This document shows, piece by piece, positions 1-64,000 of a stretch of DNA of 64,000 nt. The translations under genes were made by a program, and so were the position numbers. The notes under the pieces are model-generated. The model had not been told where the DNA came from, did not search any database, and saw only the letters and a list, made by a program, of their open reading frames with translations. The stretch lies in NCBI GenBank assembly GCA_016875735.1, contig VGOW01000001.1, positions 1 to 64,000 of the forward strand, read 5' to 3'. Every line of letters starts with the position of its first letter. Position 1 is the stretch's first letter. The stretch comes from Chloroflexota bacterium. Its GTDB lineage: Bacteria > Chloroflexota > Anaerolineae > Anaerolineales > VGOW01.

Positions 1-329
1 GTGGTCGTGTATCTCGCTGCTAATGCCAAGGGGCTGGGGATCATCAAGCGCAAGCGTCAGACCCGCCCCTCGCCGCCTAAACTTTCACCCTTGACGGTGT
101 TCGGCGAGCCTTAACTTGTGACCAATGGGCTCACCCCAATGTCGTCTGCGAAAAAGATGATCTCGTCCGCGCTGTGTGGCCCGAAGATAAAATCTTCGAG
201 CGCGGCGTGCGCGACGACAGCCTCGCCCAACTCGTGCGCCGCCTGCGCGAAAAGATCGAACCCGATCCGGCGTCCCCCAAGTTCATTCACACCGTGCCCG
301 GCCGCGGATACCGATTCCTTTCACCGTGA
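1..329 (+). pseudogene. Winged-helix (OmpR/Trans_Reg_C type) regulator, C-terminal part, frameshifted
   Basis: Frame 1 is open from the window edge and stops at 112-114 after a segment containing PPKLSPLTVFGEP. Frame 3 then continues with LTCDQWAHPNVVCEKDDL and ends HTVPGRGYRFLSP at 327-329. The second part has the recognition-helix and wing pattern of the Trans_Reg_C domain (SLAQLVRRLREKIEPDP, then the GRGYRF wing). The two halves would read continuously (GEP-LT) if one T were restored in the TT run near 111. This is therefore a single-base frameshift in one gene, real or an assembly error. The N-terminus lies outside the window, so the domain that senses the signal is unknown. The stop overlaps the GTG of the next gene. 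Confidence 0.6.
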
Positions 330-1336
330 GTCAGCCCATGATCAAACGACTTTCATTGTTCACGGCCAAGCCGTCCTTTAGGATCGTTCATTGTTCATTG
401 CTCATTGCCATCGCCGCATGCGGGGGCGAAAACCCGGCAGACCCCGCCGCGACTCTCGACGCCGCCGTGCGGCAAACCGTCGCCGCGCAACAAACCGCCG
501 GAGCCACACCGAGCCCCTCGCCCGCGCCGACGAACACGCCCGAACCTTCGCCCACCGAAGCGCCGCCCATCAGCGTCACCCTGCAATTCCCCACCGACAC
601 GCCCTCTCCAACTTCCAACTCCCAACTCCCAACCTCAAACCCCACCAGCACTCCAATGTCTGTCGTTACTGCGGGGCCGCTCACCCGCCCCAACGGCGCA
701 CCCGTTCACGTCGCGCGTCTGCCCGTTGCCCCCACCATCGACGGCGACCCCAGCGAGTGGGGTGTGTTGGCGAACACTGTCGATCAAGTTGTGTTCAAGC
801 CTACAAATTGGTCGGGGCCGAGTGACAACGGCGCAACGTTCGCGTTGGGTTGGGATGCGGCCAATCTGTATCTCGCCGCCTCGGTCGTGGACGATCATCA
901 TCAGCAGACTCAGCGCAACGAGTTCATTTACAAAGGCGACAGCATCGAGATTCTGCTCGATGCGAATCTCGGCGGCGATTACACCGATTTCAATTTGAGC
1001 GATGACGATTTTCAGTTGGGGCTCTCGCCGGGAAATTTGGCGACGGGTGATCCTGCGCCGCAAGCGTGGCTGTGGTTCCCGGCGTCGAAGTCCGGTGTGC
1101 CATCGGGGATCACGGTGGCGGCCAAACGCAGTGGAGAGGGCTTCACGATGGAAGCCGCCATCCCGTGGGCCGTGTTCGGCGTTGCGCCGGAGGGAGATGT
1201 TCGCTACGGCTTCATTCTCTCGGTTTCGGACAACGACAACGGGAACGCCGCCGATCAGGAAAGTCTGATCTCGTCGGCGAGCACGCGCAAGTTGGCAAAC
1301 CCCACCACGTGGGGGACGTTGATTTTGGATCCGTAG
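326..1336 (+). CDS. Lipoprotein with CBM9/DOMON-like domain
   Basis: A 336-residue protein predicted to sit on the outer face of the membrane. The N-terminus is a signal peptide with lipobox IAAC (Cys about residue 32), followed by a Pro/Thr-rich linker (about 35-125). A C-terminal domain (about 135-330) has the family 9 carbohydrate-binding signature: APTIDGDPSEWG at its start, then ALGWDAANLYLAASVVDD and GDSIEILLDANLGG. Such domains bind sugars or act as DOMON-like ligand modules; the ligand cannot be read here. GTG 326 overlaps the previous stop; ATG 338 is an alternative start. Part of the signal peptide is encoded by a repeat element (345-410), and a second repeat (607-643) encodes part of the linker. 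Confidence 0.75.
   Translation: MSQPMIKRLSLFTAKPSFRIVHCSLLIAIAACGGENPADPAATLDAAVRQTVAAQQTAGATPSPSPAPTNTPEPSPTEAPPISVTLQFPTDTPSPTSNSQLPTSNPTSTPMSVVTAGPLTRPNGAPVHVARLPVAPTIDGDPSEWGVLANTVDQVVFKPTNWSGPSDNGATFALGWDAANLYLAASVVDDHHQQTQRNEFIYKGDSIEILLDANLGGDYTDFNLSDDDFQLGLSPGNLATGDPAPQAWLWFPASKSGVPSGITVAAKRSGEGFTMEAAIPWAVFGVAPEGDVRYGFILSVSDNDNGNAADQESLISSASTRKLANPTTWGTLILDP
345..410 (+). repeat. Phrase repeat with conserved core, inside a signal-peptide coding region
   Basis: Units of TTCATTG flank a core containing CGGCCAAGCCG and CCTTTAGGATC. The core matches, at about 32 of 37 positions, the minus strand of the intergenic element near 61420-61460. Here it encodes LFTAKPSFRIVHCSLL of the lipoprotein signal peptide. 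Confidence 0.6.
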
Positions 1337-1687
1337 GGCGGCGGCGCCCCGCGAGTCCGAATCGGGCGCGACGGCGTGGCGGTGAATGATGCGATTCAAC
1401 GGTTGGGCGATGGAAAGAAGGGCGAGGAGGGAAAGCCCAATGACGAATGACGAATGAGGAACGACGAATGAAAGCAATATCAAAAAGATGGCGAGGGCGA
1501 GTTCGGCGGCGAGGGCGATGTCAAAGGCGCGGGTGAATTGAAACGGCTCGCGTTCGACTCGATAGCCGAACGACTCGAGGCGGGCGGCAATCTCTTGCGC
1601 GACTTTTTCTTCTTCGCCGCTGCCCACGAGTCGCGGGCGGGCGATGGCGCGCGCATAAGCGAGCGCGGTGTGCGGATCGAAGGTCAC
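1337..1687 (-). pseudogene. N-terminal remnant of an M28-type peptidase
   Basis: Starts with GTG 1687 overlapping the xdhC stop (GTGA). The first about 75 residues read LVGSGEEEKVAQEIAARLE and then a hydrophobic segment (ALAAELALAIFLILLS), resembling the start of membrane-associated M28 aminopeptidases. The frame then runs into the antisense of the CBM9 gene, and no metal-binding region follows. I infer that the 3' part was deleted. A phrase repeat (1439-1474) lies inside the remnant close to the break. The family assignment rests on the short N-terminal pattern only. Confidence 0.5.
1439..1474. repeat. Phrase repeat (ATGACGA units)
   Basis: Four imperfect units of AATGACGA in tandem. The same family appears near 10123-10150 and 62592-62672. 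Confidence 0.5.
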
Positions 1688-2733
1688 TTGCCGTTGCGCG
1701 CGGCGACGATTTCGGCCATGACCGAGAGGGCGATCTCTTCGGGCGCGCGCGCGCCAAGGTCGAGGCCGATGGGGCCGCGAATGCGATTCACTTGCGTTTC
1801 GGTCAGCCCGGCTTCGAGCAATCGGGCGCGGCGCTTGGCCTGAGTCTTTTGACTGCCGAGCGCGCCGATGTAAAAGGCCGGGCCGGGCAAAGCGACCATC
1901 AGCGCGGGATCGTCGAGTTTGGGATCATGAGTGAGCATGGCGATGGCCGTGCCGCGATTGATGGCGATTTGCTTCAGCGCGTCGTCGGGCCATTCTTGAA
2001 TGAGGCGATCCACGTGCGGGAAGCGAGTCTCACTGCCGAATGCGCTTCGCGGATCGACGATGATCGTTCGATAGCCGAGGGTTTTGGCGAGCGAGGCGAG
2101 GGCGATGGCGATGTGCACGCCGCCGACGATGACGAGCGTGGGCGCAGGGAGGCTGACTTCGATGAAGAGTTCGAGCCCCCCCTCTACGTCCCCCCCGTCT
2201 TCGACAGGGGGGGGGGATCGTTTCGACTGGCCTTCGGCGAGGGCAGAGCGCGCGGCGGCGACTGCGGCATCGTGAAGGCCGCTACCGATCTCGCCAACGA
2301 CCCCGCCATCATCGTGAATCAGAATCGCTTTCCCCAACGCATCGGCGGGGCCGGAGACGACGGTGGCAACGGCGAACGGTTTATCTTCGGTGAGAGCGGC
2401 GCGCCACGCTTGAAAGAGAGCGGGGTCGAATCGATTGACGAACACATCCACACTGCCGCCGCAAGCGAGGCCAACTTCCCACGCCGTCTCGTCGGCCACA
2501 CCGAAATGCAGAAGTTGAGCGCGGCCCGTTTCCAACACTTCCATGCCCACTTCGTACACCGCGCCTTCGATACAGCCGCCGCTGACCGAGCCGGTGATTT
2601 TGTTGCCGGGGGCCATGCCCATCTTCGCGCCCGCTTGCCGCGGCGACGACCCCCACGTTTGAATCACGGTAGCGAGGGCAATCGGCTCGCCGTTAGCAAT
2701 CCACTGTTCGAGTTCGGGGAGAATATCGCGCAT
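1684..2733 (-). CDS. xdhC: XdhC/CoxF-family molybdenum hydroxylase maturation protein
   Basis: A 349-residue cytoplasmic protein. XdhC-family proteins bind molybdenum cofactor, help sulfurate it and deliver it to xanthine-dehydrogenase/CO-dehydrogenase-type enzymes. The N-terminal XdhC/CoxI domain (about 8-120) shows LATVIQTWGSSPRQAGAKM, the Cys-containing GSVSGGCIEGAV and GLACGGSVDVFV. The C-terminal Rossmann domain (about 190-345) begins LVIVGGVHIAIALA and has YIGALGSQKTQAKR. A low-complexity linker (SPPPVEDGGDVEGG, about 172-185) is encoded by a G/C-run palindrome at 2176-2220. It is the last intact gene of the minus-strand cox-like cluster, after the VWA and MoxR genes. A repeat array separates it from the VWA gene. 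Confidence 0.88.
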   Translation of the reverse strand: MRDILPELEQWIANGEPIALATVIQTWGSSPRQAGAKMGMAPGNKITGSVSGGCIEGAVYEVGMEVLETGRAQLLHFGVADETAWEVGLACGGSVDVFVNRFDPALFQAWRAALTEDKPFAVATVVSGPADALGKAILIHDDGGVVGEIGSGLHDAAVAAARSALAEGQSKRSPPPVEDGGDVEGGLELFIEVSLPAPTLVIVGGVHIAIALASLAKTLGYRTIIVDPRSAFGSETRFPHVDRLIQEWPDDALKQIAINRGTAIAMLTHDPKLDDPALMVALPGPAFYIGALGSQKTQAKRRARLLEAGLTETQVNRIRGPIGLDLGARAPEEIALSVMAEIVAARNGK

Positions 2734-2740
2734 GGGGTAG

Positions 2741-2820
2741 TCAGTTGGAGTTGGAGTTGGAGTTGGAGTTCAGTTCGAGTTGGAGTTGTTGAACTCAAAC
2801 TCTAATTCCCAACTCTAATC
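2741..2820. repeat. Dyad phrase repeat (GTTGGA / TCCAAC family)
   Basis: Tandem GTTGGA units are followed by a reverse-complement block (AACTCAAACTC, CCAACTC), giving an imperfect hairpin about 80 bp long. It fills the gap between coxE and xdhC, and the last codons and stop of coxE are formed by it. Confidence 0.65.
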
Positions 2821-3989
2821 TGCTTTCTTGCCGCGCGCTGTTCGCCGATGGCCGACAACTTGTCGGCGAGGTCTTCGAGGCTGGCGAGGTTGTGCATCGG
2901 CAGAAAGTCGTCGATGAAGGGGAGCGCCGTTTGCATCCCGCGCGTGAGCGGCTCGTAATCGGGCGAGCCGAGCAATGGGTTGAGCCAAATGAGTCGGTGG
3001 CAATTGCGTTGAAGGCGAGACATCTCTTCGCGCAGGGTGTTCGCGTCGCCGCGATCCCAACCATCGCTGATGAGCACGACAACCGCCCCGCCCCCCAACA
3101 CGCGGCGGCCCCATTCGAAGTTGAACGTCTTCAGCGCGTCGCCGATTCTCGTCCCACCCGACCAATCGGGCACGGCGCGCGACACCTCACGGAGAGCGCG
3201 GTCGAGTTCGCGCCCGCGCAATTGGCGGGTGATGCGCGTGAGTCGGGTGCTGAACACAAACGCTTCCACGCGCTGATCGAGCCCCTCGCTGAGGCTGTAA
3301 ATGAATTGCAGAAGCAGTCGCGTGTATCGCTCCATCGAGCCGCTGATGTCGGCGACGATAACCAGTGGGCGCGGTTTGTGTTTGGGCTCTTTGCGCGCCG
3401 GGTGCAGAAGTTCGCCGCCGTGCCGGATGATGCGGCGCATCGTTCGCCGGAGATCGAGCAATTGACCGCGCCCCGGCCTCTGCCGCCGCGTGCGCCTCTG
3501 CCCCAGCCGCCACACCAGCGCGGCCATGATCTGTTTAACCGCCGTGAGTTCTTCGCCCGTGAGTTCAGCAAAATCTTTGTGGCGCAAAACTTCATTAGCG
3601 CTGTACGTCAGCGTCATCTCGATGATCGGCGGGCGGTTGGGGTCGGGGAGGCCGTCGCCGCCATCGGGCGACGATTGGGGAGCGCGCAAATCGGGCGGCT
3701 TCACCACCGGCTTGCGGCGCACCTTCTGTTGAAGCGAGGGTAGGTCGATCAGCCAGCCTTCTTCGGGCTTGCGCCAAAAAAAGTGAAAGGCTTCGTCGAA
3801 CAGCTGCAGATCGTCGCGGCTGTGGACGAGCAGGGTTCGGGCGGTGTGAAAGAAATCTTGCTTGCGGCCAATCTCGATCATGTCGAGGGCGTTGACGAGA
3901 TCGATCATCCGGCCCGGATTCACGTCGAGGCCGAGTCCACGCAGGAGGCGGCCAAAGAGGAGGAGGTTGTGGAGGAGGTTGGAGTTCAA
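2802..3989 (-). CDS. coxE: CoxE-family von Willebrand factor A protein
   Basis: 395 residues. VWA proteins of this family work with a MoxR-type AAA+ ATPase in maturation of Mo hydroxylases, where CoxD/CoxE of the aerobic CO dehydrogenase are implicated in building the active site. An N-terminal helical region (LLLFGRLLRGLGLDVNPGRM) is followed by a C-terminal VWA domain with a full MIDAS: DISGSM, the Thr of SGGTRIGDAL and the Asp of ISDGWDRGD. The start is probably TTG 3989, which itself lies in a phrase repeat, and the C-terminal residues also come from a repeat. It sits directly downstream of the MoxR gene on the same strand. Confidence 0.85.
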   Translation of the reverse strand: MNSNLLHNLLLFGRLLRGLGLDVNPGRMIDLVNALDMIEIGRKQDFFHTARTLLVHSRDDLQLFDEAFHFFWRKPEEGWLIDLPSLQQKVRRKPVVKPPDLRAPQSSPDGGDGLPDPNRPPIIEMTLTYSANEVLRHKDFAELTGEELTAVKQIMAALVWRLGQRRTRRQRPGRGQLLDLRRTMRRIIRHGGELLHPARKEPKHKPRPLVIVADISGSMERYTRLLLQFIYSLSEGLDQRVEAFVFSTRLTRITRQLRGRELDRALREVSRAVPDWSGGTRIGDALKTFNFEWGRRVLGGGAVVVLISDGWDRGDANTLREEMSRLQRNCHRLIWLNPLLGSPDYEPLTRGMQTALPFIDDFLPMHNLASLEDLADKLSAIGEQRAARKQIRVGN

Positions 3990-4037
3990 GTTTGAGTTTG
4001 AGTTTGAGTTGGGGTGGGCGCAAACTCCAACTCAAAC
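3979..4037. repeat. Dyad phrase repeat at the moxR/coxE junction
   Basis: GTTTGA/GTTGGA units followed by an inverted block (CAAACTCCAACTCAAAC). It spans the likely coxE start codon and is the only sequence between the two genes. Confidence 0.6.
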
Positions 4038-4039
4038 GG

Positions 4040-4963
4040 CTACACCATCGCCTTCACTCTGTTCAATATCGCTTTGGCGTTCTCGCCTCGGATTTTCTCG
4101 ACATCGTCTTGGTATTTGAGGATCACGCCAAGCGTTTCTTCGACGACGCCCGGATCGAGCGCGCGCTGATCGAGGGCGACGAGAGCGGTCGTCCAGTCGA
4201 GGGTTTCGGCCACGCCGGGCACTTTGTAGAGATCGGCGCGGCGCAGTTCTTGAATGAAGCCGGTGATCTGCCGCGAAAGTTTTTCGGAGGCCTGCGGCAC
4301 TTTGGCGCAAACGATCTCGAATTCCTTCTCGAAGGAGGGGTAGTCGATCCAATAATAGAGACAGCGGCGCTTGAGCGCGTCGTGAACTTCGCGGGTGCGG
4401 TTGGAGGTGATGACGACGACGGGCGGCGAGTCGCTGCGGATGGTGCCGATTTCGGGAATGGTGATTTGGAAGTCGGAGAGGACTTCGAGGAGGAAGGCCT
4501 CGAACTCTTCGTCACTGCGGTCGAGTTCATCGACGAGCAGCACCGGCGGCTTGGCGCGCGCGGCCTCGATGGCTTGCAGGAGCGGGCGGCGCAGGAGGAA
4601 TTCGGGGCCGAACAGTTCCGAGTCGGTGGCGTGTTCGCCGCGCGCTTCCACCAATCGAATGTGCATCATCTGCCGGGTGTAATTCCATTCGTACACGGCG
4701 TGATGCACGTCGAGGCCTTCGTAGCATTGCAGGCGGATAAGGTCGGTGTCGAGCAGGCGGGTGATCACTTTGGCGACTTCGGTCTTGCCCACTCCGGCTT
4801 CGCCTTCAAGGAAGAGGGGCCGCCCCAGTTTGAGGGCGAGGTAAATGGAAGTCGCCAACCCCCGATCGGCGATATAGGTTTGCGCGCGCAATGCGGCTTG
4901 AAGTTCATCAATTGAATTGAAGGTCACATGTCCCTCTCGGTTCAGAACCAGTCTCTTCTCCAA
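4040..4963 (-). CDS. coxD: MoxR-family AAA+ ATPase (CoxD-like)
   Basis: 307 residues from ATG 4963. MoxR ATPases act as chaperones with VWA partners; CoxD is the family member implicated in maturing CO dehydrogenase. Walker A is GEAGVGKT (about 54-61), Walker B is LLVDELDR, sensor 1 is VVVITSNRTRE, and an arginine-rich region (LKRRCLYYWIDYP) follows. ATG 4963 would overlap corA by 22 nt. GTG 4927, beginning VTFNSIDELQ, lies after the corA stop and has a GAGAGGGA stretch just upstream, so it may be the true start. The gene is followed by coxE. Confidence 0.85.
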   Translation of the reverse strand: MEKRLVLNREGHVTFNSIDELQAALRAQTYIADRGLATSIYLALKLGRPLFLEGEAGVGKTEVAKVITRLLDTDLIRLQCYEGLDVHHAVYEWNYTRQMMHIRLVEARGEHATDSELFGPEFLLRRPLLQAIEAARAKPPVLLVDELDRSDEEFEAFLLEVLSDFQITIPEIGTIRSDSPPVVVITSNRTREVHDALKRRCLYYWIDYPSFEKEFEIVCAKVPQASEKLSRQITGFIQELRRADLYKVPGVAETLDWTTALVALDQRALDPGVVEETLGVILKYQDDVEKIRGENAKAILNRVKAMV

Positions 4964-5874
4964 AAAATGATGGCGACGATGATCGAGATGAGCAGAGAGA
5001 ATCCCATGACGATGGCGAACGCAAACGGATGCCCGCTGAGCGGCAAGCCGAGATTCATCCCGTAGATGCTGGCAACGAGGGTGGGCAGGCTGAGGATGAT
5101 GGTCATCGAGGCGAGGAACTTCATCACCACGTTGAGGTTGTTGGAGATGATCGAAGCGAAGGCGTCCATCATTTGGCTGAGGATGCTTTCGGAGATGGCC
5201 GTCATTTCAATTGCTTGTTGCACTTCGGTAATCACGTCTTCCAGCAATTCTTGATCTTCGGTGTGTTCGTCGAAGAGGTGGCCGCGCTGGAGGCGGGAGA
5301 GCATGAGTTCGTTGGATTTGAGGCCGGTGGTGAAATACACCAGACTCTTTTGATATTTGAGCAATTCCAGCACTTCTTCGTTGCGCAGGGAGCGTTGGAG
5401 TCTGTCTTCAAGTTTATCAACAATTTTGTTGATCTCCCGCACGTAGTCGAGATATTTTACGGCGGTGTCGTGCAACAGATGAAGCACGAATCGGTTGCGC
5501 TGTGTTGTGGAAAGATCGCGCACCGAGCCGGAGGCCAGCAACTGGATGATCGCGCTTTCGACCGGGCAGACGGTGGCCAACATTCCATCGGCGATGATCA
5601 CCCCGACGGGCACGGTGATGTAGGGGATGTCGGCGGCGTGGCCCTGAAAGTGGGGCAGGCGCAGAACGAGCAACAACGCGCCATCTTCCTTTTCGACGCG
5701 CGCCCGCTCGTCGAGGTCGAGGGCATGAGTGAAGTAGTCTTGCGGCGCGGGCAGTTTGCGCCGGAGGGTTTCGATCTCGTCGTGGGTGGGGGCGGCAACG
5801 TTCACCCAACAGCCGTCGGCCCACTCGTTGGTCTTCGCCAGACTTTCGCCTTTGCCGGTGAGGATGGTGATCAT
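4942..5874 (-). CDS. corA: CorA-family divalent cation transporter
   Basis: 310 residues. CorA forms a pentameric Mg2+ (or Co2+/Ni2+) channel in the inner membrane. The large cytoplasmic N-domain is followed by two C-terminal transmembrane helices (about 245-270 and 280-305). The first ends in the diagnostic YGMN motif (YGMNLGLPL), and the protein ends in FWRRDWF. The gene is downstream of a strong terminator and upstream of moxR, so it may start the second transcription unit of the cluster. Its role beside the hydroxylase genes is unclear. TAGAAT lies 7 nt before the ATG, which may make the transcript leaderless, but no good -35 is visible. Confidence 0.88.
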   Translation of the reverse strand: MITILTGKGESLAKTNEWADGCWVNVAAPTHDEIETLRRKLPAPQDYFTHALDLDERARVEKEDGALLLVLRLPHFQGHAADIPYITVPVGVIIADGMLATVCPVESAIIQLLASGSVRDLSTTQRNRFVLHLLHDTAVKYLDYVREINKIVDKLEDRLQRSLRNEEVLELLKYQKSLVYFTTGLKSNELMLSRLQRGHLFDEHTEDQELLEDVITEVQQAIEMTAISESILSQMMDAFASIISNNLNVVMKFLASMTIILSLPTLVASIYGMNLGLPLSGHPFAFAIVMGFSLLISIIVAIIFWRRDWF

Positions 5875-5894
5875 GTTTACTATTCTAAAAACGT

Positions 5895-5931
5895 TATCGG
5901 CGGCCTCCCCTCTGCTCGGAGGCCGCCGATA
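5895..5931 (-). terminator. Rho-independent terminator after coxM
   Basis: A perfect 13-bp stem (TATCGGCGGCCTC paired with GAGGCCGCCGATA) with an 11-nt loop. Read on the minus strand it is followed by ACGTTTTTAG. It separates coxSLM from corA and the maturation genes. Confidence 0.8.
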
Positions 5932-5960
5932 GTTTCCCCCAAAATCGATTCGGGCGCAAC

Positions 5961-6830
5961 TTACATTGCGCGTTGGGCCGCAGTCATCAGCGCGCGCTTC
6001 GCCATCACGGTGGCGAGGCGAATTCGGTAGTCGGCGGTGGCGTAGAGATCGCTCATCGGATTCGCAATCGCCTCGGCCACTTTAGCGGCGGCGGCGGCAA
6101 TGGCATCGTCGGTGGGAGCCGAGCCGACGAGGGCGGACTCGGCGGCGGAACAGCGCACCGGGTTCACGGTGGCGCCGCCAACCGCAAGGCTCACCCGCCC
6201 CACCTTGCCATCCACCAATCCAACCATTGCGGCCACGCCCACCACTGCATACGACGAGGCCGGATGCCGATGCTTGAGATAGCACCCGCCCATGTTCGGG
6301 AAGTTGCGGTAGGCCGGAACGGTGATCGTTGTGAGAATCTCATCGGCTTTGAGCGCGGTGGTGAGCAGGTCTTTGAAAAACTTTCCAGCGGAGATGTCGC
6401 GTTCACCCTTTTTGCCCATCGCGGTCATCGTCGCCTCGAGCGCGATCATCACCGTGGGGTAATCGGCGGCGGGGTCGGCGTGGGCCAGCGAGCCGCCCAT
6501 GGTGCCGCGGTTGCGCACTTGTGTGTCGCCGAGCATCGCCGCAGTTTCGCAAAGAATGGGGCAAGCCTTCGCCAATTCCGCAGAGGCAGCCACCGCCGCA
6601 TGAGTCGTCAACGCCCCGATCTTCACTTCCTTCTTGCCCGCTTTAATGGCCGAGAGTCCTTTGATGCGGCCAATGTCCACCAGCGCCGCCGGTTGCGCGA
6701 CGCGCAGTTTCATAGCCGGAAGAAGGCTGTGGCCGCCGGCCAGCACTTTGGCCCCTTTGTTTTTGCCCAGCAGTGCAATCGCTTCGTCGAGAGTCTTCGG
6801 GCGATAGTAGTCGAACGTCGGTGTGTACAT
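5961..6830 (-). CDS. coxM: FAD-binding medium subunit of CO-dehydrogenase/xanthine-dehydrogenase family
   Basis: 289 residues from ATG 6830, which has GGAGA six bases upstream. This subunit passes electrons from the 2Fe-2S subunit to FAD. FAD-binding signatures are AGGHSLLP (about 32-39) and the TMGGSLAHADPA segment (about 110-121), followed by the CO_deh_flav_C domain (about 175-280). Length and motif order match CoxM-type subunits. It is the third gene of the S-L-M set and is followed by a terminator. A longer frame upstream of ATG 6830 is coded only by the phrase repeat and is rejected as the N-terminus. Confidence 0.9.
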   Translation of the reverse strand: MYTPTFDYYRPKTLDEAIALLGKNKGAKVLAGGHSLLPAMKLRVAQPAALVDIGRIKGLSAIKAGKKEVKIGALTTHAAVAASAELAKACPILCETAAMLGDTQVRNRGTMGGSLAHADPAADYPTVMIALEATMTAMGKKGERDISAGKFFKDLLTTALKADEILTTITVPAYRNFPNMGGCYLKHRHPASSYAVVGVAAMVGLVDGKVGRVSLAVGGATVNPVRCSAAESALVGSAPTDDAIAAAAAKVAEAIANPMSDLYATADYRIRLATVMAKRALMTAAQRAM

Positions 6831-6840
6831 AGGGTTCTCC

Positions 6841-6888
6841 TGATCAGTAATTAGTAATCGGTAATTTGTAACTGCCACTTACCAATTA

Positions 6889-6897
<9 letters not shown>
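6841..6897. repeat. Dyad phrase repeat between coxL and coxM
   Basis: Blocks of GATCAGTAATTAGTAATC and GGTAATTTG, then the inverted block TTACCAATTACTACTTAC. It fills the coxL-coxM gap, ending just before the coxM Shine-Dalgarno. The family recurs at 60610-60655 and, in frame, at 58374-58408. Confidence 0.6.
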
Positions 6898-9240
<2,343 letters not shown>

Positions 9241-9254
9241 AGTGTCCTCCGATA

Positions 9255-9358
9255 TGAGCGAATGGCGGATGGCTGTTAGCGAATAGCGGATAACATTGGC
9301 GCAAACTTGCCACTTGCTACTTGCCACTTGCTACCTGCTACCTGCCACTTGCCATCTA

Positions 9359-9360
<2 letters not shown>
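9255..9360. repeat. Phrase repeats between coxS and coxL
   Basis: Two families in series: GCGAATGGCGGATGGC/GCGAATAGCGGATAAC units, then seven CTTGCCA/CTTGCTA/CCTGCTA units. Apart from the coxL Shine-Dalgarno region next to ATG 9240 they make up nearly all of the coxS-coxL gap. Confidence 0.6.
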
Positions 9361-9822
<462 letters not shown>

Positions 9823-9826
<4 letters not shown>

Positions 9827-10035
9827 ACCTTTCCTCCTCCGTGAGATGAAATGTGCTCGGATACCGTCCCGGTTGCGAAACAAAAGAACTCCAGCGTGCC
9901 GCGAGGCAAATCGCTGGAGTTCCGGGAACAACCTGCGTTGCAAATTTCACATACGCCGATCAGTCTGCTCACCCGTTTGCTCATCGAGAACTGCGCTCGA
10001 TCATGACATTGGGTGAAGTATCCGAGATCGGCCAT
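9823..10035 (-). CDS. Possible small Cys-rich leader protein upstream of coxS
   Basis: A 70-residue frame, [13 protein letters not shown] through HGGGKV, ends in TGA overlapping the coxS ATG. It has five or more Cys, including CEICNAGC and FFC, reminiscent of a small zinc ribbon. Its ATG lies 16 nt after a TATAAT on the minus strand, with a weak GGGG before it. A shorter start ([10 protein letters not shown]) is also possible. I do not recognise the family. The overlap, Cys pattern and codon choice support coding, but the same stretch also holds a strong hairpin (9886-9922), so an RNA leader is the alternative. Confidence 0.35.
9886..9922 (-). promoter_or_regulatory. Hairpin in the coxSLM leader, possible attenuator
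   Basis: GAACTCCAGCG pairs with CGCTGGAGTTC (11 bp). An inner TGCC/GGCA stem and a 3-nt bulge complete the structure. Read on the minus strand it is followed by TTTTGTTTCG, like a weak intrinsic terminator about 60 nt before coxS. It could attenuate coxS expression or be coding sequence of the small frame. Confidence 0.45.
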
Positions 10036-10073
10036 TAGCCCCGCAGTGAAATTATATCGCTTGTTACGGTGAA

Positions 10074-10102
10074 ACTCTATTCGATCTGGAGCGAAATGTC
10101 AA
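10074..10102 (-). promoter_or_regulatory. Sigma-70-type promoter for coxSLM
   Basis: On the minus strand: TTGACA (10102-10097), a 17-bp spacer and TAGAGT (10079-10074). A second TATAAT lies at 10056-10051. These would give a leader of roughly 240 nt before coxS. Confidence 0.6.
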
Positions 10103-10139
10103 CTTCGCAAAAAGGGATTTTGCTGTCCATTGTCCTTCG

Positions 10140-11162
10140 TCATTCGTCCGCCGTCCTGCCTCTCGGCATCGGTCTCTCCGGAATCTCATCCAGCAAGCCG
10201 CCGTGCCCCAGCGCCATCACATCCTTCCGAGTCAGCCGGTCACCGACGAGCAAACGGGGCAGAACCCAATCCACCACGTTCACCTTTCGGCTGCGGGCAC
10301 AGCCGGGCGCGCCCAGCACCGGCATGGCTTGAACGTAGCCCACCATCAGCAAATTGCCCGGGTCCACCGGCGCACCCAAACACGTCACCTCGCCCCCTGC
10401 CCGCTCAATCGCTCGCGGCGCAATGTCATGCCGATCCATAATCGCCGTTTCGCCCGCCAAGACAATTAACCCCATGCCCGCCGCGGAGTGCCGCGCCAAC
10501 GATTCGGCCAGCGCCGCCTCGCCCCGCTCGTCTTCCAGCGGCACATATTCCACTGCTGTCACCGTCGAGCCGAGCGACTCAATGCGCCCCCTCAGCGGCG
10601 CGTCGAAATCGGCCATCACCCGCTCGCGCGCCGACGGCGACCCCGACAGAATCAGAGTCACGGTTTTCGGAGTGAGCGCGTCCACTCGAACGAGGGGGCC
10701 GCCAATGGATTCGACGAGTTGAAGAATAGAATCGGGGATGGCAAACGGAATGATCTTAACGGTGGCGGCGATTTGCCGATGGCGAACAACGGTGTAGGTT
10801 GCCAATGTGGCAACGGTGACGCCGTCACAATCGTTGACGCGCGCCAGCCTCTCCGCATCCACTCTCACGATCCCCAGTGACTCGGCCAACAAATTCACCC
10901 GCCCCGAGGCCGGCCCCGATGGGCGCAAACCCCTGCCCATCGCCAATTGCGCCACACGGCGGGCGGCGGCGTCTTCGGCCACATCGCCCGGCTCGAGTTC
11001 GGCGGCGTACACCGCCGCGCGCCCCATCGCCCGCAGGGCCGAGACATCCTCGGCGGTGAGCGGCTTGCCTTTACGCAACGCGCGCTTGCCATCGGGCCCG
11101 GCGATGTTGTGGCCGAGTATTTTTCCTTGTGCGCGCTCGAGCGGGAGGGGGCCAAACTTCAT
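10140..11162 (-). CDS. Stand-alone molybdopterin-binding (MoeA/MoaB-like) domain protein
   Basis: 340 residues, MKFGPLPLERAQGKILGHN to the C-terminus. It closely resembles the N-terminal half of the fused molybdopterin-binding/nucleotidyltransferase proteins found beside xanthine-dehydrogenase-type genes. Recognisable elements are the KRALRKGKPLTAEDVSAL segment, GRVNLLAESLGI, TVKIIPFAIP and the molybdopterin-binding segment GETAIMDRHDIAPRAIERAGG ending VLGAPGCARS. The cytidylyltransferase half is absent. It probably helps load or modify molybdopterin for the CoxL-type subunit. It lies upstream of coxS on the same strand, but coxS has its own promoter. Confidence 0.8.
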   Translation of the reverse strand: MKFGPLPLERAQGKILGHNIAGPDGKRALRKGKPLTAEDVSALRAMGRAAVYAAELEPGDVAEDAAARRVAQLAMGRGLRPSGPASGRVNLLAESLGIVRVDAERLARVNDCDGVTVATLATYTVVRHRQIAATVKIIPFAIPDSILQLVESIGGPLVRVDALTPKTVTLILSGSPSARERVMADFDAPLRGRIESLGSTVTAVEYVPLEDERGEAALAESLARHSAAGMGLIVLAGETAIMDRHDIAPRAIERAGGEVTCLGAPVDPGNLLMVGYVQAMPVLGAPGCARSRKVNVVDWVLPRLLVGDRLTRKDVMALGHGGLLDEIPERPMPRGRTADE

Positions 11163-11244
11163 CGCCGCCGATGGTACACCATCTCGCCGCCAGTGTCACG
11201 AGTTGTGTGATCAAGCCGCGAGGTCTCGCATTAGCCACAGGGGC

Positions 11245-11285
11245 CAAAAAAACCGACGCGGTCTGCTTCACGACCGCGCCGGTTT
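11245..11285 (-). terminator. Rho-independent terminator
   Basis: ACCGACGCGGTC pairs with GACCGCGCCGGT (one mismatch). On the minus strand it is followed by seven T. It ends the transcript of the SnoaL-like gene at 11308. Confidence 0.75.
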
Positions 11286-11307
11286 CCGGCCATGTGCTAT
11301 CGCACTA

Positions 11308-11751
11308 TTAATTAGCCGGCATCGGCATCAACCCGAGCTGCATCATCAGGCCAGCCGCATCGGGGTAGCTATGCACTTCCACTGCCTTGCCGTTCCGAAT
11401 ACGCACAAAGTACGTTCCCGTGCCAACGACTCTTTTGCCTGTGGCAAGAATGGCCGGCGCGCCGGGCCCCATTTGCAGCGGGCCATTATTGGTGCCAACG
11501 AATTCCATCTCGGCGGCAACTTGATCATCAGAGGCGACGCGATTCTTCACCACCACCTTCATATCTGGAAAGGAAGTGAACCAGCTCTGAACGAATTCGC
11601 GAGCGGCCGCCCTCCCACGCAAGGGCTCCGGAGCGCCCACGTCTCGCCAAACGATGTCCTCGGACAACACGGCCACGGCGCGATCAGGGTCATGAGCGTT
11701 CCAGGCCGCAATGAACTCCTCGTCCAGTTTGATGTTTTCTTGGGTAGACAT
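11308..11751 (-). CDS. SnoaL-like (NTF2-fold) protein
   Basis: 147 residues. The pattern AAWNAHDPDRAVAVLSEDIVWRD, then GRAAAREFVQSWFTSFPDM and a closing VHSYPDAAGLMMQLGLMP, is typical of SnoaL/ester-cyclase-type NTF2-fold proteins. These range from polyketide cyclases to proteins of unknown function, so the substrate cannot be named. AAAGGATATTCTC precedes the ATG. It is one of three related genes within 2.4 kb (with 11927 and 13219) and has its own terminator. Confidence 0.8.
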   Translation of the reverse strand: MSTQENIKLDEEFIAAWNAHDPDRAVAVLSEDIVWRDVGAPEPLRGRAAAREFVQSWFTSFPDMKVVVKNRVASDDQVAAEMEFVGTNNGPLQMGPGAPAILATGKRVVGTGTYFVRIRNGKAVEVHSYPDAAGLMMQLGLMPMPAN

Positions 11752-11926
11752 GAGAATATCCTTTCATGATGTAGGGTGGCCGAGCAAACCGCTGCTGGTT
11801 TGATGCGAGCCACACGGTTGGCGATATGACGGGGTAGAGGAAGAGTCAATTTATCGTCGTATAGCATTCACCTCCTTGCTATCGGATTCTCCAAACTGCT
11901 TTGCTATTGTTGCCCCCATATCGAGT

Positions 11927-12373
11927 TCAATGCCCGCGCGTTGTTTCGCCCTCCAGCAATGCGGCCAACACGCTATCCCAATTTGGCCCGTCGGTTTGCA
12001 GAATTTCGGAATACACATGCGCCCGAATAATTTGATCGCCTTCGATGTCGAAGATCATCACCCCGACGGATTCGAAGGGGAAGCCGTCAACGTGCGTCCC
12101 CTCCCAGCGCCACTCGCACCAAACTGTATTGCCCGATGCGGCGCAGCGGCGCAGATCGGCGCGAAAATCGGGAATGGAGTCCAAGAGCGCTCCCCAGCAG
12201 AGCCGGACTCCCCGTTGCCCGCGGAAGCCGCGTTCGGGGCGGCACGGATGGATGCTTTCGTAATCGGAATGGAAGCAGGCGATCACGGCGTCGAGATCAT
12301 GATCGTTCCACGCGCGATGGAGGCGGCGAATCACAGGATCCAGATCGGTTGGCAGCGGCGGTGTGAGTGTCAT
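11927..12373 (-). CDS. SnoaL-like (NTF2-fold) protein
   Basis: 148 residues from ATG 12373. It shows LHRAWNDHDLDAVIACFHSDYESIHP, GALLDSIPDFRADLRRC, CEWRWEGTHVDGFPF and AHVYSEILQ, the usual NTF2-fold/SnoaL layout. GTG 12394, which overlaps the stop of the broken gene upstream (GTGA), is an alternative start adding VSRDTPT. The coupling suggests this gene was once the distal cistron behind the SRPBCC gene. The substrate is unknown. Confidence 0.75.
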   Translation of the reverse strand: MTLTPPLPTDLDPVIRRLHRAWNDHDLDAVIACFHSDYESIHPCRPERGFRGQRGVRLCWGALLDSIPDFRADLRRCAASGNTVWCEWRWEGTHVDGFPFESVGVMIFDIEGDQIIRAHVYSEILQTDGPNWDSVLAALLEGETTRGH

Positions 12374-12390
12374 CGTTGGAGTGTCCCGGC

Positions 12391-13179
12391 TCACATTGCT
12401 TTCATTGAGGAGGCGCGTCGCTCTTTCGGCAAGAGGACTGCAAACGTGGGGCCGGGCGGTTCGGGGATGACCGCCAGTTCGGCGCGGGTGCGCGCGCGGC
12501 GGCGGGCGAGTTCCAGTTTGAGACTCTCTTCGCCTTTCGCCATTGCCCAACGATGGTTGGCCGAGAAGATCGGTTTCATGATGAACGAGAGGTAGCGAAG
12601 CAATGGTTTCTCGGCGCTGATTTTCCAATCGTAAACAATGTTCACCGAGTCGCCGTCTTGCTCAAACGCCCAAACTCCGCGCCCCACAAAGTCGCCCCAC
12701 GCTTCGAGGGTGAAGCCGTCCGGGCGCCGCACATCGGTCACGCGGAATTGCCAGCGCAGGGTGTACGGCAGCCAACCTTTGGTGAACAGACTCACCACTT
12801 TGCCGAGTCCGTTCCGCTCGCCCGACTCCAACTCTTGCGCGTCGAGATACACCGACGGTCACCAGCGCGCAAGGCCCGGCGCATCGCCGATGAACGGAGC
12901 GCCGCGTTCCGTGAACCACGCAATGGTCTCCTCAATGGCGTCGTCGGCGTCGTGCGGGGCGAGGCGCGCGCCCCACACCCCTTTGAAGATGGGGCTGCCC
13001 GGATGGCAGTGATAGCGACTCAGTTGGGGAGTCTCATCCAGCTCGCCGTTCAACGCCCCCACCATACTGCGAAACCACGAATAGTAATTCGCTTCCACCG
13101 CATCGGCGAGCTGCGCCGGAGCTGCGTCGCGCAGAACGGCGGCGGAGTCCATGATTGGGGCATTGTCGATGAGTGTCAC
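12391..13179 (-). pseudogene. Chimera of a GNAT N-terminal piece and an SRPBCC domain, broken by TGA
   Basis: From ATG 13179 the frame reads like the N-terminal part of a GNAT acetyltransferase (LDETPQLSRYHCHPGSPIF, DADDAIEETIAWFTERG). After ERGAPF it turns into an SRPBCC/polyketide-cyclase domain: IGDAPGLARW, an in-frame TGA at 12859-12861, then PSVYLDAQELESGERNGLGK through AEKPLLRYLSFIMKPIF. SRPBCC proteins usually have Trp-Trp at this place, so the TGA fits a TGG-to-TGA change. I infer a deletion that fused two genes, removing the end of the first and the start of the second, plus a nonsense change. Neighbouring genes end with TGA, which argues against recoding. Confidence 0.65.
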
Positions 13180-13218
13180 AGCAATCTCTCCTTTCGAGAT
13201 ATTGAGTTGGCAGGCAGA

Positions 13219-13626
13219 TCACAATTCGGGCAGGAGGCCGAGCGCCCTCAACAAACCGGCCACGTCCCACACGCGCACCACACGGTGGATGCGTCCGTCG
13301 CACACTTTCATGATCGTCGTCCCGCGCACCGTCACCCGACGTCCCGTTGGGGGAATGTTCATGAACCGCCCGCGATGCGTTCCGCGCCACGTCCACAACA
13401 GCACCGCGCGGTCGCCGTCGCACACCATCTCGTCAGCAGAAACTTGCACATCGGGAAAGGCGCGAAGGTAGTATTTCATCGTGCGCCGAATAGTGCCGGA
13501 GCCGCGCTGGGGCGCGGGCATCGCCACATCTTCCTCTTCACAGTCGGGCGCGTAAAAACTCTGCACCCTCTCCGAGTCGTGAGCATTCCACGCCGCCACT
13601 AAATCGTTCACCAGTCGCCGAACCAT
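13219..13626 (-). CDS. SnoaL-like ester cyclase family protein
   Basis: 135 residues from ATG 13626, chosen because GGGAGG lies nine bases upstream; earlier in-frame starts are possible (ATG 13635, 13659). Motifs LVAAWNAHDSERVQSFYAPD, RAFPDVQVSADEMVCDGD, WTWRGTHRGRFMNIPPTGR and HRVVRVWDVAGLLRALGLLPEL are characteristic of SnoaL-like ester cyclases. It is the first gene of the small minus-strand NTF2-fold group and lies divergent from recA. The substrate is unknown. Confidence 0.8.
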   Translation of the reverse strand: MVRRLVNDLVAAWNAHDSERVQSFYAPDCEEEDVAMPAPQRGSGTIRRTMKYYLRAFPDVQVSADEMVCDGDRAVLLWTWRGTHRGRFMNIPPTGRRVTVRGTTIMKVCDGRIHRVVRVWDVAGLLRALGLLPEL

Positions 13627-13725
13627 TTGAGTCATCCTCCCTGATTCTCCAATGCTCACAATTTACCGGCGAGCGTTGCTCATTTGCCAGCCCAAAACCT
13701 GCCCAATTCACTCGAAAATTGATTC

Positions 13726-13754
13726 TTGACTTAATAGAACAAATAATCTATTAT
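13726..13754 (+). promoter_or_regulatory. Sigma-70-type promoter of recA
   Basis: TTGACT (13726-13731), 17-bp spacer, TATTAT (13749-13754). AGAAC in the spacer and GTTCT after the -10 (13764-13768) could be halves of an SOS operator, but they do not match a compact LexA box. A small AGCCGC/GCGGCT hairpin follows in the leader, before TAGGAG and the recA ATG. Confidence 0.7.
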
Positions 13755-13817
13755 TCAGACATTCGTTCTAGCCGCTGAAATGGCGGCTGGCTACACTACC
13801 CATAGGAGATTTGAAAC

Positions 13818-14951
<1,134 letters not shown>

Positions 14952-14975
14952 GGACTCAAAGTAGGAGTGAACGAC

Positions 14976-15449
14976 ATGCAAAAGATTACGCCGTTCTTGT
15001 GGTTCGACGACAAAGCCGAAGAGGCGATGAATCTTTACGTCTCCACGTTCAAGGATTCAAAGATCGGAAACGTCACCCGCTACGGAGCGGCGGGGCCGGG
15101 CCCGGAAGGATCGGTGATGATCGTCACCGCCCAACTTTTCGGGCAAGAGTTCATCGCGCTCAACGGCGGCCCGCAATTCACGTTTTCGCAAGCCATCTCG
15201 TTCGTCGTCAACTGCGAGTCGCAGGAAGAAGTGGATCACTTGTGGGAGAAGCTCTCCGAAGGCGGCGAGAAGCAGCAGTGCGGCTGGCTCAAAGACAAAT
15301 ACGGCGTGTCGTGGCAGATCGTTCCCACCGCTTTGGGCGAGTTGATGCAGGGCCCCAACCCAGAGAAATCCAACCGGGTGATGGAGGCGATGCTCAAGAT
15401 GGACAAGATCAACATCAAGATTCTCAAGCAGGCATATGAGAGCGCCTAA
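14976..15449 (+). CDS. PhnB-like VOC-family protein
   Basis: 157 residues from ATG 14976, preceded by AGGAG at a good spacing. [64 protein letters not shown] and [12 protein letters not shown] are typical of the PhnB/3-demethylubiquinone methyltransferase-like subgroup of the vicinal oxygen chelate superfamily. The family has no single known reaction. It lies 24 bp after recA and may share its transcript. Confidence 0.85.
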
Positions 15450-15470
15450 TATCAGAAAAGGAGATTCACT

Positions 15471-15821
15471 ATGGGCAAGCCAGTCGTGCATTGGGAAGTC
15501 ACCGGCAAAGACGGCAAGAAACTGCAAAAGTTTTACGCCGGAGTCTTCGGCTGGACGATTCACGACGCGCCGATGGACTACGGCCTCGTTCACGCCGAGA
15601 AGGGCGGCATCGGCGGCGGCATTGGCGCCGACCCCGAAGGCAGCGGCCACGTCACCTTTTACGTCGAAGTGGACGATTTGGCGGCCACACTCAAGGCGAT
15701 AGAAAGTCTCGGCGGCAAAACGCTGATGCCGCCCACCGAGGTGCCGGGGCAAGTCACCTTTGCTCTCTTTGCCGATCCCGAAGGGCACATGGTCGGCCTC
15801 GTGAAGAGCGAGCAACAATGA
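15471..15821 (+). CDS. VOC-family (glyoxalase-like) protein
   Basis: 116 residues, with AAAAGGAGATTC before the ATG. KPVVHWEVTGKDGKKLQKFY, VFGWTIHDAPMDYGLV, GHVTFYVEVDDLAATLKAIE and FADPEGHMVGLV are the layout of one-domain glyoxalase/bleomycin-resistance-like proteins. His in VHWE and Glu/His late in the chain could be metal ligands. The substrate is unknown. It is the last gene before a strong terminator. Confidence 0.85.
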   Translation: MGKPVVHWEVTGKDGKKLQKFYAGVFGWTIHDAPMDYGLVHAEKGGIGGGIGADPEGSGHVTFYVEVDDLAATLKAIESLGGKTLMPPTEVPGQVTFALFADPEGHMVGLVKSEQQ

Positions 15822-15826
15822 CAGAG

Positions 15827-15858
15827 ACGGGCTTGCCTTCGCAAGCCCGTTTTGTTTT
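15827..15858 (+). terminator. Rho-independent terminator after the recA-VOC genes
   Basis: ACGGGCTTGC, loop CTTC, GCAAGCCCGT, then TTTGTTTT: a perfect 10-bp stem and T-tract. Confidence 0.9.
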
Positions 15859-15862
15859 GCAA

Positions 15863-15868
15863 TATAAT
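15863..15868 (+). promoter_or_regulatory. -10 element eight bases before the lipoprotein ATG
   Basis: TATAAT ends at 15868 and the ATG is at 15877, with no Shine-Dalgarno between them. Transcription would start at or near the ATG, suggesting a leaderless mRNA. Confidence 0.5.
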
Positions 15869-15876
15869 TCGGATCG

Positions 15877-16440
15877 ATGATCCGACTCCTGCCCCTCGCT
15901 TTGATTTTGATTCTGGTCGGTTGCGCCGCCCCCTCCCCCTCTGCGCCCGATCTCACCGCCTCCGCTCCCACGCTTCGGCCCACACCCACTGCCGCAGTGG
16001 TCATCGCCACTCGCACTCCTCAACCGGGCTTCACCCTGCTCCCCTCCACCCCCATTGCTCCGGCGCCCACACCCACGCCGTGCGTGAACGACGCCGCCTT
16101 CCTCAGCGATGTCACCGTGCCCGACTTTTCGCAACTCGCGCCCGGCGCAACCATCGACAAGCGCTGGGCAGTGAAGAACACCGGCTCGTGCGATTGGAAC
16201 AGCAGCTATCGGTTGGCATTCATTGAGGGCAATCAAATGAGCGCGGCGGGGGAACACGCACTGTTCCCGGCCAAAGCGGGAAGTGAGGCCGTACTGCAAG
16301 TGAACATGATCGCGCCCGATGTGCCCGGCGAATACACGGGCCGCTGGCAACTGCGCGATCCCAACGGTTCGCCGTTCGGGCCGGTGCTGTTCATCAAAAT
16401 CACCGTCATCCCGTTGGCAACGACTACGGCGCAACCGTGA
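15877..16440 (+). CDS. Lipoprotein with NBR1-like Ig domain
   Basis: 187 residues. A signal peptide with lipobox LVGC (Cys about 16) is followed by a Pro/Thr-rich linker (about 20-70). The Ig-like domain (about 72-180) has the 'next to BRCA1' pattern: DVTVPDFSQLAPGATIDKRW, VKNTGSCDWNSSYRLAF and YTGRWQLRDPNGSPFGPVLFIKI. In Chloroflexota this domain is common on surface lipoproteins, where it is thought to mediate binding; the partner is unknown. No Shine-Dalgarno precedes the ATG. Confidence 0.82.
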   Translation: MIRLLPLALILILVGCAAPSPSAPDLTASAPTLRPTPTAAVVIATRTPQPGFTLLPSTPIAPAPTPTPCVNDAAFLSDVTVPDFSQLAPGATIDKRWAVKNTGSCDWNSSYRLAFIEGNQMSAAGEHALFPAKAGSEAVLQVNMIAPDVPGEYTGRWQLRDPNGSPFGPVLFIKITVIPLATTTAQP

Positions 16441-16449
16441 GGCTGACCT

Positions 16450-19400
16450 ATGCTAAATTCTTTCGAGCAAGCCAAAGACGAGATCGCCAAACTGGTGAAG
16501 CACTTCGGCGCCAACAAGGCAACATACATTGCTCCAGCCTACAAAGAAGCCCACGCGCGCCAAGAGTTCATTGACCCGCTGTTCATGGCGCTTAACTGGG
16601 ACGTGCAGAACCGCCAACACGCCGCGCCCGATTACCGCGAAGTGGTCGCCGAAGATTCGCTCGACATCGAGGGCCAACGGAAAGCGCCCGATTATGCTTT
16701 CCGCGTCGGGCGCGAACGCAAATTCTTCGCCGAAGCCAAAAAGCCCGGCGTGGATCTGAAAACCGCCGCCGCCCCGGCCTACCAACTGCGCCGCTACGCG
16801 TGGAGCGCCAAACTCCCGCTCTCGATTCTCACTGACTTCGAAGAATTGGCGGTGTACGACTGCCGCATTCGTCCTGCCGAGAAAGACAAGCCGAGCGTGG
16901 CGCGGGTGAACTATTTCCAGTGCGAAGAATACGCCGACCGCTGGCGCGAGGTTTGGGAGGTGTTTTCGCGAGATGCGGTGTGGGGCGGCTCGTTCGACCA
17001 ATACACGCAAACCAGCAAAGGCAAGCGCGGCACATCGGAAGTGGACGCCGAGTTTCTCAAAGAGATTGAGGGCTGGCGCGATGCGCTGGCGAAGAACATC
17101 GCCCTCCGCAACGCGCGCCTAACCATTGACGAATTGAACGACGCGGTTCAGCGCACCATTGACCGCCTCATCTTTTTGCGTATGGCCGAAGACCGGGGCA
17201 TCGAAGACTACGGCCAGCTGCAACGGCTGGCCCTCACCCCACCCTCTTCCACCGGGAGAGGGGAAGGGAGTGAGGGAATCTACGCCGAACTGCTCAAACT
17301 TTCCCGCAAAGCCGACGCGAAATACAACTCCGGGTTGTTCGACTTCTCGAAGACAGGCGACACGGTGACGCCCAAGTTGACGGTGGACGACAAAGCATTG
17401 CGCCCGATTCTGGCCGCGCTGTATTACCCACAATCGCCGTACGAGTTCAGCGTTTTGCCCGCCGAGATTTTGGGCAACATCTACGAGCAGTTTCTGGGCA
17501 AGACGATTCGGCTCACCGCTTCGCATCAGGCGAAAGTGGAAGAAAAGCCGGAAGTGAAGAAAGCGGGCGGCGTCTACTACACGCCCGCCTACATCGTGGA
17601 GTACATCGTCAAGCACACGGTGGGCAAGCAGATCGAAGGCAAAAGCCCCATGCAGCTCAAAGGCTTCCGCGTGCTCGACCCGGCCTGCGGCTCCGGCTCG
17701 TTTTTGCTGGGCGCGTTCACGTTTTTGCTGGACTATTACCACAAGTGGCATGTGGAAAACTCCAAACTTCAAAGTTCAAATCCCCAAAAGGATGAGCCGC
17801 TGAGGCTGGTGAACGGTGTTTGGCGTTTGACTACCGCCGAGAAGAAGCGCATCCTCACCGAGCATATCTTCGGGGTAGACATCGACCGGCAGGCGGTGGA
17901 GGTGACGAAACTGAGTTTGTTGCTGAAGGTGCTGGAGGGCGAGAGCGATGAATCGTTGGGCCAGCAATTGCGGCTATTTCAGGAACGCGCCTTGCCCAAC
18001 CTCGACCACAACATCAAATGCGGCAACAGCCTGATTGGGCCGGATTACTTCTCCGGCCAGTTGATGGCCGACCCGGAGGAACTGCGCCGAGTGAACCCGT
18101 TCGATTGGGCGGCGGAATTCCCGCAGGTCTTCGCCCTCACCCCACCCCTCTCCCTCCGGGAGAGGGAGTCAACATCCCCCTCTCCCCAACGGGGAGAGGG
18201 GTTAGGGGTGAGGGGCGATTCCACTGGCTTCGATTGCGTGATTGGCAATCCGCCTTGGGGAGGCGATATCGACAAAGATTTGAGTTACTTTCACTCACGG
18301 TATCCAGACACCACTCAAGATCACACTGACAGCTTCAAGTTGTTCATTGAGAAAGCCATCCATTTACTTTGCTCGAACGGTTTATCGGCTTTGATTGTGC
18401 CGAATACAATTTTGCGCCAAAGACGATTAAAAGATGTTCGCGTGTTGCTTTTGAAAAATCAAATCGCCTCTTTGATTGACTTGGGCGAGGATGTTTTCAA
18501 AGGTGTCGTTGCTCCATCCTGTATTTTCGTCGCACAGCGTAGTTTGCCCAAAGCCGAAAATCAAGTTCGCATCGCAAACCTTGCTCGAACATCAAACGTC
18601 CAAAAAGCTGAGGCTTTGCTGACGGGTGTGCGGTTAGGCGAACAAGTAAAACAACGTGATTTCCAAAACAGCCCGGATTTGGATTTCGTGGTGACACGAA
18701 AATTCCATCACGCCTCGGTTGTTGCACTGGGCGAGTTTGATGAGTTGGAATGCAAAGATGCTGGTATCAACTACCAAAGAGTCGGTTCAGGGATGCAAGA
18801 CAAAGGCAAGAGCGATTTAGCTGACCGACTTCTATACGAAGGCAAGCGCAAAAATTCTCGCGACCAAATGTATTGGAAAGGAGCAGATATTGACCGTTAT
18901 TGGATAGCAGATACGACGGAGCGGTTTTGTAGACCGAACTATAAAGACTTCATCCGAGCAAGCGAGGTTGTGCGACTCAACAATGAAGTTTACGGAACTG
19001 CCCCCAAGATTATTCTTAGACAAACTGCTGACCGCATTATTTCGACAATCGATTACAAAGGCGTATGGTTCGGGCGAAGCATCATTGCAATACTTGTCGC
19101 GCCCGCCGCCGCACACCGCGTTGAATACTTTCTGGGGTTGTTGAATTCCAAATACTTCAAATGGCTGTATGACAGTTTGGCACAAGAGACTGGGCGTGTG
19201 TTTGCTCAAGTCAAATTGGCAAAGGTAAAACAACTCCCCATCCGCCCCATCAACTTCAATGATCCGGCGGACAAAGCCCGGCATGACCGGATGGTTTCGC
19301 TTGTGGAGCAAATGCTGGAGTTGCACAAGCGCAAAGCCGGGGCCAAAGACTCCGCTGAAGAAACGCGCTTGCAGAGGGTGATTGATTCGACGGACAAACA

Positions 19401-19476
19401 GATTGATGCGCTGGTTTATGAGTTGTATAGCTTGACGGCGGATGAGATTGCAGTGGTGGAAAGCGCCAGCAAGTAA
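16450..19476 (+). CDS. Type IIG restriction-modification enzyme (Eco57I-like, single chain)
   Basis: 1008 residues. The N-terminal nuclease domain has KAPDYAFRV and FFAEAKK, a PD-(D/E)xK-type site (about 76-99). The central adenine methyltransferase has motif I DPACGSGSFLLGAF (about 416), motif IV NPPWGG (about 600) and VYYTPAYIVEYI before it. A TaqI-like C-terminal half selects the target. Such proteins cut and methylate with one polypeptide, so no partner gene is needed, and none is seen. The coding sequence carries three in-frame repeat insertions (17231-17277, 17758-17790, 18135-18214), and from about 18,290 it is visibly more A/T-rich than its surroundings. An isolated defence gene, probably acquired or recombined. 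Confidence 0.88.
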   Translation: MLNSFEQAKDEIAKLVKHFGANKATYIAPAYKEAHARQEFIDPLFMALNWDVQNRQHAAPDYREVVAEDSLDIEGQRKAPDYAFRVGRERKFFAEAKKPGVDLKTAAAPAYQLRRYAWSAKLPLSILTDFEELAVYDCRIRPAEKDKPSVARVNYFQCEEYADRWREVWEVFSRDAVWGGSFDQYTQTSKGKRGTSEVDAEFLKEIEGWRDALAKNIALRNARLTIDELNDAVQRTIDRLIFLRMAEDRGIEDYGQLQRLALTPPSSTGRGEGSEGIYAELLKLSRKADAKYNSGLFDFSKTGDTVTPKLTVDDKALRPILAALYYPQSPYEFSVLPAEILGNIYEQFLGKTIRLTASHQAKVEEKPEVKKAGGVYYTPAYIVEYIVKHTVGKQIEGKSPMQLKGFRVLDPACGSGSFLLGAFTFLLDYYHKWHVENSKLQSSNPQKDEPLRLVNGVWRLTTAEKKRILTEHIFGVDIDRQAVEVTKLSLLLKVLEGESDESLGQQLRLFQERALPNLDHNIKCGNSLIGPDYFSGQLMADPEELRRVNPFDWAAEFPQVFALTPPLSLRERESTSPSPQRGEGLGVRGDSTGFDCVIGNPPWGGDIDKDLSYFHSRYPDTTQDHTDSFKLFIEKAIHLLCSNGLSALIVPNTILRQRRLKDVRVLLLKNQIASLIDLGEDVFKGVVAPSCIFVAQRSLPKAENQVRIANLARTSNVQKAEALLTGVRLGEQVKQRDFQNSPDLDFVVTRKFHHASVVALGEFDELECKDAGINYQRVGSGMQDKGKSDLADRLLYEGKRKNSRDQMYWKGADIDRYWIADTTERFCRPNYKDFIRASEVVRLNNEVYGTAPKIILRQTADRIISTIDYKGVWFGRSIIAILVAPAAAHRVEYFLGLLNSKYFKWLYDSLAQETGRVFAQVKLAKVKQLPIRPINFNDPADKARHDRMVSLVEQMLELHKRKAGAKDSAEETRLQRVIDSTDKQIDALVYELYSLTADEIAVVESASK
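17231..17277. repeat. In-frame palindromic repeat (CCCTCACCC...GGGTGAGGG family)
   Basis: CCCTCACCCCACCCTC and its approximate inverted copy GGGGAAGGGAGTGAGGG flank CCACCGGGAG. It inserts about 16 residues (LTPPSSTGRGEGSEG) in the RM protein. Confidence 0.7.
17758..17790. repeat. In-frame phrase repeat (CAAACTTCAAAGTTCAAAT)
   Basis: Adds NSKLQSSNPQK to the RM protein shortly after methyltransferase motif I. Confidence 0.45.
18135..18214. repeat. In-frame double palindromic repeat
   Basis: CCCTCACCCCACCCCTCTCCC with GGGAGAGGG, then CCCCCTCTCCCC with GGGGAGAGGGG and GGGGTGAGGGG. It adds about 27 residues just before motif IV of the methyltransferase. The same family lies between tupA and tupB. 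Confidence 0.75.
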
Positions 19477-19483
19477 TTCACCG

Positions 19484-20320
19484 TTAGCCGCCGCTCAACA
19501 ACACCGGGATTTCCTGCAACGCCTTTGCCAACCGAGTGCCGTGCCAGGTGAGAAGCGAGCCATCGACAAGATGGATGCGGCCGGTTTGCGCCGCCGGAAG
19601 ATCGGCGAACTGCATCCAAAATTCGGCGTCGGCTTCGGTGAAGGCAAACGGCTCGCTGGGCAAAAGGATGACTTCGGGGCGCGAGGCGAGTATCTCTTCC
19701 ACAGTCACGCGCGGGTAACGGGTGTCGCGCTCGGAGTCGGGGCGGGCGAGCTGTGCAGGATCAAGATCGGCGGCGAGGGGGTAGCGCCGCTCACGCGCGG
19801 CAAACACGTTTGCGCCTCCGCACACCGAAATGAGATCGCTCAAATACGTGTTGCCGCTGGCGGTCATCCACCAATCATCGCCGCGCCAAATGGGGCAGAA
19901 GACTCGAGTCGGTATCGTGTTCGACGCGGCGGCGGCCGCCCACTCGTACACTTTTTCCAGCGCCACGAGTCGACGCCCCTGCGCCGGAACGTCGAAGCGG
20001 CGCACAATGTCCCACAGTAAATCAATCGCGTCGCGCACCGTTTTCGGAAAGGTGACCCACACCGGCAGTCCCGCCGCTTGCAATGATTCAATGTCGGAGC
20101 GAACGTTCTCTTCTTTATTGGTGATGACGAGATCGGGGTTGAGGGCGATGATGTCGGCCACGCGCAATTGTTTTGTGCCGCCGAGTCGAGGCAGGTGCGC
20201 GAGTTGCTCAGCGGGGCGAACGCAGAAATCGGTGACGCCGACGAGCCGGTGGCCGAGGCCGAGATCGCACAGCGACTCGGTGACGCTCGGCACGAGAGAC
20301 ACGACGCGCCGATAGTTCAC
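19484..20320 (-). CDS. Helical-backbone metal receptor (BtuF-like) without signal peptide
   Basis: 278 residues from GTG 20320, which overlaps the stop of the transporter gene (GTGA). RRVVSLVPSVTESLCDLGLGHRLVGVTDFC, PDLVITNKEENVRSDIESLQ and SRPEVILLPSEPFAF are typical of the TroA/BtuF periplasmic-binding fold used for cobalamin and iron-siderophore uptake. The protein starts directly with the first strand and has no signal peptide or lipobox, so it would be cytoplasmic unless a longer start is used. No ABC permease or ATPase is adjacent. The ligand is unknown; cobalamin is one possibility, since the radical SAM protein at 31 kb belongs to a B12-binding type. Confidence 0.75.
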   Translation of the reverse strand: MNYRRVVSLVPSVTESLCDLGLGHRLVGVTDFCVRPAEQLAHLPRLGGTKQLRVADIIALNPDLVITNKEENVRSDIESLQAAGLPVWVTFPKTVRDAIDLLWDIVRRFDVPAQGRRLVALEKVYEWAAAAASNTIPTRVFCPIWRGDDWWMTASGNTYLSDLISVCGGANVFAARERRYPLAADLDPAQLARPDSERDTRYPRVTVEEILASRPEVILLPSEPFAFTEADAEFWMQFADLPAAQTGRIHLVDGSLLTWHGTRLAKALQEIPVLLSGG

Positions 20321-21657
20321 GCCGCCACCCGATGAGCCCGCCAGCCCAAAAACGCGCTTTCGATCACGAGCGAAAGGGTGAGAGCGATGATCGCCAACGG
20401 CACACCGGGTGTTTTCAGCCACACGCCGGCGGCGAGGGCCGCCGCCAACGAAAGCAGATTGATCATCATGGCTTGATACACGGCATTGGTGGCTCGTTTG
20501 CCCATGAGCACACCACGCTGGTAACTCTGCATCGAGCTGATGAACGGCATGGCCGCGCCCAACAGCACGCCCGGCAAAGCAATGGCGGTGAGATGCGGAG
20601 CGATGCCGATGACCCCGTTCATGTACAGCGCCGCCAGCGGCGTGAGGCCGATGATGAGCAACGCGCCCGATGTGACCCAGCCGACGTTGTAGCAAAAGCG
20701 GCGCAGTGGCGGCAGGGTGTCGGGGCCGCGTTCGAGAGCGATGACGGCTTCGGGCAATGCGTATGATCCACTGCGGAAGATGCTGATCAGTCCGTACACC
20801 ACCGGCCACGCGGCCAGCGACGGTTCGGGGTTGGTTGCGCGGGCCAGCGCCGCGCCCACCAATGGCTGGCCGAGCAGTGTGAGCAGTGACACAGCGACGA
20901 GGGGCGTGTGATATTTGAGAAGATCACCATACGAAAGAGTCGTAGATTGCGGAGTCGGATTCGGGATTTGAGCGACGACGCGCGAGGAAGCCCAATGCGC
21001 GTAAGCCGCCTCCGCGAGCACGCCCGCCGAGAGCGCCAGGCCGCCGAGCGCCACTCCGCTGAGATTCAGCCAACCGGCGGCGATGCTCACGCCGAGCGCA
21101 GTGGCCGTGCCCGCCGAGGCGATGAGTCGGATCACTGTGCCAACACCGATCGGGCGCGTCTGCCCGAAGTGAATCATCACCCCCTGTCGGAAGCGCCGCC
21201 AACCGATTGCCGCGCTCCAAAACAGCATGATCTGCAAACCGGGCTGAGCTGCGTCGGCCACTGCGGCAGGAATGCCCATCCATCCGCGCACGACCACATC
21301 GTGCCACGGAGTGAAAGCCACCAACCCCTGCACGATGGTGACGAGCCACAGGAGATGAATGGTGAATCGGCGCAGGGTGAGATAAGCCTGCCGGTGCGAA
21401 GCCAGCGCGGTGGCGGTCGCCAACAACATGATCACCGGACTCTCGATGGTGATGGAAATGCTGGCCACGATTCCGAACGCGGCGATCATCGTTTGCGCTT
21501 CGGGTAGGCGGGCCATGACGGCGCTCACGAACGGCATCTCGGTGGTCATCAACAGCCAACTGGCCGCCAATGGAAACCAAAAGGCGAGGATGCGCCGTTG
21601 GGAGAGAGGCTCGGGTTGAGTTTGTGTCGGGGTTTGGAGCTGGAGGGCGTCCGCCAC
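20317..21657 (-). CDS. MATE/ANKH-like multi-pass membrane transporter
   Basis: About 446 residues from GTG 21657, just after the ricT stop; a start further upstream inside ricT (21717) is possible. About 12 hydrophobic helices are visible, beginning ILAFWFPLAASWLLMTTEMPF. The pattern resembles the MATE/MOP fold and the progressive ankylosis (ANKH) group. The substrate cannot be inferred. The short hydrophilic N-terminus (LQLQTPTQTQPEP) is coded by a phrase repeat. It is translationally coupled to the metal-receptor-like gene downstream. Confidence 0.7.
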   Translation of the reverse strand: MADALQLQTPTQTQPEPLSQRRILAFWFPLAASWLLMTTEMPFVSAVMARLPEAQTMIAAFGIVASISITIESPVIMLLATATALASHRQAYLTLRRFTIHLLWLVTIVQGLVAFTPWHDVVVRGWMGIPAAVADAAQPGLQIMLFWSAAIGWRRFRQGVMIHFGQTRPIGVGTVIRLIASAGTATALGVSIAAGWLNLSGVALGGLALSAGVLAEAAYAHWASSRVVAQIPNPTPQSTTLSYGDLLKYHTPLVAVSLLTLLGQPLVGAALARATNPEPSLAAWPVVYGLISIFRSGSYALPEAVIALERGPDTLPPLRRFCYNVGWVTSGALLIIGLTPLAALYMNGVIGIAPHLTAIALPGVLLGAAMPFISSMQSYQRGVLMGKRATNAVYQAMMINLLSLAAALAAGVWLKTPGVPLAIIALTLSLVIESAFLGWRAHRVAA

Positions 21658-21662
21658 GGGAA

Positions 21663-22604
21663 TTACTTCTTCTTCCCTTTGCCGCAATCGCACCCGCCAC
21701 CTTCGTGGCGCGAACACGGCTGGCTGGCTTTTTTGGCGAGGGCCTGCAATTCGTCGAGCGGCGTCAGCTCATCTTTGGAAAATTCGAAGCGGCCATCTTC
21801 CACCGCCACAATCACCGTTTGCTTCAGCGGGTTGAGATCGATCACTTTGCCTTCGCCTCTCGGCGTGCCCACGCGCTTCTTTATTTTGGGCAGAGTCTTG
21901 CGCGCTTCGGCATATTGCTCATATTCATACACGAGGCAGCAGCGCAGGCGCCCGCACATCCCGGTGATCTCTTCCGGGTTGAGTGAGATGCCTTGCTCCT
22001 TTGCCATTTTGATCGACACCGGGCTGAACTCGGTGAGGAACTTGGAACAGCACCGTTCTTCGATGCCGCACGCGCCGGGGCCGCCAAGCAGTTTCGCCAC
22101 ATCGCGCGGGCCGATTTGGTGCAGTTCAACATGAGCGGGCGCGAAGGCAGAGGCCATATCGCTCTGCAAACTTTTCGTGTCCACTCGCGCGTCGCCTTTG
22201 CCGTTGTCGTCGGTGTCGGCGTTGTAAAAGAAGGTGAGCCGCGATCCGTCGTAGCTGTATTCGGCGCGGACGATTTTGAGACTCGCCAACCGCAGTTCGG
22301 CGGCGCGGGCGCGGCAGTGGATCATCGCCGCGAGTTCTTTCGATTGCCACTGCTGGGCCATCAACAGATCGCGCGGGTTGGCGACGCGCTGAATGTGCCG
22401 GAAGCCGCCATCGGGCAGGGAGGCCGACTCGACGAACTTCACCACTTCGCCCATCTGCGCGCCGCGTTTGGTTTCCACGATCACGCGGTCGCCCGGTTTC
22501 ACACCCGCGAAACTCGAGGCGTCGAAATGATACAGTTTGCCAATGCGGGAAAAACGCACGCCCACAATGAGCGTGTCGGACTCGGCAACAGGGGTCATGA
22601 TCAT
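21663..22604 (-). CDS. ricT: RicT/YaaT (PSP1 domain) protein
   Basis: About 313 residues from ATG 22604 (ATG 22598 also possible). The PSP1 C-terminal domain is seen with the Cys signatures GACGIEERCCSKFL and MCGRLRCCLVYEYEQY, then LPKIKKRVGTPRGEGKV. In Bacillus the RicT-RicA-RicF complex carries [4Fe-4S] clusters and affects RNase Y mRNA processing; RicT alone is found widely. A Cys-rich tail (CSRHEGGGCDCGKGKKK) is unusual and could bind metal. The start is preceded by a phrase repeat and not a Shine-Dalgarno. It lies downstream of the Fe-S carrier gene mrp. Confidence 0.88.
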   Translation of the reverse strand: MIMTPVAESDTLIVGVRFSRIGKLYHFDASSFAGVKPGDRVIVETKRGAQMGEVVKFVESASLPDGGFRHIQRVANPRDLLMAQQWQSKELAAMIHCRARAAELRLASLKIVRAEYSYDGSRLTFFYNADTDDNGKGDARVDTKSLQSDMASAFAPAHVELHQIGPRDVAKLLGGPGACGIEERCCSKFLTEFSPVSIKMAKEQGISLNPEEITGMCGRLRCCLVYEYEQYAEARKTLPKIKKRVGTPRGEGKVIDLNPLKQTVIVAVEDGRFEFSKDELTPLDELQALAKKASQPCSRHEGGGCDCGKGKKK

Positions 22605-22606
22605 AT

Positions 22607-22680
22607 AGCAGGTGGCAGGCAGCAAGGGGCAAGTAACATGTGGCAAGCGAACCTGCTACCTGCCCCCTGCTACTTGCCTC
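22607..22680. repeat. Dyad phrase repeat between mrp and ricT
   Basis: AGCAGGTGGCAGGCAGC... then the inverted block CCTGCTACCTGCCCCCTGCTACTTGCC: a long imperfect hairpin that occupies the whole gap and the ricT ribosome-binding region. Confidence 0.65.
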
Positions 22681-22681
22681 T

Positions 22682-23770
22682 TCAATCAATCATCTGAATC
22701 TGAATCAGATTGCTTTGCTCACGGCTGAGGGTGAGCACACTGACCTTGGCCGCCACTTCTTTGGCAACGGCGATGAAGGCCTGCGCCGCCGGGGAGTCTG
22801 GATTCGAGACGACGATGGGCACGCCGGAGTCGCCGCCCACGCGCACCTTCGGGTCGATGGGCACTTCGCCGATAAACGGAACGCCGGCCTGCTCGGCCAA
22901 CGTCTTGCCGCCGCCGCGCCCGAACAAATCCATCATCGTCCCATCGGGCATGGGCAGGTAACTCATGTTTTCGATCACACCTAACATCGGCACATCGAGC
23001 TGCTTGAACATGGTGATGCCGCGCAGCGCATCGGCCTGCGACACTTCCTGCGGCAGGGTGACAATCACTCCGCCGGTGAGCGGCACCGATTGCGTGAGTG
23101 AGAGCTGCACGTCGCCCGTGCCCGGCGGCAGATCGACGATCAGATAGTCGAGGTCGCCCCATTCCACATCGCTCAAGAATTGGCGGATGGCCGAATGCAG
23201 CATGGGGCCGCGCCACACCAACGCCTGATCGGGTTTGACGAGGAAGCCCATAGACATGAGTTTCACGCCGTGCGCTTGCGCCGGAACCATCTTCGGTTCG
23301 CCGTTCACGTTGGTGGGCGGCGGCATCCGCCGCGCGCCGAGCATGATGTTCGCATTCGGGCCGTAGATGTCGGCGTCCATCAGCCCGACCGACGCGCCCA
23401 TTTGCGCCAGCGCCACCGCCACGTTCACCGCCACCGTGGATTTGCCCACGCCGCCTTTGCCTGAAGCAACGGCGATGGTGTTCTTCACCTTCAGCGACAA
23501 TTGGCCAAGGATGCGATTGTCGGCCGGCACGTTGGAGCCCCATTTGATGGAGACCGACTCCACACCCGGAACTTTCATCACTTCATTGCGGCAATCGCGC
23601 TCCATCACATTTTTGAGCGGGCAGGCCGGAGTGGTCAGCATCACCGTAAAACTGACCGCGCCGCCGTTGATCTCCAGGTCGCGAATCATATTCAGCGTCA
23701 CGAGGTCGCGGTGAAGTTCCGGCTCGTTCACTTTGCCGAGAGCCCGTAGAACCGCTTCTTTGGTTATCAT
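22682..23770 (-). CDS. mrp: Mrp/NBP35-family Fe-S carrier ATPase
   Basis: 362 residues from ATG 23770. An N-terminal DUF59/MIP18 domain (about 1-90, LTTPACPLKNVMERDCRNEV) is followed by the P-loop Mrp domain with ASGKGGVGKSTVAVNVA (about 106), DADIYGPNANIM and VDLPPGTGDVQLSL. Mrp proteins bind and transfer [4Fe-4S] clusters, and the mitochondrial relative Ind1 is needed for complex I assembly. Directly downstream of nuoI, this copy may serve NADH dehydrogenase. The usual C-terminal CxxC is not seen (the pattern near IENMSYLPMPDG lacks it), so cluster binding may differ. The last residues (QIQMID) come from a repeat. Confidence 0.9.
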   Translation of the reverse strand: MITKEAVLRALGKVNEPELHRDLVTLNMIRDLEINGGAVSFTVMLTTPACPLKNVMERDCRNEVMKVPGVESVSIKWGSNVPADNRILGQLSLKVKNTIAVASGKGGVGKSTVAVNVAVALAQMGASVGLMDADIYGPNANIMLGARRMPPPTNVNGEPKMVPAQAHGVKLMSMGFLVKPDQALVWRGPMLHSAIRQFLSDVEWGDLDYLIVDLPPGTGDVQLSLTQSVPLTGGVIVTLPQEVSQADALRGITMFKQLDVPMLGVIENMSYLPMPDGTMMDLFGRGGGKTLAEQAGVPFIGEVPIDPKVRVGGDSGVPIVVSNPDSPAAQAFIAVAKEVAAKVSVLTLSREQSNLIQIQMID

Positions 23771-23785
23771 TACGTTTGCGTTTTC

Positions 23786-23862
23786 CTGCGGCAGAGTGCG
23801 CCGAATTTGCAGAGAGACTTCGGAACATCTCTGCGCCCTTCGCGCTCTCTGCGGTAAACACA
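23786..23862. repeat. Dyad phrase repeat between nuoI and mrp
   Basis: TGCGGCAGAGTGCGC...TTTGCAGAGAG followed by the inverted CTCTGCGCCCTTCGCGCTCTCTGCGG. Confidence 0.5.
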
Positions 23863-23893
23863 TAAGGGCGAGCCTGCGCTCGCCCTTGGCTCG

Positions 23894-24511
23894 CTATTCC
23901 TTCTTGGCCGCGGCCGCTTTCTTGGCCGCCTTCTTTGCTTCTTCTTCGGCGCGAGCCTTCTCCTCGGCCTCGTAATCGGTGGGGCGGATGCTCGCGTAGT
24001 AACTCAACGGCTTCGACAACTTGGCTTTGTCGTACACGTGCGCCGACGTGCGATCATACGAGGCTAACTCGTAATTATGATCCATCTTGATCGCGTCGAA
24101 CGGGCAGAACTCGGCGCAGTAGCCGCAGTTCATGCAAATGTCGGTGTCAATGTAAAACTCTTTCGGCGCGGGAACGGGGCGCTTCGTCACCGGGTCGTCG
24201 GTGCGCACAATCCAAATGCACTGCGGCGGGCACACTTTGGCGCAGATGCCGCACGAGGTGCATCGGTCTTCCTGCTTGCCATCCTTCTCTTCGTAGATCA
24301 GAAACGGGATGTAGCGGAATCGCTCCGGCACTTCCAGCTTTTCGTTCGGGTATTGAATAGTGAAGAGTCCCTTACCCTTCGACGACTGGCGAAGCCGCAG
24401 TTTCTCCGGATCGATGTAGTTGCGGCCAAGCCACTGCACATCTTCGGTATAGCTGTTCACAAAATGTTTGAGGGTTACCCAAAACCCTTTGATCATTCCA
24501 AGACCGTACAT
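23894..24511 (-). CDS. nuoI: NADH-quinone oxidoreductase subunit I
   Basis: 205 residues from ATG 24511, with GGAGGACAG upstream. NuoI holds two [4Fe-4S] clusters (N6a, N6b) in the connecting arm of complex I. Both ferredoxin motifs are complete: CTSCGICAKVCPPQC and CMNCGYCAEFCPFDA. The N-terminal helix GMIKGFWVTLKHFVNSYTED fits membrane-proximal attachment. The C-terminal Lys/Ala/Glu-rich tail (EEAKKAAKKAAAAKKE) is an extension of unknown use. It is the third nuo gene, after nuoB and nuoCD. Confidence 0.95.
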   Translation of the reverse strand: MYGLGMIKGFWVTLKHFVNSYTEDVQWLGRNYIDPEKLRLRQSSKGKGLFTIQYPNEKLEVPERFRYIPFLIYEEKDGKQEDRCTSCGICAKVCPPQCIWIVRTDDPVTKRPVPAPKEFYIDTDICMNCGYCAEFCPFDAIKMDHNYELASYDRTSAHVYDKAKLSKPLSYYASIRPTDYEAEEKARAEEEAKKAAKKAAAAKKE

Positions 24512-24522
24512 CTGTCCTCCAG

Positions 24523-24578
24523 ATTGAGTTTGAGTCGGAGTTTGTGGCGTCACCCAACTCAAACTCTCAACTCCAACT
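24523..24578. repeat. Dyad phrase repeat between nuoCD and nuoI
   Basis: GAGTTTGAGTCGGAGTTTG followed by inverted CCAACTCAAACTCTCAACTCCAAC. Same family as 2741-2820 and 3979-4037. Confidence 0.65.
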
Positions 24579-26343
24579 ATCGATCCGTCTCGCCCAACAC
24601 AATGTCGATGCTTCCGAGAATGACCACCACATCGGCCACCTTCGCGCCCTTGCACAGCTCGCCCAGCACGGTGAGGTTGATGAACGACGGCGCGCGAACG
24701 TGATAACGATAGGCGTTGGCTTTGCCGGTGGATACGATGTAGTAACCGAGTTCGCCCTTCGGGCCGTCCACCCGCCCATAGGCCTCACCCGCCGGGACGC
24801 GGACGTTGTATGCCGGTTTCCCGGCCATGATCTCGCCGCCGATCGGCATATCGCGCAAAACTTGCTGGCAAATTTTCACGCTCTCGCGCATCTCGTCCAT
24901 GCGGATGAGGTAGCGATCATAAATGTCGCCGTTGGGCCGCGTGCAAACCTTGAAATCGAAGCGGTCATAAATGCTGTACGGCTCGGCGCGGCGAATGTCG
25001 TAAGGAACGTTGGAGGCGCGGAGCAGCGGGCCGCAGGCGCTGTAGGCAATGGCCTGCTCCGGCGGCAGAACGCCCACGCCGATGCAGCGCGAACGGATGA
25101 TTTCGTTTTCGGTGAGATACTCGTCGAGATCGTCAATGGCCTTCGGCAGGCGGTTGAACACCATGTCGTTCACGAAGTCCATCGTGTTCTCGTCGCGCAT
25201 CTTTTCCGGAATGTCGCGGGCCACGCCGCCGAAGCGCATGTAGTTGCACATCATCCGCGACCCGGCGGTGGCCTCGAAGAAATCCAGAATCAATTCGCGC
25301 TCGCGAATGGCATACAGCGCCGGAGTGAAGAACGCGCCGAGATCGTTGAGCAAAAAGCCGACAGCCCACATGTGATTGCAGATACGAGTGAGCTCGGCCA
25401 TGAGCACGCGAATGTATTCGGCCCGCTCCGGCACTTTCACTTTTTGCAGTTTCTCAACCGCCAACGCATAACCGAGATTGTTGGACATCGACGAAAGATA
25501 ATCGAGCCGGTCGGTGAAAGGCATGTTTTGCAGCCACGTGTTGCGCTCGCCGATCTTTTCGTGATTGCGATGGAGATAGCCCATTACCGGATGCAGATCG
25601 ACGATCGTTTCCCCGTCGAGCGTGACCACCATTCGGAACACGCCGTGCGTGCTGGGGTGCTGCGGGCCGAGATTGACGACAATCTTATCGGTGTGCAAGC
25701 CGCGCCCATTGCCCGTCTGCAATTCGCTGATGTCTGGATATTGCGCCGCCTCCGCTTCGCTCACCCAACCTTCGGGCGTGAAGCCGTCGGCGAAGGAAAC
25801 GTTGTGCCCAAAGGGACTCTTTTCTTCGGAGCGGCGGAAGTGGCCGCCGGGCCAACGAGAGTCAAACGGTTTGGTGTCCTGCTCGTAATACGCTTCTTTC
25901 CAATCTTTTCGCAGAGGCCATCCGCCGAATCCTTCCCACATCAAAATACGTTTGAGGTTGGGATGCCCGGCGAAGCGAATGCCATACATGTCGTACGCTT
26001 CGCGCTCCTGAAAATCGGCGCCGGGGTAGAGCGGGACGAGTGACGGTATCACCGGGTTGTCGCGCGGAGTCTGCGCCTTGAGCGTGAGCGCCGTGCCGCC
26101 CGATGTCTTATAGAAGTGATACACCGCTTCAAGTTTTCCATCGGCGAGGTAATCCACGCCGGTCACCGACGAAAGATAGTCGTAACCCATTTCGTCGCGC
26201 ACGGCGGTCGCCACTTCGATCAGTTTGTCGGGGGCGACGAGGTAGCCGGAGTATCCGGCGCGAGTGTCGGGCGTGACCGCGCCGGGGAAGCGCGCGTCGA
26301 GGGTGGTCGCAGAGGCTTCTGCGGTAGGAGCAGCGTCAGTCAT
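24577..26343 (-). CDS. nuoCD: Fused NADH-quinone oxidoreductase subunits C and D
   Basis: 588 residues. The N-terminal 30-kDa NuoC part (about 15-190) contains [18 protein letters not shown] and [19 protein letters not shown]. The NuoD part (about 205-588) contains [33 protein letters not shown] and the C-terminal [17 protein letters not shown] segment. NuoD forms the quinone site with NuoB. C-D fusions occur in several bacterial groups, E. coli included. It follows nuoB within 15 bp. Confidence 0.95.
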
Positions 26344-26355
26344 TTACTATCCCTT

Positions 26356-26997
26356 TCAGGCGTTCGCAACCGGCTCATTCTGCTTCTGCGCCAGCTGATG
26401 GAAGATCGCGTTTTGGCGAGGGTCGATGAGATCGGGGCCGAGGATGGGCAGAGGGATCGGCTCGCTCGATCCTTTTTGATACCACGGCGAGGTGAGGAAG
26501 GATTGGCCGTCGATCTTTTCCTGCAACTTGATGAGGCCATTGAGCAGGGCCTGCGGAGTGGGCGGACAGCCCGGCACGTACACATCCACCGGAACGAACT
26601 TATCCACGCCCGACACCACGTTGTAGCCTTCTTTGAACGGGCCGCCGCCGCATGCGCACGCGCCCATCGCCATCACGTATTTGGGTTCCGGCATCTGGTT
26701 GTACAGGCGGACGATCACCGGCAACATCTTCTTCGTCACCGTGCCGGAGACGATCATTAGGTCCGACTGGCGTGGGCTGGGGCGCATTACTTCCATGCCG
26801 AAGCGGGCCAGGTCGTAGCGGCTAGCCGCCGTGCAGATCATTTCAATGCCACAGCACGCCAGGCCGAACATCATCGGCCAGATGGCGTTGCGCCGGCCCC
26901 AGTTGTAAATCTTGTCGATGGACGTGACGATCACATTCGACTGCATCTCGGGGGGCACTTGATAATTTAGATCTTGAACCGGATTCGGATCGGTCAT
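26356..26997 (-). CDS. nuoB: NADH-quinone oxidoreductase subunit B
   Basis: 213 residues. NuoB carries the terminal cluster N2 next to the quinone site. The cluster ligands are in [18 protein letters not shown] and [12 protein letters not shown]. The first codons overlap the iscX stop by four bases (ATGA), so translation is probably coupled. The usual nuoA is missing at this position; iscX takes its place. Confidence 0.95.
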
Positions 26998-27203
26998 AAC
27001 GGGTGGGTCTCCTCAAACCATTCCTGAAGAATAGCGGAAAGAATTTCGTCGTTTGCCAGAGCGGGGTCGTCGGCGAAGTCGGACAGCGCCAGCGTCCACT
27101 CGAATATCTTCTGCAATGAAACTTCGGCCAGATCCATGCCGGGATGAGTCTTGTTCAATCGCAGAGCGATTTCGTACGCGCCATCCCAATACAACTCGGC
27201 CAC
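26994..27203 (-). CDS. iscX: IscX-like Fe-S assembly protein
   Basis: 69 residues, matching the usual IscX length. [38 protein letters not shown] and [18 protein letters not shown] follow the IscX pattern (W..s.eIa..L....P, F.DL..WV..L..F.DDP..sNE.iLEaIl..W..E). IscX binds IscS and iron and tunes Fe-S assembly. GTG 27203 overlaps the Uma2 stop by one base, and its own stop overlaps nuoB. Placement immediately before a cluster-bearing complex I subunit suggests a dedicated supply role. Confidence 0.82.
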
Positions 27204-27784
27204 TACTCGAACAGCGGCTCGGTAGAGAATTCCAACCCGGCGAGCACTTCGGAGCGCAGGGTTTCACCCTCGAAGTACCGCCCGGCAAGTTGGTATTTGC
27301 CTTCTCTCAAGCCGTACACTTCGATCAACGTCGAGTCGGGATAAACCAGCCAATATTCCTTCACACCGAACGCCGCGTAATTCTCCAACTTCTCCTTGCG
27401 ATCCGTCTTGCTCGAACTCGGCGAAACGATCTCGACGACCAGATCGGGAGCGCCATCGATGTCCTTCTCGGTCACTTTGGCCTTGCCGCCAGCCGACACA
27501 AACAGAATATCGGGCTGGTAACTCAAATCATCGGCAAGGTGAACATCCAGAGGAGCAACGAACACCTCTCCCAGTTTTCGTTCGGCGGTGAAGCCATGCA
27601 ATTTCAGAAACAGCTTGCCAAGCGTTCGCTGATGCAGAACCGAAGGTGACGGCATTTCTCTCAGCGCCCCCTTTACCAATTCGTATCGCTTCCCGTCGTC
27701 AGGCATGGCGCGATATTCTGCGTAAGTCATCTTGCGCGGCGCATCAACCGATGTCACTTCAGTGGAAGCAGTGGCTGTGCTCAT
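27203..27784 (-). CDS. Uma2-family putative endonuclease
   Basis: 193 residues from ATG 27784. MTYAEYRAMPDDGKRYELVKG, YQPDILFVS, PDLVVEIVSPSSSKTDRKEKLENYAAFGVKEYWLVYP and LRSEVLAGLEF are diagnostic of the Uma2 (DUF820) family, a restriction-endonuclease-like fold with D...EIVS..(K) residues. The family is expanded in Chloroflexota and Cyanobacteria and its role is unknown. It is unusual to find one in line with complex I genes; it overlaps iscX by one base. Confidence 0.88.
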   Translation of the reverse strand: MSTATASTEVTSVDAPRKMTYAEYRAMPDDGKRYELVKGALREMPSPSVLHQRTLGKLFLKLHGFTAERKLGEVFVAPLDVHLADDLSYQPDILFVSAGGKAKVTEKDIDGAPDLVVEIVSPSSSKTDRKEKLENYAAFGVKEYWLVYPDSTLIEVYGLREGKYQLAGRYFEGETLRSEVLAGLEFSTEPLFE

Positions 27785-27808
27785 GCCAATCCCGAAAGCC
27801 TTCAACCC

Positions 27809-29311
27809 TTAATTAGCGTTTCCCAGAATCGCGTCTGTGTCAATCTGCGCTCGCTGCAAGCGGCCCGAATAATCCACATAAATCGATTTCCACTCGGTGA
27901 ACACCTCCAGCCCGGCCTGCCCGGCATCGCGGTGTCCATTGCCCGTGCCGCGCGTACCGCCGAACGGAAACTGTATTTCCGCGCCGGTCGTGCCGTGATT
28001 GATGTACACGATGCCGGTCGAGAGATCGCGCATGGCGCGGAAGGCGGCATTCACATTCTCGGTGAAGATAGACGACGACAAGCCGTAGTTGCAGTTGTTA
28101 TTGACCTCGACCGCCTCTTCGAGCGAGGCCACCTCGATAATGGACAGCATTGGCCCGAAGATTTCCTCCTGCGCGATTCGCATGTTTGCCGTCACGTTGT
28201 CGAAGAGTGTCGGCTCGTAAAAGAATCCTCTGCCGGTGGCCGAGTGAATTTTACCGCCGATCAACAGTCTCGCGCCTTCGGCTTGCCCGATGCCCGCATA
28301 CTTGTGAACCTTGTCGAGCGCGGGGCGGTTGATCAACGGGCCCACGTCAGTGGAGGGCAACAAACCGTCGCCCAATCGCAGGACGCGAGTGCGCTCGGTC
28401 AATGCTTCTTTCAGTTTGGGCGCGATGCCCTTCTGCACGATGAGCCGCGAACAGGCCGTGCACCGCTGGCCCGTTGTGCCAAAGGCCGACCACAAGATCG
28501 CCTCCACTGCCAGATCGAAGTTCGCATCGTCGAGCACGGTGATGGCGTTCTTGCCGCCCATCTCCAGCGCAACTTTCTTGCCGAACTTTCCGGCTTCGGC
28601 GGCGATGGCCGTGCCCGTTTTGGTGGAGCCAGTGAACGAAATGACTCGGACTTTCGGATGGCGAACGAGCGCCTGCCCCACCTCGACGCTCGGCGCAGTG
28701 ATCACGTTGATCACGCCCGGCGGCAATCCCGCATCCTCGAACACGCGCACGAACTCGATACCGAGGATGGGGGTTTCGGGCGAGGGCTTGTAGACGATGG
28801 TGTTCCCGGCGACGAGCGCGGGGAAGATTTTCCATGAAGGGACAGCGATGGGAAAATTCCACGGAGTGATGATGGCGCACACGCCGATGGGTTCGCGCAC
28901 GGCCATGCCAAACTTGTTTGGCATCTCCACCGGCGCGGTGTATCCGAGCAGTCGGCGCCCCTCGCCGCCCATGTAAAAGGCCATGTCGATGGCTTCCTGC
29001 GCATCGCCTCGGGCCTCGGCAATCACTTTGCCCATCTCGCGCGTGAGCAATTGGGCCAGTTCTTCTTTTCGATCCTTAAGGACTTGGCCGGCGCGGTAGA
29101 GAATCTCGCCGCGACGCGGAGCGGGGGTGAGCCGCCACGAATGGAATGCGGCGGAGGCGGCCTCCACTGCGGAGTCCACATCGGCCACTTCGGCTTGAGC
29201 AACTTCGCCAACGATCTCTTCGTTGGCCGGATTCACGCTGTGATAGATCGCGCCGCTCGCGCCATCAACCCATTTGCCGCCGATATAATTCTGAAATTTC
29301 ATTGCAGACAT
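27809..29311 (-). CDS. NAD(P)-dependent aldehyde dehydrogenase (ALDH7-like)
   Basis: 500 residues. The ALDH fold is complete: TPWNFPIAVPSWKIFPALVAGNT, FTGSTKTG, the general base Glu in LEMGGKNA and the catalytic Cys in GQRCTACSR. It resembles ALDH7/alpha-aminoadipic-semialdehyde or succinate-semialdehyde-type enzymes; the aldehyde is not evident. ATG 29302 is an alternative start. It is divergent from the SufR-like regulator and is the first gene of the minus-strand run through nuo and mrp. Confidence 0.9.
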   Translation of the reverse strand: MSAMKFQNYIGGKWVDGASGAIYHSVNPANEEIVGEVAQAEVADVDSAVEAASAAFHSWRLTPAPRRGEILYRAGQVLKDRKEELAQLLTREMGKVIAEARGDAQEAIDMAFYMGGEGRRLLGYTAPVEMPNKFGMAVREPIGVCAIITPWNFPIAVPSWKIFPALVAGNTIVYKPSPETPILGIEFVRVFEDAGLPPGVINVITAPSVEVGQALVRHPKVRVISFTGSTKTGTAIAAEAGKFGKKVALEMGGKNAITVLDDANFDLAVEAILWSAFGTTGQRCTACSRLIVQKGIAPKLKEALTERTRVLRLGDGLLPSTDVGPLINRPALDKVHKYAGIGQAEGARLLIGGKIHSATGRGFFYEPTLFDNVTANMRIAQEEIFGPMLSIIEVASLEEAVEVNNNCNYGLSSSIFTENVNAAFRAMRDLSTGIVYINHGTTGAEIQFPFGGTRGTGNGHRDAGQAGLEVFTEWKSIYVDYSGRLQRAQIDTDAILGNAN

Positions 29312-29386
29312 TTTACTCTATCGCGAACGAGCGCGAGTTTTATGACGGATTTCACAAATTTGGTGCGATTATATTGGAGGGAGATC

Positions 29387-29419
29387 ATGATTGTCAAGGT
29401 TTTGCTGATTTGCGTTTGA
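29387..29419 (+). CDS. Possible 10-codon leader peptide
   Basis: ATG 29387 follows GGAGGGAGATC, an excellent Shine-Dalgarno, and reads MIVKVLLICV before TGA at 29417-29419. It overlaps the -35 of the sufR-like promoter. It may be a remnant of an older gene start or a small regulatory peptide. Confidence 0.25.
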   Translation: MIVKVLLICV

Positions 29420-29444
29420 CAAATTGCCTCGCGGTATCTACAAT
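29391..29444 (+). promoter_or_regulatory. Promoter and inverted repeat of the SufR-like gene
   Basis: TTGACA (29416-29421), 17-bp spacer, TACAAT (29439-29444). TTGTCAA (about 29391-29397) and TTGACAA (29416-29422) form an inverted repeat ending in the -35, a candidate operator. The ATG begins six bases after the -10, implying a leaderless transcript. Confidence 0.65.
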
Positions 29445-29450
29445 CGAATC

Positions 29451-30083
29451 ATGCAACACAAGCGGCAAGAGATCATCAACGTCCTCAAACAGCGCGGGAA
29501 CGCCTCTGTGGATGAGTTGAGCAAAGAGCTCGGCATCACGACGGTGACGGTGCGCCATCATCTCGACGTTCTGCGTTCGGAGGGATTGGTGAGCGAGCCT
29601 GCCGTGCGGCATCGCTCGAGTTCGGGCAGGCCTCAGCACATCTTCTCTCTCACGCCCAAAGCCGAAGAGCTCTTTCCGCGCAATTACGACGGACTCGCGC
29701 AAGTGCTCCTCGACGAAGTGAAGTCGAGACTCGACACTCGCGAAGTGAACGTGATCTTCGAGGGAGTCGTCCACCGTTTATTGGCCGATGCCCCCCGCCC
29801 CTCTCCCGATGAGCCGATTGAGCAAAGGCTCGACCGCGCCATTAACTTTCTGAACGAAAAAGGATATGTGGCTCACTGGGAACGGCGGCCCGATGGATTC
29901 TTCGTTCAGACTCGCAACTGCCCTTTCGAGGCGCTGGCCGGGAAGAATCCCGAACTGTGTTCGATGGATTTGATTCTGCTCACCTCGCTCATGGGCATCA
30001 CCCTCCAGCGCGTGTGCCACATGCCCGACGGCGACAATTCTTGCGCGTACATGGTGAAAGAGGTTGCCGTTGAAACCCGCTGA
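29451..30083 (+). CDS. sufR: SufR-like Fe-S-sensing transcriptional regulator
   Basis: 210 residues from ATG 29451. An N-terminal DeoR/ArsR-like winged helix (about 1-70: RQEIINVLKQRGNASVDELSKELGITTVTVRHHLDVLRSEGLV) precedes a C-terminal domain with Cys at NCPFEALAGKNPELCSMD and GDNSCAYMV. These match the three conserved Cys that hold the [4Fe-4S] cluster of SufR. SufR represses suf genes when Fe-S clusters are plentiful. It precedes an ErpA/IscA-type gene with its own promoter and is divergent from the run holding iscX, nuo and mrp. Confidence 0.85.
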   Translation: MQHKRQEIINVLKQRGNASVDELSKELGITTVTVRHHLDVLRSEGLVSEPAVRHRSSSGRPQHIFSLTPKAEELFPRNYDGLAQVLLDEVKSRLDTREVNVIFEGVVHRLLADAPRPSPDEPIEQRLDRAINFLNEKGYVAHWERRPDGFFVQTRNCPFEALAGKNPELCSMDLILLTSLMGITLQRVCHMPDGDNSCAYMVKEVAVETR

Positions 30084-30107
30084 TTTGCAAGACGATCATC
30101 GTAATTA

Positions 30108-30136
30108 TTGACGCAGCTTGAAACTGCTGTTACAAT
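30108..30136 (+). promoter_or_regulatory. Sigma-70-type promoter of the erpA-like gene
   Basis: TTGACG (30108-30113), 17-bp spacer, TACAAT (30131-30136), about 31 bp before the ATG. GGAGACTCGC precedes the start. Confidence 0.7.
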
Positions 30137-30167
30137 CTGACGCGCACAATCAACACAGGAGACTCGC

Positions 30168-30596
30168 ATGACAGCGCCTGCTGATAATCTAACTTTCATT
30201 TCTGACGAAGTCGAAACGCCCACCGTCACCCTCACCAACGGCGCGGCGGCCAAAGTTCGCTCCATTCTCGCCGAACGCAACGCGCCCAACCACAGCCTGC
30301 GCGTGTTTGTCTCTGGCGGCGGATGTTCCGGCATGCAATACGGCATGGCTCTCGAAGGCCAGCCGCGCGAATTCGACACGGTGATCGAGCAAGACGGAGT
30401 CAAAGTGGTGATCGACCCCACGTCGATGATGTATCTCGGCGGCGCGACGATCGATTACGTGGATAACATCATGGGCGGCGGATTCCGGATCGACAACCCG
30501 AACGCCGTTTCCACCTGCGGATGCGGCCACTCGTTCCGCACCTCGGGCGGCGCCGCTCCGGCCTCCTCGGGCGGCGGCTGCGCCTGCGGGCACTAG
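30168..30596 (+). CDS. erpA: HesB/IscA/ErpA-type Fe-S insertion protein
   Basis: 142 residues. The A-type carrier domain (about 18-122) has VTLTNGAAAKVRSILAERN, FVSGGGCSGMQYGM and CGCGHSF, giving the three Cys ligands. A-type carriers pass [4Fe-4S] or [2Fe-2S] clusters to target proteins. A Ser/Gly-rich tail with a further CAC motif (GGGCACGH) extends the usual length by about 20 residues and might bind metal. Next to the SufR-like regulator it is the likely target of Fe-S feedback. Confidence 0.9.
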   Translation: MTAPADNLTFISDEVETPTVTLTNGAAAKVRSILAERNAPNHSLRVFVSGGGCSGMQYGMALEGQPREFDTVIEQDGVKVVIDPTSMMYLGGATIDYVDNIMGGGFRIDNPNAVSTCGCGHSFRTSGGAAPASSGGGCACGH

Positions 30597-30604
30597 CCTC
30601 ATCG

Positions 30605-30635
30605 GGGGCGGCCAGCCGGTCGCCCCTTTTCTTTA
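30605..30635 (+). terminator. Rho-independent terminator after erpA
   Basis: GGGGCGGCC, loop AGCC, GGTCGCCCC, then TTTTCTTT. It overlaps the leader of the next gene, whose ATG is at 30638. Confidence 0.75.
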
Positions 30636-30637
30636 TT

Positions 30638-31015
30638 ATGGCCCGTCGCCTCTTCACCCTCGACGAAGCCAACGCGCTGCTGCCCACCCTCCGCCCCATG
30701 CTCATGGAAATGGTGGAGGCCCGCAAGAAAATTGTGGAAGCCGAACCCGACCTGTGGCCGGTGCTGGAAAAGGCCATGGGCAACGGCGGCGGCAAAAAGG
30801 CCGGAGCCGTCCTCCCCCACTTCGAGATCATTCAACGCAACGTCCAAACCATTACGGGTTTGGGCATCGAGATCAAAGACATCGGCGCCGGGCTGATCGA
30901 TTTCCCCGCCGAGCGCGAGGGGCGCGTTGTATACTTGTGCTGGCGGCTCGGCGAAGCGAGCGTGGCCCACTGGCACGAACTCGATGCCGGGTTCGCCGGG
31001 CGGCAGCCTCTGTGA
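30638..31015 (+). CDS. DUF2203-family protein
   Basis: 125 residues. MARRLFTLDEANALLPTLRP, then a long helix, GIEIKDIGAGLIDFPAEREGRVVYLCWRLGE and VAHWHELDAGFAGRQPL are the DUF2203 hallmarks. The function of the family is unknown. TATTAT overlaps the ATG and no Shine-Dalgarno is visible, so the gene may be leaderless or served by read-through past the terminator. It is 16 bp upstream of the radical SAM gene. Confidence 0.8.
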   Translation: MARRLFTLDEANALLPTLRPMLMEMVEARKKIVEAEPDLWPVLEKAMGNGGGKKAGAVLPHFEIIQRNVQTITGLGIEIKDIGAGLIDFPAEREGRVVYLCWRLGEASVAHWHELDAGFAGRQPL

Positions 31016-31031
31016 TCAAGACGGAAAACTC

Positions 31032-32441
31032 ATGCTAAAAAACTTGTGGTCGAAACCATCCTCCAACGGCGGGCCGAAACGGCTTTGGCTCGACCTCGGC
31101 GACTTGGGCGACCTCGTCAACCCTTCCGGGCCGCATGAGCAATGGCAGGATCACGGGCTCGGACTCCTGCGCACCCTCCTCCATCAAAACGATCTGCTCA
31201 CCGATCTCGCCTCCACTCGCGCCTGCAAAACGTGGGATGAGGTGAAACGAATCATCGCCGCTTACGACATACTGATCATGAACGTGCGCAGTTACACGTT
31301 TCCATCAGCCTATCGCTCGGCGAAAATTTTCAAAGAAGTCAATCCCAACGGACTCATTCTCGCCGGCGGCATGCACGCCACCGTGGCCCCCGACGAAATG
31401 GAAGCCATCGCCGAGTTCGACAAAATTTGCCAAGGCCCCGGCGAGAATGTCATCGTCGATCTCGTGCGCGACCCGGCCTCGTTCCCGCGCATGATTCTTG
31501 GGCAGGGCGCGAAGAGCATGGCCGAGTGGCCGATGATTGACCGCACCCTGTGGCCCAAACCCAATTCGTGGAAACTCGCTCGCAAGTTCAATTGGCCGCT
31601 CGAACCCGAATGCGGCTGGGGACCCGGACCCGTCGCCACCATCATCACCAGCCGGGTGTGCCCGTGGCAGTGCGTGTTCTGCAACGAAAACTCGTACATC
31701 CCCAATATGGGCCGCCGCCCGGTCGAGGCGGTGATCGACGAACTGAACTTCCTCGACAAAAAATACGGCGTCGGCTCGGTCGTCATTCACGACTCGATGT
31801 TCTTTCAGAATCCATCGTGGCTGCAAGAATGGGTGGAGAAGTATCCGCGCAAGGCGCGAAAGTTGTGGCCCTATTGGGCCGCCGGCCGCGCCGACACCGT
31901 GCGCCAGTGGCCCGAACTGTTCGAGGCGCTGATCAAAGAAACCCATTGGAACACGGTGTCCATCGGATTCGAGTCGGGCAGTGACCGCGTCCTGCGCATC
32001 ATCAACAAAGAGTGCACCGAAGAGGACAACTACTTCACTATCGATCTGCTCACCCGCATCGGCGACGAAATGGAAAAGCAGGGCAAGAAGCCGCCCATGT
32101 TCTGGAGCAACATCATGCTCGGCATCCCCGGCGAGACTCGCGAAGACGCGATCAAAACGATGCGCATGGTGAAATACACCAAACGCATCCTGCCCTCCAT
32201 TTCGTTTTACGCCCCCTACCCCGGCTCCGCGCTCGGCCATCAACTCATCGCCGAAGGCAAGAGCCGCATGACCAAAGAAAATTATCACCGCTTCCCCGAC
32301 GACGAAAAAGTGATCGGCGTTGATTATCAGTTCTACCGCGAACTCCTCGCCGGAAAGTTCGACGCCGAGATCAACAAAGACCTGCCCGGCCTCATCCAGC
32401 AGCGCCGCGCCGTTTACACCGACGCGCTGGCCAAAGCCTAG
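31032..32441 (+). CDS. B12-binding-type radical SAM protein
   Basis: 469 residues from ATG 31032. The N-terminal region (about 75-170) resembles a cobalamin-binding Rossmann domain (YDILIMNVRSYTFPSAY, LILAGGMHATVAPDEM) but lacks the DxHxxG motif, so cobalamin binding is doubtful. The radical SAM core has CPWQCVFC (about 211-218), the CxxxCxxC for the [4Fe-4S] cluster, followed by RRPVEAVIDELNFL, SIGFESGSDRVL and LGIPGETREDAIKTM. The layout is that of BchE/methylthiotransferase-like uncharacterised enzymes. The substrate is unknown. It sits with DUF2203, a 68-aa protein and a recombinase-fold protein on one strand. Confidence 0.85.
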   Translation: MLKNLWSKPSSNGGPKRLWLDLGDLGDLVNPSGPHEQWQDHGLGLLRTLLHQNDLLTDLASTRACKTWDEVKRIIAAYDILIMNVRSYTFPSAYRSAKIFKEVNPNGLILAGGMHATVAPDEMEAIAEFDKICQGPGENVIVDLVRDPASFPRMILGQGAKSMAEWPMIDRTLWPKPNSWKLARKFNWPLEPECGWGPGPVATIITSRVCPWQCVFCNENSYIPNMGRRPVEAVIDELNFLDKKYGVGSVVIHDSMFFQNPSWLQEWVEKYPRKARKLWPYWAAGRADTVRQWPELFEALIKETHWNTVSIGFESGSDRVLRIINKECTEEDNYFTIDLLTRIGDEMEKQGKKPPMFWSNIMLGIPGETREDAIKTMRMVKYTKRILPSISFYAPYPGSALGHQLIAEGKSRMTKENYHRFPDDEKVIGVDYQFYRELLAGKFDAEINKDLPGLIQQRRAVYTDALAKA

Positions 32442-32448
32442 CCAGCGA

Positions 32449-32478
32449 TCGCCAATCTCCAATCTCTAATCTCCATCT
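32449..32478. repeat. Phrase repeat (CCAATCTCTAATCT)
   Basis: GATCGCCAATCTCCAATCTCTAATCTCC fills the gap before the 68-residue gene and ends directly at its ATG, leaving no Shine-Dalgarno. Confidence 0.5.
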
Positions 32479-32685
32479 ATGAGCAGCTTCTCCAATCCTC
32501 ACTTCATGTACCTCTTCGAAATGAAGAACGGCAAAAAGAAACTGGCCTACGGCCAATCGCCCGAAGACGCGCTGGAGATTCTCTCGTACCGTCTCAGCCC
32601 AGAAGAGATGGACGAGATCATCAAAGATAAATTCACGAAAATCAACCAGCGGCAATTGCAGGAGCACGTTCACCTTTTGGGGTAG
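32479..32685 (+). CDS. Small protein of unknown function (68 aa)
   Basis: MSSFSNPHFMYLFEMKNGKKK, then SPEDALEILSYRLSPEEMDEI and NQRQLQEHVHLLG. I do not recognise the family. Soluble, mixed strand-helix, with no Cys. It lies 37 bp after the radical SAM gene and 11 bp before the recombinase-like gene on the same strand, so it is probably part of the same transcript and a candidate partner of one of them. Confidence 0.65.
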   Translation: MSSFSNPHFMYLFEMKNGKKKLAYGQSPEDALEILSYRLSPEEMDEIIKDKFTKINQRQLQEHVHLLG

Positions 32686-32696
32686 CGAAACTGGCC

Positions 32697-33650
32697 GTGT
32701 CCCCCGAACAACCTTCCCTCTTCGATAACCCTCCCTCCGCGCCCACTCCGGCCTCTGCGCCGCCGAACCGGCCACCCCATCTCGACCCCTCCACTCCGCT
32801 GGGCGCCGCCGTTGAATTGTGGCTCGACCATCTCCGCCAAAAGGACACGTCGTTCCACACCCTCACCGCCTTCAAGTGCGACGTGAACATTTTGCTCGAA
32901 CACCTCGACCCGGCCACGCCCCTCAACACCATCACCACCGCCAGCCTCAACCGTTTCCTCGATTGGATGCGCAACGAACGCGGCAAACCTTGCTCCGATA
33001 AAACCTATGGCCGCCGCGTCACCTCACTCAAAGCCTTCTTCCGCTGGGCCACACCGCTCGCGCAGCTCCGCGCCGATCCCTCCGAAGCCGTTCTTCAGCT
33101 CTCGGTGCGCAGCCCCCTGCCCGAAATTCTCACCGACGACGAAGTGGAGAAATGCCTCGCCGCCGGAGAGATTCTGCGCCACAGCGAAAAACCCGACATC
33201 CGACCGCTGACGCTATTCACACTGCTGCTCGACACCGGAATGAAAAAGGTTGAGGTCGCCAACCTCAAGCGCGAACACATCGACATCTCCAACCCCGCCG
33301 ACCCTTTTCTCTTCGTCCGCTATCCCGAAAAGAAAGACTGGCCCAAAGAGCGCCGACTCAAACTCACGCCGCAATGGGTTGAGATTTACCGCGACTATCT
33401 CGCCGACCACGCGCCCAAAGAAATCGTCTTCCCGTGGTCGGTGCGCAAACTCGAAATGTCGCTCGGCGAAGTTGGGACGCGCGCCGGATTGGAGAAGAGC
33501 GTATCGTTCGACGCCATGCGTTGGACATGCGCCGTGCGCGATCACAAAAGCGGAATGGAAGCGGAAGCCCTGCGAAGGAAGTTGGGCCTCTCGCCCATTC
33601 AGTGGCGGGAAACCGGAGAAAGAATCAGAAAATTGGTGGAGGGAGAATAA
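32697..33650 (+). CDS. Tyrosine-recombinase-fold protein with lost catalytic residues
   Basis: 317 residues from GTG 32697. A Pro-rich N-terminus (about 1-35) precedes a SAM-like core-binding domain (about 38-130: DHLRQKDTSFHTLTAFKCDV, TYGRRVTSLKAFFRWA) and a XerC/D-like C-terminal domain (about 140-310: LPEILTDDEVEKCLAAG, LTLFTLLLDTGMKKVEVANLK). The first catalytic Arg is Lys (MKKVEV), the HxxR motif reads DAMR, the second His (LGHS) reads LGLS, and no Tyr follows in the nucleophile position (QWRETGERI). It should be inactive as a recombinase but could still bind DNA. Not flanked by att-like repeats or phage genes. Confidence 0.75.
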   Translation: MSPEQPSLFDNPPSAPTPASAPPNRPPHLDPSTPLGAAVELWLDHLRQKDTSFHTLTAFKCDVNILLEHLDPATPLNTITTASLNRFLDWMRNERGKPCSDKTYGRRVTSLKAFFRWATPLAQLRADPSEAVLQLSVRSPLPEILTDDEVEKCLAAGEILRHSEKPDIRPLTLFTLLLDTGMKKVEVANLKREHIDISNPADPFLFVRYPEKKDWPKERRLKLTPQWVEIYRDYLADHAPKEIVFPWSVRKLEMSLGEVGTRAGLEKSVSFDAMRWTCAVRDHKSGMEAEALRRKLGLSPIQWRETGERIRKLVEGE

Positions 33651-33655
33651 GGCTT

Positions 33656-34753
33656 CTATTGCGGGGCATCGCGCACCGTCTCGAAACTCCACTTGTGCGA
33701 TGCGCCGTTCACATCCACCCGCACCGTGTAAGTCTTCCCCAACTCCAGCGGCGACTGCGGAAGAATCACAATCGCGTCGCGCGCATCCAAAATGCTCCGG
33801 CCCGATCTTTGCAATCGAGAATCCGGGTTGAAGTAATTGGTTTCGTCGAAGGCGCAGTGCGGCAACAACTTGCCACTATCCATGAAGGCCGTCCCCGTCA
33901 CGCGCGGAATCTGATCACCACTGCCGATCTGCAAAATGACGGGCGGGCCGCTCGGTTGTTGAAAGCCCGGGCACGTGGTGAGCACAAAGGGAAACTCCGG
34001 CAGTGAGTAACGGAGCACCCACGTTCGCCCGCCTTCCTTCGGAAACATGATCGGGAAACGAATCGACGGCGGCAGTGCGCCGAGTCCTCGTTTGATGTCC
34101 AGTGTCGCCGTCACCGATTCGATCCCGGCATCGTCGCGATACTCGCCAAATCCCACCGATCCCAATTCCGGATCGATCATCGGCACGGCGTGGAATGCCG
34201 CCGACATCCAATAATTGAACGCCCATCGGTTCGGCAGCATTCCGCTCACCGTCGCCGCGATGTTGCCGTTGATGGCCGCTTCGTTGCCGCCCGCCGTGAA
34301 GTATTCGCTGTTGGGCTCCTCGATGTGACCGAGTTGGCCGGTATAAACCATGTAGCGGCTGTGCAGAACACTGTCGGCTGACCAATTTGGATTCTCGATC
34401 ACCGGGGGCAGGCCGGCTTCGGCGCGGAAGAGGTTGAGGTATTGCAGCCAATCGGGGCCGGGCGCGGCGGTGGGCGCGGGCGTTGCAGTGGGCAGAGTTG
34501 TCGGCGGCGGCGCGGCGGTGAAGGTTGAGGGAACGGCAGTGGGCGGCAGTGAAACGGCGGTGGGCAATGCGGCGGACGACGAGGTGGGAATGCCAGCGTT
34601 CACACGCGGCGGCGGAAGCGTGGGGGTTGCGGCAGCGGTTGGCGGTTGAGCAGTGGCAGGGTTGTCGCCGAGAGTCAGAGCAATCCAAAACACGATCCCG
34701 GCGATGAGCAGAATTGAGATCACCAACACGCTGACTGCAACGATGTTTCTCAT
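33656..34753 (-). CDS. Membrane-anchored CAP (SCP/PR-1) domain protein
   Basis: 365 residues from ATG 34753. The N-terminal anchor (IVAVSVLVISILLIAGIVFW) is followed by a Pro/Thr/Ala-rich linker (about 35-105). A CAP domain follows (about 107-235: WLQYLNLFRAEAGLPPVIEN, ADSVLHSRYMVYTGQLGHIEEP, WMSAAFHAVPMIDPELGSVGFG), including the His residues of the CAP cavity. A C-terminal domain of about 110 residues ends VRVDVNGASHKWSFETV, Ig-like. Extracellular; CAP proteins bind lipids or have peptidase-like roles, none certain. It lies 22 bp after the adenosine deaminase gene. Confidence 0.8.
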   Translation of the reverse strand: MRNIVAVSVLVISILLIAGIVFWIALTLGDNPATAQPPTAAATPTLPPPRVNAGIPTSSSAALPTAVSLPPTAVPSTFTAAPPPTTLPTATPAPTAAPGPDWLQYLNLFRAEAGLPPVIENPNWSADSVLHSRYMVYTGQLGHIEEPNSEYFTAGGNEAAINGNIAATVSGMLPNRWAFNYWMSAAFHAVPMIDPELGSVGFGEYRDDAGIESVTATLDIKRGLGALPPSIRFPIMFPKEGGRTWVLRYSLPEFPFVLTTCPGFQQPSGPPVILQIGSGDQIPRVTGTAFMDSGKLLPHCAFDETNYFNPDSRLQRSGRSILDARDAIVILPQSPLELGKTYTVRVDVNGASHKWSFETVRDAPQ

Positions 34754-34775
34754 TCCGGAGTCCTTTATTGCGCCT

Positions 34776-35807
34776 TCACTGATTCTCCAGCTTCGCCCTC
34801 CGCCACTCCTCATCGAACCGCCTCTCCAGCGCCGCTTTTTCCTCGCCGTTCAACAACGCCGCTTTCACCGCATTGCGCGACAACGCATAAATCATATCCA
34901 ATCCCCAGCCGAATGTCCGCGCAAGTTGCAGCCACTCATCGGTGAGTGTGGTGTTGAACATCGGCGGATCGTCGGAGTTGATCGTCACGCACACGCCGGA
35001 GTCGATCAGTTTGGGCAAGGGGTGTTCCGCGAGTGCCGGCGCCACTTTGAGACGGACGTTGCTCGTGGGGCACACTTCGAGCGGAATCTGCCGCGCGCGC
35101 AATTCGTCGATCAGCGCCAGATCCTCGATGCTTCGCACGCCGTGGCCGAGGCGCACGGCCTTGAGCGAACGCAGAGCGCCCCACACACTCTCCGGCCCCA
35201 CCGTCTCGCCCGCGTGCGGCACGCTCGCCAGCCCCGCCGCCCGCGCCCGCTCGAAAGCCTTCGCGTGTTTCTCCGGCGGGTTGCCCACTTCGTTGCCGCC
35301 CAACCCGAAGCCGGTCACGCCGCGGCCCAACCCGCTGATGGCCCACTCCGCCGTGATCATTCCATCTTCCGGCCGCACCTCGCGGGCAATGTCAATCGTC
35401 AGCGTCATCGTGACGCCAAGCGTTTCCTTTGCCCATTCGCGCGCGCGATTGATCGCCGCCAATTGATCCTCGAACGGGAGGCGATGCAGTTGCCAGAGGG
35501 TGTAGGCGGTGTACGTCGCTTCGCTGTGAATGATATTCTGTTCGGCCTGCCCAACCAAAAACTCGCGCGTGATCCATTCGATGTCGTCCGCCGTTTTGAG
35601 GCAGCGCGACATCGCCACATAAACTTCGACGAAGTGCGGGAAGTCGGTGAAGGTGTACCACTGCCGCAAGCCCTCCACCGAGTCGGCGGGCAACCGCGCG
35701 TTGTGCCGCCGCGACAGGGTGAGCAACGTCTCCGGGCGGATCGAGCCTTCGAGATGCACGTGCAGTTCCACTTTGGGCATGGCGCGAATGAAAGAGTCGA
35801 GAGTCAT
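34776..35807 (-). CDS. add: Adenosine deaminase
   Basis: 343 residues. It converts adenosine (or a related purine nucleoside) to inosine and ammonia. Zinc and catalytic motifs are all present: ELHVHLEGS (His-x-His), the HAGE motif (SVPHAGETVG), LGHGVRS and NSDDPPMF (Asp-Asp). Length is normal. Proteins of this family also include adenine and aminofutalosine deaminases, so the nucleoside is not certain. It follows tupC by 17 bp on the same strand and may be read from the tup transcript. Confidence 0.9.
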   Translation of the reverse strand: MTLDSFIRAMPKVELHVHLEGSIRPETLLTLSRRHNARLPADSVEGLRQWYTFTDFPHFVEVYVAMSRCLKTADDIEWITREFLVGQAEQNIIHSEATYTAYTLWQLHRLPFEDQLAAINRAREWAKETLGVTMTLTIDIAREVRPEDGMITAEWAISGLGRGVTGFGLGGNEVGNPPEKHAKAFERARAAGLASVPHAGETVGPESVWGALRSLKAVRLGHGVRSIEDLALIDELRARQIPLEVCPTSNVRLKVAPALAEHPLPKLIDSGVCVTINSDDPPMFNTTLTDEWLQLARTFGWGLDMIYALSRNAVKAALLNGEEKAALERRFDEEWRRAKLENQ

Positions 35808-35824
35808 AGCGATCAGGGTGAGGA

Positions 35825-36547
35825 TTAATAAGCCATCTCGCCGCGCGCGAATACCGCCGCGCGCGGGTCGCGGGGCGAATCGAAAAATTCTGCCGTCGGC
35901 GATAACTCGATCAGGTTTCCGTTGAGCAGCAAGCCCACGCGATGAGCCAATCGCCGCGCCTGAAACACGTTGTGCGTCACCATCACAATCGTCGTGCCCT
36001 GCGATTCGTTTTGCTCGCGCACAATCGATTCGATCAGCCCGACGTTGTAGGGATCGAGATTGGCCGTCGGCTCGTCGAGCAGCAACGCATCGGGGCGGAT
36101 GACGAGGGCGCGCGCCAACGCCACCCTCTGCATCTCCCCACCCGACAATTCACGCGCCGCCGCCGTTTCCATCCCGGCCAGCCCCACCCGATTCAAAACA
36201 TCGGCCACTCGCCCATCGGGAGCGATGTTCCGCAGACTCAGCCCGAAGGAAACATTATCGCGCACCGAGCGATTGAGCAGCATCGGGCGTTGGAACACGG
36301 TGGTCGCCCGCCGAATCAGATCGAGCGGCGGGTCGCGCGGAATCGGAGTCCCGTCGAAAACGATCTCGCCTTCGGTGGGAGTTTCCAAAAAGTTGAGCAG
36401 TCGCAACAGAGTCGATTTCCCCGCCCCACTCGGCCCAACGATAGCGAGAATCTCGCCGCGCTCGACGGCAAGGTTTTCCACATCGAGCACGGCGCGCCCA
36501 TTGTAGATTTGTTTGACGTTGGCGAGTCGATAGAAGGGGCGATTCAC
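35825..36547 (-). CDS. tupC: Tungstate-type ABC transporter ATPase
   Basis: 240 residues. Walker A GPSGAGKST (about 39-47), Q-loop VFQRPML, signature LSGGEMQRVALARAL, Walker B ALLLDEPTANLD and switch MVTHN. The sequence next to TupB/TupA and the FQRPMLLNRSV stretch fit TupC. It is the only ABC ATPase in the mod/tup region, so it may also energise the ModAB system. It starts 9 bp after tupB. Confidence 0.85.
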   Translation of the reverse strand: MNRPFYRLANVKQIYNGRAVLDVENLAVERGEILAIVGPSGAGKSTLLRLLNFLETPTEGEIVFDGTPIPRDPPLDLIRRATTVFQRPMLLNRSVRDNVSFGLSLRNIAPDGRVADVLNRVGLAGMETAAARELSGGEMQRVALARALVIRPDALLLDEPTANLDPYNVGLIESIVREQNESQGTTIVMVTHNVFQARRLAHRVGLLLNGNLIELSPTAEFFDSPRDPRAAVFARGEMAY

Positions 36548-36556
36548 GAATCGCCC

Positions 36557-37198
36557 TCACGACCTGCGGCCCGGCAATCGCAACAGAACAAAATTAGAAG
36601 CGAAGGCAAATGTCAGCAGAACAACGCCCAGCGCGAGCGCCAAGCCAAAGTTGCCCTGCCGCGTTTCGAGGACGATGGCAGTGGTGAGCACGCGAGTGCT
36701 GCCTTCGATGTTGCCGCCCACCAGCATCACCGCGCCCACTTCGGAGATGATGCCGCCGAAGGCGGCGACGATGGCCGCTGTCACTCCGGCTTTGGCTTCC
36801 CACAGCACCGTGCGCATCACTTGCGCTGGAGTCGCGCCGAGCGCTCGCACCTGCAATCGCAGGGCCGGGTCAACAGCCTGCACTGCCGAACTCGTCAGCC
36901 CGATCACCAACGGCAGGGCGATGATCACTTGCGCGGTGATCATCGCCGATGGCGTGAACAGCCAATTGAGGAAACCGATCGGCCCACTGCGCGAGAGGAG
37001 AAGATACACGGCGAGGCCGACGACGACCGGCGGCAGGCCCATGCCAGTGTAGATGATGAGATCGACGAGGCGCTGGCCCGGCAGGGGTTTGAGCGCCATG
37101 CCCGCGCCCAGCGGCACGCCGATGATCGCGGCGATGATCAGCGCCGCGCCGGAAACGTAGAGGGAGAGAAGAATGATAGGAAGGAGATCGCCGAACAT
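36557..37198 (-). CDS. tupB: Tungstate-type ABC transporter permease
   Basis: 213 residues from ATG 37198; a longer frame upstream is read from repeat DNA and rejected. Five to six transmembrane helices are visible (LLPIILLSLYVSGAALIIAAI, PPVVVGLAVYLLLS). The EAA loop lies near ALGATPAQVMRTVLWEAKAGV. The family permease for tungstate or molybdate oxyanions works with TupA and TupC. A 260-bp gap with a palindromic repeat separates it from tupA, which could lower its expression relative to the binding protein. Confidence 0.85.
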   Translation of the reverse strand: MFGDLLPIILLSLYVSGAALIIAAIIGVPLGAGMALKPLPGQRLVDLIIYTGMGLPPVVVGLAVYLLLSRSGPIGFLNWLFTPSAMITAQVIIALPLVIGLTSSAVQAVDPALRLQVRALGATPAQVMRTVLWEAKAGVTAAIVAAFGGIISEVGAVMLVGGNIEGSTRVLTTAIVLETRQGNFGLALALGVVLLTFAFASNFVLLRLPGRRS

Positions 37199-37225
37199 CT
37201 TTTGAGGACAGAGCGCACGCAGTTC

Positions 37226-37260
37226 AGGCGGGCAGGAACCACAGATTGCATAGATTACAC
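37226..37260. repeat. Phrase repeat (CACAGATTGCATAGATTAC)
   Basis: Short run of CAGATT/AGATTACA units, next to the palindromic repeat in the tupA-tupB gap. Confidence 0.35.
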
Positions 37261-37315
37261 CGAACGTTCCACCTTCATCACTCACCTTACGCAGTATGCA
37301 AAGAACACCCATTGT

Positions 37316-37386
37316 CCCTCACCCTAACCCTCTCCCTGTGGGAGAGGGGACTCCCTTCCCCCTTCGGGGGAAGGGTTGGGGATGAG
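37316..37386. repeat. Palindromic repeat between tupA and tupB
   Basis: CCCTCACCCTAACCCTCTCCC pairs with GGGAGAGGG and, further on, CCCTTCCCCC with GGGGGAAGGG; it closes with GGGATGAGGG. Same family as the insertions in the type IIG gene. It could stall transcription or protect the tupA mRNA end. Confidence 0.7.
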
Positions 37387-37459
37387 GGTGCGCAAGGTGA
37401 GTTCATCAATGAAATCCGTGTAAGCCGTGGTTGCCTTTGCCCAGTCGCGCAGTACAGCA

Positions 37460-38506
37460 TCACGGGGTTTTGGCGACAGGATAGAACAGCGACTCGCCGT
37501 ACAGGCTTCGGCCAAACTCGTAGATTCGGCGCTGAATGGAAAGAGAGGTGATCCACTCGATGAACAGTTTAGCCTTGGGGTAATTCACCTTCGGAAACTT
37601 GACCGGGTTCACGGCAATGACGCCGTAGGGGTTGAAGAGCGCCGGGTCCGGATTCTTTTTGACCGACGCGCCGCCGACCAGCAGGGTGAGATTGGGCAGT
37701 TTGGCCGATAACGCCAGCCACGTGCCGCGATCGGCGAGGGTGTATGAGCCGGTCTCATTCGAGTACAACAGAGTTTCACCCATGCCTTGCCCGAGAGCCA
37801 CATAACCGTTCGCTCCGCTTTTGGGTTTGAGTCCCGCCGCCGTCCACAGGCTGGTCTCTTTTGTGTTCGTGCCGGAGTTGTCGCCGCGAGAGGCAAACGG
37901 CGAACCCGCCGCCGCAATTTTGGCGAACGCATCCTTCGCCGACGACAGGCCGCCGATGCCCGCCGGATCGTTGAGCGGGCCGACGATCACAAAATCATTG
38001 TACATTACATCTCGCCGATCAATGCCGTTGCCGTCGGCAACAAATTTGTCTTCCTGCGATCGCGCGTGCACGAGCACCACGTCGGCGTCGCCCTTTGCGC
38101 CAATGGCGAGGGCTTGGCCGGTGCCCACCGCGATCACTTTGATTTTGATATTCTCGCGCGCTTCGAAATATGGCAAGATGGCGGCCAACAAACCAGAGTC
38201 CGCCGTGCTAGTGGTGGTCGCCAGAATCAGGGTAGACGGATCGGCGGGCGTGTTGGGCACGGTGGGAGTGGCGGGGGCACTGGCGGGTATCTTCAGAACT
38301 TGCCCGATGCGGATCGCCGAGCCGGTGAGGCCGTTGGCCGATTGAATGGCTGATACCGTCGTGTTGAACTTTGCGGCGATTCGATACAAGCTATCTCCGG
38401 CCTGCACGGTGTAAGTTGTGCCGCCGTCTTGCGCCGCGACCGAGCCGATGGCGAACGTCGAAAACAGCAACGCCAATGCAAGGAAAACAAGAATTGTTCG
38501 TTTCAT
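37460..38506 (-). CDS. tupA: Tungstate-binding protein TupA with N-terminal LysM domain
   Basis: 348 residues. Signal peptide (about 1-25, LVFLALALLFSTFAIGSVAAQ), a LysM domain (about 30-75: YTVQAGDSLYRIAAKFNTTVSAIQ, GQVLKIP), a short Pro-rich linker, then the oxyanion-binding protein (about 92-345). The TupA hallmark TTTSTADSGLL and the VGTGQAL and RGDNSGTN loops are present. TupA binds tungstate with high selectivity and hands it to TupB. A LysM module suggests attachment to peptidoglycan or a related glycan in place of a lipid anchor, which I do not recall as a usual arrangement. A ModE-like operator and a promoter lie upstream. Confidence 0.85.
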   Translation of the reverse strand: MKRTILVFLALALLFSTFAIGSVAAQDGGTTYTVQAGDSLYRIAAKFNTTVSAIQSANGLTGSAIRIGQVLKIPASAPATPTVPNTPADPSTLILATTTSTADSGLLAAILPYFEARENIKIKVIAVGTGQALAIGAKGDADVVLVHARSQEDKFVADGNGIDRRDVMYNDFVIVGPLNDPAGIGGLSSAKDAFAKIAAAGSPFASRGDNSGTNTKETSLWTAAGLKPKSGANGYVALGQGMGETLLYSNETGSYTLADRGTWLALSAKLPNLTLLVGGASVKKNPDPALFNPYGVIAVNPVKFPKVNYPKAKLFIEWITSLSIQRRIYEFGRSLYGESLFYPVAKTP

Positions 38507-38543
38507 GGAAATGTGTTCTTTTGTGAAAGAGTGAAGGGCGGCT

Positions 38544-38566
38544 CGTTATGATTGTCGAGCATAACG
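38544..38566 (-). promoter_or_regulatory. ModE-like operator upstream of tupA
   Basis: CGTTATG, nine bases, CATAACG: an inverted repeat just downstream of the -10. The half-sites and 23-nt span resemble the E. coli ModE box (CGTTAT...ATAACG, as I recall it). A ModE-like protein is encoded 2 kb upstream. Confidence 0.6.
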
Positions 38567-38569
38567 GGC

Positions 38570-38599
38570 AGTATAAACGCAGAAGGGTGGCGGCGTCAA
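38570..38599 (-). promoter_or_regulatory. Promoter of tupA
   Basis: On the minus strand: TTGACG (38599-38594), 18-bp spacer, TATACT (38575-38570). The ModE-like operator follows directly. Confidence 0.65.
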
Positions 38600-38609
38600 A
38601 TGATCTTTG

Positions 38610-39476
38610 TCACTGATCGGGAGTGGAATGATCGAGCCAGCGTAACACGGCCAACAACACAATCGAAGTTGCGATGAGCAGTGTGGAAAGGGCGAGCGCC
38701 ACTCCGAGATCGCGCTCGAAGCCGAGATAGATGGCGAGGGGCATCGTCTGCGTGCGGCCTTCGAGGTTGCCCGCAAAAAGAATCGTCGCGCCGAACTCGC
38801 CGAGCGCGCGCGTCCAACACAGGATCGCGCCGCTGAGGAGCGAGCGGGCGGTGAGCGGAAGCATGACGTGGCGAAACAACTGCCACTGAGTCGCGCCTTC
38901 GGCGTAAGCCGACTCTTCGAGTTGAACATCCACTGCGGCGAAGCCGACTCGCGCGGTGCGAACGTACAGCGGCGCGGCGACAAACGTTTGGGCGATGACG
39001 ACAGCAGTGGTCGTGAACGGGAGCGTGATTCCGAATGCGCCGAGCCACATGCCGAAGACTCCCTGCCGCCCGAAAGCGATGAGCAGAGCCAGCCCGGCAA
39101 CGGCCGGCGGCAGAACGATGGGCAGGTCAATGATCAACTCGATGAGGGGGCGGCCACGAAAGGGCCAGCGGGCGAGGGCGTACGCTAACGGTGTCCCGAT
39201 GATGATGGTGAAGAAGGTGGTCAGTGTGCTGGTGACGAGGCTGATGCGCAGTGCGGCAAAGGCCGAGTGTGTAATTATGTGCGCGGCGAAATTTTGCGAG
39301 AGCGCGCGCCACAACAGCGCGGCCAGCGGCACGGCCAGCAGACTCACCAGCACACTGCCCGGCACGATGAATGCCCACAGCGAGCGGCCACGTATATGAA
39401 GGCGGCGAGGGGATGGACTGGAATTCAATCGAGAGGAAACCGCAAAGGGGTGAAGAGCGCAAAGGGCAACACCCAA
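38610..39476 (-). CDS. modB: Molybdate-type ABC transporter permease
   Basis: 288 residues as written; the first about 25 (MGVALCALHPFAVSSRLN) come from repeat DNA, and the true start may be further in, for example a TTG near LNSSPSP. The core has about six transmembrane helices (LWAFIVPGSVLVSLLAVPLAALLW) and the ModB signature with the EAA loop (ESAYAEGATQWQLFRHVMLPLT) and LGEFGATILFAGNLEGRTQTMPLAIY. It transports molybdate (or sulfate/tungstate) with ModA. No modC follows; the next ATPase is tupC. Confidence 0.88.
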   Translation of the reverse strand: MGVALCALHPFAVSSRLNSSPSPRRLHIRGRSLWAFIVPGSVLVSLLAVPLAALLWRALSQNFAAHIITHSAFAALRISLVTSTLTTFFTIIIGTPLAYALARWPFRGRPLIELIIDLPIVLPPAVAGLALLIAFGRQGVFGMWLGAFGITLPFTTTAVVIAQTFVAAPLYVRTARVGFAAVDVQLEESAYAEGATQWQLFRHVMLPLTARSLLSGAILCWTRALGEFGATILFAGNLEGRTQTMPLAIYLGFERDLGVALALSTLLIATSIVLLAVLRWLDHSTPDQ

Positions 39477-39510
39477 TTCTTCGCGCTCTTTGCGTCTTCG
39501 CGGTGAATCA
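39435..39510. repeat. Dyad phrase repeat between modA and modB
   Basis: ACCGCAAAGGGGTGAAGAGCGCAAAGGG, then the inverted CTTCGCGCTCTTTGCGTCTTCGCGG. Confidence 0.6.
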
Positions 39511-40386
39511 CTTCACCGGCCTGAAGCCCCACTTTTCCAGAATCGATTGCCCATCGGCGGAAAGGACGAAGGCGATAAACTCGGCGGCGAGCTCCGGATG
39601 CGGAGCGTTGGCGAGCGCGGCGATGGGATATTCGGCAGTCACGTTGTATTCGGGCGGGATGGCGAGGGTGAGCAGATCGGGCGCGGCAACGGAGTCGGAC
39701 ACATACACGATCCCCGCATCGGCTTCGCCCAACTGCACTTTGGCGACGATCTGTTTGGCGTTGCTTTCGTCCGATACAAGATTGGCCAGCACACGCGTCG
39801 AATAGTCCGCGCCGAATTGGGCGTTGAGTTTTTCGAGCGCCTGCCGCGAGTAGCGGCCCACCGGCACATCGTTGGCGGCGAGCACGAGAAAGAGGCCGGG
39901 GCGGGCGAGGTCGGCCAGCGATTGGATGCCCGCCGTGTTGGCGGAAGGGAGGATCACGATGAGGGAGTTGGCGGCGAAGGGTTGGCTGGTCGCGATCAAT
40001 GATTGGGCGGCGAGGGCTTCGATTTCTTCTGCGTTGGCCGAAGCGAACACATCGGCCATTGCGCCCTGCTCGATCTGCGCCCGCAAACTTTGTGAACCAT
40101 CGAAGTTGAGGGCAACGGACACTGCGGGGTGCGCCGACTCGAATGAGTCGCCCATCTCGGTGAATGCGCCGAGGAGCGAGGAGGCGGCGAAGATGGTGAG
40201 GGTTTGAGTTGGAGTTGGAGTTGGGGAGGCGGCGCAGGCGGAGAGGAGAATCGGCGCGAGGGCACACAAGCGCAAAAGTAGTGGCAACCCTTGCGGTCGC
40301 CCATTGTGCGGTCGCCCTCGGCTGGGCGGGGGTAAGCCCTGCCCCAACGATTCTACAGGTGGTGTTTTGCGCGAAGCGAGAGTCAT
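39508..40386 (-). CDS. modA: Molybdate-binding lipoprotein
   Basis: 292 residues from ATG 40386, which overlaps the modE stop (ATGA). The N-terminus is long and odd (MTLASRKTPPVESLGQGLPP, then GRPHNGRPQGLP), coded by repeats, and precedes the hydrophobic stretch and lipobox LLSAC (Cys about 51). The mature part is a ModA-type binding protein: LTIFAASSLLGAFTEMGDSFE, FDGSQSLRAQIEQGAMADVFASA, VPVGRYSRQALEKL and EADAGIVYVSD. It binds molybdate for ModB. The extended signal region may still export, but a downstream start cannot be excluded. Confidence 0.88.
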   Translation of the reverse strand: MTLASRKTPPVESLGQGLPPPSRGRPHNGRPQGLPLLLRLCALAPILLSACAASPTPTPTQTLTIFAASSLLGAFTEMGDSFESAHPAVSVALNFDGSQSLRAQIEQGAMADVFASANAEEIEALAAQSLIATSQPFAANSLIVILPSANTAGIQSLADLARPGLFLVLAANDVPVGRYSRQALEKLNAQFGADYSTRVLANLVSDESNAKQIVAKVQLGEADAGIVYVSDSVAAPDLLTLAIPPEYNVTAEYPIAALANAPHPELAAEFIAFVLSADGQSILEKWGFRPVK

Positions 40387-40718
40387 TGTCGTCCAAACGT
40401 CTCGCGGAATTTGGTTTGCACAACCGTTTCGACATCGGCGCTGAAGCGATCGAACTTGTCGAGGTAATCGCGCGCGGCGGGGGTGAGATGCGCGCCGCCG
40501 CCGTGCACGCCGCCGATTTGAGTCTCCACCAGTTTCACTCCGAGCCGCGTTTCCATTTCGTTGATCTTCTGCCACGCGGTGCGATACTGCACTTTCATTC
40601 GCTCCGCCGCCGCGCTGATCGATCCGGTGTCGGCCACCGCTCGGAGCAGCGCCGCCCGCCACGTGGACAGCACCACTTCGTCATTCTTTTCGAGCCAGAG
40701 GTTGAATAAGGCTTGCAT
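40383..40718 (-). CDS. modE: ModE-like winged-helix regulator
   Basis: 111 residues from ATG 40718. The N-terminal ModE/LysR-type HTH is clear: LLRAVADTGSISAAAERMKVQYRTAWQKINEMETRLGVKLVETQIGG, followed by a short helix. It lacks the C-terminal TOBE/MOP molybdate-binding domains of E. coli ModE, so metal sensing would need another protein or a different mechanism. It is the first gene of the mod/tup run and overlaps modA. A ModE-like inverted repeat stands at the tupA promoter. Confidence 0.85.
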   Translation of the reverse strand: MQALFNLWLEKNDEVVLSTWRAALLRAVADTGSISAAAERMKVQYRTAWQKINEMETRLGVKLVETQIGGVHGGGAHLTPAARDYLDKFDRFSADVETVVQTKFRETFGRQ

Positions 40719-40732
40719 GAAAATTCGTGGGG

Positions 40733-40762
40733 CGTGAGGCGTGGAGCGTGAGGCGTCACTCT
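40733..40762. repeat. Phrase repeat (GCGTGAGGCGTGGAG) upstream of modE
   Basis: GGGGCGTGAGGCGTGGAGCGTGAGGCG. Related units occur in tilS (52062-52112) and, inverted, in the DUF2723 gene (58501-58560). Confidence 0.45.
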
Positions 40763-41670
40763 CCCTGCTCAACGTCGCCACTTTGCACCAATATCACTGC
40801 CAACAGAATGAGCGCCGATCCGAACATCTGCCATCCATTGAGCCACTCGCCCAAAACGACGACGGCCATAATCGCCGTGAGCACCGGTTCGAACGAGGCG
40901 ATCAGCCCGGCCACGCTGGCCTGCAAATATCGCAGGCTTAACGTGTAGAGGCCAAACCCGGCGATGGTGGGGCCGACGGCCAGCGTGGCAAGAATGAGCC
41001 AGCCGCTCCACGCCGTTCCCAAACTGAGCGCCGAGGATGGCCCTTGAATAAAAAGCATGGCGAGGCCAAGCGCGAACGAGGCGAACAGAAACCCGAAGGC
41101 GGTCACTGTCCACGCGCTGTCGAATCGTTTGGCGCTCCATCGCCCGCCCAAATTATAAACGGCATACATCACCCCCGTGCCCAACCCCACGGCGATGCCG
41201 ATGGGATTGAGACGCCACTGTTCCACCGAATAGGCTTCGGCCACGAACACGCACCCGGCAAGGCTGAGCACAATGGCGATCAGTTTGCGCGCGGTGAAGC
41301 GTTCGCCGAGGATGGGCCGGGCGAGGAGCACGGTGAAGGCCGGAGAACTATAGGCCAGCACGGTGGCGACGGCCGCCCCGTTGTATTGCACGCTGTACGA
41401 CCACAGCCCGTTGAACGCCGCCAGAATCAATCCGAAGGCGGAAAGGAATCGAAGATCGCGGAAGCGAAGGCGAAGCGCAATCGGCTGAAGGAATCGCAGG
41501 GCGATGAGCAGTGTGACGCTCATAAATAGATCGCGCCAAAAAGCCAGCGTGAGCGGTTTGATGTTGTAGTGTTGATAGAGGTAGCCGATGAATATGGCCG
41601 TGGTGGCCAACGCAGTGGTGGCAACGAGGGCGAGGAGCGCTCCACGATAGCGAAGAAAAAAGGTGGGCAT
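40756..41670 (-). CDS. EamA/DMT-family transporter
   Basis: 304 residues with ten predicted transmembrane helices in two EamA repeats (about 8-140 and 150-295). Characteristic stretches are LLALVATTALATTAIFIGYL, FRDLRFLSAFGLILAAFNGLWSYSV, AAVATVLAYSSPAFTVLLA and AGLIASFEPVLTAIMAVVVLGEWLNGWQM. The family exports metabolites or amino acids; the substrate is unknown. Its start adjoins the truncated mscS-like remnant, and its end lies upstream of modE. Confidence 0.85.
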   Translation of the reverse strand: MPTFFLRYRGALLALVATTALATTAIFIGYLYQHYNIKPLTLAFWRDLFMSVTLLIALRFLQPIALRLRFRDLRFLSAFGLILAAFNGLWSYSVQYNGAAVATVLAYSSPAFTVLLARPILGERFTARKLIAIVLSLAGCVFVAEAYSVEQWRLNPIGIAVGLGTGVMYAVYNLGGRWSAKRFDSAWTVTAFGFLFASFALGLAMLFIQGPSSALSLGTAWSGWLILATLAVGPTIAGFGLYTLSLRYLQASVAGLIASFEPVLTAIMAVVVLGEWLNGWQMFGSALILLAVILVQSGDVEQGE

Positions 41671-41679
41671 GATGGGGAA

Positions 41680-42487
41680 TGAATGGAAGACTCGCCGAAC
41701 TCTTTGACGAAAATTTCGGGCGGAGGGCTTCGAAGGACGCCGTCGGCTTCGGCCACCGCGCGCGCCAACGATTCCTTCGCCACTCCCGGTGGGTGACCGT
41801 AGGCGATACCCACGGTGGCGTGAATGAGCTGCAGAGGCGTGGGCCGCGAAAAATTAGATGATCTCCTGCTTGGCAATACGGCTGTTGGGCACGATGACGT
41901 GATGATTATTGCGGGTGCGCACGGTAAGGGTGCGCCAGTTCATCTGCGTCACTTGCCCTTCTTGATCGCTCACCATCACCCAATCGCCCACCGAGAAGGG
42001 CCGCTCGATCTGCAGGGCGAGCCCGGCCACCACGTTGCCCAGCATATCTTGCAGGGCAAGGCCGATCACGGCGGACACAACGGTGGAGGTGACAAGGAAC
42101 GCGCCGAGCTGCACGCCGAAGACGATGTTGAGCACAGCCAACGCCGCCGCGAACATGACGATGACGTTGAACAGATCGACCAGCAATCGCGGCACGACAA
42201 CATGCCGCCTCTGCACCAGAAGGTAATCCCACAGCAAAATGCAGAACGGTGTTGGCGGCCAGCATCACTCCAATGGCGGCGACAACGCGGGCAATCGTCT
42301 CTTCGCGGTAGATGCCCGATCCACTGACGACGAGATACAGCCCGCCCATAGCCACGCTCAACAGCGCCGAGAGGCGCACGCGGCGCACGGGCGCGTAGCC
42401 GCGAAACAACCACAGCAGGAAGCTCGCGCCCAGCCCGAGGCCAATGGCCTGCGCGAGATGAATCAAGAATGTATCGCTCACAGTCAT
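41680..42487 (-). pseudogene. Broken MscS-family mechanosensitive channel gene
   Basis: Three frames together give an MscS protein. ATG 42487 starts the first part (FLIHLAQAIGLGLGASFLLWL) down to AANTVLHFAV. The frame then shifts at a TTTT run (42236-42239 on the plus strand) into LLWDYLLVQRRHVVVPRLLVDL through VSAVIGLALQDMLGNVVAGL and NSRIAKQEII with a stop at 41854. One extra base there hides the continuation NFSRPTPLQLIHATVGIAYG to PPPEIFVKEFGESSI, where the sequence ends abruptly next to the EamA start. Two single-base frameshifts and a missing end make a functional channel unlikely, unless the indels are assembly errors. Confidence 0.7.
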
Positions 42488-42548
42488 AGGCGGCAATTAT
42501 AAACGGTGAAGCGGATGTGGATCGCGGCGCAGAGTGCTATACTCCATT

Positions 42549-42607
42549 GCAGATTTCAGATTGCAGATTGAACGTCTAAATCTGTAATCTGCGATCTGCA
42601 ATCAACC
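42549..42607. repeat. Dyad phrase repeat before the GMC oxidoreductase gene
   Basis: ATTGCAGATTTCAGATTGCAGATTG, a 5-nt spacer, then the inverted CTAAATCTGTAATCTGCGATCTGCAATC. It ends at the ATG and leaves no Shine-Dalgarno. Confidence 0.65.
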
Positions 42608-43925
42608 ATGGTTTTCTCAGCTCACGCAGACTTCATCATCGTCGGCTCGGGGCCCGGCGGCGCAACGGTGGCGCGCGGCCTCGCCCGCGCCGGCAAGCGC
42701 GTGCTTCTGCTCGAGCGCGGCAAAGACTGGCGGCGTTCGCCTCTCTACGGCACCTACCCCGGCGCGCTCCTCTACGCCGACCGCAGCGCCCTGCTCTTCA
42801 CCCGCGAAGGTCTCAACCTCATCCGCCCGCTCATGGCCGGAGGCGCAACCAGCATGTACTGCGGCTGCTCGGCGCGGCCCCCGGCGTGGCTCAAAGAAAA
42901 ATACAGACTCGATCTGGATCGATTCATCGACGACACGATTGACGAATTGCGAATCGCGCCCCTGCCTCCCGAACTGAGGGGATCAGCCTCCACGCGGGTC
43001 GCCGAGTCCGCGCACGCGCTCGGCTACGATTGGACTCCCCTGCCCAAATTCATGAGCCCGGCCCGAACCGCTCGCTTCGACTGCGGCGCGAAGTGCATGT
43101 TGGGTTGTCGGTGCGGCGCAAAATGGAACGCCGCCGAATGGGTGGATGAGGCGGCCTCCACCGGCAATTGCCAGTTCATCACCGACGCGCGAGTCGAAGA
43201 AGCAATCGTGGAGAATCGGAACGTGCGCGGCGTGAGGGCGCGAGTCAAAAATCGAACGTTGGAGTTTTGAAGCGCCGATCGTGGTGTTGGCCGCTGGCGG
43301 CATTGGCACGCCGATGATTCTCAAACGCGCCGGGCTGGCGCGCGCCGGAGAGGGGATCGGGATGGACACGACAGTGATGGTGTACGGCGCGTCTCGATTC
43401 GGGGAGCGCGGCAACGGCCACGAACCGCCAATGACTTACGAATGGGCCAACGACGAGGTGGGCTATCTTCTCAGCACACTCATCGACCCGTGGCTCAATT
43501 ACCCGATCGTCATGGGTTTGAAAGGGCCCGCCGCGCTGGCAACGTGGACTCGGTGGAATCACACCCTTGGCATCATGATCAAATTGAAAGACGACCTCTC
43601 CGGCAGAGTGGCTTCCGAGCGCGACATCAGCAAACCAATCACTGAGAGCGACCGAAAGAAGCTGGCGCACGCCACCGAGATCGCCAACAAGATTCTGATC
43701 AAAGCCGGAGCCGACCCGAACACGTTGCTGGTCACGCCCATGCGCGGCACACATCCGTGCGCCACCGTGCGCATTGGCGAAATGCTCGACGCCAACCTGC
43801 AAACCGAAATCGAAAACCTGTACGTGTGCGATGCCAGCGCTTTCCCCGAGTCGTTGGCGCGGCCAACCGTGCTGACGATCATTGGGCTGGGAAAACGATT
43901 GGTGAAACACTTGTCGAATCGGTAA
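42608..43925 (+). pseudogene. GMC-type oxidoreductase, frameshifted
   Basis: Part one (42608-43270) carries the FAD dinucleotide motif (FIIVGSGPGGATVARGLARAGKR) and a Cys-rich stretch (CGAKCMLGCRCGAKW), and ends RTLEF. Part two (to 43925) continues EAPIVVLAAGGIGTPMILKR and ends with the GMC C-terminal pattern (THPCATVRIGEMLDANLQ, LYVCDASAFPESLARPTVLTI). Removing one T from the TTTT run at 43265-43268 restores one frame of about 438 residues. FAD-dependent alcohol or sugar oxidation is the family role; the substrate is unknown. The gene may be intact if the extra T is an assembly error. Confidence 0.75.
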
Positions 43926-43929
43926 ACCC

Positions 43930-44478
43930 ATGTTCTCAAAGATCATTCGCCTCGCCGTATCCGACGACCCCATCGTCAACCTCGTCAAATTCATTATCCT
44001 CTTTGTCTGCCTCATCCTCTTCACCATCTTCATGTCCAATGCCTCGACCTCTCAGGATTGGGAATGGCACAAAAAAGGATTCGACGATTTGCCGAGCCGG
44101 ATTGTGATCTATCATGACGGACAACAAACCAAACTGATGCCCGGCCAGCCCGGCTTCGACGACTTGGCCGAAGCCATCCGCGCCAGCCTTGCCGCCGGCG
44201 TGGATACCCAATCGAATACGGGGTTGTCGGATGTGTCGCGCGAAGAAGCCTATACTCGCTATCGCAGTGTCGAGGCGTTTTTCGACCACCCGGTTAAATT
44301 ACACGCATGGTTTTTCACCGGCCACCCCACCCAAATGCTCTTCCCCATCACTGGCCGCCACTCCGATTGGCCGATTGTGTTTTTGGGAAGGGGCGGAGAG
44401 TATTTTTCCAACGCGCCGGTGCTGAAGACGAAAGAGCCGATACTGCAAGTTCTGAAATCGCTGGGATACCTCAACTGA
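43930..44478 (+). CDS. Membrane-anchored protein of unknown function
   Basis: 182 residues. One N-terminal transmembrane helix (VKFIILFVCLILFTIFM, about 18-35), then a soluble domain outside or inside (DWEWHKKGFDDLPSRIVIYHDGQQTKLMPGQPGFDDLAEAIRA). I do not recognise a family. It lies between the GMC oxidoreductase and the M14 peptidase on the same strand, 4 bp after the former, so the three may be one transcript. Confidence 0.7.
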   Translation: MFSKIIRLAVSDDPIVNLVKFIILFVCLILFTIFMSNASTSQDWEWHKKGFDDLPSRIVIYHDGQQTKLMPGQPGFDDLAEAIRASLAAGVDTQSNTGLSDVSREEAYTRYRSVEAFFDHPVKLHAWFFTGHPTQMLFPITGRHSDWPIVFLGRGGEYFSNAPVLKTKEPILQVLKSLGYLN

Positions 44479-44493
44479 CACTGGATAACCCTC

Positions 44494-46194
44494 ATGCCCG
44501 ACATTCGCTTCGACACCTACTATCGCTACGACGATCTCACTCGCATCCTGCGCAGCTTGGCCGACGAGAATCCAAAACTGGTGCGGCTCGAAAGCATCGG
44601 CAAGAGTTTTGTGGGCCGCGAGGTGTGGCTGGTGACGGTCACCAACTTTGAATCGGGCGGCGACGGAGAAAAGCCCGCGCTGTGGGTAGACGGCAACATC
44701 CACGCCAGCGAAGTGTCGCCGTCAAGCGCGTGCCTGTATCTGATCCAAAAACTCGTGGCCGAATACGGAAAGGACGCCGACATCACCCGCTGTCTCGACA
44801 CCCGCGCCTTTTACATTTGCCCGCGCGTGAACCCCGACGGCGCAGAGTGGGCGCTGGCCGACAGCCCGAAAATCATTCGCTCGAGCACCCGCCCCTATCC
44901 GTTCGACGAAGAGCCGATTGAAGGCTTGCGCCGAGAAGATGTGGACGGCGACGGGCGGCTGCTGCTCATGCGAATCGCCGACCCCAACGGCCCGTGGAAG
45001 GTTTGCCCACAGGAGCCGCGCCTGTTGGTGCGGCGCGACCCGGCGGAAGCGGGCGGTCAGTATTTTCGAGTCTTGCCCGAAGGCGTGCTCGAAAACTACG
45101 ACGGCATCACGCTCAAAGTGCCGCCCACAAAAGAGGGGTTGGATCTCAATCGCAACTTTCCGGTGGCGTGGCGGTTGGAGGGCGAACAAGAAGGCGCGGG
45201 GCCGTACCCCACTTCGGAGCCCGAAGCCCGCAACATCGCTCAGTTCGTCGTCGAGCATCCCAACATCACCGGCGGCGTCACCTTCCACACGTACAGCGGC
45301 GTGCTTCTGCGCCCATACGCCGACAAGAGCGACGAAACTTTCCCCGCTGAAGATTTGTGGACGTATCAAAAGATCGGGCAGAAGGGCACCGACCTCACCG
45401 GCTACCCCAACATCTCAACCTTTCACGATTTCCTCTATCACCCCAAAGAGGTGACCACCGGCGCGTTCGACGATTGGCTCGTCGATCACATCGGCGTGTT
45501 CGCGTGGACGGTGGAGATTTGGAGTCCGCACAGACAGGCCGGAATCGAAAAATACAAATTCATCGAGTGGTATCGCGAGCATCCATTGGAAGATGATCTC
45601 AAAATGCTCAAATGGAGCGACGAGGCGCTCGGCGGCAAAGGATACGTTGATTGGTATCCATTCAATCATCCGCAGCTCGGCCCCATCGAATTGGGCGGAT
45701 GGGATCACCTTTATGCGTGGACGAATCCGCCGCCGCAATTTTTGGAAAAAGAGATCGCCCTCTTCCCCCAATGGATCGTGTGGCACTTGCTGATCTCGCC
45801 GCGACTCGAATCGCTGGAGGCAACCGCCACTCCGTTGGGGGGCGGACTCTATCGCGTCCGCTTCGTCGCGCAAAACACCGGCTGGCTGCCGACGTACGTG
45901 ACCAAGATCGCGCTGAAGAAAAAAGTGATTCGCGGTGTGGTGTGCGAGATCGAACTACCCGATGGAGCGGCGCTTGAAAGCGGCCAACAGCGAATCGAGA
46001 CGGGGCAGCTCGAAGGCCGCGCCTACAAAGACTCGGCGCCCACCGTGTGGGTGGCCGACCCCACCGACGACCGGGTGAAAGTGGAATGGGTAGTGAAAGC
46101 GCCGAAGGGCGGCGCAGTGAAGATCATCGCCAAACATCAGCGAGCCGGAATCGTGAAAGTGGAAGTAAACTTGGGGAGCGAAGAGTCGCTGTAG
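44494..46194 (+). CDS. M14-family zinc carboxypeptidase
   Basis: 566 residues without a signal peptide. The catalytic domain (about 1-350) has the zinc motif HxxE in DGNIHASEVS, the Arg/Asn pair in GLDLNRNFPVAW, the third zinc His in VTFHTYSG, and FAWTVEIWSP, which probably holds the catalytic Glu. The C-terminal part (about 430-566) is a beta-rich domain. It probably removes C-terminal residues from peptides in the cytoplasm. The start is ATG 44494, 15 bp after the previous stop. Confidence 0.85.
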   Translation: MPDIRFDTYYRYDDLTRILRSLADENPKLVRLESIGKSFVGREVWLVTVTNFESGGDGEKPALWVDGNIHASEVSPSSACLYLIQKLVAEYGKDADITRCLDTRAFYICPRVNPDGAEWALADSPKIIRSSTRPYPFDEEPIEGLRREDVDGDGRLLLMRIADPNGPWKVCPQEPRLLVRRDPAEAGGQYFRVLPEGVLENYDGITLKVPPTKEGLDLNRNFPVAWRLEGEQEGAGPYPTSEPEARNIAQFVVEHPNITGGVTFHTYSGVLLRPYADKSDETFPAEDLWTYQKIGQKGTDLTGYPNISTFHDFLYHPKEVTTGAFDDWLVDHIGVFAWTVEIWSPHRQAGIEKYKFIEWYREHPLEDDLKMLKWSDEALGGKGYVDWYPFNHPQLGPIELGGWDHLYAWTNPPPQFLEKEIALFPQWIVWHLLISPRLESLEATATPLGGGLYRVRFVAQNTGWLPTYVTKIALKKKVIRGVVCEIELPDGAALESGQQRIETGQLEGRAYKDSAPTVWVADPTDDRVKVEWVVKAPKGGAVKIIAKHQRAGIVKVEVNLGSEESL

Positions 46195-46199
46195 CGCCG

Positions 46200-46961
46200 T
46201 TACAAATGCGCCCACAACGCAGGCATACCGCCGGTGTGCAGAAAGACCACGTTCTCGCCTGCGCCCCACTTCCCCTGTCTCATCAAATCGAACAGCCCGG
46301 CCATTGCCTTCGATGAATACACCGGATCGAGCACGAGCCCTTCGCGTCGGGCGACGAGGCGAGCGGCCTCGACGGACTCGGGCGTGGGTTTGGCATAGGC
46401 CGCGCCTTAATCTTCGATTTCAATCGCCACCTGCACACACCCCAAACAGGCCGTGGTGGTGTGGCCGCCCACCGGCATGAAATACACTCGTTTGCCCCAG
46501 CACGCAGGGGTGAGGCGAACCATCCAACGCACGAGGCGCGTGGCCTCGTCGATGGTCATCGTCGGCTCGTCGTCTTGGGCGAAGGGAACGAAGTGAAGGC
46601 GCGCGCCCATAAGCGCGTTGAGAAGCAGGTTGCCTTCGAGCCTGCGCGGACGCGGCGCAAAATAAAAGCAGTGCGGCTCGAGGCCGAGCGCGCGCGCCGA
46701 AGCCGCCATGAGCCGGGCAAAGTTGGATTGCAAACCGCCGAAGGTTGACACGGCTGTCGCTCGTTGCGCGAGCGCCTCGCCAAAGAGGTATTCGAGTTTG
46801 CGCGTTTTGTTGCCGCCCATCGCCGGGCCCACACTGTCATCGCGCTTCACCCACAGCGCCGGGCCGCCGAGTTCGGCGGTGAGGCGCGGCATGGGTTCGA
46901 GCGGCGTGGGATACTGGCCGAGCCGGGCGCGAGGGAAGGCCGAAAGGCGCGAACGAAACAT
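46200..46961 (-). pseudogene. D-cysteine desulfhydrase / ACC deaminase family gene with internal deletion
   Basis: From ATG 46961 the frame is typical of the family: GQYPTPLEPMPRLTAELGGP, KRDDSVGPAMGGNKTRKLEYL (with the PLP Lys), FGGLQSNFARLMAA, MPVGGHTTTACLGCVQVAIEIED. It then meets TAA at 46407-46409. In the same frame the end of the protein follows (AAYAKPTPESVEAARLVARR, DPVYSSKAMAGLFDLM, NVVFLHTGGMPALWAHL, stop 46200-46202). The middle section of roughly 100 residues is missing, so an internal deletion created the stop. No function is expected. Confidence 0.75.
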
Positions 46962-47152
46962 GCAGAAAGTATAGCCAATCGGCCGCCCGGCGTAAACCGC
47001 TCATAAAAATATGCCGAGGAGGCCGTGAAGAGGCAGGCGCGGCGCTCATGCCTCCGCGCCCGACGCCGATAATCTATTCGGCGGGTTCGGGCGAACACCA
47101 CCTCAACTCGCGCATCAGCGCGCATCGACGCCCCGCACAAACGGTGAACGGA

Positions 47153-48550
47153 ATGACTATCGCGATTGGCAATGTGATTGAAGGGTATCGGATCGATTCA
47201 CTGATCGGGCACGGAAGTATGGCAGTGGTGTATCGGGCGGCCAAAGAAGACACGGGGGAAGCCGCCGCCGTTAAAGTGATCCACCCCCACCTCATCGGCC
47301 AACCCGGATTCCTCGAACGTTTCCAGCGCGAAGCCACCGTGCTCACCGATCTCGATCATCCCAACATCGTTCGAGTGTACAGTTCCATCTGCACGCCCGA
47401 CATGGCCTACATCATCATGGAATATCTCGGCGGCGGATCGCTCGATGTGCGGCTGGCAGGCTTCCGAGAAAACAACGCCGAGATACCGCTGTCGGCCATC
47501 GCCGATTGGCTCGAAGCCATCGGCGGCGCGGTGGACTGCGCCCACGAACACGGGCTGGCGCACCGTGACCTCAAACCGGCCAACATCATGTTCCGCGACA
47601 CGGGCGAGCCGGTGCTCACCGATTTCGGCCTCGCCTATCTCATGGATCACCCGCGATTGTCGGAAAGCAATTCCATCACCGGCACGCCTGCCTACCTTTC
47701 GCCGGAGCAAGCGCTCGGCTCGCACGGTGATGCCTTCAGCGATCTGTATTCGCTCGGCGTGATTCTGTATGAAATGATCACCGGCTACACACCATTTCAG
47801 GGCAACGTGATCAGCGTCGTGCTCAAACATGTTTCCGAGCCGCCGCCCTCTCCCCGCGAATATGGCCGCCGACTCCCCTCCGCCGCCGAAGGCGTGCTCA
47901 TGCGATCGCTGGCAAAGAAGCCGGAAGATCGTTACCCTTCGGCGCGCGAACTGGCGCGAGCCTTCCGCGCCAGCCTCGGCGGCAAATCGCGCGACGGGGC
48001 CAACGCCGAAGCAAAGGCCGGAGCCGCGAGATCACGTTTGGCCTCAGCGCCATCGGAAGCGAAACGATCCGGGACGGGGTTGAGCGGCGGCTACTCAGCG
48101 GGTTACAGCGGCGTGGGTTATTCGAGCCTATCGAAACGTCTCGGCCAAACACCCTCAGTCATCACTGCAAAAAAGCGCAAAGGCATGTCGGCGCGAACGT
48201 GGTTCGGCATGGCCGGAGTGATGGCGGCGATCATCGCCATTGTGATCGCCATCGTCTTAATCGCGCCCGACGCCAACGCAGACACGATTGGCGCAACGCC
48301 AAAGTTTTCCACTCACACACAAGTGCGAGTGGTCGTGCCCGGCGGCGCGAGCACCAGCGTGCTGCGCGGATGCCCCAGCACCGTGTGGCTCGGCGTCGTG
48401 GGGTTGGCCGCCAACGGCGACATGGGCACGGTGACGGAGCGCCGCGTCTGTGGCAGTGAGTGGTGGTATCTCGTGTCCTTCCCTCAATCGGCCACCGACG
48501 AGTGGGATGGCACGGGCTGGCTCGCCGAAAAGAATCTGCGCTCGCGGTGA
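47153..48550 (+). CDS. Membrane-bound Ser/Thr protein kinase
   Basis: 465 residues from ATG 47153; a longer upstream frame is not supported. The kinase domain (about 8-270) has IGHGSMAVVYRA, the Lys in AAVKVIHP, HRDLKPANIMF, DFGLAY and SPEQALG: all catalytic residues are intact. A Ser/Gly-rich juxtamembrane segment precedes one transmembrane helix (about 350-372, WFGMAGVMAAIIAIVIAIVLIA). The C-terminal about 90 residues outside the cell (VRVVVPGGASTSVLRGCPST, EWWYLVSFPQS) look SH3-like. It may sense a cell-wall or extracellular signal; substrates are unknown. Confidence 0.88.
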   Translation: MTIAIGNVIEGYRIDSLIGHGSMAVVYRAAKEDTGEAAAVKVIHPHLIGQPGFLERFQREATVLTDLDHPNIVRVYSSICTPDMAYIIMEYLGGGSLDVRLAGFRENNAEIPLSAIADWLEAIGGAVDCAHEHGLAHRDLKPANIMFRDTGEPVLTDFGLAYLMDHPRLSESNSITGTPAYLSPEQALGSHGDAFSDLYSLGVILYEMITGYTPFQGNVISVVLKHVSEPPPSPREYGRRLPSAAEGVLMRSLAKKPEDRYPSARELARAFRASLGGKSRDGANAEAKAGAARSRLASAPSEAKRSGTGLSGGYSAGYSGVGYSSLSKRLGQTPSVITAKKRKGMSARTWFGMAGVMAAIIAIVIAIVLIAPDANADTIGATPKFSTHTQVRVVVPGGASTSVLRGCPSTVWLGVVGLAANGDMGTVTERRVCGSEWWYLVSFPQSATDEWDGTGWLAEKNLRSR

Positions 48551-48585
48551 ATCCGATTCGACTTTGTTTTGAGTAGCGATTTCTT

Positions 48586-48722
48586 CCACGAAGAAACACG
48601 AAGTTTCACGAAGGCTTCGCGTTCCTTCGTGCGCGTTCGCAAATTCAGAATGTAATATGCTCCAACGGCTTGCGCGAGAATCGCAGTGGCTTCGTGCCCC
48701 TTCGTGTGCCTTCGTGGATTCT
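48586..48722. repeat. Dyad phrase repeat (CACGAAG family) before the hydrolase gene
   Basis: CCACGAAGAAACACGAAGTTTCACGAAGG, then inverted CCTTCGTGCGC, GCTTCGTGCCCCTTCGTGTGCCTTCGTGG. About 130 bp of otherwise empty sequence between two genes. Confidence 0.65.
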
Positions 48723-48742
48723 AAATGCACCCGCGCTCAGTA

Positions 48743-48748
48743 TATAAT
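48743..48748 (+). promoter_or_regulatory. -10 element six bases before the hydrolase ATG
   Basis: TATAAT (48743-48748) is followed by CAGCCC and ATG 48755. No Shine-Dalgarno is present, suggesting a leaderless transcript. No clear -35 box is seen. Confidence 0.45.
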
Positions 48749-48754
48749 CAGCCC

Positions 48755-49735
48755 ATGCCCAAGAGGAATCGATTCGGTTTCGTGTTGGCCGCCGCCGCCG
48801 GAGCGGCTACTGCCGCCGCCGTCGTGCAATTCCAGATCGAGAAACGCGAAGCGGAGGCTAAACTGCGTTGGGGCAGCACACTCATCGAAACGGCGCGCGG
48901 CCCGGTTGAATGCGCGGTGATGGGCGAAGGCCCCGCCGTGCTGATCTCGCACGGCGCACTGGGCGGATACGATCAGGGATTGGCGCTCGGCCGGCCGCTG
49001 GCCGATGCGGGCTTCACGGTGGTGGCCGTCTCGCGGCCCGGCTACCTTCGCACCCCCCTCTCCACCGGCCCCGCCCCCGAAGCGCAAGCCGATGCGCACA
49101 ACGCACTGCTCGATGCGCTCGGCATCGAACGCGCCGCCATTCTCGGCGCGTCTGCCGGGGGAATATCGGCGCTGCATTTTGCCATTCGCCACCCGCAACG
49201 ATGCCGCGCGCTAATTCTGATGTGCGCCATCATTCACCAAGTTCCGGCCAGCGAAATGTACGCCGTTCCGGGCGCGCGGACGATCATGAATCTTCTGCGG
49301 CACGACTTCGCAGTGTGGTTGGGTCTCAAGGCCGGGCGCTTTGCGCCGCTTGCCGGAATGGGCGATCCGAACATTCGCCGCGCCGCTGCCGGAGGAACTG
49401 CGCAGCACGCAATGTTCGAGGGCTTTCTCAACAGCGTCTTTCCGCCCAGCCCGCGCTGGGTCGGCGTGGAGAACGATCTGTTCCGCATCGAGCATCTTCG
49501 CCCCGCGCCGATGGAATCGATCGCCGCGCCCACACTCATCCTGCACGGCGAGCAGGATCCGTTGGCATCGGTGGCTCATGCCCGCACTGCGGCCAGCCTC
49601 ATTCCCGGCGCGCAGTTGATCACCTACGGCGGCGGCGCCGATCACGGATTCTTCATCAGCCGCTACGATGAGGTGTGGCCGCAAATCACTGCATTTCTAA
49701 AAACGCATCTGGCGCAAGACCCGTCGGGTTCGTAA
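48755..49735 (+). CDS. Alpha/beta hydrolase, membrane-anchored or exported
   Basis: 326 residues from ATG 48755. A hydrophobic N-terminus (FGFVLAAAAGAATAAAVV) may be an anchor or signal. The fold shows the oxyanion-hole region ISHGALGGYDQGLALGRPLA, the nucleophile elbow GASAGG (Ser about 139), the acid in LILHGEQDPLAS and the His in GGGADHGFFIS. The catalytic triad is therefore complete. The substrate is unknown. It is followed after about 36 bp by the YwaF-like gene. Confidence 0.82.
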   Translation: MPKRNRFGFVLAAAAGAATAAAVVQFQIEKREAEAKLRWGSTLIETARGPVECAVMGEGPAVLISHGALGGYDQGLALGRPLADAGFTVVAVSRPGYLRTPLSTGPAPEAQADAHNALLDALGIERAAILGASAGGISALHFAIRHPQRCRALILMCAIIHQVPASEMYAVPGARTIMNLLRHDFAVWLGLKAGRFAPLAGMGDPNIRRAAAGGTAQHAMFEGFLNSVFPPSPRWVGVENDLFRIEHLRPAPMESIAAPTLILHGEQDPLASVAHARTAASLIPGAQLITYGGGADHGFFISRYDEVWPQITAFLKTHLAQDPSGS

Positions 49736-49771
49736 AACCCGAAGGGTCCTTTCGAGAACCGGGAGGCAGCG

Positions 49772-50512
49772 ATGGATCAATTCTTTGCAAAAGATTTTAC
49801 CGGCGGCGCGTTCGTGTTTCTCGGCGCGGCGCACACGACTGCGCTCATCATCATCGCGCTGATCAACCTCACGTTCATCCAACTGCGGCAGGTAGATAGC
49901 CCCGACTTGAGAAAGACACTGCGGAACACAATGGCCGCCGTGCTCATTGCCAACGAAGCGGCATGGCATGTATGGAATTGGAGCGTGGGCAACTGGACGA
50001 TCCAGACGATGCTGCCCCTGCATCTGTGCAGTGTGATGGTCTTCCTCAGCGCATACATGCTAGTCACACGCAGTGATGCGATCTACGAGCCGCTATACTT
50101 TCTCGGCATCGGCGCGGCCATTCAAGCCATCTTCACCCCCGATCTCGGCCTGTATGGCTTCCCGCACTTTCGCTTTTTCCAAACATTCATTTCGCACGGC
50201 CTCATCGTCACCGCCGCAATTTACATGACCGTGGTCGAGGGCTATCGCCCCACCCTCAAATCGTTTCGCAACGTCATCGTCGGCGCGAACATTTATATGC
50301 TATTCGTCGGCGTAATCAACTGGCTCATCGGCAGTAATTATCTCTTCATCGCCCACAAACCGGAGACGCCCAGCCTCATTGACGTGCTCGGCCCGTGGCC
50401 GTGGTACATTCTCGGTTTGGAAGCCGTCGGCCTCCTCACCTGCGCGATCCTTTACATTCCCTTTGCCATTTTGGATTGGCGAAACAGCCGGGTGCGGGCG
50501 CAAATTTCGTAG
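49772..50512 (+). CDS. YwaF/TIGR02206-like integral membrane protein
   Basis: 246 residues, with GGGAGGCAGCG before the ATG. Six to seven transmembrane helices. MLPLHLCSVMVFLSAYMLV, FLGIGAAIQAIFTPDLGLYGFPHFRFFQTFISHGLIV and GVINWLIGSNYLFIAHKPETPSL are hallmarks of this family, whose function is unknown. Conserved His, Asn and Pro residues within helices suggest transport or an enzyme site in the membrane. Confidence 0.82.
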   Translation: MDQFFAKDFTGGAFVFLGAAHTTALIIIALINLTFIQLRQVDSPDLRKTLRNTMAAVLIANEAAWHVWNWSVGNWTIQTMLPLHLCSVMVFLSAYMLVTRSDAIYEPLYFLGIGAAIQAIFTPDLGLYGFPHFRFFQTFISHGLIVTAAIYMTVVEGYRPTLKSFRNVIVGANIYMLFVGVINWLIGSNYLFIAHKPETPSLIDVLGPWPWYILGLEAVGLLTCAILYIPFAILDWRNSRVRAQIS

Positions 50513-50538
50513 GGGCGATTCTCGCAATCGCCCGCTCC

Positions 50539-51387
50539 TCATTGCCTGCGAGTCACAATCGCAATCCCGATCAGCACACCCACGCCGCCGATCAGATCGC
50601 GGGGCGCGGGCACGACTCCGAACAGCGCCGCCGTCCATAGGATCGCCACCACCGGGCTGAGGGTGAGAACGAGCGAATGGATCGAGATGGGAATCTGCCG
50701 GAGCGAGAGATAATAGAGCGCGCGGCTGATCACCACGTCCACCGTTCCGGTAAGGAGGATCAATGCCCACGCCGTCGGCGAGGGCCACGCGAGCAACCCC
50801 TGCGCCGCCGCCGACACAAACAGAAAGCCCGCCGTCGAAATCAGCCGCCACAGAAAAAATTCCACAAAGCCGATGCCGCCGCCATAGCGTTTGACGATGG
50901 CCGCGTGCAGGGCATACAGCGCCGAAGAGCCGATCACCATCAACGATCCGAGCCGGAAGTAATCGCCGGGCTGAAAGGTTATGACGGCCGCCCCCACGAT
51001 CGCCGCCGCCGCGCCGATGATCTGATTCCGGGTCAGCCGTTCCCTCAGCCACCACACTCCGAATCCCACTCCGAACAGAATCGAAGTTTGCGCCAGCAGA
51101 GAGGCTGTGCCCGGATCGACGAAGGCCACCGCCGTGTAATTCGTTGTCGTGGTGATGGCGATGAGCGCGCCGATAGCCAAAAAGAAAACCGCGTGGCGGC
51201 GAAACGTCTCCCAACGCAGAAGTCCGCGGCTTCGCGCGAACAACGCCACTTGCACTGCCGCTGTGCCCAACACGAACATCACCGATGTGACCGGGTGGAT
51301 GTGATCGCGCAGGGCGCGGGCGAAGACGAAATGCAGGCCGTCGATCAACAGCAGGGCGGCCATGAGCAGAGGCACATTGGCAGTCAT
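50539..51387 (-). CDS. EamA/DMT-family transporter
   Basis: 282 residues from ATG 51387, six bases after the tilS stop; ATG 51414 would overlap tilS. Ten transmembrane helices in two EamA repeats (VPLLMAALLLIDGLHFVFARAL; WALILLTGTVDVVISRALYYLSL). Export or uptake of a small metabolite is the family role; no substrate can be read. It is downstream of tilS on the same strand. Confidence 0.82.
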   Translation of the reverse strand: MTANVPLLMAALLLIDGLHFVFARALRDHIHPVTSVMFVLGTAAVQVALFARSRGLLRWETFRRHAVFFLAIGALIAITTTTNYTAVAFVDPGTASLLAQTSILFGVGFGVWWLRERLTRNQIIGAAAAIVGAAVITFQPGDYFRLGSLMVIGSSALYALHAAIVKRYGGGIGFVEFFLWRLISTAGFLFVSAAAQGLLAWPSPTAWALILLTGTVDVVISRALYYLSLRQIPISIHSLVLTLSPVVAILWTAALFGVVPAPRDLIGGVGVLIGIAIVTRRQ

Positions 51388-51392
51388 GAGTT

Positions 51393-52856
51393 TTAGTCGT
51401 TCAGTTTGCGGCATTCTATTCTGATCACTTTCTTTGTTCCTTCACTCACCTTCGCCATTTCCGACACCGCGCTCCCGCACACCCACAACACGGACTCGGC
51501 GTTTTCGCCGCAACACACCAGCGGCCACGAGTCGCGCTCATCCACCGGAATCTTTCGATTGATCATGAAGTCGGAAAGTTTCATTGAGCCATCCATTCCG
51601 AGCGGCCGAAAACGATCGCCGGGGCGGCGAGTGCGGAGTGCGAACGACGCGAGGTCAGCGTTGAGGAACGCGGTGAAAGGATCAGGGTTGGATTCGATGT
51701 CGGCGAGGGAAACGGAGTCGAGCAAGGTGGCGGTGAAGGCGTGGGAGAGAAAAGCGGTTGTGCCGGGAAGGGAGAGTGCTTGGGTAGTTGGGTGGTTGGG
51801 TGGTTGGGTGGTTGGGTGGTTCGCTGAATCCCATGAGGCGACACTGAGGGTTGAGCCGACGATGCGCAGACAGAGTCCGCCGAGCAAATCGGCGGTGTGG
51901 CCCGACTCGGCGGACTGCGCCCAGTGAGCGGCGGCGTCGATGGGTGCGAAGTCAACGTTGCGAGCGTCGGGGCGCAGACGATGGACGGCTTCGCGCAGAA
52001 GCGCGCGCTGGAGGGCGAGGGGGAGGGAGCGGTAGCGGGAGAGGTCGAATGAAAGCGGGGGGCGAGGAGCGTGAGGCGTGGGGGGTGGGGCGGAGGGCGG
52101 AGGGAGGGTAGTGTCGTTCCACGCGGTTTCGATGAGGGCGCGCAGAAGTTCGTGTTCGCCGGCGATGACATCGGCGGCGCGGATCAAAATTTGGCGGATG
52201 TTGGGGTTGTAGGTTTCGAGAAAGGGGATGAGTTCGTGCCGCAAGCGATTGCGGAAAAATGTGGTGTCGGCGTTGGTGGAGTCGATGCGATAGTCGAGTT
52301 CGTGCGCGGAGAGGTAGGCTTCGATTTCGATTCGCGGAATGGACAACAGCGGGCGGATGACCGCCAACGGGCGGCTGGCGACTGGCGACTGATGGCTGAT
52401 TGGCAACATGCCGCGCAGTCCCGCTGTGCCACTGCCGCGCAGAAAGTGCATGAGCACGGTCTCGGCTTGGTCATCGGCGTTATGGGCAACGGCAACTTTG
52501 GGCGCGGCGCGGGCGAAAGATTCGTAGCGGGCTTTGCGCCCGGCTTCTTCGATGGAAAGATGTTCGGATCGGGCGAGGGCGGCCACGTCGGCGCGTTCGA
52601 CGATGCACTCGACATCCCACGCGCTGGCCGTTCGGTTCACGAAGTCGGCGTCCCCATCGGCCTCGGGGCGGAGTCCGTGATGGAGGTGGGCGGCGATCAG
52701 TTTGAGATCGTACTCGGAGCGCAGTCGAGTCAGAATGTGCAGGAGGGCCATGCTGTCGGGGCCGCCCGACACTCCCACTGCCAGCCGCTCGCCGCGATTG
52801 AGCAGACCATGTGTTGTGGCGTAAGCTCGAACGCGGTTGAGAAGCACGAAAAACAT
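51393..52856 (-). CDS. tilS: tRNA(Ile)-lysidine synthase
   Basis: 487 residues. TilS attaches lysine to C34 of tRNA-Ile(CAU) so that it reads AUA and is normally essential. The PP-loop is SGGPDSMALLH (about 30-40), with AHLHHGLRPEADGDADFV, HNADDQAETVLMHFLRGSG and RPLLSIPRIEIEAYL following; the C-terminal substrate-binding domain includes RRPGDRFRPLGMDGSMKLSDFMINRKIP. The coding region carries phrase insertions that add low-complexity stretches: HQSPVASRP, PPPTPHAPRPP and NHPTTQPPNHPTTQ. All are in frame and lie in loops. It is divergent from mreB. Confidence 0.93.
   Translation of the reverse strand: MFFVLLNRVRAYATTHGLLNRGERLAVGVSGGPDSMALLHILTRLRSEYDLKLIAAHLHHGLRPEADGDADFVNRTASAWDVECIVERADVAALARSEHLSIEEAGRKARYESFARAAPKVAVAHNADDQAETVLMHFLRGSGTAGLRGMLPISHQSPVASRPLAVIRPLLSIPRIEIEAYLSAHELDYRIDSTNADTTFFRNRLRHELIPFLETYNPNIRQILIRAADVIAGEHELLRALIETAWNDTTLPPPSAPPPTPHAPRPPLSFDLSRYRSLPLALQRALLREAVHRLRPDARNVDFAPIDAAAHWAQSAESGHTADLLGGLCLRIVGSTLSVASWDSANHPTTQPPNHPTTQALSLPGTTAFLSHAFTATLLDSVSLADIESNPDPFTAFLNADLASFALRTRRPGDRFRPLGMDGSMKLSDFMINRKIPVDERDSWPLVCCGENAESVLWVCGSAVSEMAKVSEGTKKVIRIECRKLND
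51781..51826. repeat. In-frame phrase repeat in tilS (GGGTGGTTG units)
   Basis: Four to five near-perfect GGTGGTTGG units. The reverse-complement unit (CCAACCACCCAACCACC) recurs at 57940-57968 in the DUF2723 gene. Confidence 0.65.
52062..52112. repeat. In-frame phrase repeat in tilS (GCGTGAGGCGTGGGG)
   Basis: GCGAGGAGCGTGAGGCGTGGGGGGTGGGGCGGAGGGCGGAGGG, coding a Pro-rich loop of TilS. Confidence 0.5.
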
Positions 52857-52874
52857 TATAGTGTATAATCGCCC

Positions 52875-52945
52875 GCGAGATAGAAGGCAGTACGCAGAAC
52901 GCAGAAAGGTGAGCCTTCTGCTATCTGCTTACTGCCTTCTGTGTT
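52875..52945. repeat. Dyad phrase repeat between tilS and mreB
   Basis: GATAGAAGGCAGTACGCAGAACGCAGAAAGG, then the inverted CCTTCTGCTATCTGCTTACTGCCTTCTG. It lies in the mreB leader, after a TATAAT at 52864-52869. Confidence 0.65.
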
Positions 52946-52961
52946 GATTTGGGAGAGACCT

Positions 52962-54026
52962 TTGGCACTCAGTCCGCTCGACTGGCTTCTGGGCAAGTTT
53001 TCGCTCGATATTGGCATTGACCTCGGCACGGCGAACACGCTGGTCAATGTGCGGCGCAAAGGCATTGTCATCAACGAGCCGTCATGGGTGGCGATTGACA
53101 AGAAAACCCGCAAGCCATTAGCCATCGGGGCCGAGGCCAAAGAACTGGCCGGGCGCACTCCGGCCAATATCATCGCCGTGCGCCCCATCCGTGACGGCGT
53201 GATTTCGGAGTTCGAGATCACGCAGGCCATGCTGGAATACTTCATCGCCAAAGCCCACGAGCAGAGCATCGTGCCCATCCCGCGCCCGCGCGTGGTGTGC
53301 GGCATCCCCTCCGGCGTGACCGAAGTCGAGAAACGGGCGGTGTACGACGCGGCGATGGCCGCCGGGGCGCGCGAGGCATATCTCATCGAAGAGCCGATGG
53401 CGGCGGCCATTGGCGCGGGGCTGCCGGTGGCCGAAGCCCGGGGCACGATGGTGGTGGACATCGGCGGCGGCACGACGGAAGTGGCCGTGTTCTCGATGGG
53501 CGGCATCGTTGTCAGCCGATCCCTGCGGGTGGCCGGCGACGAAATGGACTCCGACATTGTGGCCTATGCCCGCAACAAATACAACCTGCTCATCGGCGAG
53601 CGCATGGCCGAACGAGTGAAGATCGCCATCGGCTCGGCCTACCCACTGCGCGAAGAAAAGACGATGACTCTGCGCGGGCGCAATTTGGTGACCGGCCTGC
53701 CCGAAGCAGTGGAAGTGTCGTCCATTGAATTGCGCGAGGCGCTTTCCACCTCGGTGCAGACGATTGTGGACGTGCTGAAAGAAACGATTGACGAGACGTC
53801 GCCGGAGATCATCGCCGATTTGATGGAGACCGGCATCTGCATGGCGGGCGGATGTTCGCAGTTGCAGGGGCTGTCGGAGCGGCTGTCGGATGAATTGAAA
53901 GTGCGCGTGTGGGTAGCCGAAGACCCGATGACATGCGTGGCGCGCGGCGCGGGCCACATCCTCGACGACCTTGAACACCTCAAGCGTTTCCTCGTCGGCC
54001 TGCAGCGGGGAAGCACCTCACATTAA
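52962..54026 (+). CDS. mreB: Rod-shape protein MreB
   Basis: 354 residues from TTG 52962, preceded by GGGAG at seven bases. MreB is a bacterial actin that organises the elongasome. Actin-fold motifs: phosphate 1 IGIDLGTANTLV, phosphate 2 MVVDIGGGTTEVAVFS, adenosine motif ETGICMAGGCSQLQG. A membrane-binding N-terminal stretch (SPLDWLLGKFSLD) is present. First gene of the mreBCD-mrdA-min-rodA run; a shared divergent promoter region with tilS is likely. Confidence 0.95.
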   Translation: MALSPLDWLLGKFSLDIGIDLGTANTLVNVRRKGIVINEPSWVAIDKKTRKPLAIGAEAKELAGRTPANIIAVRPIRDGVISEFEITQAMLEYFIAKAHEQSIVPIPRPRVVCGIPSGVTEVEKRAVYDAAMAAGAREAYLIEEPMAAAIGAGLPVAEARGTMVVDIGGGTTEVAVFSMGGIVVSRSLRVAGDEMDSDIVAYARNKYNLLIGERMAERVKIAIGSAYPLREEKTMTLRGRNLVTGLPEAVEVSSIELREALSTSVQTIVDVLKETIDETSPEIIADLMETGICMAGGCSQLQGLSERLSDELKVRVWVAEDPMTCVARGAGHILDDLEHLKRFLVGLQRGSTSH

Positions 54027-54027
54027 A

Positions 54028-54088
54028 CGATGAAGGCAGAAGGATGAAGGCAGAAATTCATCCTTCATAATTCATCCTTCATCTTTCC
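54028..54088. repeat. Dyad phrase repeat between mreB and mreC
   Basis: GATGAAGGCAGAAGGATGAAGGCAGAA, then inverted TTCATCCTTCATAATTCATCCTTCATC. It occupies the whole gap and ends five bases before the mreC ATG, replacing a normal ribosome-binding site. Confidence 0.7.
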
Positions 54089-54092
54089 CTCC

Positions 54093-54953
54093 ATGCATCG
54101 CTTCAAGCCTCCTTCTTGGCTGGGAGACCGGCTCGGACTGGCCGCCCTTCTGCTCATTTTGAGCATCGGCGTGATTGTGCTGGGCCAGCGCGGCGCGTTC
54201 AGCGGCGCACTGCTCACGCCGCTCATTCCCCTGCAAACCTTCGCCACGCAAATTTACAACACCGTTTACAACAACCTCTTTGCCCCTTCCGATCTCGAAG
54301 AACTGCGCGCCCGCAACGACGAACTCGAACGGCAAGTGGCGCAGCTCACCAACGAGAATGTTCAACTGCGCGAGGCCGAAGCGCAGCTCAGAGTGGTATC
54401 GGCTCTGCTCAATTACGCTCGCGACAACCCGGAGCAAAGTTACCTCACGGCCGATGTGGTGGGGCGCGACGAGAGTCTGTTTCTGCGTTACGTTCTCCTG
54501 AACAAAGGAACGAACGACGGCGTCACCCGCGATATGCCGGTCGTCACCGATCAGGGGCTGGTGGGGCTAGTCACCGAAGCGACGGCCAATGCCAGCAAAG
54601 TTCTGCTCATCACCGATGCCTCGTCGGCAGTGAATGTGCGCCTGCAGGATTCGCGCGCCGAGGGCGTGGTGGTGGGGCAAGAGTCCGGCGAGCTGCGTCT
54701 GCTTTTCATTTCGGTGGATGTGGAGATGGCGACGGGCACGCGGATCGTGACCAGCGGGTTGGGCGGGCAGTTTCCGCAAGGGATCGTGGTGGGCACGGTG
54801 GCTTCGGTTCGCAAACGAACCTTCGACGTGTTTCAGGAAGCCGACGTGCAATCGGCCATCGACTTCAACCGACTCGAAACGGTGCTCATCATCACCAACT
54901 TCGAGCCGCCGCAGCTTCAGCCGCTGTTGGGCACAGCAACCCCGGGGCCGTAG
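54093..54953 (+). CDS. mreC: Rod-shape protein MreC
   Basis: 286 residues. One N-terminal transmembrane helix (LGLAALLLILSIGVIVLG, about 9-27), then a coiled coil (about 64-100: LEELRARNDELERQVAQLTNENVQLREAEAQL) and the beta-rich MreC domain (YVLLNKGTNDGVTRDMPVVTDQGLVGLV, GTRIVTSGLGGQFPQGIVVGTV). MreC links MreB to PBP2 in the periplasm or outer leaflet space. Its stop overlaps mreD (TAGTG). Confidence 0.93.
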   Translation: MHRFKPPSWLGDRLGLAALLLILSIGVIVLGQRGAFSGALLTPLIPLQTFATQIYNTVYNNLFAPSDLEELRARNDELERQVAQLTNENVQLREAEAQLRVVSALLNYARDNPEQSYLTADVVGRDESLFLRYVLLNKGTNDGVTRDMPVVTDQGLVGLVTEATANASKVLLITDASSAVNVRLQDSRAEGVVVGQESGELRLLFISVDVEMATGTRIVTSGLGGQFPQGIVVGTVASVRKRTFDVFQEADVQSAIDFNRLETVLIITNFEPPQLQPLLGTATPGP

Positions 54954-55459
54954 TGCGCGCTTTGCTCCTCGCTGTTCCGCTGCTCACGGTTGCCGCTGTT
55001 CTGCAATCTGCCGTGTTCAATCACGTGCGTTTTCTCAACGGCGGCTTCGACTTGATTCTGATTGCGGTCGTGGCCTGGAGTCTGGCTCAGCACGGCAACG
55101 AAGGCCCAGTGTGGGGATTCGTCGGCGGCCTCTTTGCCGATACGCTGTCGGGCGGACCGATGGGCGCGATGACGTTAGGCTTGGTGAGCGTGGCCGCGCT
55201 CATCATCATCACCGAAGGGCGATTCTATAAAGCCAATTGGCCGGTGGCAATGCTGGCTAGCGTGCTGGGCACGCTCATGCATCACTTGATATACTTAACC
55301 GTGCTGGCGTTCTCTGGCCGCCCGGTGCAGTTGGCCGATCAACTCACGCTCGTCACCCTGCCCTCGTCCATCCTCAACTTTTTGCTCATGCTGCCCATGT
55401 ATCAATCGGCAAAATGGCTAGCCGCCCAGATCGCTCCGCCTCAAGTCGAGATCGGCTGA
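54953..55459 (+). CDS. mreD: Rod-shape protein MreD
   Basis: 168 residues from GTG 54953, overlapping the mreC stop by one base. Five transmembrane helices. LLLAVPLLTVAAVLQSAVFNHVRF, HGNEGPVWGFVGGLFADTLSGGPMGAMTLGLVSVAALII fit MreD, the membrane partner in the elongasome. Followed by mrdA after one base. Confidence 0.9.
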   Translation: MRALLLAVPLLTVAAVLQSAVFNHVRFLNGGFDLILIAVVAWSLAQHGNEGPVWGFVGGLFADTLSGGPMGAMTLGLVSVAALIIITEGRFYKANWPVAMLASVLGTLMHHLIYLTVLAFSGRPVQLADQLTLVTLPSSILNFLLMLPMYQSAKWLAAQIAPPQVEIG

Positions 55460-55460
55460 C

Positions 55461-57632
55461 GTGAAAGCCCCGCTGAAAATTCCTCACCGCGAAAGCAACG
55501 CCGCGCCCAACGGCAACAAGCAGGGGCCGCTCGACCCCACGCGCTTCCTGCCATTCTACGCGCTGATGGTCTTTGCCGTCTTGGGGCTCACCGCGCGGCT
55601 CGTCTTCCTGCAACTCGTCAAAGGCGAAGAGTACGACATCCGCGCCCGCGACAACCGCGAAGACCGAATCAACATCCCGGCCCAACGCGGGGTGATCTAT
55701 GATCGCAACGGCGTGCTTCTGGCGCGCAACGTGCCGTCGTACAACATCACCATCACCCCCGCCTATTCGCCCGACGATGCAATCCGATTGCAGGAAATCT
55801 ATCAATATGTTTCCGAACTCACCGGCGTGCCGGTGAACACGCCGCCGCTCGATGTGGGCGCGGTGGGCGGCGACACGCAGCCGCCCGAAGGCATCACCGA
55901 ACTTGTGGCTCAGCAGGAAAGCCTCGCGCCCTACACTCCGGTGGCGGTTGCCAAAGATGTCCCGGCCGAGATCGCGTTCGTCATTCGCGAGCGTCAGCGC
56001 ACATTGCCCGGAGTCGACGTCCAAGTGATTCCACTGCGCGAATATCCCACCGGCCCGCTCACGGCGCACATCGTCGGCTACATGGGCCCCATCACCGAAC
56101 AGGTGGCCGAGTTCTACTCTGGCTTGGGCTTCGATCCCTCGCGCGACAAAATCGGTTACGCAGGCATCGAGTCGTGGATGCAGGATGTGTTGGCCGGAAA
56201 GAACGGTTTCAAGTTTATCGAAGAGGATGTGGCCGGGCTGGAACTGCGCACCATCGGCGAGCCGGTGAACCCGGCGCCGGGCAGTAACGTGTATCTCACC
56301 ATCGACGTGCGCTTGCAAGCCGCGGCGCAAACCGCGCTGACGCGCATGATCGAAGACCTCAACCGCCGAGGCAACACCACCGTTTCGCAAAACGGCGTCG
56401 TCATCGCCATGAATCCGAGGACGGGCGAGATTCTGGCGATGGTGTCGTGGCCCACTTACGACAATCAGCGCTTCGCTCGATTCATTCCATTCGAGTACTA
56501 CGATCAAGTTTTCAAGGACCCCACCAAGCCGCTGCTCAATCAGGCCATCAGTGGGCAACACCCGCCCGGCTCGGTGTTCAAGTTGATCCCGGCGGCGGGC
56601 GCATTGCAGGAGGGCGTGGTCGATCCGAATCGCACGCTGTTCGATCCCGGCCAGATTGTGATCACCAACCGCTACTTCCCCAACGACCCCGGGCAGGCGC
56701 GCACGGTGGTGTGCTGGAAACGCGAAGGCCACGGCGACATCGACATGCTCCACGCCATTGCCCAATCGTGCAGTGTGTACTTCTATCAAATCGGCGGCGG
56801 CTACGAGCCGGATAACGTGCGGGGCATCGACATCGAAGGCATCTTTCATTACGGCAACATGTTCGGCTACCACCGCCGAACCGGCGTCGAGCTTCCCGGC
56901 GAACTGAGAGGCCTCATCCCCGACCGCGATTACAAACGAATCAACATCGGCGAGAACTGGTCAACGGGCGACACGTACATCGCCTCCATCGGGCAAGGGT
57001 ACGTGCTGGCGACCCCCATTCAAGTTCTCGATTCGGTCACGCCCTTCGTCAACAACGGCTGGCTCATCAAACCCACGCTCATCAAAGAAGTTGTGGACGG
57101 CGAGGGCAACGTCGTGCCCATCGCTCAATCACATTTGCCCGACACTCTGCGCGAGTTCGTGCCGGTGGGCACGCCGGGCAGTTATCAACTCAGCCCCTTC
57201 GCCATCAAATACCGCGACGCGCTTCCCGAAACGCCGGAGATCGATCCGGTAGCCGTCGATCAAAAATGGCTCGACATTGTGCGGCGCGGAATGGAAGAGG
57301 TGTACATCAGCGGCACGGCCTACATCGCCGAACTCGACCCCATCGAGATCGAAGTCGGCCCCGAACAGTTTCAGCAGATTCCCGCCGCCGGAAAAAGCGG
57401 CACCGCCGAATACTGCGACAACATCGCCCAACGCAAAGGCATTTGCCGTTTCGGCGCATGGCCGCGCCACGCGTGGTTCGTTGGGTACGCTCCGGCCAAC
57501 AACCCCGAAGTCGCCGTCGTCGCCTTCGTTTACAACGGCGGCGAAGGCTCGCTCACCGCCGGGCCCATCGTCCAGCGCGTTCTGCAAGCCTACTTCGATC
57601 TGAAAGCAGTTGACGCCTCGCGTGGGCAATAA
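55461..57632 (+). CDS. mrdA: Penicillin-binding protein 2 (elongation transpeptidase)
   Basis: 723 residues from GTG 55461. One transmembrane helix (FYALMVFAVLGLTARLVFLQLV, about 32-54), a pedestal domain starting RDNREDRINIPAQRGVIYDRNG, then the transpeptidase domain. Active-site motifs: SxxK in PPGSVFKL (Ser about 372), QSCSVYFYQIGG in the place of SxN, and KSGTAEY for KTG. PBP2 cross-links peptidoglycan during side-wall growth with RodA, encoded at the end of this run. The second motif Ser-Cys-Ser is a variant. Confidence 0.93.
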   Translation: MKAPLKIPHRESNAAPNGNKQGPLDPTRFLPFYALMVFAVLGLTARLVFLQLVKGEEYDIRARDNREDRINIPAQRGVIYDRNGVLLARNVPSYNITITPAYSPDDAIRLQEIYQYVSELTGVPVNTPPLDVGAVGGDTQPPEGITELVAQQESLAPYTPVAVAKDVPAEIAFVIRERQRTLPGVDVQVIPLREYPTGPLTAHIVGYMGPITEQVAEFYSGLGFDPSRDKIGYAGIESWMQDVLAGKNGFKFIEEDVAGLELRTIGEPVNPAPGSNVYLTIDVRLQAAAQTALTRMIEDLNRRGNTTVSQNGVVIAMNPRTGEILAMVSWPTYDNQRFARFIPFEYYDQVFKDPTKPLLNQAISGQHPPGSVFKLIPAAGALQEGVVDPNRTLFDPGQIVITNRYFPNDPGQARTVVCWKREGHGDIDMLHAIAQSCSVYFYQIGGGYEPDNVRGIDIEGIFHYGNMFGYHRRTGVELPGELRGLIPDRDYKRINIGENWSTGDTYIASIGQGYVLATPIQVLDSVTPFVNNGWLIKPTLIKEVVDGEGNVVPIAQSHLPDTLREFVPVGTPGSYQLSPFAIKYRDALPETPEIDPVAVDQKWLDIVRRGMEEVYISGTAYIAELDPIEIEVGPEQFQQIPAAGKSGTAEYCDNIAQRKGICRFGAWPRHAWFVGYAPANNPEVAVVAFVYNGGEGSLTAGPIVQRVLQAYFDLKAVDASRGQ

Positions 57633-60624
57633 ACTCAAATCGTTCGCCTTCGCAATTTGTTGGGGACTGTTCGGACTCTCGATGGCTCGCGCCGCACTCG
57701 ACACGTGGCCGGCGCTCGCCGGGAATTTCCCTCGCTGGCCGCTCGCCCTCCTCTCCGCCCTCGCCTTCGCCGCCGCAGGACTCCGACTCCAATTCCAAGC
57801 CCCCAACCTCAAACCCCAAAACTGCATTCCGCTTCTCATCCCCGCCATCACTCTTCTCAACCCCGTCAGCAACCCTTTGCGCGATTGGGCGCTTCTGTTC
57901 GGCGCAATGGGCGGTATCGCCGCCATCGCCCTAACCACCAAACAACCCAACCACCCAACCACCAGATTTTTATATCCTCTCTCTCTCGGCCTCATCGCCT
58001 CCATCCTCTACCTCTGCACCCTCGCCCCCACCGTCGGCGAAGCGGATACGTTCGAGTTTCAAGTCAATGCCATCCGGCTCGGAGTCTCTCACGGCAGCGG
58101 CTACCCGCTTTACCTCCTCCTCGCCAAACTGTTCAGCCTTCTGCCCGCCGGCGGCACTGCGGCCTTTCGCGTCAACCTCTCCTCCGCATTCTTCGGAGTG
58201 ACCGCCGCGCTCATGGCCTACGCTCTCGCTCGCGCGCTCGGCGCACCCCGCCCGGCTTCGTGGGTCGGCGGCCTCTCGCTGGCTGCATCCATCGGCCTGT
58301 GGTCGCGCGCCGTCGAAGCCGAAGTGTACACACTGCATGTGACGCTGATCGGAGTGTTGCTGTGGCTGGCAATCAGCGATCAGCAATCAGCAATCAGCAA
58401 TCAGAGATATTGGTTGGCTTTTGTCTTCGGGCTGTCAATGACAAATCATCTGACCACAATTCTGCTCGCGCCCGCCGTCGCAGTGGCCCTCCTCCCCGCC
58501 CTCCCCGCCCCACGCCTCACGCCCCACGCTCTCCGAAGGAACCCCACGCTCCACGCTCTTCTCTATCCGCTCCTCTTCGCTCTCGGCCTCTCCCTCTACC
58601 TCTACCTCCCCCTCCGCTGGCCGGCGGTGAACAACGGAGAGATCATGACGTGGGAGATGTTTCGCCACTTCATCACCGGGCAAGAAGCGCAGGGCGCACT
58701 GCGGCTCGATGCGTGGCTCACCGACTTCAGCCGATATGCCATCGTCGGGCGAAAGGCGCTCGATCAGTTTGGCTGGCCGGGCGCGATCACTGCCCTGCTC
58801 GGACTCGCCGCCCTCTTTCGCAAACGCCCTTCCGCCGCGTTCGTCACCCTCGCCGCCTACGGCGCATTCGCCTTCTTCGGCCTCTCGTTTTATGTCCCCG
58901 ACCCCGACTACTCATCGTTTCTTCTGCCTGCGCACCTCGTGCAGGTCGTGTGGATTGCGCTCGGCATTCACACCGTCGTTGAAGCAACGGCCCTTTTCAC
59001 CACGAAGGCGCTAGGACACGAATTCACACGAAACCTAATTCTTGATTGTTCATTGTTCATTGTTCATTGTTCATTCTTCTTCCTCCCCGCCTCTCTTATT
59101 TGGATCAACCTGGCGAAAGTCGATCAGTCTTCCGATTGGCGCGAATACCGGCTCGGCCAAACCATCCTCAGCCAGCCGCTCGATGAGGGCGCGGCCATTC
59201 TGGCCGACAGCGAACTGATCGCCCCGCTCTACTATTTGCAAGTCGCCGAGGGCCTCCGCCCCGATCTCGACATCATTGTGCTCGCCGCCGAAGAGTATTA
59301 CCGCGCCGAACTCGATGCGCGGGCGAGCGCCGGGCAAACAGTGTATCTCGGACGCTATCTCCCGCGCCTCGCCGAAGCCTATTACCTTCACTCCGTCGGC
59401 CCGCTCACCAAAGCAAAACTTGAGCCCAGCCCGTTGCCCGATCATGTCATCCCGCCGGGAACAAACTTTGTCGGCGCGATTCGACTGCTCGGATTCACAC
59501 TCGACTCATCCACCGCCCCCACCGACTCTCAACTCCCGATCACCCTCTACTGGCAAGCTGTCGAGCCGCCTCCCGAAAACTACCTCGTCATTCTGCGGCT
59601 GGTTGACTCTGTTGGGGCGCCGACTCTGATCAGCCCACCGGAAGTTCCGGTGGGGCAAATGTATCCCACTGCCGCATGGCCCACGAACGATGTGGTGGCC
59701 GACTTCCACAACTTCACCCTCGATCTCGCGCTCGCGCCGGGCGGCTACTTTTTGCAGGTCGGGCTCTTCCCGCCATTCAGCAATGACGGCTTGAAGAACG
59801 AATCGGGCGGCATGTGGATCACGTTGGCCGATGTGACTCTGACCGAGCCGACGACCGAGCCGCAGATTCAGAATCCGGTGCGGATGCGATTCGGCGAGGC
59901 GTGGCTGATGGGGTACGATGCGCCCGACACCGCCGCGCCCGGTTCGCAAGTGACGGCGACTCTGTATTGGATGAGCGCGAAAGACACAACGGCGCAATGG
60001 TGCGCGGAGCAAAACTGCAGGCCGGTGACCGTGCGCGGAGGGAATCACATTACGGTTTCGCGGGTGGTGTTCGATGCTCCGAATGAGGGCGGGGAGATGA
60101 GTCTGAGAGTCGGCGTCGCCGGAGAGAACGGTGAGTGCGGGTGGTGGCCCGCGCCGCCCGCCCCTTCTTGCGAACTCGCGCGCCTCTCTGTCGAGGGAGC
60201 GGCGCTGGCCCCGAACGCAATCAATTTCGACAACAAAATTGTGCTCGACACCATCCGCATCGAAACGGCGCAAGCCTCGCCCGGTGAAACGGTGATCGTC
60301 TCGGCGCAGTGGCGCGGGCTGGCGCCGATGGATGAAAACTATACGGTGTTCGTGCATCTGCTCGGCCCCGATGGCGTGGTGCACGGGCAAGTGGATAGCT
60401 GGCCGGTGCAGGGCACGCGGCCCACAACGCAGTGGCCGATCAATCAGCCGATTGCCGATCGGTTTGAGGTGCGTGTGCCCGATGACGCGCCGCGCGGCGA
60501 ATACAAAGTTGAGGTGGGCTGGTATCTGCTGGCAACACTCGACCGTTTGCCGGTGGTGACGGCGAGCGGCGTGGCGGTGGATGACAAGTTTGTGATCGAG
60601 GGGTTGAGGGTTGGTGATCGGTGA
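57610..60624 (+). CDS. DUF2723 membrane glycosyltransferase-like protein
   Basis: 1004 residues if TTG 57610 is used (23-nt overlap with mrdA); GTG 57622 is an alternative. The N-terminal half has about 11-13 transmembrane helices and the DUF2723 signature PTVGEADTFEFQVNAIRLGV followed by SHGSGYPLYLLLAKLFSLLP. This is a GT-C type (protein O-mannosyltransferase-like) fold with acidic residues in the first loop. The C-terminal half (about 620-1000) contains repeated beta domains (ITLYWQAVEPPPENYLVILRLVD and two similar units). It may glycosylate exported proteins or lipids. Several phrase repeats lie in frame (57940-57968, 58374-58408, 58501-58560, 58996-59032, 59042-59078). Confidence 0.8.
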   Translation: MTPRVGNKLKSFAFAICWGLFGLSMARAALDTWPALAGNFPRWPLALLSALAFAAAGLRLQFQAPNLKPQNCIPLLIPAITLLNPVSNPLRDWALLFGAMGGIAAIALTTKQPNHPTTRFLYPLSLGLIASILYLCTLAPTVGEADTFEFQVNAIRLGVSHGSGYPLYLLLAKLFSLLPAGGTAAFRVNLSSAFFGVTAALMAYALARALGAPRPASWVGGLSLAASIGLWSRAVEAEVYTLHVTLIGVLLWLAISDQQSAISNQRYWLAFVFGLSMTNHLTTILLAPAVAVALLPALPAPRLTPHALRRNPTLHALLYPLLFALGLSLYLYLPLRWPAVNNGEIMTWEMFRHFITGQEAQGALRLDAWLTDFSRYAIVGRKALDQFGWPGAITALLGLAALFRKRPSAAFVTLAAYGAFAFFGLSFYVPDPDYSSFLLPAHLVQVVWIALGIHTVVEATALFTTKALGHEFTRNLILDCSLFIVHCSFFFLPASLIWINLAKVDQSSDWREYRLGQTILSQPLDEGAAILADSELIAPLYYLQVAEGLRPDLDIIVLAAEEYYRAELDARASAGQTVYLGRYLPRLAEAYYLHSVGPLTKAKLEPSPLPDHVIPPGTNFVGAIRLLGFTLDSSTAPTDSQLPITLYWQAVEPPPENYLVILRLVDSVGAPTLISPPEVPVGQMYPTAAWPTNDVVADFHNFTLDLALAPGGYFLQVGLFPPFSNDGLKNESGGMWITLADVTLTEPTTEPQIQNPVRMRFGEAWLMGYDAPDTAAPGSQVTATLYWMSAKDTTAQWCAEQNCRPVTVRGGNHITVSRVVFDAPNEGGEMSLRVGVAGENGECGWWPAPPAPSCELARLSVEGAALAPNAINFDNKIVLDTIRIETAQASPGETVIVSAQWRGLAPMDENYTVFVHLLGPDGVVHGQVDSWPVQGTRPTTQWPINQPIADRFEVRVPDDAPRGEYKVEVGWYLLATLDRLPVVTASGVAVDDKFVIEGLRVGDR
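57940..59078. repeat. Five in-frame phrase repeats within the DUF2723 gene
   Basis: 57940-57968 CCAACCACCC units (KQPNHPTTR). 58374-58408 CAGCAATCAGCAATCAG (SDQQSAISNQ). 58501-58560 CGCCTCACGCCCCACGCTC (RLTPHALRRNPTLHAL). 58996-59032 CACGAAGGCGCTAGGACACGAA. 59042-59078 TTGTTCATTGTTCATTGTTC (FIVHCSFF). All keep the frame. Confidence 0.6.
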
Positions 60625-60718
60625 TCAGTGATCGGTGATTGGTAATTGGTGATTAGTGAATGTATAATCTCCGGCCAATCGCTAATCGCCAACCGCTAAC
60701 CGCTATTTGTTATTCGCT
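60610..60718. repeat. Phrase repeats before minC
   Basis: GATCGGTGATCAGTGATCGG, GATTGGTAATTGGTGATTAGTGA, then a TATAAT (about 60662), then CAATCGCTAATCGCCAACCGCTAACCGC. Two families flank a -10-like element just before minC. Confidence 0.6.
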
Positions 60719-60720
60719 TC

Positions 60721-61404
60721 ATGGCTGTCTCTGTCACCATCAAAGGAATCAAAGAAGGGTTGCTCGTTGTGGTGGGCGATGGCGAGTGGGAGGAGGCCTC
60801 GCGCACGCTGTTGGAGAAGTTGCGCGAGAAAGCAGATTTCTTTCGCGGCGCGCGGCTGGTTCTGCAACTGGGCGGGCGGGCCATGGGCGCCGCCGATTTG
60901 GGAAAACTGCGCGACGATCTCGGCGACTTGCAGATCAATTTGTGGACGGTGCTTTCCGAATCTGCGCTCACCGAGAACGCGGCGCGGGCACTGGGGCTGG
61001 AAACCGCTCTGCCCAAACCACAGGCTCTGCCGCCCGAACTGCCGCCCATCAGCCCATCGGAAGATGGCAGTGTTGCGATTTTGGTGAATCATACTTTGAG
61101 GTCGGGCAAGAGTGTGCGTTTTCCGGGACACGTGATTGTGGTGGGCGATATTAACGCCGGGGCCGAAGTGGTGGCCGGCGGCAACGTGATAGTGTGGGGG
61201 CGGGTGCGCGGCACGGTGCAGGCCGGGTCGGAGGGCGATGCCGAAGCAGTGGTGTGCGCGCTCGATCTCGCGCCGACACAGTTGAGAATCGCCAACGCGA
61301 TTGCCACGTCGCCAAAGCGGCGAGGCAAGGCCGACCCGGAGATGGCGAGAATTAAAGATGGGCAGATTGTGGCGGAAAGATGGAAGCCGAATGAAAAAGG
61401 ATGA
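60721..61404 (+). CDS. minC: Septum site-determining protein MinC
   Basis: 227 residues. The N-terminal FtsZ-inhibiting domain (about 1-100: VTIKGIKEGLLVVVGDGEWEE) and the C-terminal beta-helix domain (about 118-225: HTLRSGKSVRFPGHVIVVGDINAGAEVVAGGNVIVWGRVRGTVQAG, then IATSPKRRGKADPEMARIKDG) are both present. MinC blocks FtsZ ring assembly near the poles, recruited by MinD encoded next. ATG 60721 is preceded by repeat DNA and not a Shine-Dalgarno. Confidence 0.93.
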   Translation: MAVSVTIKGIKEGLLVVVGDGEWEEASRTLLEKLREKADFFRGARLVLQLGGRAMGAADLGKLRDDLGDLQINLWTVLSESALTENAARALGLETALPKPQALPPELPPISPSEDGSVAILVNHTLRSGKSVRFPGHVIVVGDINAGAEVVAGGNVIVWGRVRGTVQAGSEGDAEAVVCALDLAPTQLRIANAIATSPKRRGKADPEMARIKDGQIVAERWKPNEKG

Positions 61405-61515
61405 GGGATGAAGGATGAATGCGGAATGATCCTAAAGGGCGGCTTTGCCGCGAACGATGAGTCCTTTGTGTCCCATTCATCGTTCATCGTTCATCGTTCA
61501 TCGTTTGCGAGCAAC
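61393..61515. repeat. Dyad phrase repeat with conserved core between minC and minD
   Basis: GGATGAGGGATGAAGGATGAATG, a core with CCTAAAGGGCGGCTTTGCCGC, then the inverted CATTCATCGTTCATCGTTCATCGTTCATCG. The core matches the minus strand of the copy at 345-410 in about 32 of 37 bases. Confidence 0.7.
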
Positions 61516-61517
61516 GC

Positions 61518-62318
61518 ATGAGTGGAACGGTCATCACAGTGACATCGGGCAAAGGCGGCGTGGGCAAGACGACGACGACGGCCAACATCGCCGCGGCGCT
61601 GGCCGCCGACGGCGCAAAGGTGGTGTGCATCGACGCCGACATCGGCCTGCGCAACCTCGACGTGGTGCTGGGGCTGGAGAACCGCATCGTGTACGACATC
61701 GTGCATGTCGTGGAGGGTGCGGCCAAACTCAAGCAGGCCATGATCCGCGACAAACGCCTGCCGCACCTCTTCCTCATCCCCGCCGCGCAGACTCGCGACA
61801 AGTCGGCGGTCGCCCCGTCGGATATGATTCGCATCTGCGATGAACTGCGCGCCGAGTTCGATTACATCATGCTCGATTCTCCGGCGGGCATCGAGCGCGG
61901 CTTCCGCAACGCCCTCGCCCCCAGCAACAGAGTGGTGATCGTGACCAACCCCGAAGTGTCGGCGGTGCGCGACGCCGACCGCATCATCGGGCTGGTAGAA
62001 AGCGAACAAAAAGGGCCGCCGTCACTGATCATCAACCGCATCAAACCGGAAATGGTGAAGCGCGGCGACATGCTGAGCATCGACGACGTGCTCGACGTGC
62101 TGGCGATTGATCTGATCGGCGTGGTGCCGGAAGACGAGCAGATCGTCATCGGCTCCAATCGCGGCAACCCGGTGGCGCTCGACGAGAAGTCGCGCTCCGG
62201 CCAGGCATTTCGGAACATCGCCCGCCGCATCAAAGGCGAGCAAGTCCCCTTCATGGATCTCGACAAGCAGGATGGCTTCTTCTCCCGGTTGGGCAAGTTG
62301 ATCCGGCCCGGAGGCTGA
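61518..62318 (+). CDS. minD: Septum site-determining ATPase MinD
   Basis: 266 residues. Deviant Walker A SGKGGVGKTTTTANIAA (about 10-26), DADIGLRNLDVVLGLENRIVYDIVHVVEG, DSPAGIERGF and the C-terminal amphipathic membrane-targeting helix (GFFSRLGKLIRP). It dimerises with ATP on the membrane, recruits MinC, and is released by MinE. The minE start follows one base after its stop. Confidence 0.96.
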   Translation: MSGTVITVTSGKGGVGKTTTTANIAAALAADGAKVVCIDADIGLRNLDVVLGLENRIVYDIVHVVEGAAKLKQAMIRDKRLPHLFLIPAAQTRDKSAVAPSDMIRICDELRAEFDYIMLDSPAGIERGFRNALAPSNRVVIVTNPEVSAVRDADRIIGLVESEQKGPPSLIINRIKPEMVKRGDMLSIDDVLDVLAIDLIGVVPEDEQIVIGSNRGNPVALDEKSRSGQAFRNIARRIKGEQVPFMDLDKQDGFFSRLGKLIRPGG

Positions 62319-62319
62319 T

Positions 62320-62592
62320 ATGACCAACTTCTTTCGCCGCCTCACCGGGCGGAGCCAGCCGCCCAGCAAAGACGTTGCCCGCGACCGCTTGAAACTCGTG
62401 CTCATCCACGACCGCACCGATGTCTCTCCGGCCATCATCGAAAACATCAAAGACGAGATCATCACCGTCATCTCAAAGCATGTGGACATTGACCGCGATG
62501 GCGTGGAGATCAAACTTCAGCAGGAAGACAACGAAAACCGATTGGTCGCCGACATCCCCATCCTCAAAAGCCCTCGCCGCCGCGCGCGATAG
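62320..62592 (+). CDS. minE: Cell division topological specificity factor MinE
   Basis: 90 residues, the usual length. N-terminal membrane-targeting residues MTNFFRRLTG, the MinD-binding segment DVARDRLKLVLIHDRTDVSP and the beta domain (DIDRDGVEIKLQQEDNENRLVADIPI). It stimulates the MinD ATPase and drives the oscillation or gradient of MinCD. Confidence 0.94.
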   Translation: MTNFFRRLTGRSQPPSKDVARDRLKLVLIHDRTDVSPAIIENIKDEIITVISKHVDIDRDGVEIKLQQEDNENRLVADIPILKSPRRRAR

Positions 62593-62672
62593 ACGATAGC
62601 CGACTGACGAAAGACGAAGGTTTACTCCCTCTTTCATCAGTCGTCATTTACCATTCGTCATTGATCTCATTC
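62592..62672. repeat. Dyad phrase repeat between minE and rodA
   Basis: GACGATAGCCGACTGACGAAAGACGAAG, then inverted CTTTCATCAGTCGTCATTTACCATTCGTCATTG, ending a few bases before the rodA ATG. Confidence 0.65.
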
Positions 62673-62673
62673 C

Positions 62674-63819
62674 ATGACCGCCATCCTCCAAACTCACCGC
62701 CGACAGATCTGGCAGCACTTCGACGTGTCGCTGCTCGCGCTGGTGTCATTGCTGGTCATCGTCGGCATCGCCATGATCCGCTCGACCACCTTCGAGAGCC
62801 CCGAACTGGCGAACTACCCCTTCGTCCAAATCCGTTGGGCATTGGTGGGTCTGGTCATTTTGTTCGGCGCGGCCATTTTCGACTACCGCTACTTGCGATC
62901 GCTGGCCCGTCCGATGTATGTGTTCGTGTTGATCTGGCTGTTCACGGTGGCCGCCGCCGGAATCGCCTCCTTCGGCGCACAGCGGTGGGTGCGGCTCGGC
63001 ACGCTCAACATCCAACCGTCGGAGATGGCAAAGATCGGCACGGTGATCTGGATGGCCGACTTCGCCACGCGCAACCGCGAGAAACTGAAGAATTACAAAT
63101 GGGTGCTGGCCTCTTTGGCCTTTGCCGGAATGCCCGCCGCGTTCGTGTTGGCCGAGCCGAATCTCAGCACGGCGATCATGATCATGATCGTCTGGTTCGC
63201 CATCATGTTCGCCGCCGGGCTGAAATGGGAATATATGGCAGCGCTCGGTGTGCTGGCGGCGATTGGCGCGTTCGTCGTGCTGCTGGTCGCCTTCCAAGTC
63301 GTTACCATTCCCAATTTCCCGTTGGAGGACTATCAGCGCCTGCGCATCGTCCGCTTCATCTTCCCCAACGCTGATCCCGACGCGCAGTACAACGTGTTGC
63401 AGGCGCTCATCAGCATCGGGTCGGGTGGGCTGTTCGGCGAGGGCTACAATCACGCCTCTCAAGTCAACTTGCGTTTCCTCAAAGTGCGGCACACCGATTT
63501 TATCTTCGCCTCCCTCTCGGCCGAGTTCGGTTTCGTGGGCGCGGCGCTGCTCATGATCACCATCGCGCTGATCATCATTCGCATCCTGCGCGTGGCCCGG
63601 GCCGCCACCGATCCGTTCGGAGCGCTCATTTGCTACGGCGTGGCCGTCTTGGTGTTCTACCAATCCTTCTTCAACATCGGCATGAACATGAATCTCCTGC
63701 CCGTCACCGGCCTGCCCCTGCCCTTCGTGAGTTACGGCGGCAGTGCGTTGGTGACGTATATGTTTGCGATTGGATTGGTGGAAAGCGTCGCGCTGAGGCA
63801 CAAAGAACTCGAGCGTTAG
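62674..63819 (+). CDS. rodA: Rod-shape SEDS glycosyltransferase RodA
   Basis: 381 residues with ten transmembrane helices. RodA polymerises lipid II as the partner of PBP2. SEDS motifs: GAQRWVRLGTLNIQPSEMAKIG, EPNLSTAIM, AQYNVLQALISIGSGGLFGEGYNHASQ and the loop motif RHTDFIFASLSAEFGFVG, with the Asp considered catalytic. The end PVTGLPLPFVSYGGSALVTYM is classical. Its cognate PBP2 lies five genes upstream in the same run. Confidence 0.95.
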   Translation: MTAILQTHRRQIWQHFDVSLLALVSLLVIVGIAMIRSTTFESPELANYPFVQIRWALVGLVILFGAAIFDYRYLRSLARPMYVFVLIWLFTVAAAGIASFGAQRWVRLGTLNIQPSEMAKIGTVIWMADFATRNREKLKNYKWVLASLAFAGMPAAFVLAEPNLSTAIMIMIVWFAIMFAAGLKWEYMAALGVLAAIGAFVVLLVAFQVVTIPNFPLEDYQRLRIVRFIFPNADPDAQYNVLQALISIGSGGLFGEGYNHASQVNLRFLKVRHTDFIFASLSAEFGFVGAALLMITIALIIIRILRVARAATDPFGALICYGVAVLVFYQSFFNIGMNMNLLPVTGLPLPFVSYGGSALVTYMFAIGLVESVALRHKELER

Positions 63820-63871
63820 CCGACCGCCGCTCCCGACCGGACTCGATCCCCTCGCAGGAAGCCGAAACGAG

Positions 63872-64000
63872 ATGCGCCCGGCGACGTTGCGTTTGCCCTC
63901 ATCGGCTATTCTCTACGGCCTCATCGTTTTCATTGCCGCCGTTTTGCGCTTCTGGAATCTGACCGAAATACCGCGCACCCTGTGGGTGGATGAATCGTGG
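63872..64000 (+). CDS. GT39-like (ArnT/PMT) membrane glycosyltransferase, start only
   Basis: The first 43 residues are in the window. A hydrophobic helix (AILYGLIVFIAAVLRFWNL) is followed by TLWVDESW, where the acidic Asp-Glu pair of GT-C enzymes sits in the first outer loop. This matches the start of Chloroflexota ArnT/PMT-like glycosyltransferases. The rest is beyond the edge, so the call is provisional. It follows rodA by 52 bp. Confidence 0.55.
   Translation, partial: MRPATLRLPSSAILYGLIVFIAAVLRFWNLTEIPRTLWVDESW

Follow-up and report, generated by a model that had tools for sequence, protein, structure and literature searches.

A Conserved, Probably Noncatalytic Tyrosine Recombinase-Fold Protein of Chloroflexota with a Candidate Sliding Clamp-Binding Tail

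Introduction

The closest described relatives of the protein discussed here are XerC, XerD, and XerA. Active XerC and XerD work as heterotetramers. A streptococcal protein, XerDL, is recorded as XerD-like and without dif recombination activity; it belongs to a different phylum from the protein described here. The catalytic set of the tyrosine recombinases is R-K-H-R-[H/W]-Y (PMC5357621). Loss of catalysis within this fold is known from TnsF of Tn6022, a dead tyrosine recombinase fold which serves as a DNA-binding target selector; TnsF has a truncated catalytic domain, combines tandem core-binding domains with zinc fingers, and belongs to a Tn7-like transposon (PMC10293859). It is the sole case found in a literature search for dead Xer proteins or Xer proteins with clamp motifs.

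Another relevant class is that of the clients of the beta sliding clamp (DnaN). DnaE, PolC, DinB, UmuC, and IS transposases carry a peptide of the QL[SD]LF type, often at a flexible end (PMC3919608, PMC4549789). Positions 1, 4, and 5 of this beta-clamp-binding consensus matter most (PMC3919608); the peptide also serves transposases (PMC4549789). None of these clients is a tyrosine recombinase, and the literature searched describes no clamp-docked, noncutting role for any relative of the tyrosine recombinases.

Here, we describe pseudo-Xer, a protein encoded in a stretch of 64,000 nucleotides from a Chloroflexota genome (the window). With XerC, XerD, and XerA it shares the two-domain fold, the core-binding consensus, the second catalytic arginine (Arg II), and a single chromosomal copy, whereas the first arginine (R-I), H-II, H-III, and the tyrosine nucleophile have been lost. 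With TnsF it shares a tyrosine recombinase fold without catalysis but, unlike TnsF, its family is full-length, chromosomal, and vertically inherited. Its likeness to the clamp clients lies in a peptide of their type. Catalytically dead tyrosine recombinases have hardly been described, and this one is chromosomal and near-universal in a large, poorly studied group; the beta-clamp peptide, if functional, would link a protein derived from a recombinase to the machinery of replication.

Fold and Selection

Pseudo-Xer is encoded on the forward strand at 32697-33650, begins with a GTG start, and is 317 residues long. It matches PF02899 with 37.8 bits (cut-off 22.3) and PF00589 with 31.5 bits (cut-off 27.1). 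An AlphaFold2 model built from 48 sequences has a mean pLDDT of 88.6 and a pTM of 0.61; residues 1-23 form a disordered tail (pLDDT of about 40), which is followed by one core-binding domain. Foldseek matches the model to XerA (E 7e-12), lambda Int, XerH, Tn1549 Int, and Cre, and together with the two Pfam matches, this places pseudo-Xer by fold in the tyrosine recombinase superfamily. The overall TM-scores of the Foldseek matches are about 0.45-0.6, which probably reflects the rotation possible between the two domains. Scores against the NCBIfam equivalog models are far below the cut-offs, namely, 72.0 bits versus 329.6 for XerD and 67.9 versus 335.15 for XerC.

The frame is intact and under purifying selection, with a dN/dS of 0.11-0.22 against three orthologues of the same genus. 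The core-binding residues T55, D62, K102, R106, R107, T109, and K112, as well as R169, R208, and R219, are invariant in the order of the window. An earlier note on this DNA had read the fold as kept and the frame as intact; the confident model, the structural match to XerA, and the dN/dS values agree with that reading. Recent pseudogene decay is ruled out by the dN/dS values and by the deep conservation of the protein.

The pseudo-Xer profile also matches, with an E value of 1e-10, a Xer-like stretch at residues 18-189 of chain 14 in PDB entry 9i5v, a chain of 401 aa deposited as the ribosome-associated inhibitor RaiA.

Catalytic Residues

The catalytic residues map identically whether the profile is aligned to XerA (5hxy) or the protein to 14 active Xer sequences from its own phylum. 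From the set of the tyrosine recombinases, pseudo-Xer keeps R-II, as R275 (33519-33521), whereas the R-I position is now K183 (33243-33245), H-II is D272 (33510-33512), H-III is L298 (33588-33590), and the nucleophile is G307 (33615-33617). The loss of the first Arg, both His, and the Tyr, claimed in the earlier note, is therefore borne out by both alignments. The hairpin which holds the catalytic Lys differs in length.

The same condition is found throughout the family, as surveyed in 87 members from four lineages. The R-I position holds Lys in 68/87, Arg in 3, and another residue in 16; His occurs at H-II in 0/87 and at H-III in 0/87; Tyr stands at the nucleophile position in 2. Arg at R-II is present in 87/87. 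No relative was thus found to carry an active recombinase at this place, as H-II and H-III are absent from 87/87 members, the R-I Arg from 84, and the Tyr from 85. Position 184 (K184), beside the old R-I, is basic in 87/87. The f69-type members retain a Tyr, a few residues beyond the usual nucleophile position, which makes their complete inactivity less sure.

It is conceivable, at very low probability, that pseudo-Xer is still an active, unusual recombinase which uses other residues, the basic residue having shifted to K184 and another nucleophile having taken over. Such a reading could draw on the universally basic position 184 and on the f69-type Tyr near the usual place, but both His positions and the Tyr are gone, and no alternative Tyr is conserved near the usual place in members from the order, from the class, or of the f43 type. 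Pseudo-Xer is a noncatalytic member of the tyrosine recombinase fold, neither a recombinase by function nor an equivalog of XerC or XerD, and the family models which put it with the recombinases and integrases are misleading about its function. The residue survey supports the view of a recombinase with an intact frame and a dead active site, retained for a noncatalytic, probably DNA-binding role. The repurposing suggested in the earlier note holds as regards this noncatalytic retention, since the relatives likewise lack the catalytic residues; the DNA-binding part of the suggestion stays at probable and derives from the retained core-binding domain.

Distribution and Evolutionary History

Of 61 relatives, about 52 have one pseudo-Xer orthologue, with 39-79% identity. 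The relatives of the window that carry names are Anaerolineales/Anaerolineaceae of Chloroflexota. By profile search, pseudo-Xer is found in all 46 good genomes of the window's order (>410 bits) and in 28/31 genomes from elsewhere in the class, the three misses all falling in a single family. Two further groups of the phylum contain it, the first with about 28 genomes at 194-237 bits and the second with about 27 at 114-149 bits, whereas the rest of the phylum genomes give generic Xer-level matches only. In the tree, 45 sampled members form one branch (100/100), apart from the active Xer set of the phylum (14 proteins, 98/98). Within the class, the members from the window's order form a clade (100/99), and the branching follows taxonomy, the exact root being unsure because of long branches. 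These data indicate that pseudo-Xer is inherited vertically from deep within Chloroflexota, as an ancient clade, and that the loss of the catalytic residues is not local.

Viral contigs of the collection searched encode no relative of pseudo-Xer, and among the matches listed for plasmid and phage collections there are remote integrases only, with less than 30% identity; a recent mobile or viral origin was rejected on these grounds. Pseudo-Xer could also be a component of a mobile element, for example, a TnsF-like target selector left behind by a transposon; TnsF, in which an inactivated tyrosine recombinase serves to select the target, offers a precedent (PMC10293859). For pseudo-Xer this origin is extremely unlikely in view of its single copy, its vertical inheritance, and the lack of viral relatives. 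Moreover, its N-terminus is a disordered tail and not a zinc finger, and no conserved transposon neighbor, of Tn7 type or other, accompanies the gene.

Another alternative is that pseudo-Xer acts as the noncatalytic partner of an active Xer in chromosome dimer resolution, as the dead subunit of a heterotetramer at dif. Its fold and sequence are closest to XerA and XerD, and an active Xer is encoded in the same genome (L243). However, only 5/41 genomes of the order encode a XerD-like copy that scores above 280 bits, whereas pseudo-Xer is nearly universal, and for this reason the partnership appears improbable, even if more distant recombinases that look active could take the part. Linkage of the gene to the terminus was considered and dropped, as its distance from dnaA is variable (0.06-0.34 of the genome in single-contig genomes with one strong dnaA hit).

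A second Xer-like protein is widespread in the order. It is encoded at G000:C61:6614-7543 and in many other genomes of the order, often has about 330-345 aa, and scores 98-123 bits to XerD; one of its copies (L066b) has intact Arg/His motifs. In lineages that lack typical XerC/D, it could be the recombinase that is active in dimer resolution. A fragment of pseudo-Xer itself was also seen in a genome of the window's genus (G002:C23:13669-13767), 69% identical to residues 285-316; the full gene lies about 2 kb upstream of it.

The N-Terminal Tail and the Proposed Role

The disordered tail of pseudo-Xer contains at residues 5-9 (32709-32723, forward strand) the peptide QPSLF, which resembles beta-clamp-binding peptides, so that a peptide of the QxxLF/QLxLxL type lies in an exposed flexible segment as in clamp clients. 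The peptides read in the tails of the family include QLSLF, QLPLF, QPSLF, QPPLF, QSNLF, and similar ones. When scored with the patterns Q..LF or Q[LMVI].L.[LFW], the motif is present in 57/87 tails (8/29 in the order, 15/22 in the class, 15/16 in the f43 type, and 19/20 in the f69 type). Composition-preserving shuffles give a mean of 0.2-0.3 motif tails per group with a maximum of 3, a comparison which is descriptive because the pattern was picked after the tails had been read. Controls independent of that choice are the active Xer proteins, the separate lineages, and DnaE. The motif is absent from active Xer and integrases (0/30) and occurs in about 5% of the ORFs at the same loci. As a positive control, the DnaE of the window's genome has QFDLF, and among the seven best DnaE1 proteins of the phylum QxxLF is present in five more.

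The window and all three orthologues of its genus carry the tail motif. In a larger set from the order it is found in 12/110, and the members without it are mostly short-tailed. Parsimony on the tree gives five motif changes, as expected from one basal gain and four losses. Since most members of the window's order are without the motif, clamp docking cannot be required everywhere. A short linear motif can also be due to chance or serve other partners.

The reading we favor, with a probability somewhat above even, is that the pseudo-recombinase is kept as a DNA-binding protein which is recruited to the replication clamp by its tail; clamp docking is proposed because the tail motif is present. 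The Chloroflexota pseudo-Xer family has lost the chemistry of strand cleavage but retains a DNA-embracing fold of two domains, with its basic residues. The QxxLF peptide of the flexible tail may dock in the pocket of the clamp and thereby bring the protein to DNA under replication or repair, where it would bind, without cutting, either a site or a branched DNA structure. Pseudo-Xer is probably a DNA-binding accessory of replication or repair and not a partner of its neighboring genes. More tentatively, and with somewhat less than even probability, the Xer fold may have been converted early in Chloroflexota into a widespread, noncutting, replisome-tethered pseudo-recombinase which binds DNA, docks on the beta clamp, and handles intermediates of replication or recombination, for example, Holliday-type junctions.

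The dead DNA-binding protein may instead act independently of the clamp, for example, as a factor of transcription or of chromosome architecture, in which case the tail motif would be ancestral baggage or would bind another partner. We consider this unlikely, yet more probable than the other alternatives. It is favored by the motif-less majority of the window's order, which is equally conserved in the folded part, and by the position of the gene in part of the order, where it lies between a LCP-type gene and tilS and without replication genes. In the order beyond the window's genus this arrangement is common, with the LCP-type gene upstream and tilS convergent downstream (the names come from reading the sequences). 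No neighbor gene common to all lineages was found, and so none points to replication or repair. Two groups that are well separated retain the motif in 34/36 members, although much of the remaining tail varies between groups, and this argues against a clamp-unrelated role.

In three members of family f56 (L224, L225, and L239), a hexapeptide-type motif (QLALPF, QLVLPLW, and QLALPLW) replaces the pentapeptide. The same three proteins have an insert before a retained Tyr.

Neighboring Genes

Pseudo-Xer is the last gene discussed in a run on the forward strand. The run begins with a SufR-like regulator of the ArsR type (29424-30083), which is followed by an ErpA/IscA-like Fe-S insertion protein (30168-30596; PF01521, and NF010147 over cut-off), a DUF2203 protein (30638-31015; PF09969, 122 bits), a radical SAM protein with a B12-binding-like N-terminus (31032-32441; 469 aa from ATG; PF04055, 55 bits), and a 68-aa protein (32479-32685). 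The ORFs from DUF2203 to pseudo-Xer are all on the same strand with gaps of 11-37 bases, in agreement with the earlier note. The two genes upstream, SufR-like and ErpA-like, were absent from that account and bear on the real gene unit.

The earlier note had also proposed that DUF2203, the radical SAM protein, the 68-aa protein, and the dead recombinase form one functional unit. The single strand, the short gaps, and the repetition of the same gene order in G003 and G004 would be compatible with it, but the proposal fails when co-occurrence is checked. The 68-aa protein occurs in 18 genomes in all (7/61 among the relatives, 13/399 across the phylum), and the radical SAM gene is directly upstream of it in 18/18, the match being cut or partial in two. 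Conversely, pseudo-Xer adjoins this pair in only 3/18 genomes (G000, G003, and G004), all from the window's genus. It lies on another contig than the pair in G002, of the same genus, and also in G006, G026, and G060; outside the genus, pseudo-Xer and the 68-aa gene are on separate contigs or far apart. Across the order, pseudo-Xer is present in 46/46 genomes versus 2/46 for the pair. A functional unit of these four genes is thus scarcely probable. Pseudo-Xer is an incidental neighbor because it is adjacent to the pair in one genus only, and the radical SAM, 68-aa, and DUF2203 genes stand outside its function.

The real neighbor unit is formed by the ErpA-like protein, the radical SAM protein, and the 68-aa protein. 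In the context of the pair, the ErpA-like gene is present at 14/16 loci, the SufR-like gene at 7, DUF2203 at 6, and divergent complex I genes at 6. For the 68-aa protein, Pfam and NCBIfam give weak matches, all below cut-off, and a PDB fold search gives no match. Its assignment as a RiPP precursor was rejected, as Frankia_peptide (PF14407) scores 21.2 bits versus a gathering cut-off of 48. The SufR-like regulator at the head of the run suggests Fe-S control of the radical SAM genes, and the radical SAM and 68-aa pair looks like an undescribed radical SAM/small-protein system. The 68-aa protein is conserved over its whole length and is predicted to form a compact alpha/beta domain; it begins with MSSF[SA]NPH and is 58-87% identical across the class.
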